From positions 310,001-374,000 of the forward strand of contig CACKGF010000001.1 in NCBI GenBank assembly GCA_902599625.1: a stretch of 64,000 bases of DNA, written 5' to 3'. This document shows, one piece after another, positions 1-64,000 of this stretch. The stretch comes from an uncultured Pelagibacteraceae bacterium. GTDB taxonomy: Bacteria > Pseudomonadota > Alphaproteobacteria > Pelagibacterales > Pelagibacteraceae. The notes under the pieces were generated by a model. The model made no database searches and had not been told where the DNA came from. It worked only from the letters and a program-made list of their open reading frames with translations. The position numbers and the translations under genes were made by a program. Numbering within the stretch: position 1 is the first letter of the stretch; each line of letters opens with the position of its first letter.

Positions 1-447
1 ATAGTTTTGAAAAGAAATGAATTTAATGAACCCATGGATGGCTTAGTTTATGGTGTTGTTGTTTCACTAGGTTTTGCAACGTACGAAAACTATACTTATG
101 TGTATCAGTGGGCAGAAATAATAGCCAAAGAGGAAAATATTAATTTTGCCGAATTTTCATATCTAGTTGCATTAGGAAGGTCTTATTCAGCTATTCCAAT
201 GCATGGTTTTAACGGTGCGGTAATGGGATATTATTTCGGAATGTATGCTTTTACCGGTAATAAAAAATTTCTTATTTTTTCTTTAGCATTACCATACTTG
301 TTTCATGGTTTTTATAACTTTCTTGTATGGCCAAATCCAATGATTATAATTGGAATTTTAGTTATTTTTTCTTTTTATTTACATTTGGAATTGAAGAAAA
401 AACAAAAATTTAAAAAGAATGAAAAGGAAATTAAAGTAATAAAATAA
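1..447 (+). CDS. PrsW-family intramembrane metalloprotease, C-terminal part (5' end outside window)
   Basis: The frame is open from the first base, so the gene begins upstream of the window; 148 residues are visible. The visible part has the hallmark segments of PrsW proteases: an EPMDG stretch, a helix containing a GFATYENYTY segment with the conserved Glu-Asn pair, a histidine in AIPMHGFNG, and HGFYNF in a later helix. In PrsW these Glu and His residues form the membrane-embedded metal site that cleaves anti-sigma or other membrane proteins. The C-terminus is short, basic and cytoplasmic-looking. The next gene starts three bases after its stop, so it leads a four-gene operon of membrane and secreted proteins whose members may be its substrates or partners (inference). 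Confidence 0.75.
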   Translation: MVLKRNEFNEPMDGLVYGVVVSLGFATYENYTYVYQWAEIIAKEENINFAEFSYLVALGRSYSAIPMHGFNGAVMGYYFGMYAFTGNKKFLIFSLALPYLFHGFYNFLVWPNPMIIIGILVIFSFYLHLELKKKQKFKKNEKEIKVIK

Positions 448-450
448 AAA

Positions 451-1290
451 ATGTATAGATTTTTTTTATTTAGGTTTTCTTTTTTGTCAATTAAGCAATT
501 AGTAAATTCTAAAGTAAATATAATAATAAATTTATCAATATTTGTTATAATATTCGCATTAACAGTATCTTTCATTTCTATATTGTTCGAAAATAGAATC
601 GAAAAACTCGAAACAAAAATAACTAAAAATGAAATAAATCAAATCTTATATACAAAGTGGTTAAATCGATCACCAAAAATTATTAATCAAATAGATAATG
701 TATATAGATATAGAAATGAGGAAAAATTATTTCAATTAATGATTACATCACTTCCTACTAAATCAATAGTTTCGAAGAGAGAGCTACATTACAATCCTTA
801 TTTTTTTTTAAATAACTTTATAGAAATAAATTTTAAAAACATGGATTTGGCATTGACTGATGCAGTTTTATTATCTTCTTCCTTGGAGGATATTAGGGTT
901 GTTAAAGAGCAAAAGTTAATTCTTTTTAATTTGTTAAAAAAATTTGATAAAAATACGTTTGAACAATTAAAATATCAAGATAGCAAACCAGATAAAACTT
1001 TCGAAGAGGATCAAATATTCTATTCAGGTTATGAGAAATATAATGAAGTAAATTCAGAAATTATCAATGAGCAAAATCTTTTTTTTTTAAATTTTGTTTC
1101 TCCCTTTTTTTCAAAAAAAAGAGAATTCTATAACAAACAAAATGTTTCTTACTTAAATGAAATAAATGAATTTGGCAGATTAGAGACAATCTTTATATTT
1201 TGTGCTTTTCTAATTCAATTTACGATTTTTATTATTTTGCAAATATTTGAAATTACAGTTGAGAGAGATAGAAGAAATGAGAAGAACTAA
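451..1290 (+). CDS. Unrecognised membrane protein with N- and C-terminal helices
   Basis: I do not recognise this 279-aa protein. A basic start is followed by a hydrophobic helix (about residues 24-46), then a Lys/Glu/Asn-rich region of about 190 residues, then a second helix (about 248-268) and a short charged tail. This suggests two membrane anchors bracketing a soluble, probably periplasmic, domain. The next gene begins inside its last codons and has the same layout, so the two may be distant paralogues forming a complex. The nearby PrsW-like protease suggests membrane proteolysis or signalling, but no function can be read from the sequence. Confidence 0.7.
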   Translation: MYRFFLFRFSFLSIKQLVNSKVNIIINLSIFVIIFALTVSFISILFENRIEKLETKITKNEINQILYTKWLNRSPKIINQIDNVYRYRNEEKLFQLMITSLPTKSIVSKRELHYNPYFFLNNFIEINFKNMDLALTDAVLLSSSLEDIRVVKEQKLILFNLLKKFDKNTFEQLKYQDSKPDKTFEEDQIFYSGYEKYNEVNSEIINEQNLFFLNFVSPFFSKKREFYNKQNVSYLNEINEFGRLETIFIFCAFLIQFTIFIILQIFEITVERDRRNEKN

Positions 1291-2113
1291 AAAACCTACT
1301 TCAAAGATTATTATTCTAGTAATTTTATCTGGTATATTTAATCTATTATCTTATAGTTTTGATCAACTAGTGGTCCAAGCAGAGTTGACAAATAGAAACC
1401 TTGAAAGACAATTAGTTTCGCAAAGAATAGAATTAGAAACTTTATCCTATGAAATTACAACGCTAAATGATTTAAGTTTTGATGTTATAAATTCTGCAAA
1501 TTATTTCTATAAACATTTACCTACAAATTTATATGGGTCATTAAGTTTTTTAGGTGAAAACCCTAAATCTAAATTAAAGTGGGAAAAGTTTTATAAAAAA
1601 GAGTTACAAAATAAAATCGGGAATAATTTTATAATTAAATTAGATGAATTAATAGCTTATTTTAATAATAAAACAGATGACATTGATAATATTTTTAAAT
1701 CAATTTATCCTGATCCTGTCATATATAAAAATATATTAGGTGAAAATTACTCAATTAAAGACATTAAAATAGAGCGAAATCTCTTGAAAAAATTTGATCC
1801 CTACTTCGAGGAAGACCAAAAAAAATTAAATGAAAAGGATAATGTTAATTTTGAGATATATTCAACTATATATAAGAAAATTACTGAATTTAGAAATCTT
1901 GAGTATGAATTCTATAGGTATTTACAGAAATCGGAGGGAGAATATGTTGAAAAATTTGGGTCTTTTTTAAATTTTGTTGATAAATATGCTCAAGTACAAA
2001 ATAAAATTAATTATTTTATACTATTAAGTATAATTTCCCAAATTTTTGGTATTTTATTTATATTGCTTTTATTTAAATCTTTAATTTCAAATAGAAATTC
2101 TCTCAATGTATAA
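1277..2113 (+). CDS. Unrecognised membrane protein, second of a two-gene pair
   Basis: I chose the ATG that overlaps the previous stop by 14 bases, giving 278 aa; an in-frame start ten codons earlier is possible. A basic N-terminus precedes a helix (about residues 10-29). A coiled-coil-like stretch rich in Glu/Leu/Arg follows, then a long polar domain, then a C-terminal helix (about 243-265). The layout copies the upstream neighbour, and translational coupling argues that the two products act together. No family is recognised. The following Sel1-repeat gene overlaps its end by eight bases, extending the coupled operon. Confidence 0.7.
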   Translation: MRRTKKPTSKIIILVILSGIFNLLSYSFDQLVVQAELTNRNLERQLVSQRIELETLSYEITTLNDLSFDVINSANYFYKHLPTNLYGSLSFLGENPKSKLKWEKFYKKELQNKIGNNFIIKLDELIAYFNNKTDDIDNIFKSIYPDPVIYKNILGENYSIKDIKIERNLLKKFDPYFEEDQKKLNEKDNVNFEIYSTIYKKITEFRNLEYEFYRYLQKSEGEYVEKFGSFLNFVDKYAQVQNKINYFILLSIISQIFGILFILLLFKSLISNRNSLNV

Positions 2114-3341
2114 GTTTTTATTTTTAATTTTTTTATTTTTAAATATATTTTTAAATATATCTGTTTCTGATGAAAAATTTGATCAAGATTATAAAAAAAT
2201 CTATGATGTTTATGATGATTGCATATGGTCAGATACCCAAGTAGAACACTATTTAACTATTGAATATGATTTATATGATAAATTAGGCATAGATGAGTCA
2301 CCACTGTTCTTAAAATGTAATAAAATTTTAAATGAAGTTGTTAACAAAGATCCTAGGTTTAAAGATTTAATTGATAAAGCGATATCTGAAGGTAAAAGTA
2401 AATCACAAAATATTGGTATTAAAATATACTTAGAGTTTCACGATAATATTTTATGGCATTCTAAAGATGAATTAGAGATAAAAAAAACTTTAGTAGAACT
2501 TGAAAATAATTATCTAAAAAGATCCAATATTTTGACTAATATAGATGCAGTTCGGGTATATGGACTTCTAGGTTGGTTTTATAATGTAAATGAAAATTTT
2601 TTTGATATGCAAAAGGCCCATGATTTCATGTCCATTGCCGCAGATAATGAAAAAGAAAAATACTATTTGAAATATTACATAAATAATTTAGGCGTTATTT
2701 ATGATCAAGATAGATACGGCAATTTTTCACCTAAAAAAAATAATAAAATAGCATTTAAATTGTACAAAGAGGCAGCAGAGTTAGGTCTACATTATGCTTA
2801 TGGAAATTTAGGAAAATTTTATGTTCTAGGTTTGGGAGGGATTAAAAAAGATTATGATAGTGCAATTAAGTTTTATAAACTTAAAAGAATTGCGCCATAT
2901 GGAAATGACAATTTTTCAGAATTAGCTGTCTTATTTGATAAAAAAAGACTTCCAATTGATTTGCAAGAGTATTTGGGTTGGCTTGAGGATTATTTGATAC
3001 AAAGTAAAGACACTAGGGTTTTTCAACAGTTAGCTTGGTTAAGTGATGAAGATGAGTTTCTTAAAAATAGAGAAGAAATCCTAATAAATTCATATAAATG
3101 GCAATACTTATGTAGTATTTATTGTCAAATTGTTGAAGATAAAAAAAGAGCTAGTGCAGAACTCTCTATAATGAAAAAATTAAATTTGACAACTGATCAA
3201 ATTATTCAAGCTGAAAGAAAGGCTTTAAATTGGTACAAAGATAAATGGAATGAAGCCTCAAATTCAATAATAGAAAATAATACATCGCTTGAAAAAAAAG
3301 AGCTTATTGACTTGATAAGAGACGCCTTAATGAAAAATTAA
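2106..3341 (+). CDS. Secreted Sel1/TPR-repeat protein
   Basis: This 411-aa protein starts with a typical signal peptide: MYK, then a hydrophobic run, then a likely cleavage site near residue 20-22. The middle contains Sel1-like helical repeats; AFKLYKEAAELGLHYAYGNL near residue 220 followed by a KDYDSAIKFYKL helix is the clearest. Such repeats are protein-protein interaction scaffolds, often in periplasmic or envelope stress complexes. The four coupled genes from the PrsW-like protease to this one look like a single envelope system. Specific function is unknown. Repeats before and after the clear pair are degenerate. Confidence 0.75.
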   Translation: MYKFLFLIFLFLNIFLNISVSDEKFDQDYKKIYDVYDDCIWSDTQVEHYLTIEYDLYDKLGIDESPLFLKCNKILNEVVNKDPRFKDLIDKAISEGKSKSQNIGIKIYLEFHDNILWHSKDELEIKKTLVELENNYLKRSNILTNIDAVRVYGLLGWFYNVNENFFDMQKAHDFMSIAADNEKEKYYLKYYINNLGVIYDQDRYGNFSPKKNNKIAFKLYKEAAELGLHYAYGNLGKFYVLGLGGIKKDYDSAIKFYKLKRIAPYGNDNFSELAVLFDKKRLPIDLQEYLGWLEDYLIQSKDTRVFQQLAWLSDEDEFLKNREEILINSYKWQYLCSIYCQIVEDKKRASAELSIMKKLNLTTDQIIQAERKALNWYKDKWNEASNSIIENNTSLEKKELIDLIRDALMKN

Positions 3342-3401
3342 AAGTTAATATATCAAATAATACAATTGACTATCTTTATTGGGCAATGGTAACATAATTT
3401 T

Positions 3402-3776
3402 ATGACATTTGGTGACTCAGTATCTACATGTTTGAAAAAGTATTTTGTTTTTGAAGGTAGGGCAAGTAGATCTGAATATTGGTGGTTTCAATTAATCGTT
3501 TCACCTTCATACTTTATTTCAACAATTCTAGAAAATGAAATCGCTTATTTTTTTTTAGGGATAACATTATTTACTCTTATACCTGCAATTTCTGCTGGCG
3601 TAAGAAGACTGCATGACACAAATAGATCGGGATTTTTTTTATTGATAAGCTTTATTCCGTTTATTGGTGGATTAGTGCTTTTATTCTTTTTAATACCAGA
3701 AGGTACAAAAGGTAAAAATAGATTTGGTCCAGATCCATTGAAAAGAGTTACTAAAAAAAGAAATAAAAAAAGTTAA
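3402..3776 (+). CDS. DUF805 membrane protein
   Basis: The 124-aa sequence matches the DUF805 (YhaH/YhaI-type) pattern: an N-terminal CLKKYFVFEGRASRSEYWWF block, hydrophobic helices, a GVRRLHDTNRSGFF loop, another helix pair, then a polar tail containing GKNRFGPDPL. These are small inner-membrane proteins of unknown biochemical role. It is separated by 60 bases from the Sel1 gene upstream and meets the next gene tail to tail with two bases between stops. Length is normal for the family. Confidence 0.88.
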   Translation: MTFGDSVSTCLKKYFVFEGRASRSEYWWFQLIVSPSYFISTILENEIAYFFLGITLFTLIPAISAGVRRLHDTNRSGFFLLISFIPFIGGLVLLFFLIPEGTKGKNRFGPDPLKRVTKKRNKKS

Positions 3777-3778
3777 TT

Positions 3779-4285
3779 TTATAACTCTCTTTTTTTTTGA
3801 TTTTTATAGTTTGTTTTCTCACCTAGATTTAATTTAAGTTTAAGTTCCGCGATTTTTTTTTCTAGTTCTATAACCTCTATTGATATTTTTTCTTTTTCTT
3901 TTTCATCTACTTTATCATCATCAAGAGCTTTTCTAGTTTCCTCCATTACATCCCCTATTGACTCGCCTAGTCTAAGTAAATTATTAATTATTTCATCACT
4001 ACTGTCGTGATCTTTTCTATTTTCAATTTCTTTTCTCAGTAAAGTTTCATAAGCTGTAAGAAAAGGAGTGCCTTTTCCAATCTTTTTGCAATGTATATCT
4101 AATTCCAATCCATCTTGAATATGAAGCTGTCGATCCTTAAAATTTGGATTACTAATATGTTCTATAGCTTTTCTCTTTTTTTCAATAACTGTCTCGATAT
4201 TTTCATAACCAATATCATCCGCCAAATCTTTTAAAACCCTCTCAAATGAATAGGGTTTTCTTGGATAACCTTTTTTCTTATTCAT
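3779..4285 (-). CDS. Putative phage CII-like/HTH regulator with C-terminal coiled coil
   Basis: The 168-aa product has a basic N-terminus, a predicted helical region (SFERVLKDLADDIG, then ETVIEKKRKAIEHISNP) and a segment QDGLELDIHCKKIGKGTPF. This pattern of a helix-turn-helix-like stretch followed by LELD-x-x-C resembles a family of phage CII-like regulators in alphaproteobacteria, recognised from memory only. The C-terminal 70 residues form a charged coiled coil (KEKEKISIEVIELEKKIAELKLKL). It is transcribed away from the HerA-NurA operon across a shared 219-base region carrying inverted repeats, so it could regulate that operon (inference). Confidence 0.6.
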   Translation of the reverse strand: MNKKKGYPRKPYSFERVLKDLADDIGYENIETVIEKKRKAIEHISNPNFKDRQLHIQDGLELDIHCKKIGKGTPFLTAYETLLRKEIENRKDHDSSDEIINNLLRLGESIGDVMEETRKALDDDKVDEKEKEKISIEVIELEKKIAELKLKLNLGEKTNYKNQKKREL

Positions 4286-4308
4286 TTGTTTAGATTATTA
4301 GAAATTCA

Positions 4309-4340
4309 TCCGTAGGCAAAGTTAAAATTTAACCTACGGG
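4309..4340. promoter_or_regulatory. Inverted repeat CCGTAGG/CCTACGG in divergent promoter region
   Basis: CCGTAGG (4310-4316) and CCTACGG (4333-4339) are perfect inverted copies separated by 16 AT-rich bases, with one extra wobble pair outside. It lies 24 bases before the start of the CII-like gene and about 165 bases before the first plus-strand gene of the HerA-NurA operon. There is no T tract, so a terminator is unlikely. It could be an operator or a short leader hairpin of the minus-strand gene. Confidence 0.45.
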
Positions 4341-4403
4341 TAAACAGGTTCAAAATGATTATATCTATAGTGTGTTTAATTTTATTGTCCTTTAAGCACA
4401 AAA

Positions 4404-4480
4404 GATTAAGAGGAAATAAACAAATTGATCTTTGTGGTTTTTATAGCCTCCTTTCTACAATTTGTGAATTCCTCTTAATC
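4404..4480 (+). ncRNA. Long interrupted hairpin in the leader of the HerA-NurA operon
   Basis: GATTAAGAGGAA (4404-4415) pairs perfectly with TTCCTCTTAATC (4469-4480). Inside it, CAAATTG (4421-4427) pairs perfectly with CAATTTG (4458-4464). The two helices stack coaxially around a small internal loop and a 30-base terminal loop. The element ends 24 bases before the ATG of the 70-aa protein and looks like a structured 5' leader. I do not recognise it as a known riboswitch. It could alternatively be a protein-binding DNA site or an RNase processing signal. Confidence 0.5.
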
Positions 4481-4504
4481 ATAAACACTAACAAAGAGGA
4501 GAAA

Positions 4505-4717
4505 ATGAAAAAAATAAAAGTAGAAGACAAGACTAATGATAATGAGATATTTCAAATTATTGGAATACTTCTAATAGGATTTGCGGTTGTTGATTTTGCA
4601 ATGTCTTGGATGGGCACTAATTTAACTGCATTCTTAGGTCCTTTATCACAATTCACCCCACTTGCTGCAGGTTTAACTGGAGCAATGTTTTTAAACCTAG
4701 GGAATAAAAGTGAATAA
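4505..4717 (+). CDS. Small membrane protein, first gene of HerA-NurA operon
   Basis: I start this 70-aa protein at the ATG preceded by AGAGGAGAAA, a good ribosome binding site. The frame extends 50 codons upstream, but that part runs through the hairpin element and has no start with a good ribosome site. After a charged head (KVEDKTNDNEIF), two hydrophobic segments (about residues 17-33 and 47-64) suggest a two-helix membrane protein. I do not recognise it. Being first in the operon it may be an anchor or effector, or it may be an independent small gene. Confidence 0.6.
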   Translation: MKKIKVEDKTNDNEIFQIIGILLIGFAVVDFAMSWMGTNLTAFLGPLSQFTPLAAGLTGAMFLNLGNKSE

Positions 4718-4727
4718 ATCGTCAATG

Positions 4728-4755
4728 ATATCCCCTGTTTCTTTACAGGGGGTAT
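4728..4755 (+). other. Strong intergenic hairpin between first and second operon genes
   Basis: Bases 4728-4738 pair with 4745-4755 over 11 positions, with one G-U pair, around a six-base loop TTCTTT. It begins ten bases after the stop of the 70-aa gene and lacks a following T run, so it is not a classic terminator. A role in mRNA processing, stability or partial attenuation that sets different levels of the first gene and the rest of the operon is plausible. Confidence 0.5.
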
Positions 4756-4776
4756 TAACTCAACAAAAGAGATAGA

Positions 4777-4956
4777 ATGGATCAAGTTAAAATAATTTGC
4801 CCTAATTGCAAAAAATTATTTTCAGCAAACGAAGCGCTAAAAAATATTTTAAGAGAAAAAGAACAAAAATATCTAGAAGAATTAAAAGTTAAAGAAAAAT
4901 TATTAGAAGAAAAATTTAAACTTAATTTCAAGCTGAAAGAAAGGGGATATAAATGA
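4777..4956 (+). CDS. 59-aa zinc-ribbon half plus coiled-coil protein
   Basis: This small gene begins with ATG after AAAAGAGATAGA. Its product reads MDQVKIICPNCKKLFSANEA, followed by a strongly charged helix of Lys, Glu and Leu to the end. The single CxxC pair at residues 8 and 11 is half a zinc site, so a dimer could bind one metal. The arrangement recalls the N-terminus of DUF2130/RmuC-like proteins, a CPxC knuckle leading into a coiled coil, but the nuclease part is absent. Its stop overlaps the start of the RecB/Cas4-like nuclease gene (ATGA), so the two are translationally coupled. Confidence 0.65.
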   Translation: MDQVKIICPNCKKLFSANEALKNILREKEQKYLEELKVKEKLLEEKFKLNFKLKERGYK

Positions 4957-5756
4957 AAAAATTAATTAAAAAAGATAAAAAACTTAAAAAGAGTAAACCA
5001 ATTAAAAATTCAAATATTGTTGATTTAGCAAGTTCATTGGTTAATATTAAAAGAAAAAACTCAAATGAAATGTTGGTCTTAGCTCCTTCAGAATTAGATT
5101 ATAAACCTAAAAAATGTAAAAGATGTTTTTATCTAGAAAAAAAACATAAAATTGGACCTAAGGATTTTCCTCCACCAGTTTTTTCAAGATTTGATGTAGT
5201 TCAACAAGATTTTTATAAAGATAAAAATACATCCGGTCTTACGAAAGAATTACCCTCTGGAAGAATTATGAACAAAGATGAACTTCCAGGAAGAGTAGTT
5301 TCAGATACATTAAAAGATAATAAAGGCAGAGAATTCATTTTAGGTGGAAGACCAGATATCGTAATAAAATTTGATAAGGGTGGTTATGGCATAATTGATT
5401 TTAAAACTACAAAAATTTCTGATGACAAATCAGAGAATTACAAATACCAATTAGAGGCTTACGCTCAAATATTTTCAAAACCTGGATCTACTAAAAGTAA
5501 AAAAACACCTTTATTAAACCCAATTACTCATATGGGGATATTACAATTTGATCCAAGTGATATTCAAAGTCACAATAATGATAGTTGCAATATGAGAATG
5601 AATATATCTTATTCACCATTAAAAAGAGATGAAAAAGATTTCTTTGAAAATATAACAAAAATAATAGACATTTTAAATAACCCATCTGTTCCAAACTTCA
5701 CAGAAGATTGTAATCATTGTCAATTCGTTAAAGAACAATTAAAATATATAATTTAA
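4953..5756 (+). CDS. RecB/Cas4-like PD-(D/E)XK nuclease with four-cysteine Fe-S motif
   Basis: The 267-aa protein carries a full set of RecB-family nuclease motifs. LAPSELDY near residue 43 precedes Cys55 and Cys58. Asp135 lies in GGRPD, Asp149 and Lys151 in the IDFKTTK motif, and Gln166/Tyr170 in QLEAYA. A terminal CNHC (Cys253, Cys256) follows. In Cas4, AddB and related enzymes the four cysteines hold a 4Fe-4S cluster and the D...DxK residues bind the catalytic metal for DNA end cleavage. The N-terminal 20 residues are very lysine-rich. No cas1, cas2 or repeat array is nearby, so a CRISPR role is not supported. It probably trims DNA together with the HerA-NurA machine encoded downstream. 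Confidence 0.82.
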   Translation: MKKLIKKDKKLKKSKPIKNSNIVDLASSLVNIKRKNSNEMLVLAPSELDYKPKKCKRCFYLEKKHKIGPKDFPPPVFSRFDVVQQDFYKDKNTSGLTKELPSGRIMNKDELPGRVVSDTLKDNKGREFILGGRPDIVIKFDKGGYGIIDFKTTKISDDKSENYKYQLEAYAQIFSKPGSTKSKKTPLLNPITHMGILQFDPSDIQSHNNDSCNMRMNISYSPLKRDEKDFFENITKIIDILNNPSVPNFTEDCNHCQFVKEQLKYII

Positions 5757-5766
5757 TTTTCAAAAA

Positions 5767-6093
5767 ATGAAAGAAGAAAAAAATATAATTAACATACTAA
5801 TCCTATTATCTATTTCCGATGATGAATTGCATCAAAAAGAAAGAGAGTTTATTCAGGATTACATCGATGAAAAAAATTTTGATTTAGATATTGATATTAT
5901 TTTAGATGAAATGAAGGATAAATTTAGAGATGACTTTGATACATCATGTTTATTTTACATAAATTCAGTTGAAGATAAAATTTTACGAAATGAAGTCATG
6001 ACATTAACTAAAAGATTAGCTGCTGCAGATTTGATAGTTAGAGATAGAGAAATTAAATTTTTAGAGTTGGTTAAAAAAGAATGGCAAATATAG
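5767..6093 (+). CDS. TerB-like helical protein
   Basis: This 108-aa acidic all-helical protein has two similar halves: LILLSISDDELHQKEREFIQDYID near the start and LTKRLAAADLIVRDREIKFLELV near the end. That matches the TerB tandem arrangement, in which each half carries an acidic, metal-binding-type loop before a helix; here the usual DG is replaced by DD and DL. TerB-like domains occur in tellurite-resistance and phage-defence gene clusters. The gene sits ten bases after the nuclease gene and overlaps the zinc-ribbon gene by 13 bases. Fold assignment is by pattern only. Confidence 0.6.
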   Translation: MKEEKNIINILILLSISDDELHQKEREFIQDYIDEKNFDLDIDIILDEMKDKFRDDFDTSCLFYINSVEDKILRNEVMTLTKRLAAADLIVRDREIKFLELVKKEWQI

Positions 6094-6905
6094 TTTCAAA
6101 TAATGATTGGGACTGGAGAATATATTGTGGAAATAAAAGATGCAATTATAGCAGTGAATTAAAATTAAAAGATTTAAAAAATTTTTTTGATAGTAGATTT
6201 AATAGGCAAATATACGAAACTAACAAAGAGTACGATATAAATATTTTTTCTGATCTATATGATGAAATAATATGTGAAACTTGTGATACATCACCATTAT
6301 TTATAATTAATAACAATCATGAATATATTCTTAATCCTGAAAAAATAATTCCCTGTGAACAATGTGAAAAACCAATTCTTCTAACAAGACTTAAGGTTAA
6401 AAAAGGAACAAAACTATGTACTCCTTGTGCAAGAGGTGAAGAGAAGAGTAAAATACAAAAAATTAAAGATCATAATGATCAAGCAATTCCAAAATCTCCA
6501 CCAATACCAGACCATTTAAAAACATGCATGAAGTGTGGATCTGATGCAACCACTCGATATTCACTAATAAATCAACAATGGTTTATTGGATGTTCTACTT
6601 TCCCTCAATGTTGGTGGAAAAATAAATTGCCAAAATACCTAGGAAATGGTTTATTTGAACCTATGACTAGCGCAAGACATATAGTGGACGCTAACCATTC
6701 ATTCAGTATCAAGGGCTCATCTGATGAACTCCTTCAAGCAGCAAAAGTCGCTTTTAAAGTAAGGGACAAAAATATTTTAAAAGAAATAAGAATTGAAATG
6801 GATGATAGAAAAAAAAGTAGAAAAGAAAAAGGTAAGCCCGAAAACAATCTTCTTAACAGGTATCTTTCAGCAGTAATTGAATTGGAAAAAAAAATTAATG
6901 AGTGA
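6081..6905 (+). CDS. Protein with three zinc sites (DksA-type and topoisomerase-type ribbons)
   Basis: The 274-aa protein contains twelve cysteines in three likely zinc sites. Cys16/Cys21 with Cys65/Cys68 form the first. Cys92/Cys95 with Cys113/Cys116 match the DksA/TraR C4 finger (PCEQC...RLKVKKGTKLCTPC). Cys149/Cys152 with Cys171/Cys177 match the topoisomerase C4 DNA-binding ribbon (CMKCG...WFIGCSTFPQC). The C-terminal 90 residues are helical and basic. A nucleic-acid-binding adaptor for the HerA-NurA complex is the simplest reading; no catalytic motif is seen. It overlaps both neighbours, which supports co-translation. I know no named family with this exact combination. Confidence 0.72.
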   Translation: MANIVSNNDWDWRIYCGNKRCNYSSELKLKDLKNFFDSRFNRQIYETNKEYDINIFSDLYDEIICETCDTSPLFIINNNHEYILNPEKIIPCEQCEKPILLTRLKVKKGTKLCTPCARGEEKSKIQKIKDHNDQAIPKSPPIPDHLKTCMKCGSDATTRYSLINQQWFIGCSTFPQCWWKNKLPKYLGNGLFEPMTSARHIVDANHSFSIKGSSDELLQAAKVAFKVRDKNILKEIRIEMDDRKKSRKEKGKPENNLLNRYLSAVIELEKKINE

Positions 6906-8328
6906 AATAAGAAAAAAAATTGAGGCAAGAACACAAAAAAATTTTTTTACCGAAATGATGTTTCTTGCAAATACAACAGGTGTTGATCAAAAAGAGTATA
7001 TAAAAAATATTATTAATTTAGCAGAATTATTAGAAGGATATCTTAGACAAAGAGATTTAATAAGAAAAGTAGATTTTGAGCCAAATAAGTATTGGAAATC
7101 TATAGCAACAAAAAAAACAGTTTATAATATTGATGGAGGACAATTATCATTATCTATTCCTGGTTCTGCATCTTTTGGAATTAGAGTTGGTGTATTAAAA
7201 AATAGACCTGGTGATAAATCAGATAATTGGTGTGATTTTAGTGAAAGTCAAACTCTAACAACTAATTTGGTTGATAGGGATAATAGTCATTACGAGCAAC
7301 AGGAAGAAGAATTCATAATGAAGTATGATAAAATGTTAACTGGATCTAGAATGATTATGGAAGCATCAGAAGTTATTAAACAACAGCTTGGAAAAGGAAA
7401 ATGGGATAAGCCATCAACAAATGACATAATTTATTTACATGGTCCTATAGCATATGAATCAACCATGTATCATCTAGCAACTGATGAGGAAAATCCAATT
7501 CCACCCTTTAAAAAAGAGTTTTGTCAAACATTGTTTCCTGACTTAAATAATGTATTTTTTAAAGATCTTAAAAAAAAAGAACTTGATATAGAGTTTAGAT
7601 ATTTTTTACCTTTGTACTCTGAAATTTTAAAACAAATCCAAGCTTCAAAAATCCCAACTTATGGCGTTGTTGAGAGAATTGGTGGAGTAGTAAGTCCCGG
7701 CCCTGTAACGAATGCAGTTTTAGATGAGCTATTTCATCATCAGTCAAATAAAACTTTCGGAAGATTATACGAATTAAACTGGAAAAAATTAGACAGAACA
7801 TGGGATGTTAAGCCTGTTGGAACTAAAAGTGATGGAATAAAAATTGAGGAAAAATTTAAAAAAAGAGCTGTTAAAGACGATATAATTTTTGATTTGATAT
7901 TAGATCCAGGTGAATACATCAAACCAGTCCAAGTTATAAAACAACTCCAAAAAAAGTGGCCTCAAGGTAAGTATTCTTACCAACAGTTGTTTACTCAACT
8001 TGCTGAACCATTTTCAACTTTTTTAAAAGTTTCAGAGGATAAAAGACCTCTAAGAATAGAAACATTAAACATCCTAGATAGCTATGATGAAGATATGAAA
8101 TTAACATTTCACTCAGCTAGACTTCTTCCTCAATATTGTTTCCCTTTAGGTCTTGATACTGTTGATAAATTATCTAAGGTTCCATCTTGGTTAAGAAATT
8201 CAATGAGAGGTAATTATATAAACAATTTACTGAGAAAAACTCTAGAGTCTAATGCAAGTAAACAACAAATAAATATGGTATTAAAAAGTTTTGTTTCTGG
8301 TAGAAATTGGTGGGTGAGGCCCAAATGA
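6898..8328 (+). CDS. NurA-like 5'-3' nuclease
   Basis: I chose the ATG overlapping the previous stop by eight bases, giving 476 aa; a TTG seven codons earlier is less likely. NurA nucleases have an RNase-H-like fold with an early acidic DG motif. Here Asp79 lies in VYNIDGGQLS after a helical N-terminus. A second motif reads IIYLHGP (His181), where NurA normally has Asp-Gly. A late FSTFLKV...RPLRIE segment matches the C-terminal core. NurA works with the HerA translocase to resect DNA ends, and HerA is the next gene, overlapping by four bases. The context raises confidence, but the His substitution leaves activity open. Confidence 0.68.
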   Translation: MSEIRKKIEARTQKNFFTEMMFLANTTGVDQKEYIKNIINLAELLEGYLRQRDLIRKVDFEPNKYWKSIATKKTVYNIDGGQLSLSIPGSASFGIRVGVLKNRPGDKSDNWCDFSESQTLTTNLVDRDNSHYEQQEEEFIMKYDKMLTGSRMIMEASEVIKQQLGKGKWDKPSTNDIIYLHGPIAYESTMYHLATDEENPIPPFKKEFCQTLFPDLNNVFFKDLKKKELDIEFRYFLPLYSEILKQIQASKIPTYGVVERIGGVVSPGPVTNAVLDELFHHQSNKTFGRLYELNWKKLDRTWDVKPVGTKSDGIKIEEKFKKRAVKDDIIFDLILDPGEYIKPVQVIKQLQKKWPQGKYSYQQLFTQLAEPFSTFLKVSEDKRPLRIETLNILDSYDEDMKLTFHSARLLPQYCFPLGLDTVDKLSKVPSWLRNSMRGNYINNLLRKTLESNASKQQINMVLKSFVSGRNWWVRPK

Positions 8329-10028
8329 CGATTAATAAATGGAAAAGTATAGGTACGGTAGTTGGAAATACTTCAACTGATACTTATAGTTTTGTTTTAG
8401 GTCAAATGGAAGCTAGTGTTGGTGACATTGTTATTACAGAATCTAACACCCCAACAGAGGGAAAAGTACATGTGTGGGGAAGAATTGTTACAATGGAAAG
8501 ATCTAATCCTACATTTCCAAATGAGTTTGCTTCAGCTTTAACTGATGCTAATTTAGAACAATTTGAAACTCTTGGATTTAATAATTCTGAGTATTTATTA
8601 GCTGAGGTTCAAATTATGGGATGTACTAAAGAAAAAGATGCATCACATGACAGCATAGAATTAATGCCGTTAAACTATCCAGTAAAGCCTGCCAACAAAG
8701 TTTTATATCCTGATACAGATGTGCTCAATAAATTGTTGTCAGGAAAAAAAGAGGAAGATAAACCTATAGAAATTGGTCACCTCATAAATAGGGAAAAAGT
8801 TAAGATAAATTTAAAAGGCGAAGCATTATGTTCTAGACATTTAGCAGTATTAGCTCAAACAGGAGGAGGAAAAACAGTTGCTTGTAGAACAATCTTAGCC
8901 GGTCTAGCAAAATATGGCCATCCATTAATGATTTTTGATACCCATGGTGATTATCTGGGTCTTTATAAATATATTGATAACTTAAAAGAAATAACTGGCA
9001 ATAAAGATTTAACCGTCAAATTACTAACACCTAAGTTGTTAGCAAGTCCTGAAAAAGTTGGTGATGCTATTTCCGAAATAGTAAGAAAATTAGGACTAGG
9101 AATGACCGAGTCTCAAGTTGGAGTATTTGAAAATTTTGTAAAAGATAAAGATATATTTCATGCTGAAGAAACTGATCTTTTAAAACATCTTGAAAGATTA
9201 AGGGATTTTATAAATAAAAATAGAGAAAAACTTGATCCAACATCTAAAAAGTCAGTAAATCCTATTTTAAGAAAAATTGATATCATAATAAAAAAACTTA
9301 GAGGTATGGAACAAACTAATGCAAGACTAAGAGGAATGTTTCAAAAAAAAGGCTTACAGTTTGAAGATATGTCTAACTCTGAATTAGAACCACACAAATT
9401 CGTAACTCAGAATCAAATAACAGTTTTATATTTAGGTGGGTATGAGAGAGTTGTATCAAGCACTATGGTATCAATAATCTTGGAAGATTTATTTGAAGAT
9501 AGATCAAGTATGAGAAAGGGAAGAATACAAGCTTTTACTGCAGTTGTTGAGGAAGCTCATAATTTCGTACCTTCAAAATCTGAGGAAAAAAATGAGTCAC
9601 CATCACTTTTAACAATAAGAAGATTATTAACTGAAGGAAGAAAGTTTGGGACAAGTGTAATTTTAATTTCTCAAAGACCAGGAAGATTAGACGAAACCAC
9701 TTTAGCCCAATGTAATAGTTTTTTAGTTTTAAAATTGGTAAATCCAAAAGATCAAAATTGGGTAAGAAGTGTAATGGAGCAAATGTCAGAACAAGATGCC
9801 AAATGGTTAAAAGCTTTTGGAAAGGGTCAAGGTTATATTAGTGGTAATGCTGTAAAATTCCCACTTCAAGTAAAAATTAAGTATGAGGATAAATTAGAGT
9901 GGGATGAACTTGGAACAGAAAGATTTATTCAAGATAATTTGGATGAATGGAATAGCGGTGGTAAGGAAGATCGGGCAAGAGCGGACAAAGATAGCAAAGA
10001 TATATCTAAGGTAGTTGATAAACTTTAG
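8325..10028 (+). CDS. herA: HerA-family hexameric DNA translocase/helicase
   Basis: Starting at the ATG that overlaps the NurA-like stop (ATGA), the product is 567 aa. The N-terminal 130 residues are beta-rich, as in the HAS-barrel domain. Walker A is AQTGGGKT (about residues 177-184). Walker B ends in EEAH (about 409-412). A TEGRKFGTS segment and SQRPGRLDETTLAQCN follow, as in HerA/FtsK ATPases. HerA forms a hexameric ring that pumps duplex DNA into NurA. The middle of the protein is helical and probably forms the NurA-contact region. The stop lies three bases from the convergent stop of the HNH gene. Confidence 0.9.
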   Translation: MTINKWKSIGTVVGNTSTDTYSFVLGQMEASVGDIVITESNTPTEGKVHVWGRIVTMERSNPTFPNEFASALTDANLEQFETLGFNNSEYLLAEVQIMGCTKEKDASHDSIELMPLNYPVKPANKVLYPDTDVLNKLLSGKKEEDKPIEIGHLINREKVKINLKGEALCSRHLAVLAQTGGGKTVACRTILAGLAKYGHPLMIFDTHGDYLGLYKYIDNLKEITGNKDLTVKLLTPKLLASPEKVGDAISEIVRKLGLGMTESQVGVFENFVKDKDIFHAEETDLLKHLERLRDFINKNREKLDPTSKKSVNPILRKIDIIIKKLRGMEQTNARLRGMFQKKGLQFEDMSNSELEPHKFVTQNQITVLYLGGYERVVSSTMVSIILEDLFEDRSSMRKGRIQAFTAVVEEAHNFVPSKSEEKNESPSLLTIRRLLTEGRKFGTSVILISQRPGRLDETTLAQCNSFLVLKLVNPKDQNWVRSVMEQMSEQDAKWLKAFGKGQGYISGNAVKFPLQVKIKYEDKLEWDELGTERFIQDNLDEWNSGGKEDRARADKDSKDISKVVDKL

Positions 10029-10031
10029 TAA

Positions 10032-10601
10032 TTAATTCAAATTATATTTTTTAAATAATTTAAGAAACTCTTTAGCAATTTTGGTCATTTCAGTATTTTT
10101 TTTTTTAATAGATTGTTTTAATAAATTTTGGAAAATTTTTTTTCCTAAAGAATTCATGCTCATATTTTTCTTTAAAAAATTACACCTTGAACATAAAGTT
10201 TGACCATTTTCTAGTGTAGACTTTCCACCTCTATCTCTTGGTATAATATGATCAATTTGTAAGTCTAAACCTTCTTTTTTTCCAAGTTTACAAACAACAC
10301 ATTTGTACTTATCTCGTTTTAAAATTTGTTTTTTTATTTTGCCTGGGAAGTCATGTGAGGTTTTATCATCTGATTTATAATTAGGATCATATTTATAACA
10401 TCCTTTTTTTACCTTTATGAGCCAACCTTTTTGATAAAGACTTCTTATACCCCTATCACAATCTTCAAATCTTTTACCTGTCTCAGATAGATACTGGTTT
10501 TCGATAATTCCTTTAATTTTTGTTGTGTTTAAATCTTTATTAGGATTAGCTTTAAAATAGTCTTTTATATAATCAAGCTGACTCTTTGAGTTGTTTGCCA
10601 T
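10032..10601 (-). CDS. HNH endonuclease, probable restriction partner of the cytosine methyltransferase
   Basis: The 189-aa protein has an N-terminal winged-helix-like region (residues 1-75), then a clear HNH domain. Cys101/Cys104 and Cys137/Cys140 hold a structural zinc. Asp117-His118 lie in LQIDHIIPRDRGG, and NGQTLCSRCN completes the motif. The C-terminal tail is lysine-rich. Its start overlaps the methyltransferase gene by 29 bases, the standard coupling of a type II restriction-modification pair, so it is probably the restriction enzyme. Recognition sequence cannot be deduced. HNH proteins can also be nicking or repair nucleases. Confidence 0.8.
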   Translation of the reverse strand: MANNSKSQLDYIKDYFKANPNKDLNTTKIKGIIENQYLSETGKRFEDCDRGIRSLYQKGWLIKVKKGCYKYDPNYKSDDKTSHDFPGKIKKQILKRDKYKCVVCKLGKKEGLDLQIDHIIPRDRGGKSTLENGQTLCSRCNFLKKNMSMNSLGKKIFQNLLKQSIKKKNTEMTKIAKEFLKLFKKYNLN

Positions 10602-11625
10602 AACTTTTTTTTAGTTTTACTAAAACTTTAATTACTTCTTTAGCTATTTCTTTAACCACAGGAACAACTACTGCATTTCCTAATTGTCTATACATTTGTG
10701 TTCTTGAAACTGGAAAAATAAATTTTTTTGGAAAACCCATTATAGCTTTGCATTCATTCTCACTTAAAAGTCTTAGTCCAGTTTCTCCATCTTTAACAAA
10801 TGTTCCCGTAATTCTTTGAATTTTATGATAGCTGCTTACTAATGTTTTAACTTGAATGTTTGATCTTTTATTTATCACTTCTGGAAAATTATCTTTTGAT
10901 TTATAAATATAATTTTTTTGTAATTTCTTTGAAATACAATAGCCCTTTTTATGAGTTTCTAAAAATTTTCCTATACTGGTTTTTGTCTTATTACCTTTTG
11001 GAAAGTTAAAATTGGTTTGTTCTGGAAAGTGTTTTTTTAAAAAACCAACTATAAATATTCTTCTTCTAATTTGTGGTACTCCAAAATTTGATGAGTTTAT
11101 AAGTTTATAGTTTATTTCATAGCCAATTTTTTCTAACTCTGAAAACATTATATCTAGAGTTTTTTTATCTTTAGATTTGTGTGTTAATAATCCGCTAACA
11201 TTTTCTAATATAAAAGATATAGGTTTTTTTTTTCTTAGTATTTCAGCAATATTAAAAAATAAATTACCTTGGGTTTTGTGTTTAAAACCCTGTCTCATTC
11301 CAATTTTAGAAAAAGGCTGACAAGGAAAACCGGCTGTAAGAATATCAAATTTTGGAATTGTTTCTATTTTCACATCGTTTATATCTCCATGGGGTAATTC
11401 ACCAAAATTTTTTTGATAAGTTTTTTTTGCATTTAAATCCCATTCAGATGAAAAAACACAATTTATGTCTAATGCTTCCAAGCCTAATCTAAAACCACCA
11501 ATACCAGCAAATAAATCTATAAAACTAAATCTATTTTCAAAATCATATTTTTTGTTGGAGTAAAAGAATTTTGAACCATCAATTAATGATAGTTGTTTTT
11601 CATTATGATTTTTGGCAGAATGCAT
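10573..11625 (-). CDS. DNA (cytosine-5) methyltransferase
   Basis: All expected motifs are present in this 350-aa protein. FIDLFAGIGGFRLGLE binds S-adenosylmethionine. PCQ, with catalytic Cys102, lies in TAGFPCQPFSK. ENV is at about 141-143. QIRRRIFIVGF follows, and RQLGNAVVVPVV is motif X near the C-terminus. It transfers a methyl group to C5 of cytosine in a specific site. Its ATG follows the alanine dehydrogenase stop directly (TAAATG), so it appears co-transcribed with, and perhaps translationally coupled to, a metabolic operon. The HNH gene follows with a 29-base overlap. Confidence 0.93.
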   Translation of the reverse strand: MHSAKNHNEKQLSLIDGSKFFYSNKKYDFENRFSFIDLFAGIGGFRLGLEALDINCVFSSEWDLNAKKTYQKNFGELPHGDINDVKIETIPKFDILTAGFPCQPFSKIGMRQGFKHKTQGNLFFNIAEILRKKKPISFILENVSGLLTHKSKDKKTLDIMFSELEKIGYEINYKLINSSNFGVPQIRRRIFIVGFLKKHFPEQTNFNFPKGNKTKTSIGKFLETHKKGYCISKKLQKNYIYKSKDNFPEVINKRSNIQVKTLVSSYHKIQRITGTFVKDGETGLRLLSENECKAIMGFPKKFIFPVSRTQMYRQLGNAVVVPVVKEIAKEVIKVLVKLKKSYGKQLKESA

Positions 11626-12744
11626 TTAGCTTTTGATTGCGTCTCCTGCGCTGACATACTCATGACCAAAAACATCTGCAACAGCTTTATAAGTCACATG
11701 TCCTTTATGAACATTTAGTCCTGCTAAGAAGTTTTTATCCTCACCTAAAGCTTTTTGATAACCTTTGTTTGCTAATTTTACCAAGTATGGAAGAGTTGCT
11801 TTATTTAATGCAAATGTAGAAGTTCTAGGAACTCCACCTGGCATATTAGCAACGCAATAATGAACAACATCGTTAACTATATATGTTGGGTCTCCATGAG
11901 TGGTTGGTTTACTTGTTTCAACACATCCCCCTTGATCAATTGCAACATCCACTATTACTGAACCTCTTTTCATTAATTTAAGCATATCTTTAGTAACTAA
12001 TTTTGGAGCTTCTGCCCCAGGAATTAAAACACCGCCAACTAATAAATCTGCTTCGGAAACTAACTTATTTAAATCAACTTTATCACTTTGTTCTGGAATA
12101 ATTTTATCACCAAACATTTTAACTAATTGTTTTAATCTTTCCTCAGACTTATCAACTATATGAACTTTTGCTCTCATACCTGTTGCAATTATTGCAGCGT
12201 TCTCCCCAACTACTCCACCACCAAGAATTAATACATTTGCTGGCTCACCACCTGGTGCTCCACCTAATAAAATACCTCTACCTTTTTGATTTTTTTCTAA
12301 ACAATGAGCTCCCGCTTGAACTGACATACGTCCAGCAACTGCACTCATGGGTGCAAGTAATGGAAGTCTACCATTATCATCTGTAACTGTTTCATAAGCG
12401 ATATTAATACTTTTAGATTTAATCAATCCTGCTGTAAGTTCTTTTGCAGCTGCTAAATGAAGATAAGTATAAAGAATTTGATTTTCTCTTAACATATCTA
12501 CCTCAACTTTCTGAGGCTCTTTAACTTTTACAATTATGTCTGCATCATTAAAAATATCACCAGCTGTCTTTGCAATTTTTGCTCCAGCTTTAATATATTG
12601 ATCATTGTCAAAACCAGCTTCAAATCCACCATTGTTCTCAACTAAAACTTCATGACCCTCACCTACTAAAGTTTTTACACTTTCGGGGGTTAATCCAATT
12701 CTATTTTCTTGTGGTTTTATTTCTTTAGGAACGCCAATTTTCAT
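11626..12744 (-). CDS. ald: Alanine dehydrogenase
   Basis: This 372-aa enzyme has the full alanine dehydrogenase pattern. The N-terminus reads MKIGVPKEIKPQENRIGLTP. YLHLAAA and the substrate-site MSAVAGRMSVQ follow. The NAD-binding ILGGGVVGENAA lies near residue 170, and DVAIDQGG and a VPRTST segment are near the C-terminus. It interconverts alanine and pyruvate plus ammonium using NAD. Beside an omega-amino-acid:pyruvate aminotransferase it would regenerate pyruvate and release ammonium, as in bacterial taurine or beta-alanine use. The upstream aminotransferase ends eight bases before it. Confidence 0.96.
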   Translation of the reverse strand: MKIGVPKEIKPQENRIGLTPESVKTLVGEGHEVLVENNGGFEAGFDNDQYIKAGAKIAKTAGDIFNDADIIVKVKEPQKVEVDMLRENQILYTYLHLAAAKELTAGLIKSKSINIAYETVTDDNGRLPLLAPMSAVAGRMSVQAGAHCLEKNQKGRGILLGGAPGGEPANVLILGGGVVGENAAIIATGMRAKVHIVDKSEERLKQLVKMFGDKIIPEQSDKVDLNKLVSEADLLVGGVLIPGAEAPKLVTKDMLKLMKRGSVIVDVAIDQGGCVETSKPTTHGDPTYIVNDVVHYCVANMPGGVPRTSTFALNKATLPYLVKLANKGYQKALGEDKNFLAGLNVHKGHVTYKAVADVFGHEYVSAGDAIKS

Positions 12745-12752
12745 TTAGAAAA

Positions 12753-14093
12753 TTAATTTTTCTTACTTTTAGAATAATTGCTAATACCAGTTCTTAATTT
12801 TTCAATTATTTCATCAATATGTTTTTTCTCAGATATAAACATTGGTGCAATAATTAAACAGTCACCTGTAGCTTTAAAATTTACACCAGCATCATAACAA
12901 TGTTTGAAGGTTGTTAAACCTGCCCTTCCAGGTTTTTGATCCATCTTCATATCAATTCCACCCATCATTCCGTAACCTCTTATATTTTCTACTGCCTCTA
13001 AATCTTTTAAAGACATCAAACCTTCTTGGAAGTACGGTGCTAATTCTTTTACTCTTTTAAAAATATCTTCTTTTTCAAAAATATCTTGTACTGCTAATGC
13101 AGCTGCAACTGAGATTGGAATACCTGAATAAGTATAACCATGAAATAATTCAATTGTTCCTTTTGGAGATGCATCCATTATCGTGTCATAAATTTCTTCT
13201 TTACTTGCAACAACACCCATTGGAACAATTCCATTTGTTGTAGCTTTTGCCATTGTCATTATATCTGGAGTAACACCAAACTCTTGTGCACCAAAAGCAG
13301 AACCAGTTCTTCCCCATCCAGTTATAACTTCATCAAATATTAAAAGTATTCCGTGTTTGTCACAAATCTCTCTAAGTTTTTGTAAATATCCTTTTGGAGG
13401 CACTAATGTTCCAGTAGAGCCAGCAATTGGTTCAACAATACAAGCTGCAATATTTTCTGCACCAAAGTTTGTGCAAATTCTTTCTAAATCCTCTGCTCTA
13501 TTTGCACCAGTATCTGGTTGTCCAGAAACAAATTTGTGTTCTGGTAAATGAGTATGTCTCATATGTACTACGCCTGGCATCAATACACTTGCAAAAGTTT
13601 TTACGTTGTTAATCATTCCACCAACTGAAGTGGCACCAATATTCATTCCGTGGTAAGCTCTTTCTCTTCCAACAAATCTAAATCTATGTCCTTCGCCTCT
13701 TGCTTTATGATAAGCGATTGCAATTTTGATTGCTGTTTCAACTGCAGTCGATCCACATATTGTATAAAAAATTCTATTTAAATTTCCTGGTGTATGTTTT
13801 GAAATTCTTGTTGCTAATTCAAACGATCCACCAAAACCTTGTTGGAACGGTTGAGCATAGTCTAAAGTTTTTAATTGATTTGATATTGCATCTATAATTT
13901 CTTGTCTTCCATGACCAAGAGGATTACAGAATAATCCTGAGCTTGCATCTATTTGAGTATTACCTTCATGATTTTTTAAATAAACGCCTTTAGCTTCTGT
14001 AATTAATCTTGGTCTTTCTTTAAAGTCTTTATTGGATGTAAATGGCATCCAATGTTCATTAAGCGAATTTGGTATAGAAGGTTTTTGACTCAT
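12753..14093 (-). CDS. Class III omega-amino acid:pyruvate aminotransferase (taurine or beta-alanine type)
   Basis: The 446-aa protein is a class III PLP aminotransferase. HWMPFTSNKDFK near the N-terminus is typical of beta-alanine/taurine:pyruvate transaminases. ICGSTAVETAIK binds the cofactor phosphate, and IFDEVITGWGRTG contains the PLP-binding Asp. MAKATTNGIVPMG carries the Schiff-base Lys. It moves an amino group from an omega-amine to pyruvate, making alanine for the downstream alanine dehydrogenase. Divergent transcription from a TauABC-like transporter makes taurine the leading substrate (inference); beta-alanine, GABA and hypotaurine are alternatives. Confidence 0.88.
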   Translation of the reverse strand: MSQKPSIPNSLNEHWMPFTSNKDFKERPRLITEAKGVYLKNHEGNTQIDASSGLFCNPLGHGRQEIIDAISNQLKTLDYAQPFQQGFGGSFELATRISKHTPGNLNRIFYTICGSTAVETAIKIAIAYHKARGEGHRFRFVGRERAYHGMNIGATSVGGMINNVKTFASVLMPGVVHMRHTHLPEHKFVSGQPDTGANRAEDLERICTNFGAENIAACIVEPIAGSTGTLVPPKGYLQKLREICDKHGILLIFDEVITGWGRTGSAFGAQEFGVTPDIMTMAKATTNGIVPMGVVASKEEIYDTIMDASPKGTIELFHGYTYSGIPISVAAALAVQDIFEKEDIFKRVKELAPYFQEGLMSLKDLEAVENIRGYGMMGGIDMKMDQKPGRAGLTTFKHCYDAGVNFKATGDCLIIAPMFISEKKHIDEIIEKLRTGISNYSKSKKN

Positions 14094-14164
14094 TTTTTTT
14101 ATTCCTAATCTTTAGACTAATTAATATTAATTAACTATAAAAATCTATTATAGCAGCACAACCA

Positions 14165-14184
14165 AAAATTGAATAGTCAATTTT
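14165..14184. promoter_or_regulatory. Palindrome between aminotransferase and tauA, candidate operator
   Basis: AAAATTGA and TCAATTTT are perfect inverted copies separated by ATAG. The site sits between two divergent genes of the sulfonate/amine block, about 70 bases from the aminotransferase start and 90 from tauA. A TTGACA at 14183-14188 overlaps its right edge and could be a -35 element for tauA, although the matching -10 is weak. A dimeric repressor or activator controlling both directions is plausible. Confidence 0.42.
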
Positions 14185-14272
14185 GACACCCATTCCTGTT
14201 AACAACTTCATTTACATTGGTTCTATTTTCAACTTAAATACCGCTTATAAATTTAAATAAGGAGAGGAATAA

Positions 14273-15214
14273 ATGAGAAAAATACTAAGTTTTATTCTTG
14301 GAAGTATCTTAGCTCTTAACTTAACTATTTCAGTTGCTAACTCAGCTGCAAAAGAAGTTAGAGTTGCTTACTTTTTAGAATGGCCTAGTCCAAACCTGGA
14401 GGACATGCAGAAGAAAAATTTTGCTAAAGCTTTAGGTGTACCAGTTAAGTGGACCAACTTCACAAACGGTGGAGCAATGACTGACGCTATGTTAGCGGGC
14501 GACATCGATATTTCTTACTCACAAGGTTTAGTACCTTTCATAAACGCAGTTAAATCAAAAGCACCTATTAAGCTTGTTGATATAGCTATGGAATATGGAA
14601 TGGGTGGAACAACTTGTGTAACTTCAAATGCTTCAGGTATTACAAAAGCTAATGCTACTGAACTTGAAGGTAAAAAAGTTGCTGTACCACTAGGAACAAT
14701 GGCTGAATACGTTTTTGATGAAAGTATGAAAGTTGTTGGCGCAGACAGAAAAAAAATGGATATCATTCAAATGGACCCTGAAGAAGGTGCCGCTGCTTTA
14801 GTAAGCGGTGATGTTGTAATGGCATGTTTATTTGGTGGTAATTCAATTAAAGCTGCAACAGCTGTTGGAACAAGATTACTTACAGTTCAAGAAGCAAGAG
14901 ACGCTGGTATCTTAGGAATTGATATTACTTCAGTAACTACTAAGTTCATGAAGGAAAATCCTGAAATGCTAAGAACTTTTATTGAAGTAACTCATGAAGC
15001 TAATGACAGATACAGAGCTGGCAAAAGCGACATGAACGCAATGTCTAAAGCTTCTGAAATGAAAGTTGGTGATATGAAAGAAACTTTAAGTGGTTTCAAA
15101 TTTTTAACACCAGCAGAGACTAAGCAATCTATGACTAAAGGAAATCTAGATGCATTCTTAAAAGGAATGGGAACACCTAGAGGAAACGTAGACACTAGTT
15201 TCTTACCTTTATAA
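14273..15214 (+). CDS. tauA: TauA-like periplasmic taurine-binding protein
   Basis: The 313-aa protein has a signal peptide (MRKILSFILGSILALNL, likely cleaved after a SANSAA-like site near residue 25). The mature part is an ABC solute-binding domain of the TauA/SsuA/NMT1 group, with a VAYFLEWPSP start, a GDIDISYSQGLVPF substrate segment and GKKVAVPLGTMAEYVFDE. A strong ribosome site AAGGAGAGG (14259-14267) precedes the ATG. It would capture taurine or a similar sulfonate or amine in the periplasm. A hairpin with a T tract follows the stop, so this gene is probably made in excess over the transporter parts. Confidence 0.82.
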   Translation: MRKILSFILGSILALNLTISVANSAAKEVRVAYFLEWPSPNLEDMQKKNFAKALGVPVKWTNFTNGGAMTDAMLAGDIDISYSQGLVPFINAVKSKAPIKLVDIAMEYGMGGTTCVTSNASGITKANATELEGKKVAVPLGTMAEYVFDESMKVVGADRKKMDIIQMDPEEGAAALVSGDVVMACLFGGNSIKAATAVGTRLLTVQEARDAGILGIDITSVTTKFMKENPEMLRTFIEVTHEANDRYRAGKSDMNAMSKASEMKVGDMKETLSGFKFLTPAETKQSMTKGNLDAFLKGMGTPRGNVDTSFLPL

Positions 15215-15235
15215 TCATAAGGTTAAATATTTAAA

Positions 15236-15272
15236 TAGGCGCCAATTTTTTTAATTGGTGCCTATTTTTTTT
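15236..15272 (+). terminator. Intrinsic terminator/attenuator after tauA
   Basis: TAGGCGCCAAT (15236-15246) pairs with ATTGGTGCCTA (15254-15264), with one G-U pair, around a seven-base loop. It is followed by TTTTTTTT. It lies 22 bases after the tauA stop and before tauB. Partial termination here would give much more binding protein than ATPase and permease, the usual stoichiometry for binding-protein transporters. Confidence 0.85.
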
Positions 15273-15299
15273 ATACAAATTTTAATGTAAGGTCTTGTT

Positions 15300-16097
15300 A
15301 TGAGTGATTTAGTTTCTCAAAATCTAAATATGATCTTTAAATCTCCTAAAGGAGAAACTGTTCATGCATTAAAAGATTTAAATTTTACAATCAAAAAAGG
15401 CGAGCTATTAACAGTTCTTGGTCCATCAGGATGTGGAAAAACAACTTTGCTAAATATTGCAGCAGGTTTTATTCGACCTACATCAGGAACAATTACTTTA
15501 GGATCAAATGAAATTAATGGTCCTGGAGTTGATAGAGGAATGGTGTTTCAACAAGGAGCTTTGTTTGAATGGTTAACAGTTTCTGAAAATGTAAACTTTG
15601 GATTAAGAATGAAAAAAAAAGATCCAGGTGAAACTCAAAAAAAAGTTGATGAGTGGTTAGAAATAGTTGGTCTAAAAGGTTTTGGAAATACTCCTACTTA
15701 TCAATTATCTGGTGGTATGCAGCAAAGAGTAGCGCTTGCAAGATGTTTAATTAACGATCCTGATTTAATTTTAATGGATGAACCTTTAGGTGCGTTAGAT
15801 GCTTTAACTAGAGAAAAAATGCAATCGCTTGTTCTTAAAATTTGGAAAGAAACTGGAAAAACAATTATACTAATAACTCACTCGGTTGAAGAGGCTTTGT
15901 TATTAGGTGAAAGATTATATGTGATGGCGCCAAGGCCAGGTAGAATTCATAAAGAGTATAAACTTCCATTTGCAGAAATGGGTTTAAAAGAAGACTTAAG
16001 AGAAATTAAAAAGAATAAAGAATTTTCATCAAAACGAGAAGAAATTTTGTCCATGATATGGAACATGGAAGAAGAAATAATGGGGAAAGATAATTAA
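15300..16097 (+). CDS. tauB: TauB-like ABC transporter ATPase
   Basis: This 265-aa ATPase has Walker A GPSGCGKTT (near residue 41), a Q loop in VFQQGALFEWLTV, signature LSGGMQQRVALARC, Walker B LILMDEPLGALD and a switch His in LITHSVEEA. It belongs to the TauB/SsuB/NitD group that energises sulfonate, nitrate and related uptake. The stop is followed directly by the permease start. Specificity comes from the tauA context, not from this protein. Confidence 0.9.
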   Translation: MSDLVSQNLNMIFKSPKGETVHALKDLNFTIKKGELLTVLGPSGCGKTTLLNIAAGFIRPTSGTITLGSNEINGPGVDRGMVFQQGALFEWLTVSENVNFGLRMKKKDPGETQKKVDEWLEIVGLKGFGNTPTYQLSGGMQQRVALARCLINDPDLILMDEPLGALDALTREKMQSLVLKIWKETGKTIILITHSVEEALLLGERLYVMAPRPGRIHKEYKLPFAEMGLKEDLREIKKNKEFSSKREEILSMIWNMEEEIMGKDN

Positions 16098-18023
16098 ATG
16101 TTTACCCAATTTATTACAATATTAATTTTGGTATCGATTGTTGGATGTATTCTTTACGGAAGAAGATTAATTCGAACAGAAAAAGTTGATGCTGTATTTG
16201 GTAATCCTGAGAGAGCTAAAGGTGGAACGCATTGGATTATTGTTGGGAGCAGTGCGATACTTTTAATTTGGTTATATTATTCTTGGGATATAGCGAAAGG
16301 TTTTTATCCTAAATCTGCTAACGAATTGTGTCAGGTTGCTAAAGTAAATGAATCTCTTTTAGGTTTAAAATATCAGTTTCCAATAGAGGAGAGAGAATTT
16401 AAAAGTACTTCAATAATAAAAATTGAAAATAAAAACCTTCAAATAATCACTAAGGAAATACAAAGCTCTCCAGATTTAAGCAGTCCACAGAAAACAACTT
16501 TAGTTGGATTTATCAACGAGACGAGACAGTTAATTCCACTACTAACAAACGAAAATTTGATGGAAACAGATACAAAAATTCAGATTAAAGAAATGACTGC
16601 AGAGATAAGGCTTTTAACATCTAATTTTAAAAAGAATGATTACCCGTTTGAAACTGATGAACAAAAAAGTGAAAGATTAAGAGCTGTATCTGAAGAAGGT
16701 GGTTGGGGTATTACAAAAGTTCAATCTGGCACTGGTTCAATAGAAAACACAATTGAAGTTCCCTTAGTTCCAGCTACTAATAAAGGTCTTAAATTTGATG
16801 CTGCTGCAAAAGAGCTTGAAATAATAAACGATAAATTCTTTAAGTTAAGAAATCATAATCCACAATTTAAAAATTCTATTAAAGCTTTAAAGGATAAAAT
16901 TAAAGAGTATAGAGGTGGCTTAGATGATACACAGGAAGTTGCATCTACCTTTGCTAAAAATATTGTTAAAATTGCAAGAAGAATAGAGTTTGCAAGTATT
17001 TATCCACCAAATGCACTAAATGAAATGCAAAAGGCAATTGTTGAATTCGATAATGTTCAAAAATCTGAACAAGGTGGATTACGATTTGTAGATATGTTTT
17101 TATTTCCTGCTGGAACAATTGTATCAAGTGGAACAAGTTGTTCTGAACAAGGTTCTGGAAGATGGTTACCTAAACCATCAGATACTCTTAATAAATTTAT
17201 CTTAATGTCAAAACCAAGCGTCGGTTACAAAAATATACCTTTACTTTGGATAGATATGATGGATGTAAGTAAAATAATTGGATTTATTTTACCTGATTGG
17301 ATTGCAGATGTTCTTCCAGGAGAATACCCTATTCACACTAAAGATGGTGTAGTTGAACAAAACTTTAAAGGAAGAGTTCTTAAAGTTGTTACAGGAGATT
17401 TTAAATTATTTAAAATCCCTGTTCCTTATGGACACATATGGGATTCATTTCTAAGAGTCTTTTTAGGGCTTATCTTTGGAATTTTAATTGGAGTTCCGCT
17501 TGGATTATTTATGGGTTTAAATAGATTTGCCAAAGGCTTCTTTGATCCTTTAATTGAACTTTACAGACCTGTGCCACCATTAGCATGGGCTCCTTTAATC
17601 ATTTCAGTTTTAGGTATCGATAATACTGGAAAAGTATTCTTGTTATTTATGGTCTCATTATCAATCATGATTATCTCTGCACGGGCTGGTGCATCTGGAA
17701 CTCAATTGTCAAAAATTCATGCAGCTCATTCACTAGGTGCATCCAAAAAACAAATTTTAAGATATGTGATCTTTCCTAATTCTTTACCTGAAATTCTTAC
17801 AGGAATAAGAGTGGCAGTTGGAATGTGTTGGGGAACTCTTGTTGCAGCTGAATTTTTAGCAGGTACTACAGGAATTGGATTTGTTGAAAATGTCGCAAAA
17901 AAATATTTCCAATATGAAGTTATTTGGATAACTATTTTCATCATGGGTATGCTGGGACTATTATTTGACGTTACATTAAGAAAAATAATAGATAAAACTA
18001 TCCCATGGCGTGGAAAAGGTTAA
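16098..18023 (+). CDS. tauC: TauC-like ABC permease with about 400 extra N-terminal residues
   Basis: The C-terminal 200 residues (about 440-640) are a normal BPD-type permease domain with an EAA loop AAHSLGASKKQILRYVIFPN, as in TauC. TauC proteins are usually 250-290 aa, but this one is 641. The additional part has two N-terminal helices (about residues 3-20 and 49-65) and a long polar, probably periplasmic, domain with coiled-coil-like stretches. The frame is continuous with no repeated start, so this is a fusion or lineage-specific extension. The extra domain might dock the binding protein or span the periplasm. The next gene overlaps its end by 19 bases. Confidence 0.85.
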   Translation: MFTQFITILILVSIVGCILYGRRLIRTEKVDAVFGNPERAKGGTHWIIVGSSAILLIWLYYSWDIAKGFYPKSANELCQVAKVNESLLGLKYQFPIEEREFKSTSIIKIENKNLQIITKEIQSSPDLSSPQKTTLVGFINETRQLIPLLTNENLMETDTKIQIKEMTAEIRLLTSNFKKNDYPFETDEQKSERLRAVSEEGGWGITKVQSGTGSIENTIEVPLVPATNKGLKFDAAAKELEIINDKFFKLRNHNPQFKNSIKALKDKIKEYRGGLDDTQEVASTFAKNIVKIARRIEFASIYPPNALNEMQKAIVEFDNVQKSEQGGLRFVDMFLFPAGTIVSSGTSCSEQGSGRWLPKPSDTLNKFILMSKPSVGYKNIPLLWIDMMDVSKIIGFILPDWIADVLPGEYPIHTKDGVVEQNFKGRVLKVVTGDFKLFKIPVPYGHIWDSFLRVFLGLIFGILIGVPLGLFMGLNRFAKGFFDPLIELYRPVPPLAWAPLIISVLGIDNTGKVFLLFMVSLSIMIISARAGASGTQLSKIHAAHSLGASKKQILRYVIFPNSLPEILTGIRVAVGMCWGTLVAAEFLAGTTGIGFVENVAKKYFQYEVIWITIFIMGMLGLLFDVTLRKIIDKTIPWRGKG

Positions 18024-19066
18024 TTCTATTTTTATTTATATTTTCAGTATCAGCTGAAGCTTCAGAATTTAAAATAAATAAAATTACAGATTTAGATGCT
18101 CCTTGGGGCTCAACTTTTATATCTGATAAAGAATTATTGATTACTGAGAAGTCAGGAAAAATTAAATTAATAGAACTGAGCACTGGTAATATTTCTGAAG
18201 TAATTCATAATCTTAAAATATTAGAGGACGGTCAAGGAGGTTTATTAGATATTTTATATAAAGATGATGTTGTTTTTGTTAGCTACTCAGAGGATCACGG
18301 AAAATCTAAAACTACTACTTCTATTGCCAGAGCAAATTTAGATAGAGGAGAATTAAGATTTGACAATATATTTGTTGCTCAACCCCCTATTAACTCAGGC
18401 TATCATTTTGGTTCTAGACTAGCAGTTAAAGATGAATTTCTTTTTGCATCCGTTGGTGAAAGAGGACAAGGAATGATAGCACAAGATCCATCTCAACATC
18501 CTGGAAGCATTATTAGAATTAAGCTTGATGGGAGTATCCCAAAAGATAATCCTAAATTTATAGATAAAAAAGATTGGTTGCCCGAAATATTTCAAATTGG
18601 TGTAAGAAACCCACAAGGTTTAACGGTATCTCCTTTTGATAAAAAAGTTTATGCAAGTAATCACGGAGCTAAAGGCGGTGATTGGTTTGGAGAAATTAAG
18701 AAGAGCGAAAATTATGGATGGAAAATATTAGGTTGGGGTGGAACAAATTATAGTGGAACTAAGATAGGACCAAAATGGATGCCTGGTTACACAAAAGCTA
18801 TTAAATATTGGGTTCCTTCAATTGCAACAAGTGCAATAACAATTTATAAAGGTAATGAATTTAAAGAATGGAACGGTCAAGCATTAATAACATCTTTAAA
18901 AGATATGTCTTTAAGAAAGCTTGATTTTTCTGACACTAAAAATGTGCGAGAAGAAATTGTATTTCAAAATCAAATTGGAAGAATTAGAGATATCCAGGTT
19001 CATCCCATCAATGGAAAGATTTATTTTCTTGGTCAGGATGGTCTATGGTTGATGGAAAAAAACTAA
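18005..19066 (+). CDS. Secreted PQQ-type glucose/sorbosone dehydrogenase-like beta-propeller
   Basis: This 353-aa protein starts with a signal peptide (MAWKRLILFLFIFSVSAEAS). It has the soluble aldose-sugar/sorbosone dehydrogenase pattern: LDAPWGSTFISD, EDGQGGLLDI, a SGYHFGSRLA segment with the catalytic-type His, HPGSIIRI, then GVRNPQGLTVSP and YKGNEF. Family members use PQQ to oxidise sugars in the periplasm (YliI/Asd type). The overlaps with the permease upstream and the dehydrogenase downstream suggest one operon, although a link to sulfonate use is not obvious. Substrate is unknown. Confidence 0.85.
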   Translation: MAWKRLILFLFIFSVSAEASEFKINKITDLDAPWGSTFISDKELLITEKSGKIKLIELSTGNISEVIHNLKILEDGQGGLLDILYKDDVVFVSYSEDHGKSKTTTSIARANLDRGELRFDNIFVAQPPINSGYHFGSRLAVKDEFLFASVGERGQGMIAQDPSQHPGSIIRIKLDGSIPKDNPKFIDKKDWLPEIFQIGVRNPQGLTVSPFDKKVYASNHGAKGGDWFGEIKKSENYGWKILGWGGTNYSGTKIGPKWMPGYTKAIKYWVPSIATSAITIYKGNEFKEWNGQALITSLKDMSLRKLDFSDTKNVREEIVFQNQIGRIRDIQVHPINGKIYFLGQDGLWLMEKN

Positions 19067-20064
19067 AAAAAATTGTTATCCAAATTTTAAAAGAAAGAGG
19101 ACTAAGTCTCCCTCATGCATCAATAAGTGCTGATGCTTTAATAAATGCTGAATATGTCGGTGCATATGGTCATGGTATATCAAGACTTAAGATGTATTGT
19201 GAAAGAATTAAGAAAAAAGTTATCAATCCAAAACCAAAAATTAAGATTAGAAAAATATCTAACTCAATATCTTTTATTGATGCTGACAATTCAATTGGAT
19301 TTGTTGCAGCAGATACAGCTATTAAGACTTTAATAAAGAATACAAAAAAAACAGGTATAGGATTAGTAGGTGTAAAAAATTCGGGACATTATGGTTTGTC
19401 AGGTTATTACGTTGAACAAGCAGTTAAAAAAAATTTAATGGTTTGGTGTTTTACTAATGCACCACCTGCAATAGCACCTTTCGGGGCGAAAAAAACTTTG
19501 TTTGGGACCAATCCAATTTGTTTTGGAACTCCTTCAGGAGGAAAGGTTCCATTTATTTTAGACACATCTGTTTCGATGATTAACAGAGGTATTATAAGAG
19601 TTGCTGCTAGACTTGGTAAAAAAATTCCTGCTGGTGTCGCCTTAGATAAAAGTGGAAATCCCACCACAAATGCTAAAAAAGCTTTAAAAGGAGTTCAGCT
19701 TCCTATCGCAGGCTTTAGAGGATCGGGTCTTGCATGGATGGTTGATATTTTAAGTGGAGTGATTACAGGAGCTGCTCATGGCGGAAAAGTTAGAGACCCA
19801 TTTGATGATTTTAGAGGACCTCAAAATGTTGGACATTTATTTTTAGCTATTAAACCTAATATCTTCATTGGAAAAAATTATATTAAAAGAATAAAAGAAA
19901 ATATAAGGATTATAAAAAAACTTCCACGAGCTAAAGGTTTTGCATCAATTTCCTATCCTGGAGAAAATAAAGCAAAAAGATTTTCAAAAAACTCTAAAAA
20001 GAAAATTAATTTACCGAGAGAAATAGAAAAAGATTTAGAAAAATTAATTGGTACTTCTTCTTAA
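19045..20064 (+). CDS. Ldh2/malate-lactate-type dehydrogenase, possibly sulfolactate dehydrogenase
   Basis: The 339-aa enzyme belongs to the Ldh2/ComC/MdcH family of NAD(P)-dependent 2-hydroxyacid dehydrogenases. It has an AYGHGISRLKMY start region, VKNSGHYGLSGYYV with the catalytic His, APFGAKKTLFGTNPICFG, DTSVSMINRG and IPAGVALD. Some family members oxidise (R)-sulfolactate to sulfopyruvate. Because a sulfopropanediol-dehydrogenase-like gene lies 2 kb downstream and its expected product is sulfolactate, that substrate is attractive here, but malate, lactate and ureidoglycolate relatives look alike. Its end overlaps the convergent transporter gene by 21 bases. Confidence 0.8.
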   Translation: MVDGKKLKKIVIQILKERGLSLPHASISADALINAEYVGAYGHGISRLKMYCERIKKKVINPKPKIKIRKISNSISFIDADNSIGFVAADTAIKTLIKNTKKTGIGLVGVKNSGHYGLSGYYVEQAVKKNLMVWCFTNAPPAIAPFGAKKTLFGTNPICFGTPSGGKVPFILDTSVSMINRGIIRVAARLGKKIPAGVALDKSGNPTTNAKKALKGVQLPIAGFRGSGLAWMVDILSGVITGAAHGGKVRDPFDDFRGPQNVGHLFLAIKPNIFIGKNYIKRIKENIRIIKKLPRAKGFASISYPGENKAKRFSKNSKKKINLPREIEKDLEKLIGTSS

Positions 20065-20898
20065 CAAAAATACAAAAGTAAATCCAGTTATATACATTAT
20101 AAGCGCATAGGCTCCAGTTGGTATTGCGTATAATATATCAGATCCAAATATTTGTGTAGAAACAAACAGTGCTAAAGTCCCATTTTGCAGACCACATTCT
20201 AAAGCAATACATTTAAGTTGCTTAACCCCAGATGCAAAAATTTTACCAAGATAAAATGCAATGATCATCATGGTAACATTTAAAAGTAAGGCAATAAGAC
20301 CTGCTTGTTTCAATAAATTTATTAAGTTTTCTCTTTCTTCATAAAACGCAGCAAAGAAAAAAATTGCAAACAAGACAATATTAAGTTTATTAAATATTTC
20401 TACTTTTGAAGCTACAAAATTTTCTGCAAATTTTCTTATAATCATTCCTAATATAACTGGCACAGTAACAACTAAAAACATTTTAATTGCGATACCAATC
20501 ATTGATATATTTTCTGCAATATTTGTAATTCCAAACAAATCAGCAGATGTAAAAATTATAAAAGGGACTGTAATAATACTTAATAAACTTATTATCGCTG
20601 TTAAGGAAATTGATAATGCTACATCTCCATCAGCAAATTTAGTCATTATATTTGAAGTCACTCCTCCCGGTGCTGCTGCAATAATCATTACTCCGATTGC
20701 GATTTCAGGAGGTGTTTTTAAAATCATAATTAATAAGTAAGCAACAAGAGGAAGAATTATTAACTGTGAAATAAAACCAACAATAAAATCTTTAGGTGTT
20801 TTTAATACTCTTGTAAAATCTTCAAGTTTTAAACCTAATCCTAAACCAAGCATTATTAATGCAAGGATTATCGGTGTTATTTTTGTTACGATTTCCAC
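20044..20898 (-). CDS. Bile acid:sodium symporter (BASS/SBF) family transporter
   Basis: The 284-aa protein is almost wholly hydrophobic with about nine or ten helices. It carries the SBF-family pattern: a GLGLGLKLEDF start, APGGVTSNIMTKFADGD in the crossover region, and ECGLQNGTLALF late in the sequence. These are sodium-coupled importers of organic anions such as pyruvate, pantothenate or bile acids. Located among genes for organosulfur compounds, it may import an organic acid or sulfonate (inference). It runs convergent to the preceding dehydrogenase and divergent from the next gene. Confidence 0.88.
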   Translation of the reverse strand: MEIVTKITPIILALIMLGLGLGLKLEDFTRVLKTPKDFIVGFISQLIILPLVAYLLIMILKTPPEIAIGVMIIAAAPGGVTSNIMTKFADGDVALSISLTAIISLLSIITVPFIIFTSADLFGITNIAENISMIGIAIKMFLVVTVPVILGMIIRKFAENFVASKVEIFNKLNIVLFAIFFFAAFYEERENLINLLKQAGLIALLLNVTMMIIAFYLGKIFASGVKQLKCIALECGLQNGTLALFVSTQIFGSDILYAIPTGAYALIMYITGFTFVFLLRRSTN

Positions 20899-20966
20899 TC
20901 TTTATATTACCACAAATATGCTCAAATTCCTTTATACTCATTATAAAAACAAATATAAGATTTTAA

Positions 20967-21878
20967 ATGATTTCAGATAAGCAAATAGTGTGTCCTAACA
21001 ATCTTTTGGATGCAGCTAGCAAAAAGAAGGGTGTCAGCGCAGCAATTGTCAATGCTGGAAAACCTTTGCCAATGCTTTCAGTAATGGATGCGGTTAAAGA
21101 AAATTTAATTAAGCCAATTTTTATAGGAGATAAGCAAGAAATTCAAAAATGTGCTGAGGAAATCAAATTTGATATTTCTCAGTATGAAATTATTCATGAA
21201 CCAGTTGAAAACAATACTGCAATCGTAGCTGCTAAATTAGCAAAAGCAGGAAAGATAAAAATTATAGTTAAAGGTCACATTCATACAGATATATTAATGA
21301 AAGAAGTTTTAAAAAGAGAATATCAGCTTTTGGGAAAAACTAGACTCAGTCATATATGGCATATGACATTAGATAAAGAGGATAAACCACTAATTATAAC
21401 TGACGGTGCTTTAAATGTTTTACCAAATGTTAAAACCAAGATGCATATTCTAAAAAATGTAATTGGTTTTTCAAAAAGAATAGGAAACAACAGACCTAAA
21501 GTTGCGGTCTTATCAGCTACAGAAGAGGTTCTAGATAGCATACAAAGTTCAATGGAAGCAAAAGAAATTACTGAATTATCAAAAAAAGAAAAATTAGATG
21601 CTGATGTTTTTGGACCTTTGGCGTTTGATAATTGTATTTCTAAAAAATCAGCTAATATAAAAGGAATAAAAAATATTGTTGCAGGTGAAGCAGATGTTCT
21701 ATTAGTGCCAAGTGTTGAAACTGGAAATGCTTTGGTTAAAATGATGATTTATTTCATGGGAGCGTGCGCAGCAGGAGTGGTGGTTGGTGGAAAAGTTCCT
21801 GTTGTTATAACAAGCAGATCAGATGAAGCAGTTGCAAGACTAGCTTCTATAGCTGCAGCAGTTGTTGCATTAGATTAA
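20967..21878 (+). CDS. Phosphate acetyl/butyryltransferase family protein
   Basis: The 303-aa enzyme matches the PTA/PTB domain: AAIVNAGKPLPML, a VKGHIHTDILMKEVL segment, a TDGALNVLPN loop and C-terminal ACAAGVVVGGKVPVVITSRSDE. It would exchange phosphate and CoA on an acyl group. Its length fits the stand-alone catalytic domain, also seen fused to enoyl-CoA hydratase in other bacteria. In taurine and sulfolactate degradation a phosphotransacetylase handles the acetyl phosphate made by Xsc, which gives a possible reason for its place here. No Xsc gene is in the window. Confidence 0.85.
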   Translation: MISDKQIVCPNNLLDAASKKKGVSAAIVNAGKPLPMLSVMDAVKENLIKPIFIGDKQEIQKCAEEIKFDISQYEIIHEPVENNTAIVAAKLAKAGKIKIIVKGHIHTDILMKEVLKREYQLLGKTRLSHIWHMTLDKEDKPLIITDGALNVLPNVKTKMHILKNVIGFSKRIGNNRPKVAVLSATEEVLDSIQSSMEAKEITELSKKEKLDADVFGPLAFDNCISKKSANIKGIKNIVAGEADVLLVPSVETGNALVKMMIYFMGACAAGVVVGGKVPVVITSRSDEAVARLASIAAAVVALD

Positions 21879-21901
21879 GAATGAAATATAAATTTATATA
21901 A

Positions 21902-23191
21902 ATGACAATTAAATATTTAAAAAAAGCCACTAAAACAGCATCTACAGATGATACTAAAACTAAAGAGATAGTACAAAATCTTTTAAAAGAACTTGAAAAA
22001 TCAAAAGAGGAAGGCTGTAAAGAGCTAACAAAAAAATTTGATAAATATGATGGTGAAATAATTGTCTCTAAAGAAAAAATTGAAGACATCAAAAAAAAAT
22101 TAGATCAAAAAACTAAAGATGATGTCAAGTTTTCTTACGATAGAGTAAAAAAATTTGCTGAGGCTCAATTAAAAAACTATGGTCAAGACTTTGAGGTTGA
22201 GCTTTCAAAAGGATTATATGCTGGACAAAAACTAGTACCGGTAAATACTGCTGGATGCTATATACCCGGAGGAAGATACGCTCATATTGCTTCAGCTGTT
22301 ATGAGTGTAACTACCGCAAAAGTAGCAGGTGTTAAAAATATTATTGCATGCAGTCCACCAAAAGAAAAAGTTGGTGCTCACCCTTCTATAATTTATACAG
22401 CGGACTTATGTGGTGCTGATGTAATTTTAAATTTAGGTGGGGTACCAGCAATAGCTGCAATGACCTATGGTTTATTTGGTAATGCGCCTGCTGATATTCT
22501 AGTTGGACCTGGAAATCAATTTGTGGCTGAAGCTAAAAGAATTCTCTTTGGTAAAGTTGGTATCGATTTATTTGCTGGTCCAACAGAAATTGGAATTATA
22601 GCTGATGAAACGGCAGATCCAGAAATTGTAGCTGTTGATTTAGTCGGTCAGGCAGAACATGGATATAATTCTCCATGTTGGTTGTATACAACAAGTAAAA
22701 AGATTGCAGATGAAGTAATAAAAAGAGTTCCGGAATTAATAGAAAAACTTCCAGAAGTTCCAAGGTTGAGCGCTGAGGCTGCCTGGAGAGATTATGGTGA
22801 AGTTATTTTGTGTGATACAGATGAGGAAATGGTAAAAGTAAGTGATGACTATGCACCTGAGCACTTAGAGATTCAAACCAAAAACCTCGATTGGTTCCAT
22901 AAAAGATTAAAAAATTATGGCTCACTATTTATTGGAGAAGAAACAACGGTTGCTTACGGAGATAAATGTTCTGGTACCAATCATATACTTCCAACCAAAG
23001 GTGCAGGTAAATATACAGGTGGGTTATTTGTTGGTAAATTTATTAAGACTTTAAGTTTTCAAAGAATGACGAAAGAGTCTACTAAAGAAGTAGGATCTGC
23101 TGCAGCAAGAATATCTAGATACGAAGGTATGGAAGCTCATGCTAGAACAGGCGATGTGAGACTAAAAAAATATGGATACTCACAAAAATAA
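21902..23191 (+). CDS. hpsN: Histidinol dehydrogenase family enzyme resembling sulfopropanediol 3-dehydrogenase (HpsN)
   Basis: The 429-aa protein is of the HisD family: VNTAGCYIPGGRYAH, LCGADVILNLGG, ILVGPGNQFVAEAKR and GPTEIGIIADETAD. HisD proper reads EHGPDSP, but here the substrate loop reads EHGYNSPCW, as I recall for HpsN-like paralogues. HpsN oxidises 2,3-dihydroxypropane-1-sulfonate to (R)-sulfolactate with NAD. No other histidine-biosynthesis gene is next to it, while sulfonate-type genes are. True histidinol dehydrogenase remains possible and can be separated by phylogeny. Confidence 0.78.
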   Translation: MTIKYLKKATKTASTDDTKTKEIVQNLLKELEKSKEEGCKELTKKFDKYDGEIIVSKEKIEDIKKKLDQKTKDDVKFSYDRVKKFAEAQLKNYGQDFEVELSKGLYAGQKLVPVNTAGCYIPGGRYAHIASAVMSVTTAKVAGVKNIIACSPPKEKVGAHPSIIYTADLCGADVILNLGGVPAIAAMTYGLFGNAPADILVGPGNQFVAEAKRILFGKVGIDLFAGPTEIGIIADETADPEIVAVDLVGQAEHGYNSPCWLYTTSKKIADEVIKRVPELIEKLPEVPRLSAEAAWRDYGEVILCDTDEEMVKVSDDYAPEHLEIQTKNLDWFHKRLKNYGSLFIGEETTVAYGDKCSGTNHILPTKGAGKYTGGLFVGKFIKTLSFQRMTKESTKEVGSAAARISRYEGMEAHARTGDVRLKKYGYSQK

Positions 23192-23203
23192 ATTTAAAGT
23201 TTC

Positions 23204-23911
23204 ATGAAAAATATCGACTATTACAATACTTCAGTAGTAGACGGATATTATGATATCGTCTTTAGAAAAAAAAAAGGTATCCAAAGTGCATGGCACCATA
23301 TAAAATTTAACTATATTAAAAATAAAATTACCAAAAGCTCTTTTCATTTAGATATAGGTTGTGGTCCAGGAACTTTTTTAGGAATTTTAAATAAAAAATC
23401 TATTGGAATTGATATTTCTCAAAATCAAATTAGATACGCCAAAAAAAACTACTCTAATAAAAAAATAAAGTTTATTTCTTACAAAAATAAATTACCTATT
23501 AAAACAAACTCAGTAGATAGTATTTCTTTAATCGAATTGATAGAGCATATTGATAATACTGACCTTAATTATTTATTAAAAGAGTGTAAAAGAGTACTTA
23601 AAAAGGAAGGCACTATATGTCTCTCGACGCCAAATTATTTTTCTTTGTGGCCAGTTTTAGAATTAATTTTAAACCAGATGTCTCCTGTTGACTATAAACA
23701 TGAACACATTAATAAATTTACCAAAAGTAGAATAAAACAATCAATGAATAGAAATGGTTTTCAAATTGTGGAATTAAATTCCTTCATGTTAATTTCACCT
23801 TTTCTTGCTTTCATCTCTTTTAAATTTGCAAAATCTATGATTATTTTAGATAATTTTTTAACGAAATTTTTTCCTGGATTTCTGATATTCTGCAAATTAA
23901 AAAAAAATTAG
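23204..23911 (+). CDS. Class I SAM-dependent methyltransferase
   Basis: The 235-aa protein has a methyltransferase core: motif I LDIGCGPGTFLGIL near residue 52, an acidic loop after beta-2 in IGIDISQNQ, and SVDSISLIELIEHID as the post-motif. A late KEGTICLSTPNY strand resembles UbiG-type and glycan- or lipid-modifying enzymes. The C-terminal 60 residues are hydrophobic, so membrane association is likely. It follows the HisD-family gene by 12 bases. Substrate cannot be named. Confidence 0.85.
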   Translation: MKNIDYYNTSVVDGYYDIVFRKKKGIQSAWHHIKFNYIKNKITKSSFHLDIGCGPGTFLGILNKKSIGIDISQNQIRYAKKNYSNKKIKFISYKNKLPIKTNSVDSISLIELIEHIDNTDLNYLLKECKRVLKKEGTICLSTPNYFSLWPVLELILNQMSPVDYKHEHINKFTKSRIKQSMNRNGFQIVELNSFMLISPFLAFISFKFAKSMIILDNFLTKFFPGFLIFCKLKKN

Positions 23912-24351
23912 TGACAGGCTATATTGAATTTTTTTAATCTCCAATAATTATAAGGCCAAGGGGTTACAAAACCTACCATCAACATCAGCGGGACTACCCA
24001 CCAAGTTAATATTGCGCCACCTGTTAAAAGATAATCTGTTAAATTCATTGCAACTTCCATGCTGATCATAGATATAAAACTCATTCCTATTGCAGTATTA
24101 AATGCTTTTTTAAAATCAAAATTTTGTTTCATAAGTATAACTGTTTCCAAAATTATACTCGTGATTAATCCATTGATTATTGCTAAAGTCATTATTCCAA
24201 GAACTGGAAATGGAATTTTAGTTAATTGAAAAAATAAGATTGTTCCAAAATCACCAATAGAGCATCCTAATAAACACCACGCAGTATTTTTTGCACTTCT
24301 TTTCCATGTGTGTTTACAAGACCAATTAAAAGATAAACTTTCTGAACTCAC
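23908..24351 (-). CDS. DUF4396 membrane protein, probable copper-linked
   Basis: The 147-aa protein begins with a short Cys/His-bearing head (FNWSCKHTWKRSAKNTAWCLLGC) followed by three or four helices and ends with a terminal Cys-His. This fits DUF4396, a family often encoded next to copper proteins. It is the last gene of a tight minus-strand operon: alternative oxidase, cupredoxin, DUF4396, with gaps of two and six bases. A role in copper trafficking or sensing is inferred from company and from the cysteines and histidines. Confidence 0.82.
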   Translation of the reverse strand: MSSESLSFNWSCKHTWKRSAKNTAWCLLGCSIGDFGTILFFQLTKIPFPVLGIMTLAIINGLITSIILETVILMKQNFDFKKAFNTAIGMSFISMISMEVAMNLTDYLLTGGAILTWWVVPLMLMVGFVTPWPYNYWRLKKFNIACH

Positions 24352-24357
24352 TAAAAA

Positions 24358-24867
24358 TTATTTTAAGTCTACGTTAGCTACCATTCCAATTTGATAATGA
24401 CCAGGCACATTGCAAGCAATTTCAATATTCATTGCATTGTCAAACTTCCAAACTAAATCCCCTTTTTCATTTGGAGCTAATAGAACACTATTGCTATGTG
24501 AGTGACCCATTGACTTATCCATCTTAGCCATTTTCTTCATTTTCTCTCTATCAATTGAATCGGCTAATAAAATTTCATTCTCAACCATTTTTTCCATTTC
24601 AGGCTGATGTTTTTTGTGCATCATTGCATTAGCAATGTTAAATTCATGTACAAGATTTCCCGCATTAACTACTTCAAATTTAATTGTCTCACCTTTTTTA
24701 ATATTGAAAGATTTTGGTTCATAGTAGTTGTCATACATCTTTACTTTAATAGTTCTATTCACTTCATTAAGTTTTCCTTTTGAGCCTATCATCATATTTT
24801 TATCTGCAAATGAAGCAGACGTAAAAATAAAAAATATAGTCAAAATATATTTATAAATTTTAGTCAT
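24358..24867 (-). CDS. Periplasmic cupredoxin
   Basis: The 169-aa protein has a signal peptide of about 21 residues ending in SFA. The fold is a plastocyanin/azurin-like cupredoxin. His74 lies in VHEF, and the C-terminal loop ACNVPGHYQIGM gives Cys152, His157 and Met162, the complete type 1 copper set. Between them is an insertion of about 50 residues rich in Met, His and Lys (AMMHKKHQPEMEKM...KMAKMDKSMGHSHS) that could bind further copper. It lies two bases downstream of the alternative oxidase gene. Electron transfer or copper delivery is likely. Confidence 0.88.
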   Translation of the reverse strand: MTKIYKYILTIFFIFTSASFADKNMMIGSKGKLNEVNRTIKVKMYDNYYEPKSFNIKKGETIKFEVVNAGNLVHEFNIANAMMHKKHQPEMEKMVENEILLADSIDREKMKKMAKMDKSMGHSHSNSVLLAPNEKGDLVWKFDNAMNIEIACNVPGHYQIGMVANVDLK

Positions 24868-24869
24868 AA

Positions 24870-25550
24870 TTAATTATTTCCTCCTAAGTTTTCTTTTGTT
24901 GTTATTTGTTTTTCTTTTTTATTAATTGTTTCTTTTGTTTTTCTTTCATCTATTACATTTGCGAAACTGTGATTTACATCTCTGTGCCCTGCTTCATCGT
25001 CTCTAATAACTTTTACAACATCTTTTAATGTTGCGTGCAAAGGTAAGTTCCAATAATTTATTGCAACTTCTGGAGCAGGTTGATCTTTAATTTTACCAGT
25101 TTCTAATTCATGTAAGTATTCTGTATAACTTCTAACAGCTTCCTCTTCAAAATAACCAACAATTCTATGTGCGGTTCTTTGAGAAACAATGTAGATGATA
25201 GCATACGTTACTATGAATATAAATTGCGCAATCATTATTACAATTCTTTCAATAAAAGTTGGTTTTGCAATGTGAATGAATGTCATTAAATGCATTCTTT
25301 CATTTTCAGCTTCATCCAGAAGAGTTTTGATCCACCCTTTGTCATCTTCCATCTTTCTAAGAGATTTTAAATGGATTAACATTCCAGCAACCATACCAGG
25401 AACTGCTGCTACAGTTTCTAATACAACAGCTCTATGTCCGTACCTTTTTTTGAAAAAAGTATCTGCAAGGAACCTTAAAAATTTAGTAAAAGATAATGCT
25501 ACCTTATCACTAAAATTACTTGGTTTATAATGACTATCTAAATTGCTCAT
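24870..25550 (-). CDS. aox: Alternative (ubiquinol) oxidase
   Basis: This 226-aa di-iron enzyme shows all expected ligands: Glu45 in LETVAAVPGM, Glu84 and His87 in AENERMHL, a Glu near 135-136 in GYFEEEAV, and Glu186 and His189 in RDDEAGH. Two membrane-facing helices are visible. It oxidises ubiquinol and reduces oxygen to water without pumping protons and without copper. Placement in one operon with a cupredoxin and DUF4396 suggests use when copper limits the haem-copper oxidase (inference). Length is somewhat shorter than plant homologues, as usual in bacteria. Confidence 0.95.
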   Translation of the reverse strand: MSNLDSHYKPSNFSDKVALSFTKFLRFLADTFFKKRYGHRAVVLETVAAVPGMVAGMLIHLKSLRKMEDDKGWIKTLLDEAENERMHLMTFIHIAKPTFIERIVIMIAQFIFIVTYAIIYIVSQRTAHRIVGYFEEEAVRSYTEYLHELETGKIKDQPAPEVAINYWNLPLHATLKDVVKVIRDDEAGHRDVNHSFANVIDERKTKETINKKEKQITTKENLGGNN

Positions 25551-25610
25551 ATGACTTATTTAATCATTATTTAAAAAAAACCAATGGGGCTAAATTGCAT
25601 TAAAAAAACG

Positions 25611-26264
25611 TTATTTTTTCTTATTTATTACTAGAGACAATTTTCGAGGAAAATTACCCTCATCAAAATTTTCAATACTTATATTTGTAAATCCATCTAA
25701 AAGATTTTTTATTTTGTTTTCTGAAAAATAATGAACAATAAAACCATTCATTTCATACATATCCTCTCCTCTATGCGTTCCTTTCTTAAAATCTCCATCC
25801 ATATGATTTCTTACAGTATAGATATTAAAACCATCTTTTTTTAAAACTCTCAAAATTTCTTGATTTAAATCTTTTAAATCTTGATTTGTAAGGGCCATAC
25901 AAAATAACATATGTGAGTAACATGCTTGAAAATTTTCATTATCACAATTCAGTTTTTTTCTAATATCGTGATTTTCAATTTTTATTAAAGCGTCTAAATT
26001 GTTTTCTTTAGATCTTTTTTTAATAATATTTGTTGCTGACAAACTGTAATCAATTGCATGCACATAAATTCCATTTTGAGCAAAAAATATTGTATCTCTT
26101 CCAAGACCTGCTCCAAGTTCAATAATATTTGTAATGTTATTTTTTTTAAATGTTTCTAGAGCTTTTTTTGCTGAATAGCTTGGTTCAAAACCAAACATCT
26201 CAGGCTTACTTGAGAAATTACTTTCCCAATGCTGAGATTGTAGGTTTAAAAGTTTTTTGTCCAA
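25611..26264 (-). CDS. SAM-dependent methyltransferase (class I)
   Basis: The 217-aa protein has a WESNFSSKPEMFG head and motif I IIELGAGLGRDTIFFAQNG near residue 43. HAIDYS is the acidic loop, and LKKDGFNIYTVRNH is a late strand. It resembles small TehB/thiopurine-type methyltransferases acting on small molecules or metalloids. Its stop is close to the peroxiredoxin gene of the same strand (gap one base), so both are probably co-transcribed in a detoxification setting. Substrate unknown. Confidence 0.82.
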   Translation of the reverse strand: MDKKLLNLQSQHWESNFSSKPEMFGFEPSYSAKKALETFKKNNITNIIELGAGLGRDTIFFAQNGIYVHAIDYSLSATNIIKKRSKENNLDALIKIENHDIRKKLNCDNENFQACYSHMLFCMALTNQDLKDLNQEILRVLKKDGFNIYTVRNHMDGDFKKGTHRGEDMYEMNGFIVHYFSENKIKNLLDGFTNISIENFDEGNFPRKLSLVINKKK

Positions 26265-26265
26265 T

Positions 26266-26928
26266 CTACTTAGATGGATCTGGAACTTTTCTTAAATAAG
26301 GTTTAATTGCATTCCAACCTTTAGGAAACAATTTTTTAGCTTCATCGTCCTTAACAGCAGGAACAATGATAACTTCCTCACCTTTTTTCCAATCTGCAGG
26401 TGTTGCTACTTTATGTTTTGCAGTCAACTGCATTGAGTCTATTGATCTCAATAATTCCATAAAGTTTCTTCCAGTCGCCATTGGGTAAGTTAAGAACAAA
26501 CCAATTCTTTTATCAGGTCTTATAATGAAAACTGTTCTAACTGTTTGGTTGTCTACAGCGGTTCTACCCATTGAAGTAGTTCCTGCATCACCTTCTAACA
26601 TGTTATAAAGTTTTGCAATTTTAAGATCCTCGTCAGCTATAATTGGATAGTCTGGTTTTTTTCCAGTTACGTCTTTTATATCCTCTAACCACTTTACGTG
26701 ATCTGAAACTGGATCAACACTTAGACCTATTACCTTTACATTTCTTTTTTCAAATTCAGGTTTTAATTTTGCAAGAGAACCCAGTTCTGTTGTGCAAACA
26801 GGTGTAAAGTCTTTTGGGTGTGAAAATAAGACACCCCAACTATCACCTAGCCATTCATGAAATGAAATATCACCAATTGTTGTTTTAGCTTTAAAGTCAG
26901 GCGCTAAACTATTTATTTTTAGAGTCAT
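26266..26928 (-). CDS. 1-Cys peroxiredoxin (Prx6 type)
   Basis: The 220-aa protein contains the catalytic HPKDFTPVCTTELG loop (peroxidatic Cys near residue 45). It also has SVDPVSDHVKWLEDI, DEDLKIAKLYNML, TVRTVFIIRPDKRI and the long C-terminal domain of the Prx6 subfamily. No resolving cysteine is seen, consistent with a 1-Cys enzyme. It reduces peroxides with an external thiol. A good ribosome site AAAGGAGATGTAA precedes the start. It is divergent from the persulfide-dioxygenase-like gene. Confidence 0.93.
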   Translation of the reverse strand: MTLKINSLAPDFKAKTTIGDISFHEWLGDSWGVLFSHPKDFTPVCTTELGSLAKLKPEFEKRNVKVIGLSVDPVSDHVKWLEDIKDVTGKKPDYPIIADEDLKIAKLYNMLEGDAGTTSMGRTAVDNQTVRTVFIIRPDKRIGLFLTYPMATGRNFMELLRSIDSMQLTAKHKVATPADWKKGEEVIIVPAVKDDEAKKLFPKGWNAIKPYLRKVPDPSK

Positions 26929-27003
26929 TTACATCTCCTTTTTAAAAACAAATTATATGCAAGATTGATTTGCTATGCAATTTTTTATAAGATGATGATT
27001 AAT

Positions 27004-27696
27004 ATGATTTTTGAACAACTATTCGATGCTAAGTCTTCAACCTATACGTACATATTGTCAAGCGGTGAAGGTCGCGAAGCTTTAATAATCGATCCGGTAA
27101 TAGAGCACACTGAAGAATATATAAAACTTTTAGAAAAACTAAAATTAAAATTAGTAAAAGTAATTGATACGCATATTCATGCAGATCATATTACTGGGCT
27201 TAATGAGTTAAGTAAAAGAACAAGTTGCACAAAAATAATGGGTGAAAATTCTAAATCTGAAGTGGTTGATTTAAGAGTTAAAGAAAATGAAAAAATTAAA
27301 TTAGATGGTATTGAATTAAAAGTTTTGTACACACCTGGACACACAGATTGTTCATATAGTTTTTTAATGAAAGATAGAGTTTTCACTGGAGATACTTTAT
27401 TAATTAATGGGACTGGAAGAACTGATTTTCAAAATGGAAATGCTAAACAACAATACGATTCTTTATTTAATAAATTGCTTAAACTTCCAGAAAGCACAAT
27501 AGTTTTTCCAGCACATGATTATAACGGGAAAAAAAACTCTACAATTGGAAATGAAATAAAAAATAATCCAAGATTACAAGTAAATTCAATAGATCAATAT
27601 GTAGAGATCATGAATAATTTAAAATTAGCTAATCCAAAAATGATGGATGTGGCTGTGCCGGCAAACGTAAAAGGCCTTACTTTAAATCAAATTTAA
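27004..27696 (+). CDS. MBL-fold persulfide dioxygenase (ETHE1/SDO-like)
   Basis: I start at the ATG giving MIFEQLFDAKSSTYTY, which aligns with ETHE1-type N-termini; upstream in-frame starts add only a poor leader. The 230-aa protein has THIHADHITG, a TPGHTDCSYSF loop, FTGDTLLINGTGRTDFQNG and FPAHDYNGKKNSTIGNE. That set is typical of iron persulfide dioxygenases rather than glyoxalase II. It would oxidise glutathione persulfide to sulfite. Nearby CysE, CysK and a Cys-rich peptide suggest a thiol/sulfide management locus. Confidence 0.85.
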   Translation: MIFEQLFDAKSSTYTYILSSGEGREALIIDPVIEHTEEYIKLLEKLKLKLVKVIDTHIHADHITGLNELSKRTSCTKIMGENSKSEVVDLRVKENEKIKLDGIELKVLYTPGHTDCSYSFLMKDRVFTGDTLLINGTGRTDFQNGNAKQQYDSLFNKLLKLPESTIVFPAHDYNGKKNSTIGNEIKNNPRLQVNSIDQYVEIMNNLKLANPKMMDVAVPANVKGLTLNQI

Positions 27697-27746
27697 AGCG
27701 ACAAAAATTGGGTTGATTATTAGGTTATTAGCTCTATATATAATTT

Positions 27747-27863
27747 ATGGCTTGCGACAATTCAAAATGTATTTGCACAAACTGCACTAACGACACATGT
27801 GCTTGTGATGGGGATATGCAATGTAATTGCAAACCTGAAGGTGTTTGTTGTTGTTGCAATTAG
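27747..27863 (+). CDS. 38-aa cysteine-rich, metallothionein-like peptide
   Basis: The short frame ATGGCTTGC...TAG encodes 38 residues with 12 cysteines (positions 3, 8, 10, 13, 18, 20, 26, 28 and 34-37). They include CxC pairs (CIC, CAC, CNC) and a terminal CCCC. There are no aromatic residues, histidine, arginine or leucine, which is classic metallothionein composition. It probably binds Cu(I), Zn or Cd as a thiolate cluster. It sits 50 bases after the persulfide-dioxygenase gene and 25 bases before cysE, so cysteine supply and metal binding may be co-expressed. No strong ribosome site is visible, and I cannot assign it to a named metallothionein family. Confidence 0.7.
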   Translation: MACDNSKCICTNCTNDTCACDGDMQCNCKPEGVCCCCN

Positions 27864-27888
27864 TAAGCTAATTTAATTTCACAAAATT

Positions 27889-28470
27889 ATGAATGAATTT
27901 TTAGAGTCTATAATTAAGAGAGATCCGGCTGCCAAATCAAAGTTAAGTATCATTTTAACTTATCCTGGTGCTAAGGCTGTTTTTTTTCACAAGATTGCAA
28001 ATTTTTTTGCAATTGCAAAGTTTCATTTAGTTGCAAGAATTATATCTCAATTTTCAAGATTTTTAACTGGAATAGAAATTCATCCAAAAGCAAACATTGG
28101 TAAAAATTTATTTATAGATCACGGCATGGGAGTTGTGATTGGTGAAACTTCAGAAATTGGAGACAATGTAACGATCTATCACATGGCAACACTAGGTGGT
28201 ATCTCACCAAGCGTAAATTCTAATGAACAAAGAAATATCAAAAGACATCCGACGCTTAAAGATAATGTTGTAGTTGGATCTGGTGCACAAATACTCGGGC
28301 CAGTAACTGTTGGCAAAAACGCAAAAATTGGTGCAAACGCAGTTGTAACAAAAGATGTTCCAGAAAATGCAGTGATGGTTGGAATACCAGCAAAAAATGT
28401 TGGAGAAACTTCTGGTTCAGATGAGAATTTTAAACCTTATGGTATAACTTCTGAAAGTGATAAAAACTAA
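27889..28470 (+). CDS. cysE: Serine O-acetyltransferase
   Basis: The 193-aa protein has a short helical N-terminus and then a left-handed beta-helix of hexapeptide repeats, with the substrate-site [16 protein letters not shown] and YHMATLGG and a C-terminal VGIPAKNVG. This is the short EpsC-type CysE. It acetylates serine to O-acetylserine for cysteine synthesis. The C-terminal tail is where CysE can dock into CysK. The cysteine synthase gene starts one base after the stop. Confidence 0.93.
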
Positions 28471-28471
28471 T

Positions 28472-29473
28472 ATGAAAAATGCTCAAAATAATTTTATTGA
28501 AGGGATTGGAAATACACCATTAGTAAAATTAAGAGCTGCATCAGAAATAACTGGATGCAATATATATGGTAAAGCAGAATACTTAAATCCAGGTGGATCA
28601 GTAAAAGATAGAGCCGCTTTAGCATTGATTAAAGATGCTCAAGAAAAAAAATTAATTTCAAAAGGTGGAACGATTGTTGAAGGTACAGCTGGTAATACTG
28701 GTATCGGTCTTTGTTTAATAGGAAATTCTATTGGTTATAAGACAATTATTGTGATGAATGATAATCAAACTCAGGAAAAAAAAGATATGTTAAAGAACAT
28801 GGGAGCTGATTTAAGGTTGGTCCCACCTAAACCATACAAAGACGATGGCAATTATGTAAAGGTTGCTGGTAGACTCGCCGATGAATTAAAGAGTAGCAAC
28901 AATCACGGGGTAGTTTGGGCTAATCAATTTGATAACACCGCTAATTCCAAAGGACATTATGAGACGACAGGGCCAGAAATTTGGATGCAAACTGATGGAA
29001 AAGTCGATGGTTTTGTTTGTTCATCAGGTACTGGTGGAACTATTGCTGGTGTAAGTAGTTTTTTGAAAGAAAAAAACAAAAATATCAAAATTTATTTGTC
29101 TGATCCTGCTGGATCATCCCTTTATAACTACATTGAAAACGGAGAATTAAAAGGTGAAGGTAATTCTATAACTGAAGGTATAGGATCAAGTAGAATAACG
29201 GCTAATTTTGCGGAGGCAAAAATCGATGGGGCATTTTCAATAGAAGATAAGGAGTCTTTGCCAGTGTTATATGACCTTATTCAAAACGAAGGTTTAAGTT
29301 TAGGAACAAGTTGTGGTGTCAATATTGCTGGAGCTATTAGGCTTGGTAAGAAATTAGGACCAGGTAAGACAATTGTAACCATTCTTTGTGACAGATCAGA
29401 TAAATACAACTCCAAGCTGTTTAATAAGAAGTTTTTACAGGAAAAAGGTCTTCCAATTCCCGCTTGGATTTAA
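28472..29473 (+). CDS. cysK: Cysteine synthase (O-acetylserine sulfhydrylase family)
   Basis: I start at the ATG one base after the cysE stop (333 aa); a GTG five codons earlier is possible. PLP-family motifs are clear: NPGGSVKDR with the Schiff-base Lys near residue 46, GTAGNTGIGL, SSGTGGTIAG for the phosphate, and LGTSCGVN. It makes cysteine from O-acetylserine and sulfide. Operon order with cysE is canonical. Its C-terminal region is somewhat different from E. coli CysK and closer to the CysK2/cystathionine-synthase-like group, so substrate range may be broader. Confidence 0.9.
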   Translation: MKNAQNNFIEGIGNTPLVKLRAASEITGCNIYGKAEYLNPGGSVKDRAALALIKDAQEKKLISKGGTIVEGTAGNTGIGLCLIGNSIGYKTIIVMNDNQTQEKKDMLKNMGADLRLVPPKPYKDDGNYVKVAGRLADELKSSNNHGVVWANQFDNTANSKGHYETTGPEIWMQTDGKVDGFVCSSGTGGTIAGVSSFLKEKNKNIKIYLSDPAGSSLYNYIENGELKGEGNSITEGIGSSRITANFAEAKIDGAFSIEDKESLPVLYDLIQNEGLSLGTSCGVNIAGAIRLGKKLGPGKTIVTILCDRSDKYNSKLFNKKFLQEKGLPIPAWI

Positions 29474-29550
29474 TTTTTTTTCGCACACTCTTTAATAAAT
29501 CTTTTACATAATAAAAATATTGTAGTTAAATAATTTTCATAATTAAGACT

Positions 29551-29952
29551 ATGAACGAACTACTTAAAAAAAATTTTTTCTCACTTTTGTTAATTGTGCT
29601 GTTTAGTTTGTTTATTTTTTCATTAGCCTTAGCTGATTTAACTAAAAGCAATAAAGAAAAAGCATGGGACTGTGTAGGAATTTACATGGCTAACTACTTT
29701 TTACCTTCTGGTGAAAAATTTGAGTATGGAATGAAAGAAAAATCGATGGCATCAGTAAAAGTTTGGAAAGAATATGCTCTCGAAGTAGGAATTAAAGAAA
29801 CTGATTGGGACAAAGGTGTAAATAAAGCTGTCGATAAACACTATGGATCAAAATTTAGTGAAAAAGCAACTAATCAGTGTCACAGTTTTTTAGAAGCTAC
29901 TATCCCCAATGGCAAAGATAGAGTAAAGAAAGTTGCTCAAACTCTATATTAG
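29551..29952 (+). CDS. Unrecognised exported protein
   Basis: The 133-aa protein has a basic start (MNELLKKNFF), a hydrophobic stretch (about 11-29) ending in ALAD, and a polar domain of about 100 residues with two cysteines (in WDCVGIYM and TNQCHSF) that could form a disulfide in the periplasm. I do not recognise the family. Four bases separate it from a pair of DUF1330-like genes, so it may share their operon. Confidence 0.65.
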   Translation: MNELLKKNFFSLLLIVLFSLFIFSLALADLTKSNKEKAWDCVGIYMANYFLPSGEKFEYGMKEKSMASVKVWKEYALEVGIKETDWDKGVNKAVDKHYGSKFSEKATNQCHSFLEATIPNGKDRVKKVAQTLY

Positions 29953-29955
29953 TAA

Positions 29956-30243
29956 ATGAGCGGCTATCTAATTGCTCAACTTAACATGACAGATAAAGAA
30001 AGTTTTAAGCTTTATGCTGAAACAGTGCCTGAATCTGTAAAAAAATTTGGTGGCAAGTACTTAGTGCGAGCTGGAGAGTTTAAATCAATGCAAGGAAAGT
30101 GGGATTTTACAAGAAATGTAATTATTGAATTTCCAACTTATGAAAAAGCGTTAGAATGGTACAATTCTGATATATACAAACCATTAAAAGAATTGCGCCA
30201 AAAAGGATCTAAAGGTAATATAATAATTATCAAAGGAGTTTGA
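29956..30243 (+). CDS. DUF1330-family protein, first copy
   Basis: The 95-aa protein fits DUF1330, a small ferredoxin-like alpha/beta barrel dimer family: YLIAQLNMTDKESFKLYAE, KFGGKYLVRAGE, then IEFPTYEKALEWYNSDIYKPL. Function is unknown for the family. Its stop TGA abuts the ATG of a second, diverged copy, so the two may form a heterodimer. Confidence 0.88.
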   Translation: MSGYLIAQLNMTDKESFKLYAETVPESVKKFGGKYLVRAGEFKSMQGKWDFTRNVIIEFPTYEKALEWYNSDIYKPLKELRQKGSKGNIIIIKGV

Positions 30244-30549
30244 ATGAAAAAAGCTTATTTAGTAGCAATGCCTACAATAAAAGATAACGATATGTTTGCA
30301 AAAGAGTATGCAAGTAAAGTAGCCGATACTATAAAACCATTTGAAGGCAAATTTCTTGTTCGAACCCCAAATAAACTAATTAAAGAAGGGGAAGAAAAAT
30401 CTCTCACAGTAGTAATTGAATTTCCTAATAAGGAAAAAGCTCTTGGTTGGTATAATTCTCCAGAGCATCAAAAAATAGTGGTTCAAAGAAGAGCTGCAAC
30501 AGACCCATCAAGTCCAATAGTGATCTGTGAAGAGTCTGATTCATATTAA
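30244..30549 (+). CDS. DUF1330-family protein, second copy
   Basis: The 101-aa protein follows the same plan as the gene just before it: AYLVAMPTIKDNDMFAKEYA, FEGKFLVRTPN, VIEFPNKEKALGWYNSPEHQ. The spacing of conserved positions agrees, but overall identity is low, so the duplication is old. No space separates the two genes. It lies 18 bases before the next membrane-protein gene, which has its own good ribosome site. Confidence 0.86.
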   Translation: MKKAYLVAMPTIKDNDMFAKEYASKVADTIKPFEGKFLVRTPNKLIKEGEEKSLTVVIEFPNKEKALGWYNSPEHQKIVVQRRAATDPSSPIVICEESDSY

Positions 30550-30567
30550 CAAAAAAAAGGAGATAAC

Positions 30568-30984
30568 ATGATAGATAAATTTGGGAATATTTTTTATTTA
30601 ATAATTTACTTAGTTCATTTCATTATTGTTGGAAGCTACGCATTCCAATTGGTTTTCGGAACTCAAAAATTTCTTGAAGGTAGAGGAGTAGATAAAACAG
30701 CTACTTTAATTACAAGATTTGCTGGTTCGTTCATGATTGCAATGGTTTTAATGGCAATATATATCGCTTTCATAAGATCGGGTGGTTTAGATGCTACTTG
30801 GGCGTTCTTTAATTTAGTTTTTATAATTAATGTAACGATATTATGTGCAAATTTTTACACTTTAAAAATTGATAAAACTGGTTTGACTGAGAAAACTAGA
30901 AATGATGGAATATATGCTCCATTAGTTCTGGTTATTATTAGTGCCGTTCTTTGTTACGGATTAGCTGATAAAATTTACGTATAG
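30568..30984 (+). CDS. Four-helix membrane protein, unrecognised
   Basis: The 138-aa protein is hydrophobic with about four helices (roughly residues 8-28, 50-68, 78-95 and 115-133). Conserved-looking features are a GTQKFLEGRGVDKTATLITRF loop and a charged loop KIDKTGLTEKTRND. A strong ribosome site AAAAGGAGATAAC precedes the ATG. I do not recognise the family. It could be a small transporter or integral stress protein and is probably co-transcribed with the DUF1330 genes. Confidence 0.7.
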   Translation: MIDKFGNIFYLIIYLVHFIIVGSYAFQLVFGTQKFLEGRGVDKTATLITRFAGSFMIAMVLMAIYIAFIRSGGLDATWAFFNLVFIINVTILCANFYTLKIDKTGLTEKTRNDGIYAPLVLVIISAVLCYGLADKIYV

Positions 30985-31002
30985 AATTTAATAAATTATC
31001 GA

Positions 31003-31224
31003 ATGTTTCCAAAAAAATATTCTAATTTATTATTTATCTTAATCATGGGTTTTGGAATGAGCCTTATGATGACGCTGATTATCACATACATAAACACAGG
31101 GATGGATAGCGAATACATAAATAGATTTTTAAAGGCTTGGGTTGTTAGTCTTCCTATTGCAATTGTAGCTGCCTTGGTGGTTGGTCCAATAACTAAAAAT
31201 TTTGTGGATAAGATTACTAAATAA
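31003..31224 (+). CDS. DUF2798-family small membrane protein
   Basis: The 73-aa protein has two hydrophobic helices (about 8-28 and 43-62) with the DUF2798 pattern: FGMSLMMTLIITYINTG in the first and FLKAWVVSLPIAIVAALVVGPITK in the second. Biochemical function is unknown. It ends two bases from the convergent SMR-like gene. Confidence 0.85.
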   Translation: MFPKKYSNLLFILIMGFGMSLMMTLIITYINTGMDSEYINRFLKAWVVSLPIAIVAALVVGPITKNFVDKITK

Positions 31225-31226
31225 AT

Positions 31227-31562
31227 TTAGTTTGTTTTGCCTAAAAAATTAACTAGTATCACGCCAATTATAATCAAAGATATACCTATAATTCCGTACA
31301 TGTTTGGAACCTGATTATATTTCAATATTCCAAATATTGTTACAGCAGTAATAGTTAAACCTCCATATGTTGCATAGGTAAAGCCAACAGGTATTGTCAT
31401 CATTGCTTTTGCTAGAAAAAATATACAAAGAACAATTGTTATTATACACATCGTCGTTGGTACAAGATTTGTAAATCCATTAGTAGTTTTTAAAAAGCCA
31501 TTAGAAGTAATTCCTAATATCACAGCCAACAAAAGATATACATATCCAAGAATATTCGTCAT
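31227..31562 (-). CDS. Small multidrug resistance (SMR)-like membrane protein without the membrane glutamate
   Basis: The 111-aa protein has four helices and aligns end to end with EmrE/SugE: LKTTNGFTNL after helix 1, IPVGFTYATYGGLT in helix 3, and a glycine-rich helix 4 with GIIGISLIIIGVILVNFLG. The proton- and drug-coupling Glu of EmrE (Glu14) falls on Gly17 here, and the Trp63 position is Tyr. It is therefore unlikely to be a standard proton-coupled exporter. It may have changed mechanism, or pair with an unseen partner. The AhpD-like gene precedes it on the same strand with three bases between. Confidence 0.8.
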   Translation of the reverse strand: MTNILGYVYLLLAVILGITSNGFLKTTNGFTNLVPTTMCIITIVLCIFFLAKAMMTIPVGFTYATYGGLTITAVTIFGILKYNQVPNMYGIIGISLIIIGVILVNFLGKTN

Positions 31563-31565
31563 AGT

Positions 31566-31958
31566 TTATTTATAAATTTTATCTACCTCAACTTGATACG
31601 CTTCAACAAGTTTATTGTTTTGATTTGCAATGCCGACTACATCAATCATCTCTTTAATCATCTCGTCAGATGCACCCCTTTTTTTAGCAGCAAAAGTATG
31701 TGATCTGGTACAGTAACTGCAGCTATTCGTTATTGATACAGCAACATAAATTAATTCTTTGGTAACTGAGTCTAGCGCACCATCTTTCATAATTTGTTTA
31801 AGATTATTCCAAGTTCTCTCTAAAAGTTGCGGGTTATGTGCTATAGATTTCCAAAAATTTGGAATTTTAGTAATTTTTCTAGTTTTCTTAATTTCATTAA
31901 AAATTCTTTTTACTTTTGAGTTAGCTTTTTTTTCGTTAATTGGTTTGAAAATTTCCAT
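31566..31958 (-). CDS. AhpD-like/carboxymuconolactone decarboxylase family protein
   Basis: The 130-aa helical protein has the AhpD-type redox motif: Cys80 and Cys83 in NSCSYCTRSHT, with His87 following. A typical helix with KELIYVAVS precedes it. Such proteins act as alkylhydroperoxidases or as disulfide carriers for peroxiredoxins. The start is preceded by an AGGAGGAAT ribosome site. Physiological partner unknown; a peroxiredoxin gene lies about 5 kb away. Confidence 0.88.
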   Translation of the reverse strand: MEIFKPINEKKANSKVKRIFNEIKKTRKITKIPNFWKSIAHNPQLLERTWNNLKQIMKDGALDSVTKELIYVAVSITNSCSYCTRSHTFAAKKRGASDEMIKEMIDVVGIANQNNKLVEAYQVEVDKIYK

Positions 31959-32034
31959 ATTCCTCCTCTTTTTGAGTGCATTGTAATTTAGTTATTTACA
32001 TAAATAAATATTTAAATTAATAGATAAAAAGCTA

Positions 32035-32913
32035 ATGAGCTCAAAAAAGATAGTAATCACAGGTGGCGCAGGTTTTGTCGGTACTAATTTAATTAAATTA
32101 CTTTTAAAAAAGACAAATTACAAATTGATTTCAATTGATGATTACAGCTCTAGTACACGTAAAAATCATATTAAAGACTCTCGGGTAAAATACATTAAAG
32201 CTCATACTAAGAATATCTCTACAGTATTAAATCCGAAACAAATTCATTCAATTTTTCATTTTGGTGAATTTGCAAGAATTTATCAAAGTTTTTTACAAAT
32301 GGATAAATGTATTGAATCTAACTCTATTGGAACAAAAGCAGTTTTTAATTTTTGTCTTAAAAATAAGATTAAACTAGTTTACAGCGCAACATCTGCTTCA
32401 CTTGGGAATAAAGGAAATGATAAAAACTTATCTCCCTATGCATTTACAAAAGCAAAGAATTTAGAATTATTAGAAAATTTAAAAAAGTGGTTTAAATTTA
32501 AATATGAAGTGATTTATTTTTATAATGTATATGGCCCTAATCAAATTAGTAAAGGAAATATGGCTACTGTAATTGGAATATTCGAAGACTGTTACAAAAA
32601 AAATAAAGCTTTGCCAGTAGTTAAACCAGGCTCTCAATCAAGAAGATTTACGCATATAGATGATACAGTTAATGTTTGCTATATAGCTTGGAAAAAAAAT
32701 CTGTGTAGACATTATAGTATTTCCCATAAGCAAAGTTTTACGATTTTAGAAGTTGCAAAGATGTTTAAGAAACGAATTAGGCTTTTATCAAAAAGACCTG
32801 GTGAAAGATATGCGTCAGCACTTACTACAATGAATTTATCAAATAAAGTTTATAAACATTTTGGTAAAATCAAACTCAGAGATTATATTAAGTCGTTTAT
32901 TAATAATTACTAA
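32035..32913 (+). CDS. NAD-dependent nucleotide-sugar epimerase/dehydratase (GalE-like SDR)
   Basis: The 292-aa protein is an extended short-chain dehydrogenase: NAD-binding ITGGAGFVGTNL near residue 10, SATSASLG, catalytic SPYAFTKAKNLELL with Tyr and Lys, NVYGPNQ and SRRFTHIDDTV. These are features of UDP-glucose 4-epimerase and related sugar enzymes. It is a little short (GalE is about 340), lacking part of the C-terminal substrate domain. It probably serves surface-polysaccharide synthesis. The end overlaps the convergent phosphatase gene by four bases. Confidence 0.85.
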   Translation: MSSKKIVITGGAGFVGTNLIKLLLKKTNYKLISIDDYSSSTRKNHIKDSRVKYIKAHTKNISTVLNPKQIHSIFHFGEFARIYQSFLQMDKCIESNSIGTKAVFNFCLKNKIKLVYSATSASLGNKGNDKNLSPYAFTKAKNLELLENLKKWFKFKYEVIYFYNVYGPNQISKGNMATVIGIFEDCYKKNKALPVVKPGSQSRRFTHIDDTVNVCYIAWKKNLCRHYSISHKQSFTILEVAKMFKKRIRLLSKRPGERYASALTTMNLSNKVYKHFGKIKLRDYIKSFINNY

Positions 32914-33695
32914 CTTAGGGGTCTAAGCATTTTAAGCATCTTAGAGTGAAAGAATTTGTTTGGAGAGACTAAAACATTTCCACTTTTAAAGTTAAATTGA
33001 TTTTTCCAATTTGTAACTATTCCGCCTGAAGCTCTTATTATTGGTATCAATGGAAAAATATCCCAAATTTTATTTCCACATTGAAAAACAACATCAATTT
33101 TTCCTTCACAAAAATGAGAATAACTTAATGCATCCATACAAGGAAATTGCATCATTGGAAGAATTTTTTTAACTTTCTTGAGCTTATCTAAAGAAAAATG
33201 ACCATGAAAATTTCCTGAAAGTTTTATCTTTTTGAAATTTTTTTCTTTCGAAGATCTTAATTTTGTCTTTTTATTATCCCTAAATAAAAAGGCCTCTTTA
33301 GTATTTTTGTTTATATAAAATTTATTTAGTTCAGGAAAGTTTGCTAACCCAAAAATTGGTTGTCCTTTATAACAAACAGCTACAAGATTACTCCATGAAG
33401 GATTACCAATTACAAAAGATCTAGTTCCATCGATTGGATCTATTACCCAAGAGTAGTCACTTTTAGTTTCTTTCTTTCCAAATTCTTCGCCAACGATAGA
33501 GTGAGACGGGTATTTTTTATTAATCTTTGATCTTATAAATTTCTCAAATTTTTTATCAGCTATAGTGACTGGGTCATAGTTAGAGCCTTTGCCTTTGTTA
33601 ATGGCCTTAAAAGGTTTGTTTAAATTCTTTTTGTAAAATCTATTTAAGTCTTTAGCTAAAGAGATTAAAAATCTATAAAATTCAATATTTTTCAT
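32910..33695 (-). CDS. Inositol-monophosphatase family phosphatase (histidinol-phosphatase or CysQ-like)
   Basis: The 261-aa enzyme shows the lithium-sensitive phosphatase motifs. VGEEFGKKE supplies the first metal Glu, WVIDPIDGTRSF supplies Asp-Asp, and NKIWDIFPLIPIIRASGG supplies the third Asp. The wording DGTRSFVIGNPSW is closest to HisN-type histidinol-phosphate phosphatases of alphaproteobacteria. Inositol, PAP and fructose bisphosphate are alternative substrates. It has no histidine-pathway neighbour here. Confidence 0.88.
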   Translation of the reverse strand: MKNIEFYRFLISLAKDLNRFYKKNLNKPFKAINKGKGSNYDPVTIADKKFEKFIRSKINKKYPSHSIVGEEFGKKETKSDYSWVIDPIDGTRSFVIGNPSWSNLVAVCYKGQPIFGLANFPELNKFYINKNTKEAFLFRDNKKTKLRSSKEKNFKKIKLSGNFHGHFSLDKLKKVKKILPMMQFPCMDALSYSHFCEGKIDVVFQCGNKIWDIFPLIPIIRASGGIVTNWKNQFNFKSGNVLVSPNKFFHSKMLKMLRPLS

Positions 33696-33763
33696 TTGTT
33701 TTGATTTATCTTAAGATCTTATTACTATTTAATTTTGCTTGATTAAAGCTATTTTTTGTTGAA

Positions 33764-34879
33764 ATGTTAATTGTAGATATGAAAATACAATTAGAAAAAA
33801 ATAACAAAATATTTGTGTTTCTAGGATCAGAAAAGAAAGAATTACATCCTATTTGGTTAAGAGAAAGAGTGTCTGAAAAAGAACATCTAGATGCTAATAC
33901 CGAACAAAGATTATTTGATCCATCTTTTCTAAAAAATATAACAATTAAAGAAGTTAATATTGATAATGATCTTTTAAATCTCGAGTTTAGTGATGGAGTA
34001 AAGTCTAAATTTGACATTAAAAAAATTGAAAAAGAGTTTTCCTCAGATGAGGAATTAGAAAGATTAATGCAGCCAACGCTTTGGAATTCTGAACTTAAGA
34101 ATATAAAGAATTTTAAATATAATGATAATTTTTTAGAAAGCGGTGAGATGCTTGAGCTTTTAAAATCATTCTATAAAAATGGTTTTATTATTATTTCAAA
34201 TGTTCCAACTAAAGATAATTTCATTGTAAATTTTGCTAATTCGATTGGCAGTATTAGAAGAACAAATTTTGGTGAATACTTTAATGTTAAGTCAAAACCA
34301 AATCCAAATGATTTAGCTTATACACCTCTTCCTCTTTCACCTCATACTGACAATCCTTACAGAAAACCAGTTCCCAATATTCAGTTATTACATTGTATTG
34401 AAAATGAGGTTAAAGGTGGATTTTCTACTCTTGTCGATGGATTTGCAGTAGCAGAAAATTTAAAAAAAGAATTTCCTGGATTTTTCAAAATTCTTACAGA
34501 AGTAAAAGTGAAGTTTAGATTTTCAGATAAAAATGTTGTTTTAGAAAATTATGGGGAACTTATTGAATTAGATCAAAATAAACGAGTTAAACAAGTAAGA
34601 TTTAGTACCAGACTAGATTTTGTTCCAGCCTTAGAAAAAGATAGGTTAGACTTATATTATAAAGCAAGAAATAAAATTTCAGAAATTTATAACTCAGATA
34701 AATTTTTAATTAAATTCAAGTTAAATCCAGGTGACTTGCTGATGATGGATAATTATAGATTACTTCACGGTAGAACAGAATTTAATCCTAATGAGGGTAA
34801 TAGGTTTTTACAAGGTTGTTATATAGATTACGACTCTTCAGAAGGTAAACTAAGACACTTGCTAAGAAAATTTAGTTAA
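33764..34879 (+). CDS. Fe(II)/2-oxoglutarate dioxygenase, gamma-butyrobetaine hydroxylase-like
   Basis: The 371-aa protein has the two-domain plan of gamma-butyrobetaine and trimethyllysine dioxygenases. An N-terminal DUF971-like domain contains LHPIWLRERV. A TauD-type domain follows, with iron ligands His and Asp in SPHTDNPYRKP and distal His in MDNYRLLHGR. These hydroxylate quaternary amines such as gamma-butyrobetaine; related enzymes act on trimethylaminoethylphosphonate. SAR11 bacteria use many methylated amines, so a role in osmolyte breakdown is plausible. An ATG five codons later is an alternative start. Confidence 0.87.
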   Translation: MLIVDMKIQLEKNNKIFVFLGSEKKELHPIWLRERVSEKEHLDANTEQRLFDPSFLKNITIKEVNIDNDLLNLEFSDGVKSKFDIKKIEKEFSSDEELERLMQPTLWNSELKNIKNFKYNDNFLESGEMLELLKSFYKNGFIIISNVPTKDNFIVNFANSIGSIRRTNFGEYFNVKSKPNPNDLAYTPLPLSPHTDNPYRKPVPNIQLLHCIENEVKGGFSTLVDGFAVAENLKKEFPGFFKILTEVKVKFRFSDKNVVLENYGELIELDQNKRVKQVRFSTRLDFVPALEKDRLDLYYKARNKISEIYNSDKFLIKFKLNPGDLLMMDNYRLLHGRTEFNPNEGNRFLQGCYIDYDSSEGKLRHLLRKFS

Positions 34880-35899
34880 TTAGATTTTTTTGAAAGCTAG
34901 GCTTTTAGAAAGATAAGCATTCTTCGAATAAAAAAGTTCTAGTCCACTTTGTCTTGCAACGTTAGCAAGATCTTCTCTTATATATTTAGGGTAATAAGGT
35001 TCATGTGTAGAATAAGGAAAAAATTCTAATAATGGATTTAAAATTGGATTGTCATCCATTTGTAAAGAGTCTGTTAAAATAAAGATTCCTCCTTTTCTAA
35101 GTACTCTTGAAATTTCACTAAAAATTTTTTTTCTAATAGCAGAGGGAACCTCATGAAAAACATAGGTAGAAGTAACAACGTCATAAGACTTTTCATCAAA
35201 TGGGAGCTCTTCCCCTTTGCAATTTACATAATTAATATCTGAGAATTTCTTTAATTTTTCCTTTGCAACGTTTAAATACTCTTCTGATAAATCAGAACAA
35301 GTGACCTCTAAATTTTTAGTGTTTAATTTATACGTTGCAATTATATCTCCAGTACCAGTACCAATGTCCAACAACTTTGTTCTTGGTAAATTTTCATCTT
35401 TAATAAATTTAATTAGCGGTATCATTGAGAATCTTCGCATTGTTGCAGCACATCCGGAAAATAAAGTCTCGACTTGAAACTCATACAATCTTGCAGATTT
35501 TTCACTTAAATATCCATCAGTTTGGTAGTGGAAATTTCTTAAGAAATATTTTGGTAAATCTTTGTTAGTTTTTACTTCAGAGAATTTTCCTGATGTTCTT
35601 CTTTTATCAATTTTTGGTAAATCAAGAAAAAAGTCAAAGCTCCCTTTGGCTGTAGTTATTAAGTCTTTTAGTTCTGTCTTTGGTATTTTATAGAATTTTG
35701 AATTTATTAGTTTTCTTTCTTCATTTAAAAGCTTCATCATTTCAAAAAATAGTTTTTTACCTGATGGCATCTTTCCATAAAATGGAGGTGGATTAGACTT
35801 ATCTATTTTAATAGGTGTCGCATACTTAAACGAAATAATGTAGTGCGCAGAGTACCAGATAAACTTACTAGATTGATTTATTAAATAGCTTAATGACAT
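34880..35899 (-). CDS. SAM-dependent methyltransferase with helical N-terminal domain
   Basis: The 339-aa protein has an N-terminal 150-residue region without obvious motifs. The methyltransferase core follows: motif I LLDIGTGTGDIIATY near residue 195, CSDLSEEYLN, YDVVTSTYVFHEVP and LRKGGIFILTDSLQ, which is a UbiE-like arrangement. The N-terminal region contains a FLRNFHYQTDGYLSEKSA stretch, a pattern seen in methyltransferases acting on lipid-like or pigment substrates. Substrate not known. It ends next to the dioxygenase stop on the opposite strand. Confidence 0.82.
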   Translation of the reverse strand: MSLSYLINQSSKFIWYSAHYIISFKYATPIKIDKSNPPPFYGKMPSGKKLFFEMMKLLNEERKLINSKFYKIPKTELKDLITTAKGSFDFFLDLPKIDKRRTSGKFSEVKTNKDLPKYFLRNFHYQTDGYLSEKSARLYEFQVETLFSGCAATMRRFSMIPLIKFIKDENLPRTKLLDIGTGTGDIIATYKLNTKNLEVTCSDLSEEYLNVAKEKLKKFSDINYVNCKGEELPFDEKSYDVVTSTYVFHEVPSAIRKKIFSEISRVLRKGGIFILTDSLQMDDNPILNPLLEFFPYSTHEPYYPKYIREDLANVARQSGLELFYSKNAYLSKSLAFKKI

Positions 35900-35929
35900 A
35901 TTTTGATTATACCAAAAAAGATGATTTTT

Positions 35930-36637
35930 TTAACCCAGATTTTGTAAAAAAGGTAAAGATTTCAATAAATAAAAACCCACTGCCTGAAGTTGATTTGTAA
36001 GTATTAAAATACCGGTTCCCAATAAAATAAATCCACCAGTTTTTGAAATAATATTAATATTTCTTTTTAAGTTTTTTGAAACAAGCATAAATTTTTGTAT
36101 CAAGAAACCAGATAAAATAAATGGGATCGCCAACCCTAAAGAATAAAATAATAACAACATTACGGCTTTGAGTAGTGTTTGCTCTACAGCTGCAAGAGCT
36201 AATATAGATCCTAGTATAGGTCCAATACATGGTGTCCAACCAAAACCGAAAGCCATTCCAACTAAAACAGAGCTAAAAATATTAGCACTTTTTTGTGTTT
36301 CAAATCTTTTTTCAAAGTTAAGGAAATTTAAATTTATAATTCCAATTATTTGAAGAGAAAAAAAAATAATAACTAGACCAGAGAGTATTCTTAATTCTAT
36401 TGAATTATTTAACAAAATTTTTCCTATAAGAGAACTAGTTGCACCAAATGCAATAAAAATTAAAGAAAAGCCAACTGTAAAGAGAACTATTGGTATTATA
36501 TTTACTTTTTTTTCCTCAAGTAGTTCATTTAAAGATTTTCCCGATACATAAGATATATACCCAGGTATCAAAGGTAAAACACATGGAGATAAAAAACTTA
36601 GAAGGCCTGCACCTAACGCCAAAATTAATTCTGTCAT
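35930..36637 (-). CDS. ccdA: CcdA-type cytochrome c biogenesis thiol:disulfide transporter
   Basis: The 235-aa protein has six helices, with cysteines in LSPCVLPLIPGYISYVSG (helix 1) and GFGWTPCIGPILG (helix 4), the paired redox cysteines of CcdA/DsbD cores. It passes electrons from cytoplasmic thioredoxin to the periplasm for apocytochrome c maturation. It lacks the extra periplasmic domains of DsbD, so it belongs to the small CcdA type. Five bases separate it from the aldehyde dehydrogenase gene upstream on the same strand. Confidence 0.93.
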   Translation of the reverse strand: MTELILALGAGLLSFLSPCVLPLIPGYISYVSGKSLNELLEEKKVNIIPIVLFTVGFSLIFIAFGATSSLIGKILLNNSIELRILSGLVIIFFSLQIIGIINLNFLNFEKRFETQKSANIFSSVLVGMAFGFGWTPCIGPILGSILALAAVEQTLLKAVMLLLFYSLGLAIPFILSGFLIQKFMLVSKNLKRNINIISKTGGFILLGTGILILTNQLQAVGFYLLKSLPFLQNLG

Positions 36638-36642
36638 CTAAA

Positions 36643-38085
36643 TTAACCTTTTAAACCAAGGTGAGTGTACTTAACATTAAGATAATCTTTTATTGCCATA
36701 GATCCACCTTCCCTTCCGTATCCTGCTTGTTTGATACCTCCAAAGGGTGCTTCTGCTAAAGCTACTAAAGGTGTATTGACTGCTACTGTTCCAGTTTCCA
36801 TCAACTCTGAAGCTCTATGTGCTTTTTCCATAGAGTTGGTACAAATATAACTTGATAATCCTAAATCATGATTATTAGCTCTTTCAATTACTTCATCGAA
36901 ACTTTTAAAAGATAACATAGGAACCAATGGTCCAAATGGTTCTACTTTCATAATTGTATAATCATCTTTTACATTATCAAAAACTGTAGGTTCATAGAAA
37001 TAACCTTTGTTAAAACCTGATGGTCTTTTCCCACCTAGTAAAACTTTTGCACCCTCTTTTTTTGTTGTTTCAACTAATTCTTCAATTTCGTTAAGTCTTT
37101 TTTTAGTTGTTAAAGGTCCAAGTTGAACTGAAGGATCCATACCGTCACCAATTTTTAATTTCTTAGTTTTTTCTACAAACAAGTTAACAAATTCATCTTT
37201 TTTATTTTCTTGGATGTAAAATCTATTTGGTGAAATACAAACTTGACCATTATTTCTGAACTTTGCAGCGATTGCCATGTCAGTCGCTTTTTTAATATCT
37301 GCATCATCAAAAACTATAAATGGGGAGTGACCACTTAATTCCATTGTAACTCTTTGAACTTTGTCAGCAGCTTGTTTAAGAATTAATTTTCCAACTCTTG
37401 AAGATCCAGTAATTGAAATTTTTTTAACTATATCAGATGCAATTAATTGTTGAGCAATGCTTGGTGGATCCCCTGATAATAAATTTACTACACCTGGAGG
37501 AACTCCGCATTCTTTGCAAATCTCAACTTGTTCCATTACAACACCAGGAGTTATTACGTCTGGTTTTACAATTACTGAACAGCCAGCTGCTAATGCTGTA
37601 GAAATTTTCCTTGCAGATAAAACTAATGGAAAATTCCACGGGACTAATGCCGCTACTACTCCAACAGGTTGGTAGTAAACATGAACTCTAGTATCTACAA
37701 ATCTACTTTCAACTGTTTGGCCATAAATTCTTTTTGTCTCCTCTGCATTCCACTCATAAATATCTGCTGCACCGTTAACTTCACCCTTTGCTTCTGCAAA
37801 CGGTTTTCCAACTTCAAGGGTCATCCATTTAGCAAGTATGTCTTGCTTTTCTCTCATCTTGTCAGCAATTCTTCTTAAAATATATGCACGTTGCCATGGT
37901 GGTGTTTTTTTCCAAACCTCTAATCCTTTTTGAGCAGACAACAAAGCTTTATCAACATCGTCAGATGAAGCTTTAGATGCTTTACCAATAATTTCCTCAT
38001 TAGCTGGATTGATAACTTCATAAGTTTCGCCTGTAGAAGATTTGTGCCACTTACCATCTATAAATTGACCGTATTTTTCGTACAT
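36643..38085 (-). CDS. NAD(P)-dependent aldehyde dehydrogenase
   Basis: The 480-aa protein has the complete aldehyde dehydrogenase fold: QPVGVVAALVPWNFPL, GSSRVGKLI, the general-base Glu in TMELSGHSPF, catalytic Cys in NNGQVCISPNRF, and EPFGPLVPML. The usual KPAE cofactor motif reads KPDVITPG here, which may shift NAD/NADP preference. Overall layout resembles GabD/succinate-semialdehyde or betaine-aldehyde dehydrogenases, but the substrate cannot be fixed from sequence. Confidence 0.9.
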   Translation of the reverse strand: MYEKYGQFIDGKWHKSSTGETYEVINPANEEIIGKASKASSDDVDKALLSAQKGLEVWKKTPPWQRAYILRRIADKMREKQDILAKWMTLEVGKPFAEAKGEVNGAADIYEWNAEETKRIYGQTVESRFVDTRVHVYYQPVGVVAALVPWNFPLVLSARKISTALAAGCSVIVKPDVITPGVVMEQVEICKECGVPPGVVNLLSGDPPSIAQQLIASDIVKKISITGSSRVGKLILKQAADKVQRVTMELSGHSPFIVFDDADIKKATDMAIAAKFRNNGQVCISPNRFYIQENKKDEFVNLFVEKTKKLKIGDGMDPSVQLGPLTTKKRLNEIEELVETTKKEGAKVLLGGKRPSGFNKGYFYEPTVFDNVKDDYTIMKVEPFGPLVPMLSFKSFDEVIERANNHDLGLSSYICTNSMEKAHRASELMETGTVAVNTPLVALAEAPFGGIKQAGYGREGGSMAIKDYLNVKYTHLGLKG

Positions 38086-38188
38086 AATTTAATCTAACAT
38101 GAGCTTTTAAAGTGTCTAGTGTGCAAATAAATCATATCAATAAAACCCTTAAACTCGTTACTATAGATCTTAATATAAGGAGTATAAC

Positions 38189-38506
38189 ATGAAAGCATAT
38201 ATAATGGGAAACTACACAGAAAAAGCTTTTCAAGGATTTTTGAAAGATCCAGGAACTGACAGAAAAGCAGTTGTAGAGCAATTAACAAAAGCTATGGGTG
38301 GAACAATGCATAGTATGGACATTGTAAGAGGATCTTATGATTTTGTTGTTGTTGTAGATCTTACATCGTTTGATGATTTTGCTGCAATTAAACTTGTTGT
38401 AGAAGGATCAGGTGCTGTTAAAAATTTAACAATACTTGAGGCGATTGATTTTTCGAAAGCTACAGCTAAAGCAGGAAAAATTGGTTACAAAGCCCCTGGT
38501 CAATAA
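38189..38506 (+). CDS. GYD-domain protein
   Basis: The 105-aa protein matches the GYD family: YIMGNYTEKAFQGFLKDPGTDR at the N-terminus, MGGTMHSMDIVRGSYDFVVVVDL with the family GxYD core, and a final VEGSGAVKNLTILEA strand. These are small dimeric alpha/beta barrels of unknown role. A good ribosome site AAGGAG lies ahead of the ATG. It is divergent from the aldehyde dehydrogenase gene and convergent with the DUF779 gene. Confidence 0.87.
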   Translation: MKAYIMGNYTEKAFQGFLKDPGTDRKAVVEQLTKAMGGTMHSMDIVRGSYDFVVVVDLTSFDDFAAIKLVVEGSGAVKNLTILEAIDFSKATAKAGKIGYKAPGQ

Positions 38507-38514
38507 AAGATTAT

Positions 38515-38865
38515 TTAATTTTTTTTGTCGTTATCAACGACTAAGCAGATTTCTGATTTAGTCAGAAATCTGCGACCTGTTCCGTTGTCTAAAGAGAACA
38601 TTCCGCCAATACCATTTACAGCATCAATAGTTAAATCTGTATGTTTCCACTTTTCATATTGATCATCATTCATATAAAAAGGAACTCCACCTATTTCTCC
38701 TAACTTAACATCGCTGTTTCCAACCATGTATTCTTTTCTAGGATAGCACATTGGAGCACTTCCATCGCAACATCCACCTGATTGATGAAATAAAAGCTCC
38801 TCACCATGTTGAGCTTTAATATCTTCAATTAGTTTTAATGCTGATTCTGTTGCTTTTACTTTCAT
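38515..38865 (-). CDS. DUF779 protein, aldehyde-dehydrogenase associated
   Basis: The 116-aa protein has the DUF779 signature: LLFHQSGGCCDGSAPMCYP, then GEIGGVPFYM, then WKHTDLTIDAVNG and GRRFLTKSEIC. The family is known for sitting next to acetaldehyde-type dehydrogenases, as it does here (the gene upstream on the same strand). The clustered cysteines suggest a metal or redox site. A strong hairpin lies six bases ahead of its start codon. Confidence 0.9.
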   Translation of the reverse strand: MKVKATESALKLIEDIKAQHGEELLFHQSGGCCDGSAPMCYPRKEYMVGNSDVKLGEIGGVPFYMNDDQYEKWKHTDLTIDAVNGIGGMFSLDNGTGRRFLTKSEICLVVDNDKKN

Positions 38866-38871
38866 AATAAT

Positions 38872-38897
38872 ATGGCCCGTGATTCCTCACGGGCCAT
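38872..38897 (-). promoter_or_regulatory. Stable hairpin with GGAA tetraloop just before the DUF779 start
   Basis: Read on the minus strand, ATGGCCCGTGA and TCACGGGCCAT form 11 perfect pairs around a GGAA loop, which is a GNRA-type tetraloop. The stem ends six bases before the DUF779 ATG, where a ribosome site would be expected, and 17 bases after the aldehyde dehydrogenase stop. No T tract follows. It may slow translation initiation, stabilise the upstream message or mark an RNase cut site. Confidence 0.65.
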
Positions 38898-38914
38898 TAT
38901 ATATTAATTATCTT

Positions 38915-40633
38915 TTAAAAGAAGCCTAATTTCTTTTCACTGTAAGACACGTGTAAGTTCTTCACTTGTCTGTAGTGGTTAAGCATCATTTTATGAGTTT
39001 CTCTTCCGATACCAGATTGTTTATATCCACCGAAAGCAGCGTGAGCAGGATAAGCGTGGTAACAGTTTGTCCAAACTCTACCAGCTTGTATCTCTCTACC
39101 CATTCTGTATGCAAGATTTCCATTTCTAGTCCATACTCCCGCACCTAAACCATAAAGAGTATCATTAGCAATTTCTAATGCTTCTTTTTCATCTTTGAAT
39201 TTAGTTACAGAAACAACTGGTCCAAAAATTTCTTCTTGGAATATTCTCATATTGTTTTTACCTTCGAAAATAGTTGGCTCAATGTAGTTTCCTTTTTCTA
39301 AACCACTATTAATTTTTGCAACATTTCCTCCACATAGAACTTTGGCACCCTCTTTCTTACCTAAATCTAGATAAGATTTGATTTTTTCCATTTGTTCTAA
39401 TGAAGCTTGTGCACCAATCATTGTCTCCATTTTTAAAGGATTGTCTTGTTTTACAGCTTTAGTTCTAGCAATAGCTTTTTCCATGAATTTGTCATAGATA
39501 GACTCTTGAACCAGTACTCTACTTGGACAAGTACAAACTTCTCCTTGGTTTAATGTAAACATTGCAAAACCTTCTAGACACTTATCGAAGAAGTCATCGT
39601 TTTTATCCATGACGTCTTCAAAGAAAATGTTAGGAGATTTACCACCTAATTCCAAAGTTATTGGGATTAAGTTTTGCGATGCATATTGCATAATCAATCT
39701 ACCAGTTGTTGTTTCACCAGTGAAAGCAATTTTCTTAATTCTCTTAGAAGATGCTAAAGGTTTACCAGCTTCTAATCCAAAACCGCTTACAATGTTAACG
39801 ACACCTTTTGGTAAAAGATCGCCAATCATTTCCATCATTACCATAATAGACGCTGGAGTTTGCTCTGCAGGTTTTAATACCACACAGTTACCAGCAGCTA
39901 ATGCTGGAGCAAGTTTCCAAGTTGCCATTAGTAATGGGAAGTTCCAAGGTATAATTTGTCCAACTACACCTAGTGGCTCAGGTATATGATAAGAATATTC
40001 ATTATTGCTTATTTCAGCAACTGAACCTTCTTCTGCTCTAATTACTCCTGCAAAATATCTCCAATGATCTATTACAAGAGGTAAGTCAGCAGCCATACAT
40101 TCTCTTATTGGCTTACCGTTATCTAAACATTCTGCTACTGCCAATGTATTTAAGTTCTTTTCTAATACATCCGCAATCTTAATCAAAATGTTAGATCTTT
40201 CAGTGATTGATGTCTTTCCCCAAGTTGGGAAAGCTGCGTGAGCTGCATCTAATGCTGCATCCACGTCTTTTTCGTTAGATCGCGCAACTGAACAGATAAC
40301 TTCATTTGAGATCGGAGAAGTATTATCAAAATACTTTCCAGATTTAGGTTCTACAAATTTTCCATTTATGTAGTTTCCGTATTTTGCTTTGAACGGAAAT
40401 TTAACCTTCAAATGAGAGGTATCTAGAACAGAAGACACTTTCATCTCTGCACTCATTTTTCCTCCATTTGTTTTACGTATTGTTTTTGACTTTGACTTTA
40501 TCTTTTTTAGCTTTTTTTTAGATTTAGAAAGTTTCTTTGTCGTTCCGCTTTTAAGTTTTCTTCTTTTTTTAATCGACTTTTTTGTTTTCTTTCTTCTTTT
40601 CTTAACAGCTTTTTTTTTCTTAGTCTTAGCCAT
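38915..40633 (-). CDS. Aldehyde dehydrogenase (acetaldehyde type) with Lys/Arg-rich N-terminal extension
   Basis: Residues from about 75 onward form a complete aldehyde dehydrogenase: [48 protein letters not shown], catalytic Cys in [11 protein letters not shown], and [10 protein letters not shown]. It is of the AldB/acetaldehyde group, consistent with the DUF779 partner downstream. The first 59 residues are nearly half lysine, with several arginines, like a histone-H1-type tail. A perfect GGAGG followed by ATG at codon 60 (40456) could start a normal-length enzyme of 513 aa. Either two products are made or the extension is a separate feature of this lineage. Confidence 0.9.
40461..40465 (-). 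promoter_or_regulatory. Internal Shine-Dalgarno GGAGG that may set the aldehyde dehydrogenase start
   Basis: On the minus strand GGAGG is followed by AAAA and ATG (codon 60 of the long frame, MSAEMKVSS). It is stronger than any ribosome site before the long-frame ATG at 40633, where only weak purine-rich sequence is seen. It decides between a 513-aa and a 572-aa enzyme or allows both. Confidence 0.6.
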
Positions 40634-40733
40634 TTATATAAATCTAATTAAAGACCTTTTTAGAGATGATGTAAATGCGCAAAATATATTTCAATTTAAA
40701 GTTGAAATGTTTTTTTTCAATAAATAGAATAGT

Positions 40734-41585
40734 TTAAGATTTTCTTGTTGCGATAAATACGCCAAGTGAAGCAACAATGAAACCAAATATGTCGATTAAA
40801 GATAATTGTTCATTAAGAAATATCCAGGCAATAATTGCAGAGGTTGCTGGTATTAGAAAAAATACAGTAACTGTTTTACTTGCAGAATTATTTTTGATTA
40901 AAAACATTAGTATTGTAAATGCCCCAAAAGATACTAAAAAAATTTGGTGACCCATTGCTATCAAAAAACTGGGGTTAAAATCAATAAAAGGTTCAACAAA
41001 AAACAAAATTACTACCAAGTGGAAGAAACATCCCCCTGCAGCTTGGTATGTATTGCTTACTGGTAAAGGAATATTGCCACTAAATTTTTTTTGAAAAAGA
41101 GTGGCAGATGTAATGGATATTAGTGCAATGAATGAAGCTATAATTCCAATTGTTGGAAGAGCACCTCCTATATCTACCCCCAATACTAATGCAGATCCTA
41201 TAAATCCAAGAGCAACCCCAATCCACTGTTTCCATCCAACATGTTCTTTGAGAAAAGGTCCGGCTAAAGCATTTGTTAAGATCGGCTGCATTGTAACAAT
41301 AAGTGCAGTTATGCCCGTTGGAATACCTTTTGAAATGGAAAAAAACACACCTCCTAAATAAATTCCATGAAATAGAAAGCCACTTGAAAAAGACTGAACA
41401 AAGTCTCTGCTATTTAATTTCAGCGATAAGTTTTTGTAAACACAATAAATAAAAAAACCTAGAGCAACTATAAAAAATCGAAAAGCTAAAGCTGCAAAGG
41501 GATCACTGTTATCTACTATTGGTTTTGTAGTAACAAAAGCTGAAGACCACAATAAAACAAAGATCAAAGGTAAAAATTTATTCAT
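40734..41585 (-). CDS. EamA/DMT-family transporter
   Basis: The 283-aa protein has ten hydrophobic helices in two EamA halves: an LLWSSAFVTTKPIVD start, GIPTGITALIVTMQPILTN in the first half, and PATSAIIAWIFLNEQLSLIDIFG closing the second. Drug/metabolite transporter proteins of this type export or import amino acids and metabolites. Substrate unknown. A second DMT gene of low similarity lies 1 kb further on. Confidence 0.9.
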   Translation of the reverse strand: MNKFLPLIFVLLWSSAFVTTKPIVDNSDPFAALAFRFFIVALGFFIYCVYKNLSLKLNSRDFVQSFSSGFLFHGIYLGGVFFSISKGIPTGITALIVTMQPILTNALAGPFLKEHVGWKQWIGVALGFIGSALVLGVDIGGALPTIGIIASFIALISITSATLFQKKFSGNIPLPVSNTYQAAGGCFFHLVVILFFVEPFIDFNPSFLIAMGHQIFLVSFGAFTILMFLIKNNSASKTVTVFFLIPATSAIIAWIFLNEQLSLIDIFGFIVASLGVFIATRKS

Positions 41586-41769
41586 TAATTTAATAAACCT
41601 ATAGTATTTTCACGTGAAACCACAGAAAAACCTGAAGTTGAAAATATTATTGATTTATTAAACGATAACAACATTTGGTATGTTTTTTCAGAATTCTTCT
41701 ATTATAAATTGAAATAGAAAAATAAATTAAAACAAATTTTTTTAAAAAAATATAAGCTATTTCACACAG

Positions 41770-42654
41770 ATGAGCAAAATTTATAATGAAATTACGATCA
41801 TTACTGTTCTCTATAACTCAAGTGAAATAGTTGAGAGTTTTTTTGATAGTCTAAAAAATTTTAAGATAATTGTTGTCGATAATGGAAAAAATGAAAAAAT
41901 TCTTGAGCGGATTAAAAATTTTAAAAATATTCAAGTTATCTCAAAAAATGAAAATCTTGGGTATGGTAGAGCAATAAATTTTGCTTTTGATAATATATCT
42001 ACAAATTTTTTTCTAGTACTAAATCCTGACCTTTCCATTGATGTTAGTTCAATAGAAAATATGCTCAACACTTTAAACCAATATAATGACTGCGGAATAG
42101 TTGCTCCTGTTACATTTCCCGATAAAGATTTTTACGGAGCATTCCCAGAAAAAAACTTAAAGAATGTAGATTCATCAAGTGCAATTAGATCAAGAGAATT
42201 ATTATTAGATTCAAAGATAGAAGGTGAATTATGCGTTGATGTTGCTAAAGGCTGTGCTTTATTAATAAGTGCAAAACATTTTGAAAATATTGGCAAATTT
42301 GATGAAAAGTATTTTCTTTTTTGGGAAGAAATTGATCTTTGTAGAAAATTTAGATCCAAAAAAACCAGTGTAATTATAACACCAAAATCTAAAGCTCAAC
42401 ATAATCAGGGCAAATCTTCAAAATCTAATATTCAGAATTTTTTATTAAAAACATTTCATAATGAATATTCTCCCCTTATTTATTTTAATGTTCAAAAATT
42501 TACGGTTCACCATTTTAAGAAGGTAATGAAATATTTCTTTAGAGGATTTTCATATTTATTAATATTAAACATTAAAAAGTCTATAACTAATTTTGTTAAA
42601 TTAACTGCTAATATTAGATATTTTTTTGACTTAAGATCTTCTTCGAAGAAGTAG
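41770..42654 (+). CDS. Family 2 glycosyltransferase (rhamnosyltransferase-like)
   Basis: The 294-aa protein has the GT-A start EITIITVLYNSSEIVESFF. The nucleotide-binding IIVVDNG, the conserved NLGYGRAINFAF, the metal-binding-type LVLNPDLSID and WEEIDLCRKF follow. This matches GT2 enzymes such as rhamnosyl- or N-acetylglucosaminyl-transferases acting on cell-surface polysaccharides. The C-terminal 60 residues are basic and hydrophobic, probably touching the membrane. Its end overlaps the convergent DMT gene by 41 bases. Confidence 0.88.
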   Translation: MSKIYNEITIITVLYNSSEIVESFFDSLKNFKIIVVDNGKNEKILERIKNFKNIQVISKNENLGYGRAINFAFDNISTNFFLVLNPDLSIDVSSIENMLNTLNQYNDCGIVAPVTFPDKDFYGAFPEKNLKNVDSSSAIRSRELLLDSKIEGELCVDVAKGCALLISAKHFENIGKFDEKYFLFWEEIDLCRKFRSKKTSVIITPKSKAQHNQGKSSKSNIQNFLLKTFHNEYSPLIYFNVQKFTVHHFKKVMKYFFRGFSYLLILNIKKSITNFVKLTANIRYFFDLRSSSKK

Positions 42655-43519
42655 ATTTTTTGACAAAATATATCCCTATTACAATCGCAATAAGTGCCAC
42701 TAATACCTTAAATGTGATCAGTTCGTTTAAAAAAACATAACCTAAGATTACCCCAAAGATTGGTATTAAATATGCTACTTGTGACTGGAAAACTAAACCA
42801 TTATCTTTTAAAACTTTAAATCTTAAAACCCAGGCTAAGCCTGTAGCTATAACTCCTAAATAGGTGATTGAAATCACTGATGTTAATGATGGATTATAAT
42901 TCCAAGGTTTTTCAAAATAAAAGCATATTGGTAATAAAATTATTGTTGCCCAAATCAAGATTGATGCAGTAACATTTTCGTTTTTTTTATTACTAATTCT
43001 GAGTGTTAAGATCCCTCCAACTACGTACCCTAAGGAACCAATTAAAATACATAGAGCTGAAAATATATTATTTTCATTAATCAAAAAGTTATCCGAAAAT
43101 AGATAAACTATTCCTGCAAAACCAATTGAAACTCCAATTACCTTAAGTAAATTTATCTTTTCATTTTTGATAAAAAAATGGGCTAGTAATGTTGATGTTA
43201 GCGGAGAAGTAGACATTAATATTGCGGCTAAATTACTTTGAACATTTTTGACACCATAGGCTATTAAAAAAAAGGGGAACACTAAGTTTACAAATCCTAT
43301 CGCTGCAAACCACGGCCAATCTTTTGAAAAAACCTCAATTTTAATTTTCTTGTATAAACATAAGATTATTAAAGGCAGTGATCCTAATAAAACTCTTATA
43401 AATGCTATAGTTATAGGGCCAAATGAGTCTGTTGCTAATTTAATATTAAAAAAAGCAGAGGCCCAAATCACTGCTAAAAAAACTAATAATGAATAATCTG
43501 TTATAGTTGGCTGTCTCAC
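42614..43519 (-). CDS. EamA/DMT-family transporter
   Basis: The 301-aa protein has ten helices and two EamA repeats, with AVIWASAFFNIKLATDSFGP at the start, MSTSPLTSTLLAHFFIKNEKI closing the first half and VAYLIPIFGVILGYVFLNELIT closing the second. It ends in a short Lys/Ser-rich tail. Its start overlaps the YbaK-family gene by four bases, which suggests co-translation, but no functional link is obvious. Confidence 0.9.
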   Translation of the reverse strand: MRQPTITDYSLLVFLAVIWASAFFNIKLATDSFGPITIAFIRVLLGSLPLIILCLYKKIKIEVFSKDWPWFAAIGFVNLVFPFFLIAYGVKNVQSNLAAILMSTSPLTSTLLAHFFIKNEKINLLKVIGVSIGFAGIVYLFSDNFLINENNIFSALCILIGSLGYVVGGILTLRISNKKNENVTASILIWATIILLPICFYFEKPWNYNPSLTSVISITYLGVIATGLAWVLRFKVLKDNGLVFQSQVAYLIPIFGVILGYVFLNELITFKVLVALIAIVIGIYFVKKSTSSKKILSQKNI

Positions 43520-44004
43520 TCAGTAATATCCTCAACCCTTCCCTTTGTTAGGTCTTTTAATTTTGAAATATCTATTTTGAATATACTATTTGGATGTCCC
43601 GCTGCAGCATATACAATTTGAAATCTTTCTAATGTTTTATCAATAATTATATTTAAGTCATTTATATGACCAACCGGCGAAACACCGCCAATAGTAAATC
43701 CAGTTTGAGCTTTAACATCCTCTGCGCTTGCCATTGAAACATCTTTTTTTGAAATAACCTTTTTAAGCTTATTTAAAGAACATCTTTTATCGCCAGATAC
43801 TAAGCAAATTAAAAATTCTGTCTCTGCTTTAAAAACTAAACTTTTAACAATAGCGCCCTCTTCACAATTTAGGGCGTTTGCTGCATCTTTGGCTGTTCTG
43901 GCAGTATCTTTAAGAACCTCAATTTTTAAATTTTTATCAAATTTATCTAATATTTTAATCACTCTTTGCACAGGTTCTTTGTTTGTGATTTCATTCATAT
44001 TCAA
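43516..44004 (-). CDS. YbaK/ProX-type aminoacyl-tRNA deacylase
   Basis: The 162-aa protein matches the YbaK/INS domain: ARTAKDAANALNCEEGAIVKSLVFK near the middle, VSGDKRCSLNKLKKV with the catalytic-type Lys region, and GFTIGGVSPVGH near the C-terminus. Such proteins clear mischarged tRNAs (for example Cys- or Ala-tRNAPro). The stand-alone size is normal. It is divergent from glnA across a 131-base region. Confidence 0.9.
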   Translation of the reverse strand: MNMNEITNKEPVQRVIKILDKFDKNLKIEVLKDTARTAKDAANALNCEEGAIVKSLVFKAETEFLICLVSGDKRCSLNKLKKVISKKDVSMASAEDVKAQTGFTIGGVSPVGHINDLNIIIDKTLERFQIVYAAAGHPNSIFKIDISKLKDLTKGRVEDITE

Positions 44005-44043
44005 CCTTCGATTGATTGCAAAAATCTAATATTTCATGTTTAA

Positions 44044-44066
44044 TCCTATGCTTAAATTGCATAGGA
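44044..44066 (+). promoter_or_regulatory. Short hairpin upstream of glnA
   Basis: TCCTATGC (44044-44051) and GCATAGGA (44059-44066) are perfect inverted copies around a seven-base loop. The site is 70 bases before the glnA start in the divergent ybaK/glnA region. It could be a dimeric regulator site or a leader hairpin. It does not match the known glutamine riboswitch as far as I can tell. Confidence 0.4.
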
Positions 44067-44135
44067 GATATTAATTAAAAACGAGATCAAAATATATTTT
44101 TTTTTGGTAGTAATCCAGAAAATTAAAGGAGAATT

Positions 44136-45542
44136 ATGAGTTCAAGCAATGTATTAAAAATTATTAAAGACAAAGAAATTGAATACGTTGATTTAAGATT
44201 TACAGACCCTAGAGGTAAACTTCAACACGTAACAATGGATGCTAAAATCGTTGATGGCGATATGTTGAATGAGGGTATATTTTTTGATGGTTCATCAATT
44301 GCCGGTTGGAAAGCAATTAATGAGTCAGATATGATATTAAAACCAGACTTAAGCAGAACTGTCGTAGACCCTTTTACTTCACATAATACACTAAATATAT
44401 TTTGCGATATCTTAGATGCTATCAAAAAAGATCCCTACGAAAGAGATCCAAGAGGTACAGCTAAAAAGGCAGAAGCTTATTTAAAACAATCAGGTATTGG
44501 AGATAAAGCATTCTTTGGTCCTGAGGCAGAATTCTTTGTGTTTGATGATGTTAAATACAAAAATGATATGAATGAAACAGGATTTAAAATTGATAGTACG
44601 GAAGGTCCCTATAACACAGGTAAAGATTACCCAAATGGTAACATGGGACATAGACCAGGAATTAAAGGTGGATATTTTCCAGTTCCCCCAGTTGACAGCG
44701 CTCAAGACATGAGAGGTGAATATTTAAAAGCTATGAGAGATATGGGTATTAAAGTTGAAAAACACCACCACGAGGTAGCACCTAGCCAACATGAATTAGG
44801 TATGTACTTTGGTACATTAGTAGATCAAGCAGATAACTTACAACTTTATAAATATGCAGTTCACATGGTTTCTCATTCTTTTGGAAAAACAGCAACATTT
44901 ATGCCTAAACCAGTTAAAGGTGACAATGGATCGGGTATGCATGTACACCAATCAATTTGGAAAGGTGATAAAGCATTATTCTCTGGTGATAAATATGCTG
45001 GTCTTTCAGACTTAGCTTTAAATTATATTGGTGGAATATTAAAACACGCGAAAGCTATTAATGCATTTTCTAACGCAACTACTAACAGTTATAAAAGATT
45101 AATTCCAGGTTTCGAAGCCCCTGTTCTATTAGCTTATTCAGCAAGAAATAGATCTGCTTCGTGTAGAATACCAATTACACTAAGTAAAAAAGCAGCAAGA
45201 TGCGAAGTGAGATTTGGTGATGCTGCTGGTAATCCTTATTTAACTTTTGCAGCAATGTTAATGGCTGGACTTGATGGAATTAAAAATAAAATTGATCCAG
45301 GTAAATCTTTCGATAAAGATCTTTACGCATTATCAGAGTCTGAAGTAAAAAAAATACCAACAGTTTGTGGATCTTTAAGAGAAGCAATGGAAAGTCTAGA
45401 TAAGGATAGGGATTTCTTAAAACAAGGTAACGTATTTACTGATGATCAAATTGATGCATATATTGCTTTAAAATTTGAGGAGATACACAACTTCGAACAC
45501 ACACCACACCCTATAGAGTTCGATATGTATTACAGTTGCTAA
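44136..45542 (+). CDS. glnA: Glutamine synthetase type I
   Basis: The 468-aa enzyme has the type I pattern: [70 protein letters not shown] and [10 protein letters not shown] tyrosine in [12 protein letters not shown] sits at the adenylylation site, so GlnE-type control is possible. It makes glutamine from glutamate and ammonium with ATP. A strong ribosome site AAAGGAGAATT precedes the start. Length is canonical. Confidence 0.97.
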
Positions 45543-45713
45543 TTACTGATCAGTAGATGCAATTTTATCTTTGTTGAGACCTTTTTTAACGACATAATCT
45601 TGTGTCCCATTTGCACCTGCTTCAACAGATTTAATCAGAGTTCTAAAAAAAGACTTTCTTTTCTCTTTTTTGTCCTCTGAATTTAGCAAGTTTTTAAATT
45701 CAAAAAGATTCAT
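45543..45713 (-). CDS. Small hypothetical protein next to the SUF operon
   Basis: I start this protein at the ATG giving MNLFEFKNLLNSEDKKEKR (56 aa); the frame is open 17 codons further upstream. It is charged and probably soluble, with a KSVEAGANGTQDYVVKKGL segment near the end. It lies downstream of sufA on the same strand and directly abuts the glnA stop on the other strand. I do not recognise it. Small DUF-type proteins ending SUF operons are common, but whether this one is real is only moderately supported. Confidence 0.5.
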   Translation of the reverse strand: MNLFEFKNLLNSEDKKEKRKSFFRTLIKSVEAGANGTQDYVVKKGLNKDKIASTDQ

Positions 45714-45772
45714 AAATGGGATAATACTAAAGATATGCATTTTGTGCAATGCAGATATGCTCAAAATGGGAC

Positions 45773-46102
45773 TTATACTTTAAAAGACTCTCCACATCCA
45801 CAACGCTCAGTTTCATTGGGATTATTGAATACAAAAGAGGACGAAAACTCCTCTTCTTTAAAGTCCATTGTTGTACCTAACAAATACATAACAGCACCAG
45901 GATCTATAAATACCTTTACACCTTTTTCCTCAATCAATTCGTCATTTGGATTTTGAGATTTTGCATACTCCATTACATATGACATCCCAGCACATCCCCC
46001 ACTCTTTACTCCAATTCTTACTCCTAAAGAAGTTTTATCATTTGATAAAATTGACTTTATTCTGTCTGCTGCTTTGTCACTAAGTTTAATTATCTGACTC
46101 AT
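45773..46102 (-). CDS. sufA: A-type iron-sulfur carrier
   Basis: The 109-aa protein has the HesB/IscA core: LGVRIGVKSGGCAGMSYVMEY with the first Cys near residue 37 and a C-terminal ERCGCGESF giving Cys101 and Cys103. It carries Fe-S clusters from the SufBCD scaffold to target proteins. Its start overlaps the SufT-like gene by four bases, and it ends the recognisable SUF set. Confidence 0.94.
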   Translation of the reverse strand: MSQIIKLSDKAADRIKSILSNDKTSLGVRIGVKSGGCAGMSYVMEYAKSQNPNDELIEEKGVKVFIDPGAVMYLLGTTMDFKEEEFSSSFVFNNPNETERCGCGESFKV

Positions 46103-46398
46103 AAATTTAACTCCAACTTTGCTGCCTCTGACATCATTGATTTATCCCATGGCGGCTCCCAAACTAATTCTAATTTTGCATCCTTAACTTCCTTAATACC
46201 TTTAACGCTGTCTTCTACTTCTTTTGGTAAACTTTCAGCAACTGGACAATTTGGAGTAGTAAGTGTCATCTTAATTTCCACAACATTTTCTTTATCAACT
46301 TTAACATCGTATATTAAACCTAAATCATAAATATTTACCGGTATTTCAGGATCATAGATTTTCTTTATTTCTGCTATAACTTTATCTTTTAGTTCCAT
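46099..46398 (-). CDS. sufT: SufT/MIP18-type (DUF59) Fe-S assembly protein
   Basis: The 99-aa protein matches the DUF59/MIP18 domain: IKKIYDPEIPVNIYDLGLIYDV, MTLTTPNCPVAESLP with the conserved Cys, and a C-terminal ELVWEPPWDKSMMSE. Members of this family help Fe-S cluster maturation, and the location between sufU and sufA supports that. Both junctions are tight: one overlaps by four bases, the other has no gap. Confidence 0.92.
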   Translation of the reverse strand: MELKDKVIAEIKKIYDPEIPVNIYDLGLIYDVKVDKENVVEIKMTLTTPNCPVAESLPKEVEDSVKGIKEVKDAKLELVWEPPWDKSMMSEAAKLELNL

Positions 46399-46869
46399 TT
46401 AATCTTCCTTTTCAGTATTTACTTCACCTGGTTTATTTGTCATCGCTGAAATTAATGTATGCCATGGTAACGTAGCACACTTAACTCTCATTGGATATTT
46501 TTTTACACCTGATAGAGACATAAGTTTTGTTTTATCATCTTCACTTATCAAATTTGACTTGAGATCAGGATTATCTTTTATCATTTTTAAAAAGTCTTCA
46601 ATTAATTCATTTACATCTTTTTCATCTTTATCTTTCATCAATTCTGTCATTATTGAAGCTGAAGCCATTGATATTGCACATCCATGACCTTCGAATTTAA
46701 TGTCAGAAATTTTTTTATTTTCATCAACTTTAAGGTAAACATGAACTTTATCTCCACATAAAGGATTATGTCCTTTGGCATCTTTATTAAAATTTTCAAA
46801 CTTTCCTAAGTTCCTAGGATTTTTTCCATGATCTAAAATTATCTCTTGATATAAATCTTTTAAGTCCAT
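46399..46869 (-). CDS. sufU: SufU/NifU-N-type Fe-S scaffold or sulfur-transfer protein
   Basis: The 156-aa protein has the IscU/SufU fold with three conserved cysteines, in NPLCGDKV, GHGCAISMASAS and RVKCATLPWHTL. It contains the longer 20-residue insert before the third Cys that marks SufU rather than IscU. It accepts sulfur from the SufS cysteine desulfurase, encoded immediately upstream with a one-base overlap. No SufE gene is visible. Confidence 0.93.
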   Translation of the reverse strand: MDLKDLYQEIILDHGKNPRNLGKFENFNKDAKGHNPLCGDKVHVYLKVDENKKISDIKFEGHGCAISMASASIMTELMKDKDEKDVNELIEDFLKMIKDNPDLKSNLISEDDKTKLMSLSGVKKYPMRVKCATLPWHTLISAMTNKPGEVNTEKED

Positions 46870-48086
46870 TATGAATTAAATATTTTTATACATTTGTTAA
46901 TTGAGCTGTTTAATTGATCTAGGTCATCTTTGGTATTGTAAACACCTAAAGATGCTCTAGCTGTAGCTGCTAATCCTAATTTTTCATGAAGGATTTGACA
47001 GCAATGGTGTCCAGCTCTTATTGCAACACCATCTTCATCAAGTATAGTTGCTATATCATGTGGATGAACTCCATCTAATGTAAATGATAAAACTGACCCT
47101 TTGTTTTTTGGGCTACCAATAAGTTTAACTGAATTATTCTTTTTTAAAATTTCTTCACCATATTTTGTCAATTCTCTTTCATGTTCTTCAATTTTTTCAA
47201 TACCAAGTTTGTTTATGAAATTAATTGACTCACCAAAAGCTATCACTTGTGCAGTTGCCATTGTACCTGCTTCATATTTATTAGGAAGATCTCCAAAAGT
47301 AATTCCTTCTTTTTTTACTTCACCAATCATTCCGCCACCGCCTTGGTAAGGAGGTAACTCTTCAAGCCATTTCTTTTTAGCATATAAAACTCCAAGACCA
47401 GTAGGTCCATACATTTTATGGCAGGATATTGCGTAAAAATCACAATCAAGATCTTGCATATCTAATTTTAAATGTGGAGCTCCCTGGCAACCATCAACAA
47501 GAACTGGAATATTTTTTGAATGCGCTAATTGAATAATTTCTTTAATAGGAAGAATTGCGCCTGTAACATTAGATAGATGAGTGATAGCCAAAATTTTTGT
47601 TTTAGTAGTAATTTTCTTTTCAATACTTTCTATACTAATATCACCGTTCTCATCTACATCTGCAAAATTAATCTTAACACCTTTTGATTTTCTTAAATAA
47701 TACCAAGGGACGTAGTTTGAATGGTGTTCTAATTCTGTAATTAAAATTTCATCACCTTCTTTTAAATATTTTTGACCAAAAGTATTTGCTACTAAATTTA
47801 TTGCCTCAGTTGCACCTTTTGTGAAAACTATCTCGTTTGGATCTTTTGCGTTTATATATTTTTGAACTAAAACCCTTGTATTCTCATATAAATTCGTTGC
47901 TGCTACAGCTAAGTAATGAACGCTACGACCCACATTTGAAAATTCCTTAGTATAAAAATCATAAATTCTATCTACAACAACTTTAGGTTTTTGAGATGAA
48001 TTGGCACTATCTAAATAGACCAGATCATTATTGTGAACTTTATTATCGAATATTGGGAATTCTTTTTTGATATCTTTAATATTCAT
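46869..48086 (-). CDS. sufS: Cysteine desulfurase
   Basis: The 405-aa PLP enzyme is of the SufS group: YLDSANSSQKPK at the start, ITELEHHSNYVPW, DGCQGAPHLKLD, the PLP lysine in ISCHKMYGPTGLGVLY, and catalytic Cys in AIRAGHHCCQILH. It releases sulfur from cysteine as a persulfide for Fe-S clusters. Its start overlaps the sufD end by 11 bases. The doubled cysteine at the active-site loop is slightly unusual. Confidence 0.96.
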   Translation of the reverse strand: MNIKDIKKEFPIFDNKVHNNDLVYLDSANSSQKPKVVVDRIYDFYTKEFSNVGRSVHYLAVAATNLYENTRVLVQKYINAKDPNEIVFTKGATEAINLVANTFGQKYLKEGDEILITELEHHSNYVPWYYLRKSKGVKINFADVDENGDISIESIEKKITTKTKILAITHLSNVTGAILPIKEIIQLAHSKNIPVLVDGCQGAPHLKLDMQDLDCDFYAISCHKMYGPTGLGVLYAKKKWLEELPPYQGGGGMIGEVKKEGITFGDLPNKYEAGTMATAQVIAFGESINFINKLGIEKIEEHERELTKYGEEILKKNNSVKLIGSPKNKGSVLSFTLDGVHPHDIATILDEDGVAIRAGHHCCQILHEKLGLAATARASLGVYNTKDDLDQLNSSINKCIKIFNS

Positions 48087-49326
48087 TTTTTAATCCATAT
48101 AAATTTTTAATAAGTTTTTTAATTGGTTCATCAGTTATTTGATTGATTACTTCCACAAGAAAACCATTTATTAATAATTCTCTTGCCTCTTTATAACTCA
48201 GGCCCCTAGACATTAAATAGAATATTGAATTTTCGTCTAAACTTCCGGAAGCAGATCCATGTGAACATTTTACATCATCTGCATAAATTTCTAACTCTGG
48301 CTTTGCATTAAATTCTGTTGTTTCATCAACTAGTATTGCTTTGCTTAATTGATAACCATCTGTTTTTTGTGCTTTTGAGTCTACGTATATTTTTCCTTGA
48401 TAGACTGATCTTGATTTATTTTCTAAAACACTTTTCACTAATTGATAACTTTTTGTATTTTCAACTAAGTGATTAATTTTTGCTTTAATTTCGTGGTGTT
48501 TGCTTTTATTAAGTGAAAATATTCCATTCACAAAAGCTGAAGATTGTTCTCCTTTTAAGTCACAAAAGATTTCATTTTTTGAAAAAGTTGATCCTTTAGA
48601 CAAATAAAATGTCTCTGAAACGCTATTAGAAGATTGTTTTATATTATTAAACATATATCTAATATTATCATTTTCAAACTGATCAATTTTGTAGTTTTTT
48701 AAAATTGAATTTTTTTCTAAAGAAAAATTGTAAAAAATATTAATAAAATTTTTATTACCTTTGTCTTTTACAAGGTCAATTAACTTTAAAGAACTGTTTT
48801 CTTCTAACTCAAAGTTAATTTTCAAATTTATGTTTTGTGATGTTATCTTATTATTTGATACATGATAAATTATAAGAGGATTTTTAATTTGATAATTCTT
48901 TTTAACTAATAATTTATAACTTTTATTTGTTAGAGCGTTATTTAAATTTATTAAAGAATTTTCAACTAATTGTTCATCTAAACTATTTTGATTATCTAAA
49001 AATTCTATTTTACTTTTATCCTCAGAATTAAAGTCGATCTTTTCTAATTGACCATTTATAAAAACCAATTTGTTATGCTCAATTTGATTTAGTAAGATAT
49101 CTTTATCTACTCTATTTTTCTCTGATTGTTCACTGTAAAACTTTAGTTCACCAATTTCTTTATTGATGATTTGATTAATATCAGAAAACTTCCAATCTTC
49201 GTGTTTCCTGTTTGGAAATCCTTGATTTAAAAATTCTTTAGCATTAAAATTTTTGAAAGAAATTTCTTTTTCAGAAAAATTGTTATTTTTTAATGTTTTC
49301 TCAAAGTCTGTTTTAAAATTTTCCAT
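48076..49326 (-). CDS. sufD: SufD component of the SufBCD scaffold
   Basis: The 416-aa protein has the SufBD beta-helix core in its C-terminal half: SVYQGKIYVDSKAQKTDGYQ, DDVKCSHGSASGSLDENSIFY with the conserved His, and a LMSRGLSYKEARELLINGF end. The N-terminal half is divergent and rich in Asn/Lys, normal for SufD. It forms a heterodimer with SufB on the SufC ATPase. It overlaps sufC by one base. Confidence 0.95.
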   Translation of the reverse strand: MENFKTDFEKTLKNNNFSEKEISFKNFNAKEFLNQGFPNRKHEDWKFSDINQIINKEIGELKFYSEQSEKNRVDKDILLNQIEHNKLVFINGQLEKIDFNSEDKSKIEFLDNQNSLDEQLVENSLINLNNALTNKSYKLLVKKNYQIKNPLIIYHVSNNKITSQNINLKINFELEENSSLKLIDLVKDKGNKNFINIFYNFSLEKNSILKNYKIDQFENDNIRYMFNNIKQSSNSVSETFYLSKGSTFSKNEIFCDLKGEQSSAFVNGIFSLNKSKHHEIKAKINHLVENTKSYQLVKSVLENKSRSVYQGKIYVDSKAQKTDGYQLSKAILVDETTEFNAKPELEIYADDVKCSHGSASGSLDENSIFYLMSRGLSYKEARELLINGFLVEVINQITDEPIKKLIKNLYGLKNEY

Positions 49327-50060
49327 TAGTTTATGTTTTCATAACCTTTCTTTTCTAACTCTAACGCTAACTCCGGTCCTCCTGATTTAATAACTTTTCC
49401 ATTCATTAAAACATGAACAAAATCAGGTTTTATATAATTAAGTAATCTTTGGTAGTGGGTTATAATTAAAAAAGAATTATCTTTTTTTCTTAATGAATTA
49501 ACGCCATCTGCAACAATTTTTAATGCATCAATATCAAGACCTGAGTCTGTTTCATCTAAGATCGATAATTTTGGTTCTAAAATAGACATCTGTAGAATTT
49601 CATTTTTTTTCTTTTCTCCTCCAGAAAAACCAACATTAAGTTGTCTGCTAAGTTTATCTTCGTCAAACTTAAGATTTTTGGCTTTTTCTTTTACTAATTT
49701 TAGAAACTCTAATGCATCTAATTCCTTTTCACCGCGCGCTTTTTTAATAGCGTTTAAAGAAGTTTTAAGAAAAATGTTCGTATTTACCCCTGGAATTTCT
49801 AAGGGATATTGAAAAGCTAAAAATATTCCTTTGTGTGCCCTTTCCTCAGTCTCAAGATCAAAAAGATTTTTATTTTCAAATAAAACATCCCCAGTTACGT
49901 CATATCCCTTTTTTCCAGATAAGATATTTGATAGTGTACTTTTTCCTGATCCGTTAGGACCCATTATTGCATGAACTTCTCCAGGTTTTATTTCAAGAGA
50001 GAAACCATTTAAAATTGATTTATCCTCAATTTTTGCATTAAGGTTATTGATTTTTAACAT
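49326..50060 (-). CDS. sufC: SufC ATPase
   Basis: The 244-aa ABC ATPase has Walker [10 protein letters not shown], signature [12 protein letters not shown] in place of LSGGQ as usual in SufC, Walker [13 protein letters not shown], and the switch His in [12 protein letters not shown]. It drives SufBD conformational changes during cluster building. It has one-base overlaps with both sufB and sufD. Confidence 0.97.
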
Positions 50061-51496
50061 TAACCAACGCTCCCTTCTAAACTAATACCAACAAGTTTTT
50101 GCGCTTCTACAGCAAATTCCATAGGTAATTGCTGAAGAACTTCTTTGCAAAAACCATTTACAATCAAACTTACTGCTTCCTCAGAATTTAGGCCTCTTTG
50201 TTGGCAATAATACAATTGTTCATCACTTATTTTTGAAGTTGTTGCCTCATGTGCAATATTAGAGTTAGCATTTTTATTTTTGATATAAGGAATTGTATGT
50301 GCACCACATTTATTTCCCATTAGCAATGAATCACATTGAGTATAATTGCTAGAATTCTCCGATTTTGGTGAAATATCAACTAATCCTCTATAGGTCATAT
50401 CTGAAAAACCAGCGCTAATTCCCTTTGATATGATTTTGCTTTTTGTGTTTTTGCCTAAATGAATCATTTTAGTGCCAGTGTCAGCTTTTTGATGATTATT
50501 TGTAATTGCTATTGAATAAAATTCACCAACTGAGTTATCACCTTGCAATATGCAGCTTGGATACTTCCAAGTTATAGCTGATCCAGTTTCAACTTGTGTC
50601 CAAGAAATTTTAGAATTTTTACCCTTGCATAAACCTCTTTTAGTTACAAAGTTATAAATTCCCCCTTTTCCATCTTTATCTCCTGGATACCAGTTTTGAA
50701 CAGTTGAATATTTTATTTCTGCATCATCTAATGCAATCAATTCTACATTTGCTGCATGTAATTGATTTTCATCTCTCATAGGCGCAGTGCACCCCTCTAA
50801 ATAGCTTACATAGCTTCCTTTATCTGCAATAATGAGAGTTCTCTCAAACTGACCAGTATCAGAAGCATTTATTCTAAAATAAGTAGAAAGCTCCATAGGA
50901 CATCTCACACCTGGTGGAATATAAACAAATGACCCATCAGTAAATACCGCTGAATTTAATGTTGCAAAGTAATGATCAGTAATTGGTATTACGGAACCTA
51001 AATATTTTTTTACTAAATCCGGATGTTTTTGAATTGCTTCAGATATAGAACAAAAAATAATTCCTTTTTCAGTCAGTGTATCTTTAAAAGTCGTAGCTAC
51101 AGAAACTGAATCAAATACCGCATCAACTGCTATACCATTTAGTTTTTTTTGCTCATTTAACGGAATGCCGAGTTTATTGTAAGTTTCAATAAGTTTTGGA
51201 TCTAATTCATCTAAACTTTTTGGTTTTTCTTTAAAACTTTTTGGCGCAGAGTAATAATATAAGTCTTGATAATCAATCTTGGGGTACTTTGGTTTTTGCC
51301 AGTTTGGCTCTTTTAAAACTTTTACTCTATTGTAAGCTTTTAATCTCCAGTCCAGCAACCACTTTGGTTCTTTTTTAATACTTGATATAAATTTAATTAC
51401 ATCTTCATTTAAACCTTTTGGAGCTTTAAAATTTTCAATATCGGTTGAAAAACCGTATTTATAATCCTTTAATTTTTCTAGTTCTTTTTCTCTCAT
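50060..51496 (-). CDS. sufB: SufB scaffold protein
   Basis: The 478-aa protein is typical Suf[76 protein letters not shown] in part, and a C-terminal [20 protein letters not shown]. It is the site where the nascent cluster is assembled with SufC and SufD. It directly follows the IscR-like regulator gene with a one-base overlap. Confidence 0.97.
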
Positions 51497-51918
51497 TAAT
51501 TTCTACTCTCTTTTTTTTTTACTAAATCACCCAATCTTTTGTTTTCAAAAAAAGAGTTAATGTGTAAATCTAGCTCATCCCACAAATTATGGGTTATGCA
51601 TTTTGAAGATTTACCATTGCAACCTTTTTTCGACTCTTTTTTACATCCAACTGTTTTTACTTTTTCATCTAACGCATAAAAAATATCTGAAATTTTCAGA
51701 TCATTTATATTTTTAGATATAATGTAACCACCATTCGTACCTCTTACACTCTTGACAATATTATTTTTTTTTAATCTTAAAAAAATCTGCTCTAGATAAA
51801 GTAAAGATATGCTTTGTCTAAGAGATATATCTCTTAAACTAACTGGGTTTTTTCCGTCAAATCTTGCCATGTCAGCAAGTGCCATTACAGCATATCGTGA
51901 TTTAGTATTTAGCTTCAT
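51496..51918 (-). CDS. iscR: IscR-like Rrf2 regulator of the SUF operon
   Basis: I start at the ATG giving [20 protein letters not shown] (140 aa), the canonical IscR beginning; the longer frame runs across the promoter. The winged helix contains [19 protein letters not shown] and GTNGGYIIS. Three cysteines in [17 protein letters not shown] match the IscR cluster ligands, with a two-residue wider first spacing than in E. coli. It senses Fe-S status and represses its own operon. A matching box overlaps the promoter upstream. Confidence 0.92.
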
Positions 51919-51937
51919 AATCCGCAATTTATGGGAC

Positions 51938-51966
51938 TTATATATATACCCGACTAAAATAGTCAA
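51938..51966 (-). promoter_or_regulatory. SUF operon promoter with overlapping IscR-type box
   Basis: On the minus strand, TTGACT (51966-51961) forms a -35 element, and TATATATAAG 16-18 bases downstream supplies a -10. TTGACTATTTTAGTCGGGTA covers the -35 and spacer and holds the inverted repeat GACTA/TAGTC. This resembles the IscR/Rrf2 box layout recalled from other proteobacteria. It lies about 20-50 bases before the regulator start, which supports autoregulation and regulation of sufBCDS by cluster status. Confidence 0.7.
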
Positions 51967-52052
51967 GATTGTATTATAGAAAAAGACTCGCAAATTGACA
52001 CTGCAATATGATAAATAAAGTTTTTTAGTGAGAATAATAATCATTAACAAAC

Positions 52053-52709
52053 ATGGAAAATAAAATTTTAGAAATCTTCATACCTGGGCCTGCAGGAAGA
52101 TTAGAAGCAAAATATTTTAAGAGTCATAAAATTACATCTCCAATAGCTTTAGTACTTCAGCCTCATCCACAATACGGTGGAACGATGAACAACAAAGTTG
52201 TTGTGGATACCTTTCATGCTTTTATGGATAACGGTTTTTCAGTTTGTAGAGTAAATTTTAGAGGAGTAGGCAAAAGCGATGGAGAGTTTGATAATGGTCA
52301 AGGAGAATTAGCTGATGCTGCAGCTGCACTTGATTGGTTAGAGAGAGAAAATTTCGACAATTCTCAATGTTGGGTTGCTGGGTTTTCTTTTGGATCTTTA
52401 ATCTCTATGCAATTACTAATGAGACGACCTGAAATCAATAGATTTATATCTATATCGCCACAACCTAACGTTTATGATTTTTCTTTTTTATCTCCATGTC
52501 CTACATCAGGGCTAATGGTTTATGGAAAAAAAGATGAGTTGGTGCCTAAAGAATATATTAATGAACTTGATAAAAGACTCGCATCCCAAAAAGGAATAAA
52601 AGTTGAGTTTGAGTCTGTGCCTGATGCAAATCATTTTTTTACAAAATCGGAAGAGAATTTAAAAAAGGTTTTGGATAAATATATTAAAAAAGAATCTGCC
52701 TTATATTAA
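52053..52709 (+). CDS. Alpha/beta hydrolase
   Basis: The 218-aa protein has the alpha/beta hydrolase plan: VLQPHPQYGGTMNNKVV, FRGVGKSDGEFDNGQGE as the oxyanion-side turn, the nucleophile elbow GFSFGS with Ser, and a late DANHFF with the catalytic-type His. It belongs to a CocE/NonD-like group common in alphaproteobacteria. Substrate unknown. It is divergent from the SUF regulator and convergent with anmK, overlapping by four bases. Confidence 0.88.
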   Translation: MENKILEIFIPGPAGRLEAKYFKSHKITSPIALVLQPHPQYGGTMNNKVVVDTFHAFMDNGFSVCRVNFRGVGKSDGEFDNGQGELADAAAALDWLERENFDNSQCWVAGFSFGSLISMQLLMRRPEINRFISISPQPNVYDFSFLSPCPTSGLMVYGKKDELVPKEYINELDKRLASQKGIKVEFESVPDANHFFTKSEENLKKVLDKYIKKESALY

Positions 52710-53833
52710 AAATTTTTCACAACTTCGCCACCTGTAGTAGGACTTTTACACCCTGTAGTATCAGGAAATGATATTGGCAACTCTAAGAAACTTCTAATCG
52801 CTAAAAATGCGAATGCTTGGGATTCAACATAGTCTCCATCTACTCCATAATCATCTATTGGTTCAATTAGCAAGTTTTTTGATAATCTAGACTTTATATT
52901 TTGAATTAAAGATTTGTTCTTTCTTCCACCTCCTGATACCAAAACTTTACAAGATTTTTTTATTTTTTCACTTAACAAAGAAAATAAACCACTCCCAATT
53001 ATTGTCCCAGATAGGTTTGTTAAAGTTGCAGCTCCATCTTCAAAACTTACACCTCTTAAAAAATTTATGTCAAAATCTTTAGTGTCAAAGGAAAGTCTAT
53101 TCTTATCAGGTCGATTATCAAAATTATCCAGAGCTTGGTTCAACATCAAATCATTTGTTTTACCCATTGCTGCATAGGCGCCATCTTTGTCAAAATTTCC
53201 TTTTTTGTTTTTTCTGACCCATGCATCAATTAAACAATTGCCTGGTCCTAAATCTCTGCTTTTGAGATTATTTTGCTCATAATCCTGAATTATTGTAACA
53301 TTAGAAATTCCGCCAATGTTTAATATACATACAGGTAATTCAATTCTATTTTGTTTTACTAATACCTTATGAAAAATAGGAGTTAGTGGTGCTCCTTCAC
53401 CACCATTTTGGATATCTTTTTGTCTAAAATTATAAATGACAGTTGTCTTTGTTAACTGGGATAAAAGTTTACCATCTCCTATTTGTTTAGAGATTTTTTT
53501 TGACGGATCGTGAAATATTGTTTGTCCGTGAAAACCCACAAAATCAATTTTCTTCTTTATTCTTTTAACTATGTCCATTACTACTTTTGAGTGAAAAATT
53601 GTTAATTCCTTCTCTAAAGCTTTAATCTCCTTGAAATGTGTTTCAAGATCAGCGGCTGTGTTTATTTTATCTTTTATTGAATGTATTTTTTGACTAAAGT
53701 TATTTTCATATTCAAAATACTTGTTTATTTCTACTTTATAATTTGAGTCCCCATCAGAATTTATTAAAGATGCATCAACTCCATCTCCAGATGTACCGCT
53801 CATTAACCCAAGGCTATAGTAATTTTTATACAT
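52706..53833 (-). CDS. anmK: Anhydro-N-acetylmuramic acid kinase
   Basis: The 375-aa protein has AnmK motifs: GLMSGTSGDGVDASLIN at the start for ATP phosphate, VGFHGQTIFHDP, a NIGGISNVT segment with the metal-binding region, DLGPGNCLIDAWV and a late VSGGGRKNKSLI. It phosphorylates and opens anhydro-MurNAc during peptidoglycan recycling. It is divergent from tyrS, a common neighbour arrangement in proteobacteria. Confidence 0.94.
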   Translation of the reverse strand: MYKNYYSLGLMSGTSGDGVDASLINSDGDSNYKVEINKYFEYENNFSQKIHSIKDKINTAADLETHFKEIKALEKELTIFHSKVVMDIVKRIKKKIDFVGFHGQTIFHDPSKKISKQIGDGKLLSQLTKTTVIYNFRQKDIQNGGEGAPLTPIFHKVLVKQNRIELPVCILNIGGISNVTIIQDYEQNNLKSRDLGPGNCLIDAWVRKNKKGNFDKDGAYAAMGKTNDLMLNQALDNFDNRPDKNRLSFDTKDFDINFLRGVSFEDGAATLTNLSGTIIGSGLFSLLSEKIKKSCKVLVSGGGRKNKSLIQNIKSRLSKNLLIEPIDDYGVDGDYVESQAFAFLAIRSFLELPISFPDTTGCKSPTTGGEVVKNF

Positions 53834-53894
53834 AATATTTATTTTTTAATTAAGTTAATATAGGTATATTGAAAACGACTAATTTTATAAAAAT

Positions 53895-55127
53895 ATGAAA
53901 AATTCATTCCTGAAAGAGTTTAATGAAAGAGAATATTTTAATCAATGTACTAATTTAGAGTCCCTTAGTGGGCTAATGGATAAGAAAAAAATAAGAGCTT
54001 ACATTGGTTTCGACTGTACTGCCCAAAGCTTACATGTTGGAAGCTTACTCCAAATTATGTGCTTAAGGTTGTTGCAAAAACATGGACATCAACCAATTAT
54101 ATTGCTAGGAGGAGGTACTACAAGAATAGGTGATCCTTCAGGAAAAGAAGAAACAAGAAAAATTCTTACAGAAAAAGAAATCGAAAAGAACATAAAAAAT
54201 ATTAAGAAAGTATTTTCGAAATTTCTAAATAACAAAAATTCTAAAACCCGTCCTATTTATGTAAACAATTATAAATGGCTGGGTAAACTAAATTATATAA
54301 AGTTTTTAAGAGATATCGGAAAACATTTTACTATTAATAAAATGCTAAGTTTTGATAGCGTAAAACTTAGACTGGAGAGAGAGCAATCTTTAAGCTATAT
54401 GGAATTTAACTACATGATACTACAAGCATATGATTTTTTAGAACTTAACAAAACTAAAAATTGTTTAATGCAAATTGGTGGTTCTGATCAATGGGGTAAC
54501 ATAGTAAATGGTGTAGAGTTAGTAAAAAGATATTCAAGTAAGCAAGTTTATGGTCTAACAACGCCATTAATTACTTTGGCATCTGGAGCAAAAATGGGGA
54601 AAACTGAAAAGGGAGCTGTTTGGTTAGATAAAAAACTTTTGTCATCTTATGACTACTGGCAATTTTGGAGAAATACAGATGATAGAGATGTTGTTAAATT
54701 TTTGAAGATGTTTACAGATAAGGATATATCTGAAATTGAAAGTATTAAAGATAAAAACATCAATGATTTAAAAACTCTTTTAGCAAATGAAGCAACTACC
54801 CTTTTACATGGTAAAGCAGCTGCAGTAAAAGCTTCAGAGACAGCAAGAAAAACATTCGCGGGTGGCTCAGGAGATGAGTTACCAGTAATAAAAATTAAAA
54901 AAGATCAAATTAATAATGGTTTAAATATAATTGATCTCTCTATCAAAACTAATTTGTTTAGTTCAAAAAGCGAGATTAGAAGAACAATAAAAAATTCTGG
55001 CTTAAAAATAAATAACTCTACAGTTACTGATGAAAATTTAGCAGTTAATGTATCTGACTTTGAAGATGACGTTTTAAAACTTTCTCATGGTAAGAAAAAT
55101 CACGTTTTAATAAAGATTATTGGCTAG
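53895..55127 (+). CDS. tyrS: Tyrosyl-tRNA synthetase
   Basis: The 410-aa enzyme shows the class I motifs: YIGFDCTAQSLHVGSLLQ (the HIGH-type site is HVGS), GGSDQWGNIVNG for tyrosine binding, and SGAKMGKTEKGAVWLD as the KMSKS loop (KMGKT). The C-terminal S4 domain reads RRTIKNSGLKINNSTV. It charges tRNA-Tyr. Its end overlaps the convergent AsmA-like gene by 11 bases. Confidence 0.96.
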   Translation: MKNSFLKEFNEREYFNQCTNLESLSGLMDKKKIRAYIGFDCTAQSLHVGSLLQIMCLRLLQKHGHQPIILLGGGTTRIGDPSGKEETRKILTEKEIEKNIKNIKKVFSKFLNNKNSKTRPIYVNNYKWLGKLNYIKFLRDIGKHFTINKMLSFDSVKLRLEREQSLSYMEFNYMILQAYDFLELNKTKNCLMQIGGSDQWGNIVNGVELVKRYSSKQVYGLTTPLITLASGAKMGKTEKGAVWLDKKLLSSYDYWQFWRNTDDRDVVKFLKMFTDKDISEIESIKDKNINDLKTLLANEATTLLHGKAAAVKASETARKTFAGGSGDELPVIKIKKDQINNGLNIIDLSIKTNLFSSKSEIRRTIKNSGLKINNSTVTDENLAVNVSDFEDDVLKLSHGKKNHVLIKIIG

Positions 55128-57321
55128 ATTTTTTTATTTTCTCTAACGTTCTCGTAATAAATCTAGGAGTTAAAGTTTTAATAGGATTTACCGTTGTTTT
55201 CAAATCATCTGGATACCCTTTGATCTTAAAACTAACTCCAAAAACACCCTCTCCTGCTTTTTTGCCAACAAGCAGATCTCCAATCACTGGAATTGAGCCT
55301 ATGACTTTATTTACAGTTGTTGCGGGTACCAGAGTACCCCTTAGACTTACCAAATCATCTTTTTGAATATATCCATCCATCAATATAGATATCGAAGGTC
55401 CTAAAGAATAAATTTCCTCAATCGTCATAAGCCCGTCTTTATTATTAAAAATCATTTCGAATTCATTAAATCTTATACCTTCCCCGGTCAGTAGATCTGC
55501 GATACCTTGCAAAGAAGCAAGAGTAAGTAATTTTGTTAATGCTGGTACTTCTTTTAATTTGAAATCAAAAATTTTTAAATTTGAATTTGAGACCTTATTT
55601 TTTTCAATAGAGTCAAACTTTAAATAGCCACCCTCAAAACCTTTTATAAAATCATATTTTTTGACTAAAGGTTTTGCATTACCTGCAAATAAATCTGTTA
55701 TTCTTTCATTGCTTAAATTTGTTTTTATTGAAAGTTTTAAATCTTCTTTAGTTGAAAATTGTGAGGATAGAATTAAATCTTTAATTTGATTATTATTAAC
55801 AATCATATCTGCTTTGAAATTAGTTAAATAATCTTCATTTGTAATATAAATGGTATTAAAATTTATTGTAATTTTAGAGTTTAATTTTTCAAAGACATCA
55901 AAAAAGTTTCCATCACTCTTAGAAAATAATATTCTATCAAGAATTTTTGCTCCATCGAATATTTTGCTATTAATTGAATAATCGCTTTTTCTTCTTTTAA
56001 TATTTAATTGACTGATTTGATCATTATTGTTTACGAGATCAATGTCAATTTGATCAATCCTTTTTAATTTTTTTTTTGAATTTAAATTGATATTTTTAAT
56101 TTTAATTAAATTTTTAGATTCAGCGAAGTTTATTTTATTTAGAAAGACTGAATTATTCTTATTTATTATTCCTTCCACAATAAGATTGCTTTTAACATCT
56201 TTTTTTTTTGTATAATTCAAAAGTTCAAGATTTAACGCGTTACTTTTGAGATCAAAATCTGTTTTAAAAAAAATTTTATCTTTTTTCTTCTCAATTGAAT
56301 AACTTAGGCTATCTATATCTTCATTAATATTTAATTTGCTATCTCCTGATATTTTATAATTTCCATTTTGATAATCTAAATTTACAACATTATTTTCAAA
56401 TTTTACTCCATCTTTATAACCTGGAAAAAATTCCTTTAAGTTTAAGTTTGGGTATTCCAAGCTTTCTATATTAAATTTTGAATTTGTTTTAATATTTGAA
56501 AATTTAAACTTTTTACTTAACTCAAAAGAAAACTTATTATTTGAGGAAAATACAATTTTATCATTTTTAATACTCTCAAAATCAAGTTGGAATATTTTTG
56601 GTATCGTTTTAAGACTAAGATCGTCTTTCGATGTGGAAATATTACCGTTAAATAAAAAGACGTTGTCTTTTTCTTTTACTCGAATTTCGTCTGATTTAAA
56701 TTTTATATCCTGATAAAAGGATGAGGCATTATAAATGACGTAGTCATTATTTTTTAAGATGAAACCAAATTTAATGTTCTCAATAATATCTTTATTTATC
56801 AACCTTAAACTAACATTTTCAAGATCACCGTCTATTACATAATCTTTTAAGATGGTGCCGTCCTCAGAAAAATTTATCTTGGCTTCTATGGAAATATCTC
56901 CAGATTTCACCATCTTTTTTAAAATGAATAATTGAGGAGTATTTTGAAAGCCTCTGCCAAACTCAATTAAATCTTTTACCTTATTTTTTTTTGTAATAAA
57001 TTTCAGATTTTCAATTTTTGCTTCTTGAGTAAAAATAGATAACAAAGGTAAAGCAGTGCTTATACTTTGTAACTCTATTTTATTTTTTTTATAGAATATG
57101 GTTGGATTTTTTGTCTTGGCCTCTAATTTAAAACTTCCTATATCTAGAAAAATCTTAATCTTATTTAATTTAATATCAAAGTCACTATCTCTCTGTGAAA
57201 TTTTCTCATTTATAATTCCATTAAACTTATCAGTATTTATTCCGTAAATACTTAAATAAACACAAAACGAAATTATTAGAAAAATTATTATAAGTAATAT
57301 TTGAGCAATTGTTCTAAGCAT
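55117..57321 (-). CDS. AsmA-like (DUF3971/YhdP-type) envelope protein
   Basis: The 734-aa protein has one N-terminal helix (about residues 4-26), then a long beta-rich, Asn/Lys-rich periplasmic region. It ends with an AsmA-like C-terminal domain recognisable by SLQGIADLLTGEGIRFNEFE, TLVPATTVNKVIGSIPVIGD and a VNPIKTLTPRFIT tail. Such proteins form a beta-groove bridge that carries phospholipids between inner and outer membrane. It overlaps the prfB end by eight bases. Confidence 0.82.
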   Translation of the reverse strand: MLRTIAQILLIIIFLIISFCVYLSIYGINTDKFNGIINEKISQRDSDFDIKLNKIKIFLDIGSFKLEAKTKNPTIFYKKNKIELQSISTALPLLSIFTQEAKIENLKFITKKNKVKDLIEFGRGFQNTPQLFILKKMVKSGDISIEAKINFSEDGTILKDYVIDGDLENVSLRLINKDIIENIKFGFILKNNDYVIYNASSFYQDIKFKSDEIRVKEKDNVFLFNGNISTSKDDLSLKTIPKIFQLDFESIKNDKIVFSSNNKFSFELSKKFKFSNIKTNSKFNIESLEYPNLNLKEFFPGYKDGVKFENNVVNLDYQNGNYKISGDSKLNINEDIDSLSYSIEKKKDKIFFKTDFDLKSNALNLELLNYTKKKDVKSNLIVEGIINKNNSVFLNKINFAESKNLIKIKNINLNSKKKLKRIDQIDIDLVNNNDQISQLNIKRRKSDYSINSKIFDGAKILDRILFSKSDGNFFDVFEKLNSKITINFNTIYITNEDYLTNFKADMIVNNNQIKDLILSSQFSTKEDLKLSIKTNLSNERITDLFAGNAKPLVKKYDFIKGFEGGYLKFDSIEKNKVSNSNLKIFDFKLKEVPALTKLLTLASLQGIADLLTGEGIRFNEFEMIFNNKDGLMTIEEIYSLGPSISILMDGYIQKDDLVSLRGTLVPATTVNKVIGSIPVIGDLLVGKKAGEGVFGVSFKIKGYPDDLKTTVNPIKTLTPRFITRTLEKIKKSSQ

Positions 57322-58412
57322 CTAATTTAAATAAAGAGTTTTCTAAAAAACCATCTATATCTCCGTCTAATATCTTTTGTGGATCACTTGATTCATGACT
57401 AGTTCTATTGTCTTTAACTAATCGATATGGGTGCAAGACATATGATCTTATTTGATGACCCCATCCTATGTCTTTTTTAGAGTCTTGTTTGTTTTCGTTT
57501 ATTTTTTCTCTCTTCTCCAATTCAAAATTATATAATCTTGCTTTAAGCATTTGCATACAAGTTTCTTTATTTTTATGTTGCGATCTTTCATTTTGGCACT
57601 GTACGACAATTTTTGTTGGAAGGTGTGTAATCCTTACAGCACTGTCAGTGGTATTTACGTGCTGACCTCCAGCTCCACTGGATCTATATGTATCAATCCT
57701 TAAGTCTTTTTCTAAAATCTCAACATCAATATTCTCATCAACTACAGGATAAACCCAAACACTTGCAAAACTTGTATGCCTTCTAGCACCAGAGTCAAAA
57801 GGTGATATTCTTACTAGTCTATGAATTCCTGACTCTGTCTTAAGCCATCCAAAAACATAATCACCGGAAATTTTAATAGTTGATGATTTTAAACCTGCTT
57901 CGTCACCTTTGTGTTCACTAATTATTTGATTTTTGAATTCCTTTGATTGGGCCCATTTCATATACATTCTTCTTAACATCTCTGCCCAGTCTTGACTTTC
58001 TGTTCCTCCAGCACCGGCATGAATTTCTAAAAAACAATCATTGCTATCTGTTTCTTTTGAAAGAAAACATTTAATCTCATTTTTCTTAACAGTATTTTTA
58101 AGATTTTTAATATTTTCTAATGTTTCTTGAATTAAATTTTTATTATTTTCCTCCAAGGCTAGATTATAAAATTCCTCTAATTCTTTTAAATATTTCGTTG
58201 TTTCTGTGTAAGAATTTATTAAAGTTTCATGGAATTTTTTTTCTTTAAGAACTTTTTGAGCTTCAGATTTATCTTTCCAGAAATTTTCTGACAAAATTAG
58301 TTTATTATATTTGTCTAATTTTTTTTCGAAGTCGTGCTTTTCAAAGATACTCCTTTATTCTTTGATTAACCTTATTGACTTCAGTTACATTTTGAAAGAA
58401 TTCTTCACTCAT
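57314..58412 (-). CDS. prfB: Peptide chain release factor 2, expressed by programmed +1 frameshift
   Basis: The gene begins at an ATG overlapping the PBP1a stop by one base (TAATG). It reads MSEEFFQNVTEVNKVNQRIK and then EYL before an in-frame TGA. A +1 shift at CTT TGA continues as EKHDFEKKLDKYNKL into the long frame to 57314, giving 23+342=365 aa, the E. coli RF2 length. The long frame has the GGQ motif in SSGAGGQHVNTTDSAVR and the RF2 core AGAGGTESQDW. RF2 terminates at UGA and UAA, so low RF2 favours the shift and restores its level. Confidence 0.95.
58341..58355 (-). promoter_or_regulatory. Programmed +1 frameshift site of prfB
   Basis: On the minus strand the sequence is AAGGAGTATCTTTGA. 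It holds a Shine-Dalgarno-like AAGGAG, a TAT spacer, the slippery CTT and the UGA stop, the same elements and spacing as in E. coli prfB. Codon 24 is the stop; the shift skips one T to read GAA. The frame after the shift is open to the end of the gene. Confidence 0.93.
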
Positions 58413-60754
58413 TAATAGAATCTTAATATATTATTATTGTTAAATCTATTATTAATTTTTTTTGAGATATTTGTTTTTTCGAGAACTTTATCACTTTTAA
58501 AAGACTCTATTAACGTTTTCTTCGAGGCAAAGCTTACTTTTTTTCCAGTTTTAGAATCAACAACCATCATGGTAATATTTTCAGGAACTTTAAATGGTCT
58601 TGTATTTTCTTTTTTTAAAGCAGATTTAATAAATTCTTTAAATATTGGCATTGCTGTTTTAGCTCCAGTTTCAAATTTTCCAAGTGATTTTGGTTCATCA
58701 TAACCAACATAAACACCTATTACTAAATCTGATGTAAAACCTATAAACCAGGTATCTGTATTTTTATTTGTTGTTCCAGTTTTTCCAGCAAGATCCATTT
58801 TTAAATCTCTTAATTTTTTTGCTGTACCAGTTTTAGTTGCTCCTTCTAAAATTGAAGTAATTTGATAAGCAGTCTGGGGTGAGAAAATTTGTTTAGAGTC
58901 ATCTTTTATTTCAGGCACATCATTGCTCTGTATAGATACATCTTCACAATTTTTACATTTTCTTACCTCAGTTTTATATATTGTATTTCCTTCACTATCT
59001 TGAATTCTATCTATAAGTTTTGGTTCTATTAATTTTCCACCATTTACAAATGAACAATATGCACTTGTTAATTTTAGTAAAGTAGTCTCAGCAGATCCCA
59101 AGGAAATTGAAAGCAATTCATCTGGATTTTCATATATTCCAAGTTCTTTAGAAATTTTAGTAATTTTTTTTAAACCTAAGTCCTGAGAAATTCTCACTGT
59201 CATAAGATTTCTTGATTTCTCAAGACCCATTCTCAATGTTGATGGCCCATAAAATTTTTTACCATAGTTTTCAGGTTTCCACATTTTTAAATCTGACCCT
59301 TGTTCTAACACTAGTGGTGCATCTAAAACTAATGTCGATGGAGAATAGCCGTTTTCTAAAGCAGCTGCGTAAACAAAAGGTTTGAATGCAGATCCTGGCT
59401 GTCTTTGTGCTTGAGTTGCTCTATTAAATTCACTTTGATTAAAACTAAAACCGCCACTCAGAGCTAGAACTCTCCCGTTGTATGGGTCCATTACTACGAT
59501 TGCTCCATTTGCAGTAGGAAGTTGCTTTAAAATGTACTCATTAGATCCCTCTTTTTTTTTTACATAAATGATATCCCCCTCTTTAAAAGAGGTATTTGTT
59601 TTTCTTGTCCATTTAATATTTTCATTTGTAATAAAACCCGAGTCACCATCTGAAGTCATTATTTCAAAGTTTGTAATACCAATTTTCGTAACTCTTGCAA
59701 TTTTCCAGTTTAAAGTTTTTTCAAGTTTTTTTAATTTTATCTTGCTGGGCCATTCTTTTACACTCAAGTTGATATTTTGAATTGGTCCCCTCCATCCTTT
59801 TCTTCTATCATATTTTTCTATACCCTCACGTAATGAATTTGTCGCTAATTTTTGAAGTTCAAGATTAAGAGGTGTTTTAATATTTAATCCTTCTTTATAA
59901 ACTTTGTCATAGCCTAATTGTTTAATTGTGTCTTTTCGTATTTCTTCAACGTAATATCTTGCATCTTCTAAAAAAACTTTTTCTCTTTTTTTTAATTTAA
60001 TCTTTGAATTTTTTAAATCCTCGTAATCTTTTTTATCTATATAATTATTATCAAGTAAATTCTTTAAAACTAAATCTCTTCTAAATTTAGCAAGTTTTTC
60101 GTTTTTATAAGGATTATACCTACTTGGTGCTTTTGGTAAAGCGGCTAACAAAGCGGCCTCTACATACTGAAGCTCATCCACAGATTTATCAAAATACTCT
60201 AAGCTTGCAGAAGCAATACCATAAGTCCCTTGACCTAAATAAATTTGATTTAGATAAAGTTCAAGAATTCTTTCTTTGCTCAAACTTCTTTCTATTCTAA
60301 ATGCTAATATGGCTTCTTTAAGTTTTCTATTTAAACTGACTTCATTAGATAATAAAAAATTCTTTGCTACTTGTTGTGTGATCGTAGAAGCACCCTCTAA
60401 TCTTCTAGAGTTAATAATATTTGAAAAATTCTTTATTACTGCTCTTAAAACTCCTTTTGCATCAACACCAGGATGATCAAAAAAATTTTTATCTTCTGCT
60501 GAGAGGAATGCATTTATGATTTTAGGGGGAATAGAGTTATAAGGTATAAAAATTCTTTTCTCAGAAGAAAAATCTTGAATTAAGTCTCCATCTCCAGAAT
60601 AAACTTTGCTAGAAACAGGAGCTTTATAATTTTTTAAAAACTTATAGTCTGGTAAATCATTGGAAAAACCCCACAATATTGAAACTGTTACAATCAATAA
60701 TAGTAAAATTGAAGATAAAAAAATTGTTAATGTTTTTTTAAAATACTTGCTCAT
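58412..60754 (-). CDS. mrcA: Penicillin-binding protein 1A (bifunctional)
   Basis: The 780-aa protein has one N-terminal helix (about 9-29). The glycosyltransferase domain follows, with catalytic Glu87 in SAEDKNFFDHPGVD and GASTITQQVAKNFLLS. Then comes an OB-like insert (about residues 320-420). The transpeptidase domain has the SxxK motif in RQPGSAFKPFVYAAALENG and the KTGTTNKNTDTWF box. It polymerises and cross-links peptidoglycan in the periplasm. It is divergent from the ribonuclease gene and coupled to prfB downstream. Confidence 0.95.
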   Translation of the reverse strand: MSKYFKKTLTIFLSSILLLLIVTVSILWGFSNDLPDYKFLKNYKAPVSSKVYSGDGDLIQDFSSEKRIFIPYNSIPPKIINAFLSAEDKNFFDHPGVDAKGVLRAVIKNFSNIINSRRLEGASTITQQVAKNFLLSNEVSLNRKLKEAILAFRIERSLSKERILELYLNQIYLGQGTYGIASASLEYFDKSVDELQYVEAALLAALPKAPSRYNPYKNEKLAKFRRDLVLKNLLDNNYIDKKDYEDLKNSKIKLKKREKVFLEDARYYVEEIRKDTIKQLGYDKVYKEGLNIKTPLNLELQKLATNSLREGIEKYDRRKGWRGPIQNINLSVKEWPSKIKLKKLEKTLNWKIARVTKIGITNFEIMTSDGDSGFITNENIKWTRKTNTSFKEGDIIYVKKKEGSNEYILKQLPTANGAIVVMDPYNGRVLALSGGFSFNQSEFNRATQAQRQPGSAFKPFVYAAALENGYSPSTLVLDAPLVLEQGSDLKMWKPENYGKKFYGPSTLRMGLEKSRNLMTVRISQDLGLKKITKISKELGIYENPDELLSISLGSAETTLLKLTSAYCSFVNGGKLIEPKLIDRIQDSEGNTIYKTEVRKCKNCEDVSIQSNDVPEIKDDSKQIFSPQTAYQITSILEGATKTGTAKKLRDLKMDLAGKTGTTNKNTDTWFIGFTSDLVIGVYVGYDEPKSLGKFETGAKTAMPIFKEFIKSALKKENTRPFKVPENITMMVVDSKTGKKVSFASKKTLIESFKSDKVLEKTNISKKINNRFNNNNILRFY

Positions 60755-60835
60755 TTTAGTTTCATTTAATTCATGAATTTGTTAAAGATAAGGCATTAGA
60801 ATTTAAAAAAATATGAAAAATTTAACAATAACATT

Positions 60836-62605
60836 ATGGAAAAAAATTTATATATTGATGCCTCGCATCCAGATGAAACACGCGTTGTACTTAAAGAAAA
60901 CGGAAATATTGAAGACTATGAATATGAGGGTATAAAAAATACTCTCATAAAAAACAATATTTATCTAGGAAAAGTAAGTAGAATCGAACCCTCACTTCAA
61001 GCTGCCTTTGTTGATTTTGGAAGAGAAAGACATGGGTTTTTATCTTTTAATGATATTCAATCAGACTATTATCAAATACCCCTAAGTGATTTAGAAAAAA
61101 TTAAAGAGGAAGAAAAACAAGTTAGAGAGGAATTAGCTAAACAAAGTGAAAAAGAAGAATCGGAAATTGATAATAATAAAAATGATAATGAAATCGTTGA
61201 GAAAAAGCCAGAAGTAGAAAGTCAAAATGAAGGACATTTCAAGCAAAGCAGAGCTCCTTCAAAAAGATATAAAATCCAAGAAGTAATTAAACCTAATCAG
61301 GTAATTTTGGTGCAGGTTTTGAAAGATGAAAGAGGATTAAAAGGAGCAGCCCTCACAACTTTTATATCTATCGCAGGTAAATATATAGTTTTAATGCCAA
61401 ACACGCCAAAAGGTGGTGGTATTTCAAGAAAAATTTTTAATTCAGGTGAAAGAAAAAAAATAAGATCAATTTTAAACGAAATAATTATTCCAAAAGAAAT
61501 GGGATTGATTGTAAGAACTGCGGGATCTAATAAAAGCAAAAATGAGATTAATTATGATCTTCAAAGTTTAATAAAGTCATGGGAAACAATTAAAGAAAAT
61601 GCGATGAACTCAATTGCACCAAAGTTAATTCACCAGGAAAGTGACATAATAAAGAGAACCTTAAGAGATATTTACGATGATGAAACTCAAAATATAATTG
61701 TAGATGGTAATGAGGGATATCAAAAAGCAAAAAACTTCATGAAAATATTGATGCCTAGTCATGTAAAAAAAATTAAAAAATATAGAGATAAAATTCCGCT
61801 TTTTATTAAAGAAAATATTGAGATTAAACTAAATGATATTTATGATACTCAAGTTAAATTGTCCTCTGGAGGGTATTTAGTCATAAATCCAACTGAAGCT
61901 TTAGTTTCTATAGATGTTAACTCTGGAAGATCCATTAAACAAAAAAATGTTGAGAGTACTGCGCTAGATACTAACCTGGAAGCAGCAGAGGAAATCGCGA
62001 GGCAAATTAAGATCAGAGATCTTTCAGGACTCATAATTATCGACTTTATAGACATGATGAGCTTTGGAAATAGAAGGCAAGTTGAAAGGCGACTTAAAGA
62101 GAGGTGTAGAAAAGATAGAGCAAGAATTCAAATCGGAAGAATAAGTAGTTTTGGGTTACTTGAAATGTCTCGTCAAAGATTAAGGGAAAGTAGCGTTCAA
62201 TGGAATATTTCCCTGACGAATGAGTCATTTGCTCAAAAAGTTATAAAAATTGTAGAGGTAAATGCTGTTAAAAATAAAGCAAAATTAGTTAAAATTACTT
62301 TACCTGAAAAAATTAAAAACTTTCTGAATGAAAACTTTAAAGAAGATATAATTTATATTGAGAAGAAAAATAAGATTAAGATTACCTTTGATAGTGATTT
62401 GTCACTTTTAGTTCCTGAGTATAAAATTGAGTTTTTAAATAAAAGTAAAAAAATTCTGGAAAAAATAGAAAAATCGATTGAACTCAAAAAAATAATAGTC
62501 GAGAAAAAAATAGTAAAAAATCTTAAAGGTAAGCCAAAGTTTAAATCAAAAAACTTTAAAAAGAAAAAGTTTTTTAAAAAAAATAAAAGTAAGACACCTA
62601 GATAA
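60836..62605 (+). CDS. rne: Ribonuclease E/G family endoribonuclease lacking the zinc link
   Basis: The 589-aa protein has an S1 domain ([20 protein letters not shown]) split by an acidic insert of about 70 residues, as in alphaproteobacterial RNase E. The DNase-I-like catalytic core follows, with SIDVNSGRS and [10 protein letters not shown] holding the metal aspartates. After [10 protein letters not shown] (residue 444 on) the CPxCxG zinc-link motif of RNase E/G is absent; the sequence runs straight into [16 protein letters not shown]. The C-terminus is a short basic tail rather than a long degradosome scaffold. It processes rRNA and mRNA. Confidence 0.92.
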
Positions 62606-63368
62606 TACCTTTATTTGTTGTTGAAGCGGAACCATGTAAAGTTTTTGAAATTCTCCCAGAAATAAAAGACTTTCGTCCAGAAATCACAGCAAATTTCATT
62701 GCTTGAGCCATCTCAAACGGTTTCTTTGCTTTGGCAATTGCAGTATTTATTAAAACTCCATCGCATCCTAATTCCATAGCGATAGCAGCATCTGAAGCTT
62801 GACCAATACCTGCATCGATTATTACAGGTAGTTTAGTTTGATTTCTAATTATTTTAATATTTGTATAATTTTGAATTCCTAATCCAGATCCAATTGGAGC
62901 TGCTAATGGCATAATTGCAACTGCACCTGAATCTTCTAATCGTTTTGCCATTAATGGATCATCATTACAGTAAACCATAACTTTAAATCCCTCTTTTGTT
63001 AAAATTTCTGTTGATCTCAAAGTTTCAATCATATCTGGAAATAAATTTTTTTTATCTCCTAGAACTTCAAGTTTAACCAGTTTCCAACCCCCTATTTCTC
63101 TTGCTAGTCGCAAAGTTCTAAGTGCATCTTCCGATGTGAAACATCCGGCTGTGTTTGGAAGATAAGTTATTTTTTTTGGATCGATATAATCCATCAGCAA
63201 AGGTTTCTTTTTATCAACTATATTTACCCTTCTGACTGCTACAGTAACTATTTCAGCACCTGAATATTTAATTGCTTTAGCACATTCTGAAAAACTTTTA
63301 TATTTTCCAGTACCCACAATTAATCTAGACTTAAATTTTTTATTAGCTATTTTAAAAAAATCTTTCAT
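62598..63368 (-). CDS. thiG: Thiazole synthase
   Basis: The 256-aa TIM-barrel protein has [13 protein letters not shown] and TVAVRRVNI near the N-terminus, [27 protein letters not shown] with the active-site region, and [21 protein letters not shown] with [11 protein letters not shown] for phosphate. It makes the thiazole phosphate of thiamine from deoxyxylulose phosphate, dehydroglycine or glycine imine and ThiS thiocarboxylate. Its start overlaps the thiS stop by one base. Confidence 0.96.
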
Positions 63369-63586
63369 TATCCACCTCCAATAAAATGTACAATTTCAAT
63401 CTTATCGTTATTTTTTAAATATAAATTTTTTACTGTTTTCTTATTTATTATTTCTTTATTCAATTCAATGGCTACTTTGTCTGTTGATAATTTTAAAGAC
63501 CTTATTAGATCGTAAACTGATGTTATCTTTTGTAAAGATCTGGACTTTCCGTTCAAAATAATTTTGATTTTTTTGGTTTTTTTCAT
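63368..63586 (-). CDS. thiS: ThiS sulfur carrier protein
   Basis: The 72-aa protein has a ubiquitin-like fold and ends in the required Gly-Gly (HFIGGG) that is converted to thiocarboxylate. The segment [16 protein letters not shown] is typical of ThiS. It donates sulfur to ThiG, encoded next. Only 12 bases separate its start from the divergent aroQ start, so its promoter must lie inside aroQ or be very compact. No TPP riboswitch fits in that gap. Confidence 0.92.
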
Positions 63587-63598
63587 TATGTATAACTT

Positions 63599-64000
63599 AT
63601 GAGTTCAAATATACTTTTTCTAAACGGTCCAAATCTTAATCTATTAGGCCAGAGAGAACAATCACAATATGGATCTATAACTTATGAAGATTTAAAAAAA
63701 AAATGTGAAGAGAAATGTAAAGAACTTGATCTTGAAGTTGAATTTACCCAATCAAATGTCGAGGGTGAAATAGTATCTATAATACAATCAGCAAATGAAA
63801 AATTTGATGGAATTATCATCAACGCTGCGGCATTCACTCATACATCTGTAGCTATTAGAGATGCATTGGAAATATTTAAAAAAAAGAAAATAGAGGTCCA
63901 TATATCAAATATTTACAAAAGAGAGGAATTTAGACAAAAATCTTTAATTAGTGATGTAGTAAATGGTGGAATTTTCGGTCTTGGAAGTGAAGGTTATATT
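63599..64000 (+). CDS. aroQ: Type II 3-dehydroquinate dehydratase, 3' end outside window
   Basis: The 134 visible residues match AroQ: ILFLNGPNLNLLGQRE at the start, the catalytic-type Tyr in SQYGSITYEDL, FDGIIINAAAFTHTSVAIRDAL, and VHISNIYKREEFRQKS. Only the last few residues are missing beyond the right edge. It removes water from 3-dehydroquinate in the shikimate pathway. Its promoter probably overlaps the divergent thiS gene. Confidence 0.95.
   Translation, partial: MSSNILFLNGPNLNLLGQREQSQYGSITYEDLKKKCEEKCKELDLEVEFTQSNVEGEIVSIIQSANEKFDGIIINAAAFTHTSVAIRDALEIFKKKKIEVHISNIYKREEFRQKSLISDVVNGGIFGLGSEGYI

Follow-up and report, generated by a model that had tools for sequence, protein, structure and literature searches.

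A candidate metallothionein-like peptide encoded ahead of cysE and cysK in SAR11 bacteria

Introduction

The SmtA, BmtA and PmtA metallothioneins (PF02069, Metallothio_Pro) are small, cysteine-rich proteins with CxC and CxxC pairs and a presumed cytosolic thiolate cluster. The SAR11 peptide described here is alike in these respects, but it has no sequence match to them and carries a C-terminal CCC(C); it is presumably also the shorter of the two. Fungal and animal metallothioneins, as we understand them, share with the peptide a high cysteine content, a near absence of aromatic residues, and CxC and CC runs. The peptide has no detectable homology to these proteins, and the likeness would be convergent.

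A second group of described systems is regulatory. Poly-Cys attenuators have been tested in mycobacteria (Canestrari 2020, as cited in PMC9094748), and the features in common with the SAR11 gene are a short open reading frame, in SAR11 probably leaderless as well, a Cys run and a location upstream of other genes, which here are cysteine genes. Unlike these attenuators, the SAR11 peptide is conserved throughout, and in many lineages a covarying hairpin overlaps its Cys run. The portion of PMC1262725 consulted describes ORFs with a Cys run as candidate leaders in Mycobacterium, Propionibacterium acnes and Bifidobacterium longum, those of Mycobacterium being without a conserved terminator-like hairpin, and also ilvB leader ORFs of Actinobacteria, in which the regulatory codons overlap candidate terminator hairpins. 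The ilvB leaders and, in many lineages, the SAR11 gene both overlap a codon run with a hairpin, although the amino acid differs.

SAR11 bacteria are among the most abundant bacteria of the surface ocean. In the sections consulted of a 2014 metagenome study (PMC4161860), Pelagibacter had few of the detoxification genes examined. A metallothionein-like gene, too short for the usual annotation length limits and present in about one in eight of the genomes sampled from the order, would add to this picture. An earlier note on this DNA, made from the sequence alone, considered such proteins little described in SAR11, and our literature search, whose coverage left out most subscription papers and preprints, agrees: it returned no title on a metallothionein in SAR11 or Pelagibacter, none on a cysteine leader or attenuation with cysK-cysE, and none on SAR11 cysteine-rich small proteins. 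The excerpts covered of PMC2704228, on Pelagibacter structured RNAs, do not mention cysteine or cysE, and those of PMC2965389 and PMC7790235 hold nothing on the peptide gene.

The peptide gene and its conservation

The window analysed is a stretch of 64,000 nucleotides from an uncultured Pelagibacteraceae bacterium (assembly GCA_902599625.1, contig CACKGF010000001.1, positions 310,001 to 374,000); its features around the peptide gene are listed in Table 1. The earlier note regarded 12 cysteines in 38 codons as non-random, and no random or window frame is comparable. Among the window's 171 ATG frames of 25-80 aa its Cys fraction of 0.316 ranks first by a wide margin, the runner-up having 0.194, and the maximum in 200 first-order Markov windows is 0.231; none of those 200 windows holds an ORF with at least 12 Cys in 45 aa or fewer. 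ORFs of at least 150 aa in the window have a mean cysteine content of 1.0%.

Table 1. Features at the peptide locus (window coordinates)
Feature	Position	Strand	Remark
Peroxiredoxin-like gene, divergent neighbour	26266..26928	-	below all model cut-offs
MBL-fold hydrolase gene, glyoxalase II / sulfur-dioxygenase-like	27004..27696	+	below all model cut-offs
GCGACAAA box 5' of -35	27698..27705	+	conserved in part among lineages whose upstream genes differ
Inferred -35 element TTGATT	27713..27718	+	-34..-29 from ATG
Inferred -10 element TATATA	27735..27740	+	-12..-7 from ATG
Cys-rich, metallothionein-like peptide gene (38 aa, 12 Cys)	27747..27863	+	ATG start, TAG stop; translation, homologues, selection
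Four-Cys codon run (TGT TGT TGT TGC)	27846..27857	+	immediately 5' of the last codon and stop
cysE, serine O-acetyltransferase	27889..28470	+	TIGR01172 213.4 bits, cut-off 210.65
cysK, cysteine synthase A	28472..29473	+	NF007989 517.6 bits, cut-off 387

Across 81 distinct homologous genes, 11 Cys columns are kept in 80-81 and the twelfth Cys varies, a conservation that is partly circular because 62 of the 81 rows were chosen by a Cys-spacing regex, the other 19 coming from 20 profile-located stretches with a looser Cys filter. The spacing is C-x4-C-x-C-x2-C-x4-C-x-C-(x2-5)-C-x-C-x6-CCC. Two copies failed the regex and were omitted from the alignment: in one (L055) a Cys is replaced by Ser, and in the other (L112) the CCC end is rearranged to YCCYCC. 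Several non-Cys columns are also well kept in the 81 genes, with N5 and P30 each in 78, N12 in 74, D16 in 73, K29 in 68 and K7 in 62 (His in 17). The 71 distinct peptides have 36-43 residues, with 11 or 12 Cys (30.1% Cys) and 0-2 F/Y/W/H each. The earlier note had proposed that an unconserved frame or unconserved cysteines would speak against its claim; frame and cysteines alike are conserved in the homologues, which does not refute it.

Synonymous change is seen in peptide genes whose residues are conserved (NG86 counts, from pairs that are non-independent). Codon models on fixed trees favour an omega near 0.2 over all codons, and for the 24 non-Cys codons that lie off the 3' hairpin the log likelihood is -2297.3 at omega 0.2 vs -2381.7 at 1.0 (with kappa fixed at 2; the free fit gives -2295.1). 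The non-Cys codons are under purifying selection. This selection, with omega about 0.2 on non-Cys codons outside the hairpin, is our chief ground for taking the peptide itself to matter, and the frame is almost certainly a real protein gene.

Genomic context

In the window 25 nt separate the end of the peptide frame from cysE. The position before cysteine-synthesis genes to which the earlier note had pointed is a conserved linkage, cysE being the next gene downstream in all 51 named SAR11 loci. The order MBL hydrolase, peptide, cysE is found in 49 of the 51, and cysK follows cysE in 48 of these 49, the remaining contig stopping within cysE. At one locus (L116, 2941-3505) the best tblastn segment covers the cysE start only (2941-3072) and cysK begins at 3507, which may reflect a frameshift or an assembly error.

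The peptide is placed elsewhere in genus g4. In locus L135 it is followed by cysE and msrB, and in two further genomes (L133, 7270-7770, and L134, 7266-7769; genomes G273 and G227) msrB lies directly 3' of the peptide. No cysE was found in the L133 and L134 assemblies, which are 75% and 80% complete. Since the peptide is retained next to msrB in these two genomes, attenuation of cysE is not its sole role. We note that the sister genome with L135 has cysE between the peptide and msrB, so the peptide may have remained in place when cysE was lost or relocated.

Among peptide-negative genomes of high completeness, cysE is present in 24 of 25, and cysK is found at all 24 loci; in G069, a SAR11 genome with a listed completeness of 99%, no match to cysE reached E <= 1e-20. 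The gap between MBL gene and cysE is 24-44 nt in 7/24 peptide-negative loci with adjacent MBL gene, and 191-277 nt in carriers. There is no metal gene among the identified neighbours. A terminator-like site lies inside cysE on the minus strand (27938-27922), one being found vs 0.3 expected by shuffling.

Promoter and upstream box

Of 68 distinct upstream regions of homologues, a set that includes two mis-called starts, 59 have a TATA at -12..-9, vs 1 of 54 control ORFs, and 56 have a TTG at -34. No peptide gene has a motif resembling a Shine-Dalgarno (SD) sequence, vs 9 of the 54 control ORFs. The spacing of TATA and TTG, fixed relative to the start codon, would place the ATG at +1, and the peptide gene is probably read from a leaderless mRNA with its own promoter. 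A strict generic promoter scan of the window did not list this promoter.

The GCGACAAA box was considered as a shared operator and rejected: together with a downstream TTG it occurs once in the genome, at this locus (the backward control pattern occurring 1 and 1 times), and with a single genomic occurrence no regulon can be drawn. In L036 the corresponding box is a near-palindrome, AATTTGCGGCAAATT, a possible operator.

Distribution

Searches by tblastn of 297 genomes of the family gave a match at E <= 1 in 32, and a strong one (E <= 1e-6) in 15, the window's own genome among them; the strong homologues fall under four genus codes (g1, g3, g4 and g14). Of the weak matches (E 0.04-0.21), that of L024 is full-length and in place and was kept, while those of the sixteen genomes with weak matches only were dropped as chance. 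Many of the weak matches run antisense to a longer frame, which we take to be scpB. A profile search of the order found the peptide in 51 of 397 genomes at E <= 1e-5 and did not detect it in 346, a further 3 at 0.03-0.08 being left uncounted; 16 of the 51 carriers are among the 151 genomes that are at least 90% complete. A pattern scan of named species genomes yielded 51 loci. Their titles all read Pelagibacteraceae, Pelagibacterales or Candidatus Pelagibacter, and most carry AG- or AH- isolate names, presumably those of single-cell genomes. There are no single-contig assemblies among the strong-match genomes listed in the family and order searches. In searches of 385 genomes of the class and 299 of the phylum, the genome of the window was the sole match. 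Judged by these searches, the Cys-rich peptide is a SAR11 gene family.

A quickly built cysE tree has 100 rows, 78 with the peptide and 22 without, and the presence of the peptide takes 3 changes on it, against a shuffled mean of 20.1; 54 of the 97 inner branches of this tree are weakly supported, and such change counts are blind to gain vs loss. The pattern fits an old gene with few losses. Horizontal spread was rejected because so few changes are needed, and a phage or plasmid origin because viral contigs and phage and plasmid records gave no match; 146 stretches of viral contigs fit the pattern, and none of them encodes a relative.

A predicted hairpin over the Cys run and stop codon

Folding of the junctions indicates a stem in which codons before and within the Cys run pair with the codons after the run and the stop, ahead of cysE. 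Of 76 rows of the cysE tree, 51 end in CCCxx-stop, and pairing (at least 7 of 8 pairs) is found in 35 of the 76; of the 51 CCCxx-stop rows, 35 have the Cys run paired to the final codons and stop. A minimum free energy of -6 or below is reached in 34 of 58 distinct peptide 3' ends vs 11% of 56 control gene ends, and in a set of 48 distinct 3' ends, 22 exceed 95% of their synonymous recodings in stability.

The two arms also tend to change together. In 29 distinct CCCxx-stop genes, codons 34 and 39 mostly co-change (AGT-AAC 8, ACT-AAG 5, TCT-AAG 5, AGC-AGC 1), with exceptions that include ACT-AAA 3. In-register Watson-Crick pairs number 178 vs at most 170 with permuted 3' arms and at most 131 with recoded codons. 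In the same 29 genes a pair counter gives 85.9% paired cells vs 78.5% in shuffles, and 21 cells changed on both sides vs 8.8; none of 500 shuffles was as high for paired cells, both-side changes or covariation score. Two measures are weaker, namely the pairs with both-sided change (5 vs 3.1, equalled in 13 of 500 shuffles) and the pair types (15 vs 13.5, 58 of 500). Sliding the partner reduces the pairing, although the TGT repeats still allow 71.5% at a slide of -3. Pair 5-21 has at least 3 changes per side on the cysE tree.

The CCCCN clade of the window lacks the hairpin, as do L013, the L024 type and most of the CCCC-stop clade. L015 and the CCCC-stop locus L048 fail the pair rule, yet have a p of 0.010 by recoding. 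The two peptide-msrB loci give no recoding signal (p 0.22 and 0.52), despite which L011 retains 7 of 8 in-register pairs. These comparisons support RNA-level selection in some lineages, the window itself not being one of them, and it is fairly likely that the hairpin is regulatory where it occurs.

A strong terminator is not supported by the loci scanned. The SAR11 stems are A-U rich and only some have a T run (TTTTT lies 3' of the stem in several loci), and a scanner that looks for at least 3 G-C pairs and a T run called no intrinsic terminator at the junction in the three loci tried (L012, L093 and L036). Six loci matched no known RNA family, and RNA structure over the whole gene is unremarkable (mean z-score about -0.8 over 18 loci), the 3' end having been tested separately. 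In the N-ending loci L085, L087, L090 and L103 the hairpin seems to extend beyond the core, followed on the way to cysE by ATTTAAAT-like stretches and no T run.

Function of the peptide

The earlier note called the peptide metallothionein-like. In its composition this description holds: the peptide has a low mass, about 30% Cys in CxC and CC arrangements, and few aromatic residues or His, and it has the selected Cys spacing of metallothioneins in the broad sense, a trait made partly circular by the regex picking. It does not hold for known models or structures. The window peptide and all 16 aligned members match 0 families in Pfam at E up to 10 and 0 in NCBIfam, and in 99 SAR11-family genomes no match to PF02069 reaches the cut-off, 4 weak ones staying below it. 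In the PDB, a profile search gave 20 sequences at E <= 10, none of them a metallothionein (lipoprotein-receptor and mucin matches have E >= 0.1), and the single sequence matched Notch at E >= 0.14.

A metal-thiolate function nevertheless appears probable, and with marginally less confidence we favour the overall reading of a metallothionein-like protein encoded by the first gene of a cysE-cysK operon. The reduced peptide would wrap Zn(II), Cu(I) or Cd(II) ions in a thiolate cluster. The mammalian alpha domain has the stoichiometry M4Cys11, and a 38-residue peptide with the same 11 Cys could bind four divalent ions. Co-transcription with cysE-cysK would supply the cysteine consumed in making the peptide, and in many CCCxx-stop lineages, though not in the window, the hairpin of poly-Cys codons and stop may tune read-through into cysE-cysK.

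A more ambitious version, which we regard as possible but rather doubtful, is that the gene is bifunctional, encoding a metallothionein-like protein whose poly-Cys end and stop form the regulatory hairpin of the cysteine operon. Heavy translation of the peptide, or low cysteine, would stall ribosomes on the Cys run; this would keep the hairpin open and switch on cysE-cysK with no protein regulator, so that the thiol demand of metal buffering would call up cysteine synthesis. In the window's clade the protein would have survived the loss of the hairpin. If true, this would offer a testable case of a metal-binding protein gating cysteine synthesis through its own codons. Of the linked metal and thiol control that the earlier note suggested, the thiol side gains independent support from the hairpin, seen in relatives outside the window's clade; for the metal side, the one candidate operator box proved fruitless.

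Among other readings, the peptide could be a thiol store or a redox or persulfide buffer, with oxidants and sulfane sulfur as its reaction partners in place of metals. The identified neighbours (peroxiredoxin, MBL hydrolase, cysE, cysK and msrB) all concern thiols or oxidative damage, as this would predict, but the fixed Cys spacing (CxC, CxxC, CCC) and the conserved non-Cys residues exceed what a store needs, and we consider it improbable.

Slightly less probable still is a purely cysteine-responsive leader peptide for cysE-cysK with a functionless product, on which a scarcity of charged Cys-tRNA would stall ribosomes and block the hairpin, allowing expression of cysE-cysK. Much of the locus has this appearance: it lies just upstream of cysE-cysK behind a probable leaderless-type promoter, the Cys run stands at the very end (CCC or CCCC, which the regex ensures by construction), a covarying hairpin spans the Cys codons and stop, and candidate leaders of this type are known from Actinobacteria (PMC1262725, in the portion consulted). 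A functionless product would, however, not be expected to keep eight dispersed Cys and several non-Cys residues, with an omega of about 0.2 off the hairpin. Moreover, the window's clade and others lack the hairpin, in two genomes the gene right after the peptide is msrB, and the scan found no terminator in 3/3 loci tried.

It is very improbable that this is a small Fe-S or other cofactor protein, or a ligand of a partner protein, with its Cys serving a specific site: no Fe-S gene is among the identified neighbours, and there are at least 11 Cys with few hydrophobic or aromatic residues. Finally, a chance open reading frame, for which the short length might speak, is ruled out by the conservation of columns and the low omega, together with the homologous loci and the excess of Cys over random windows.
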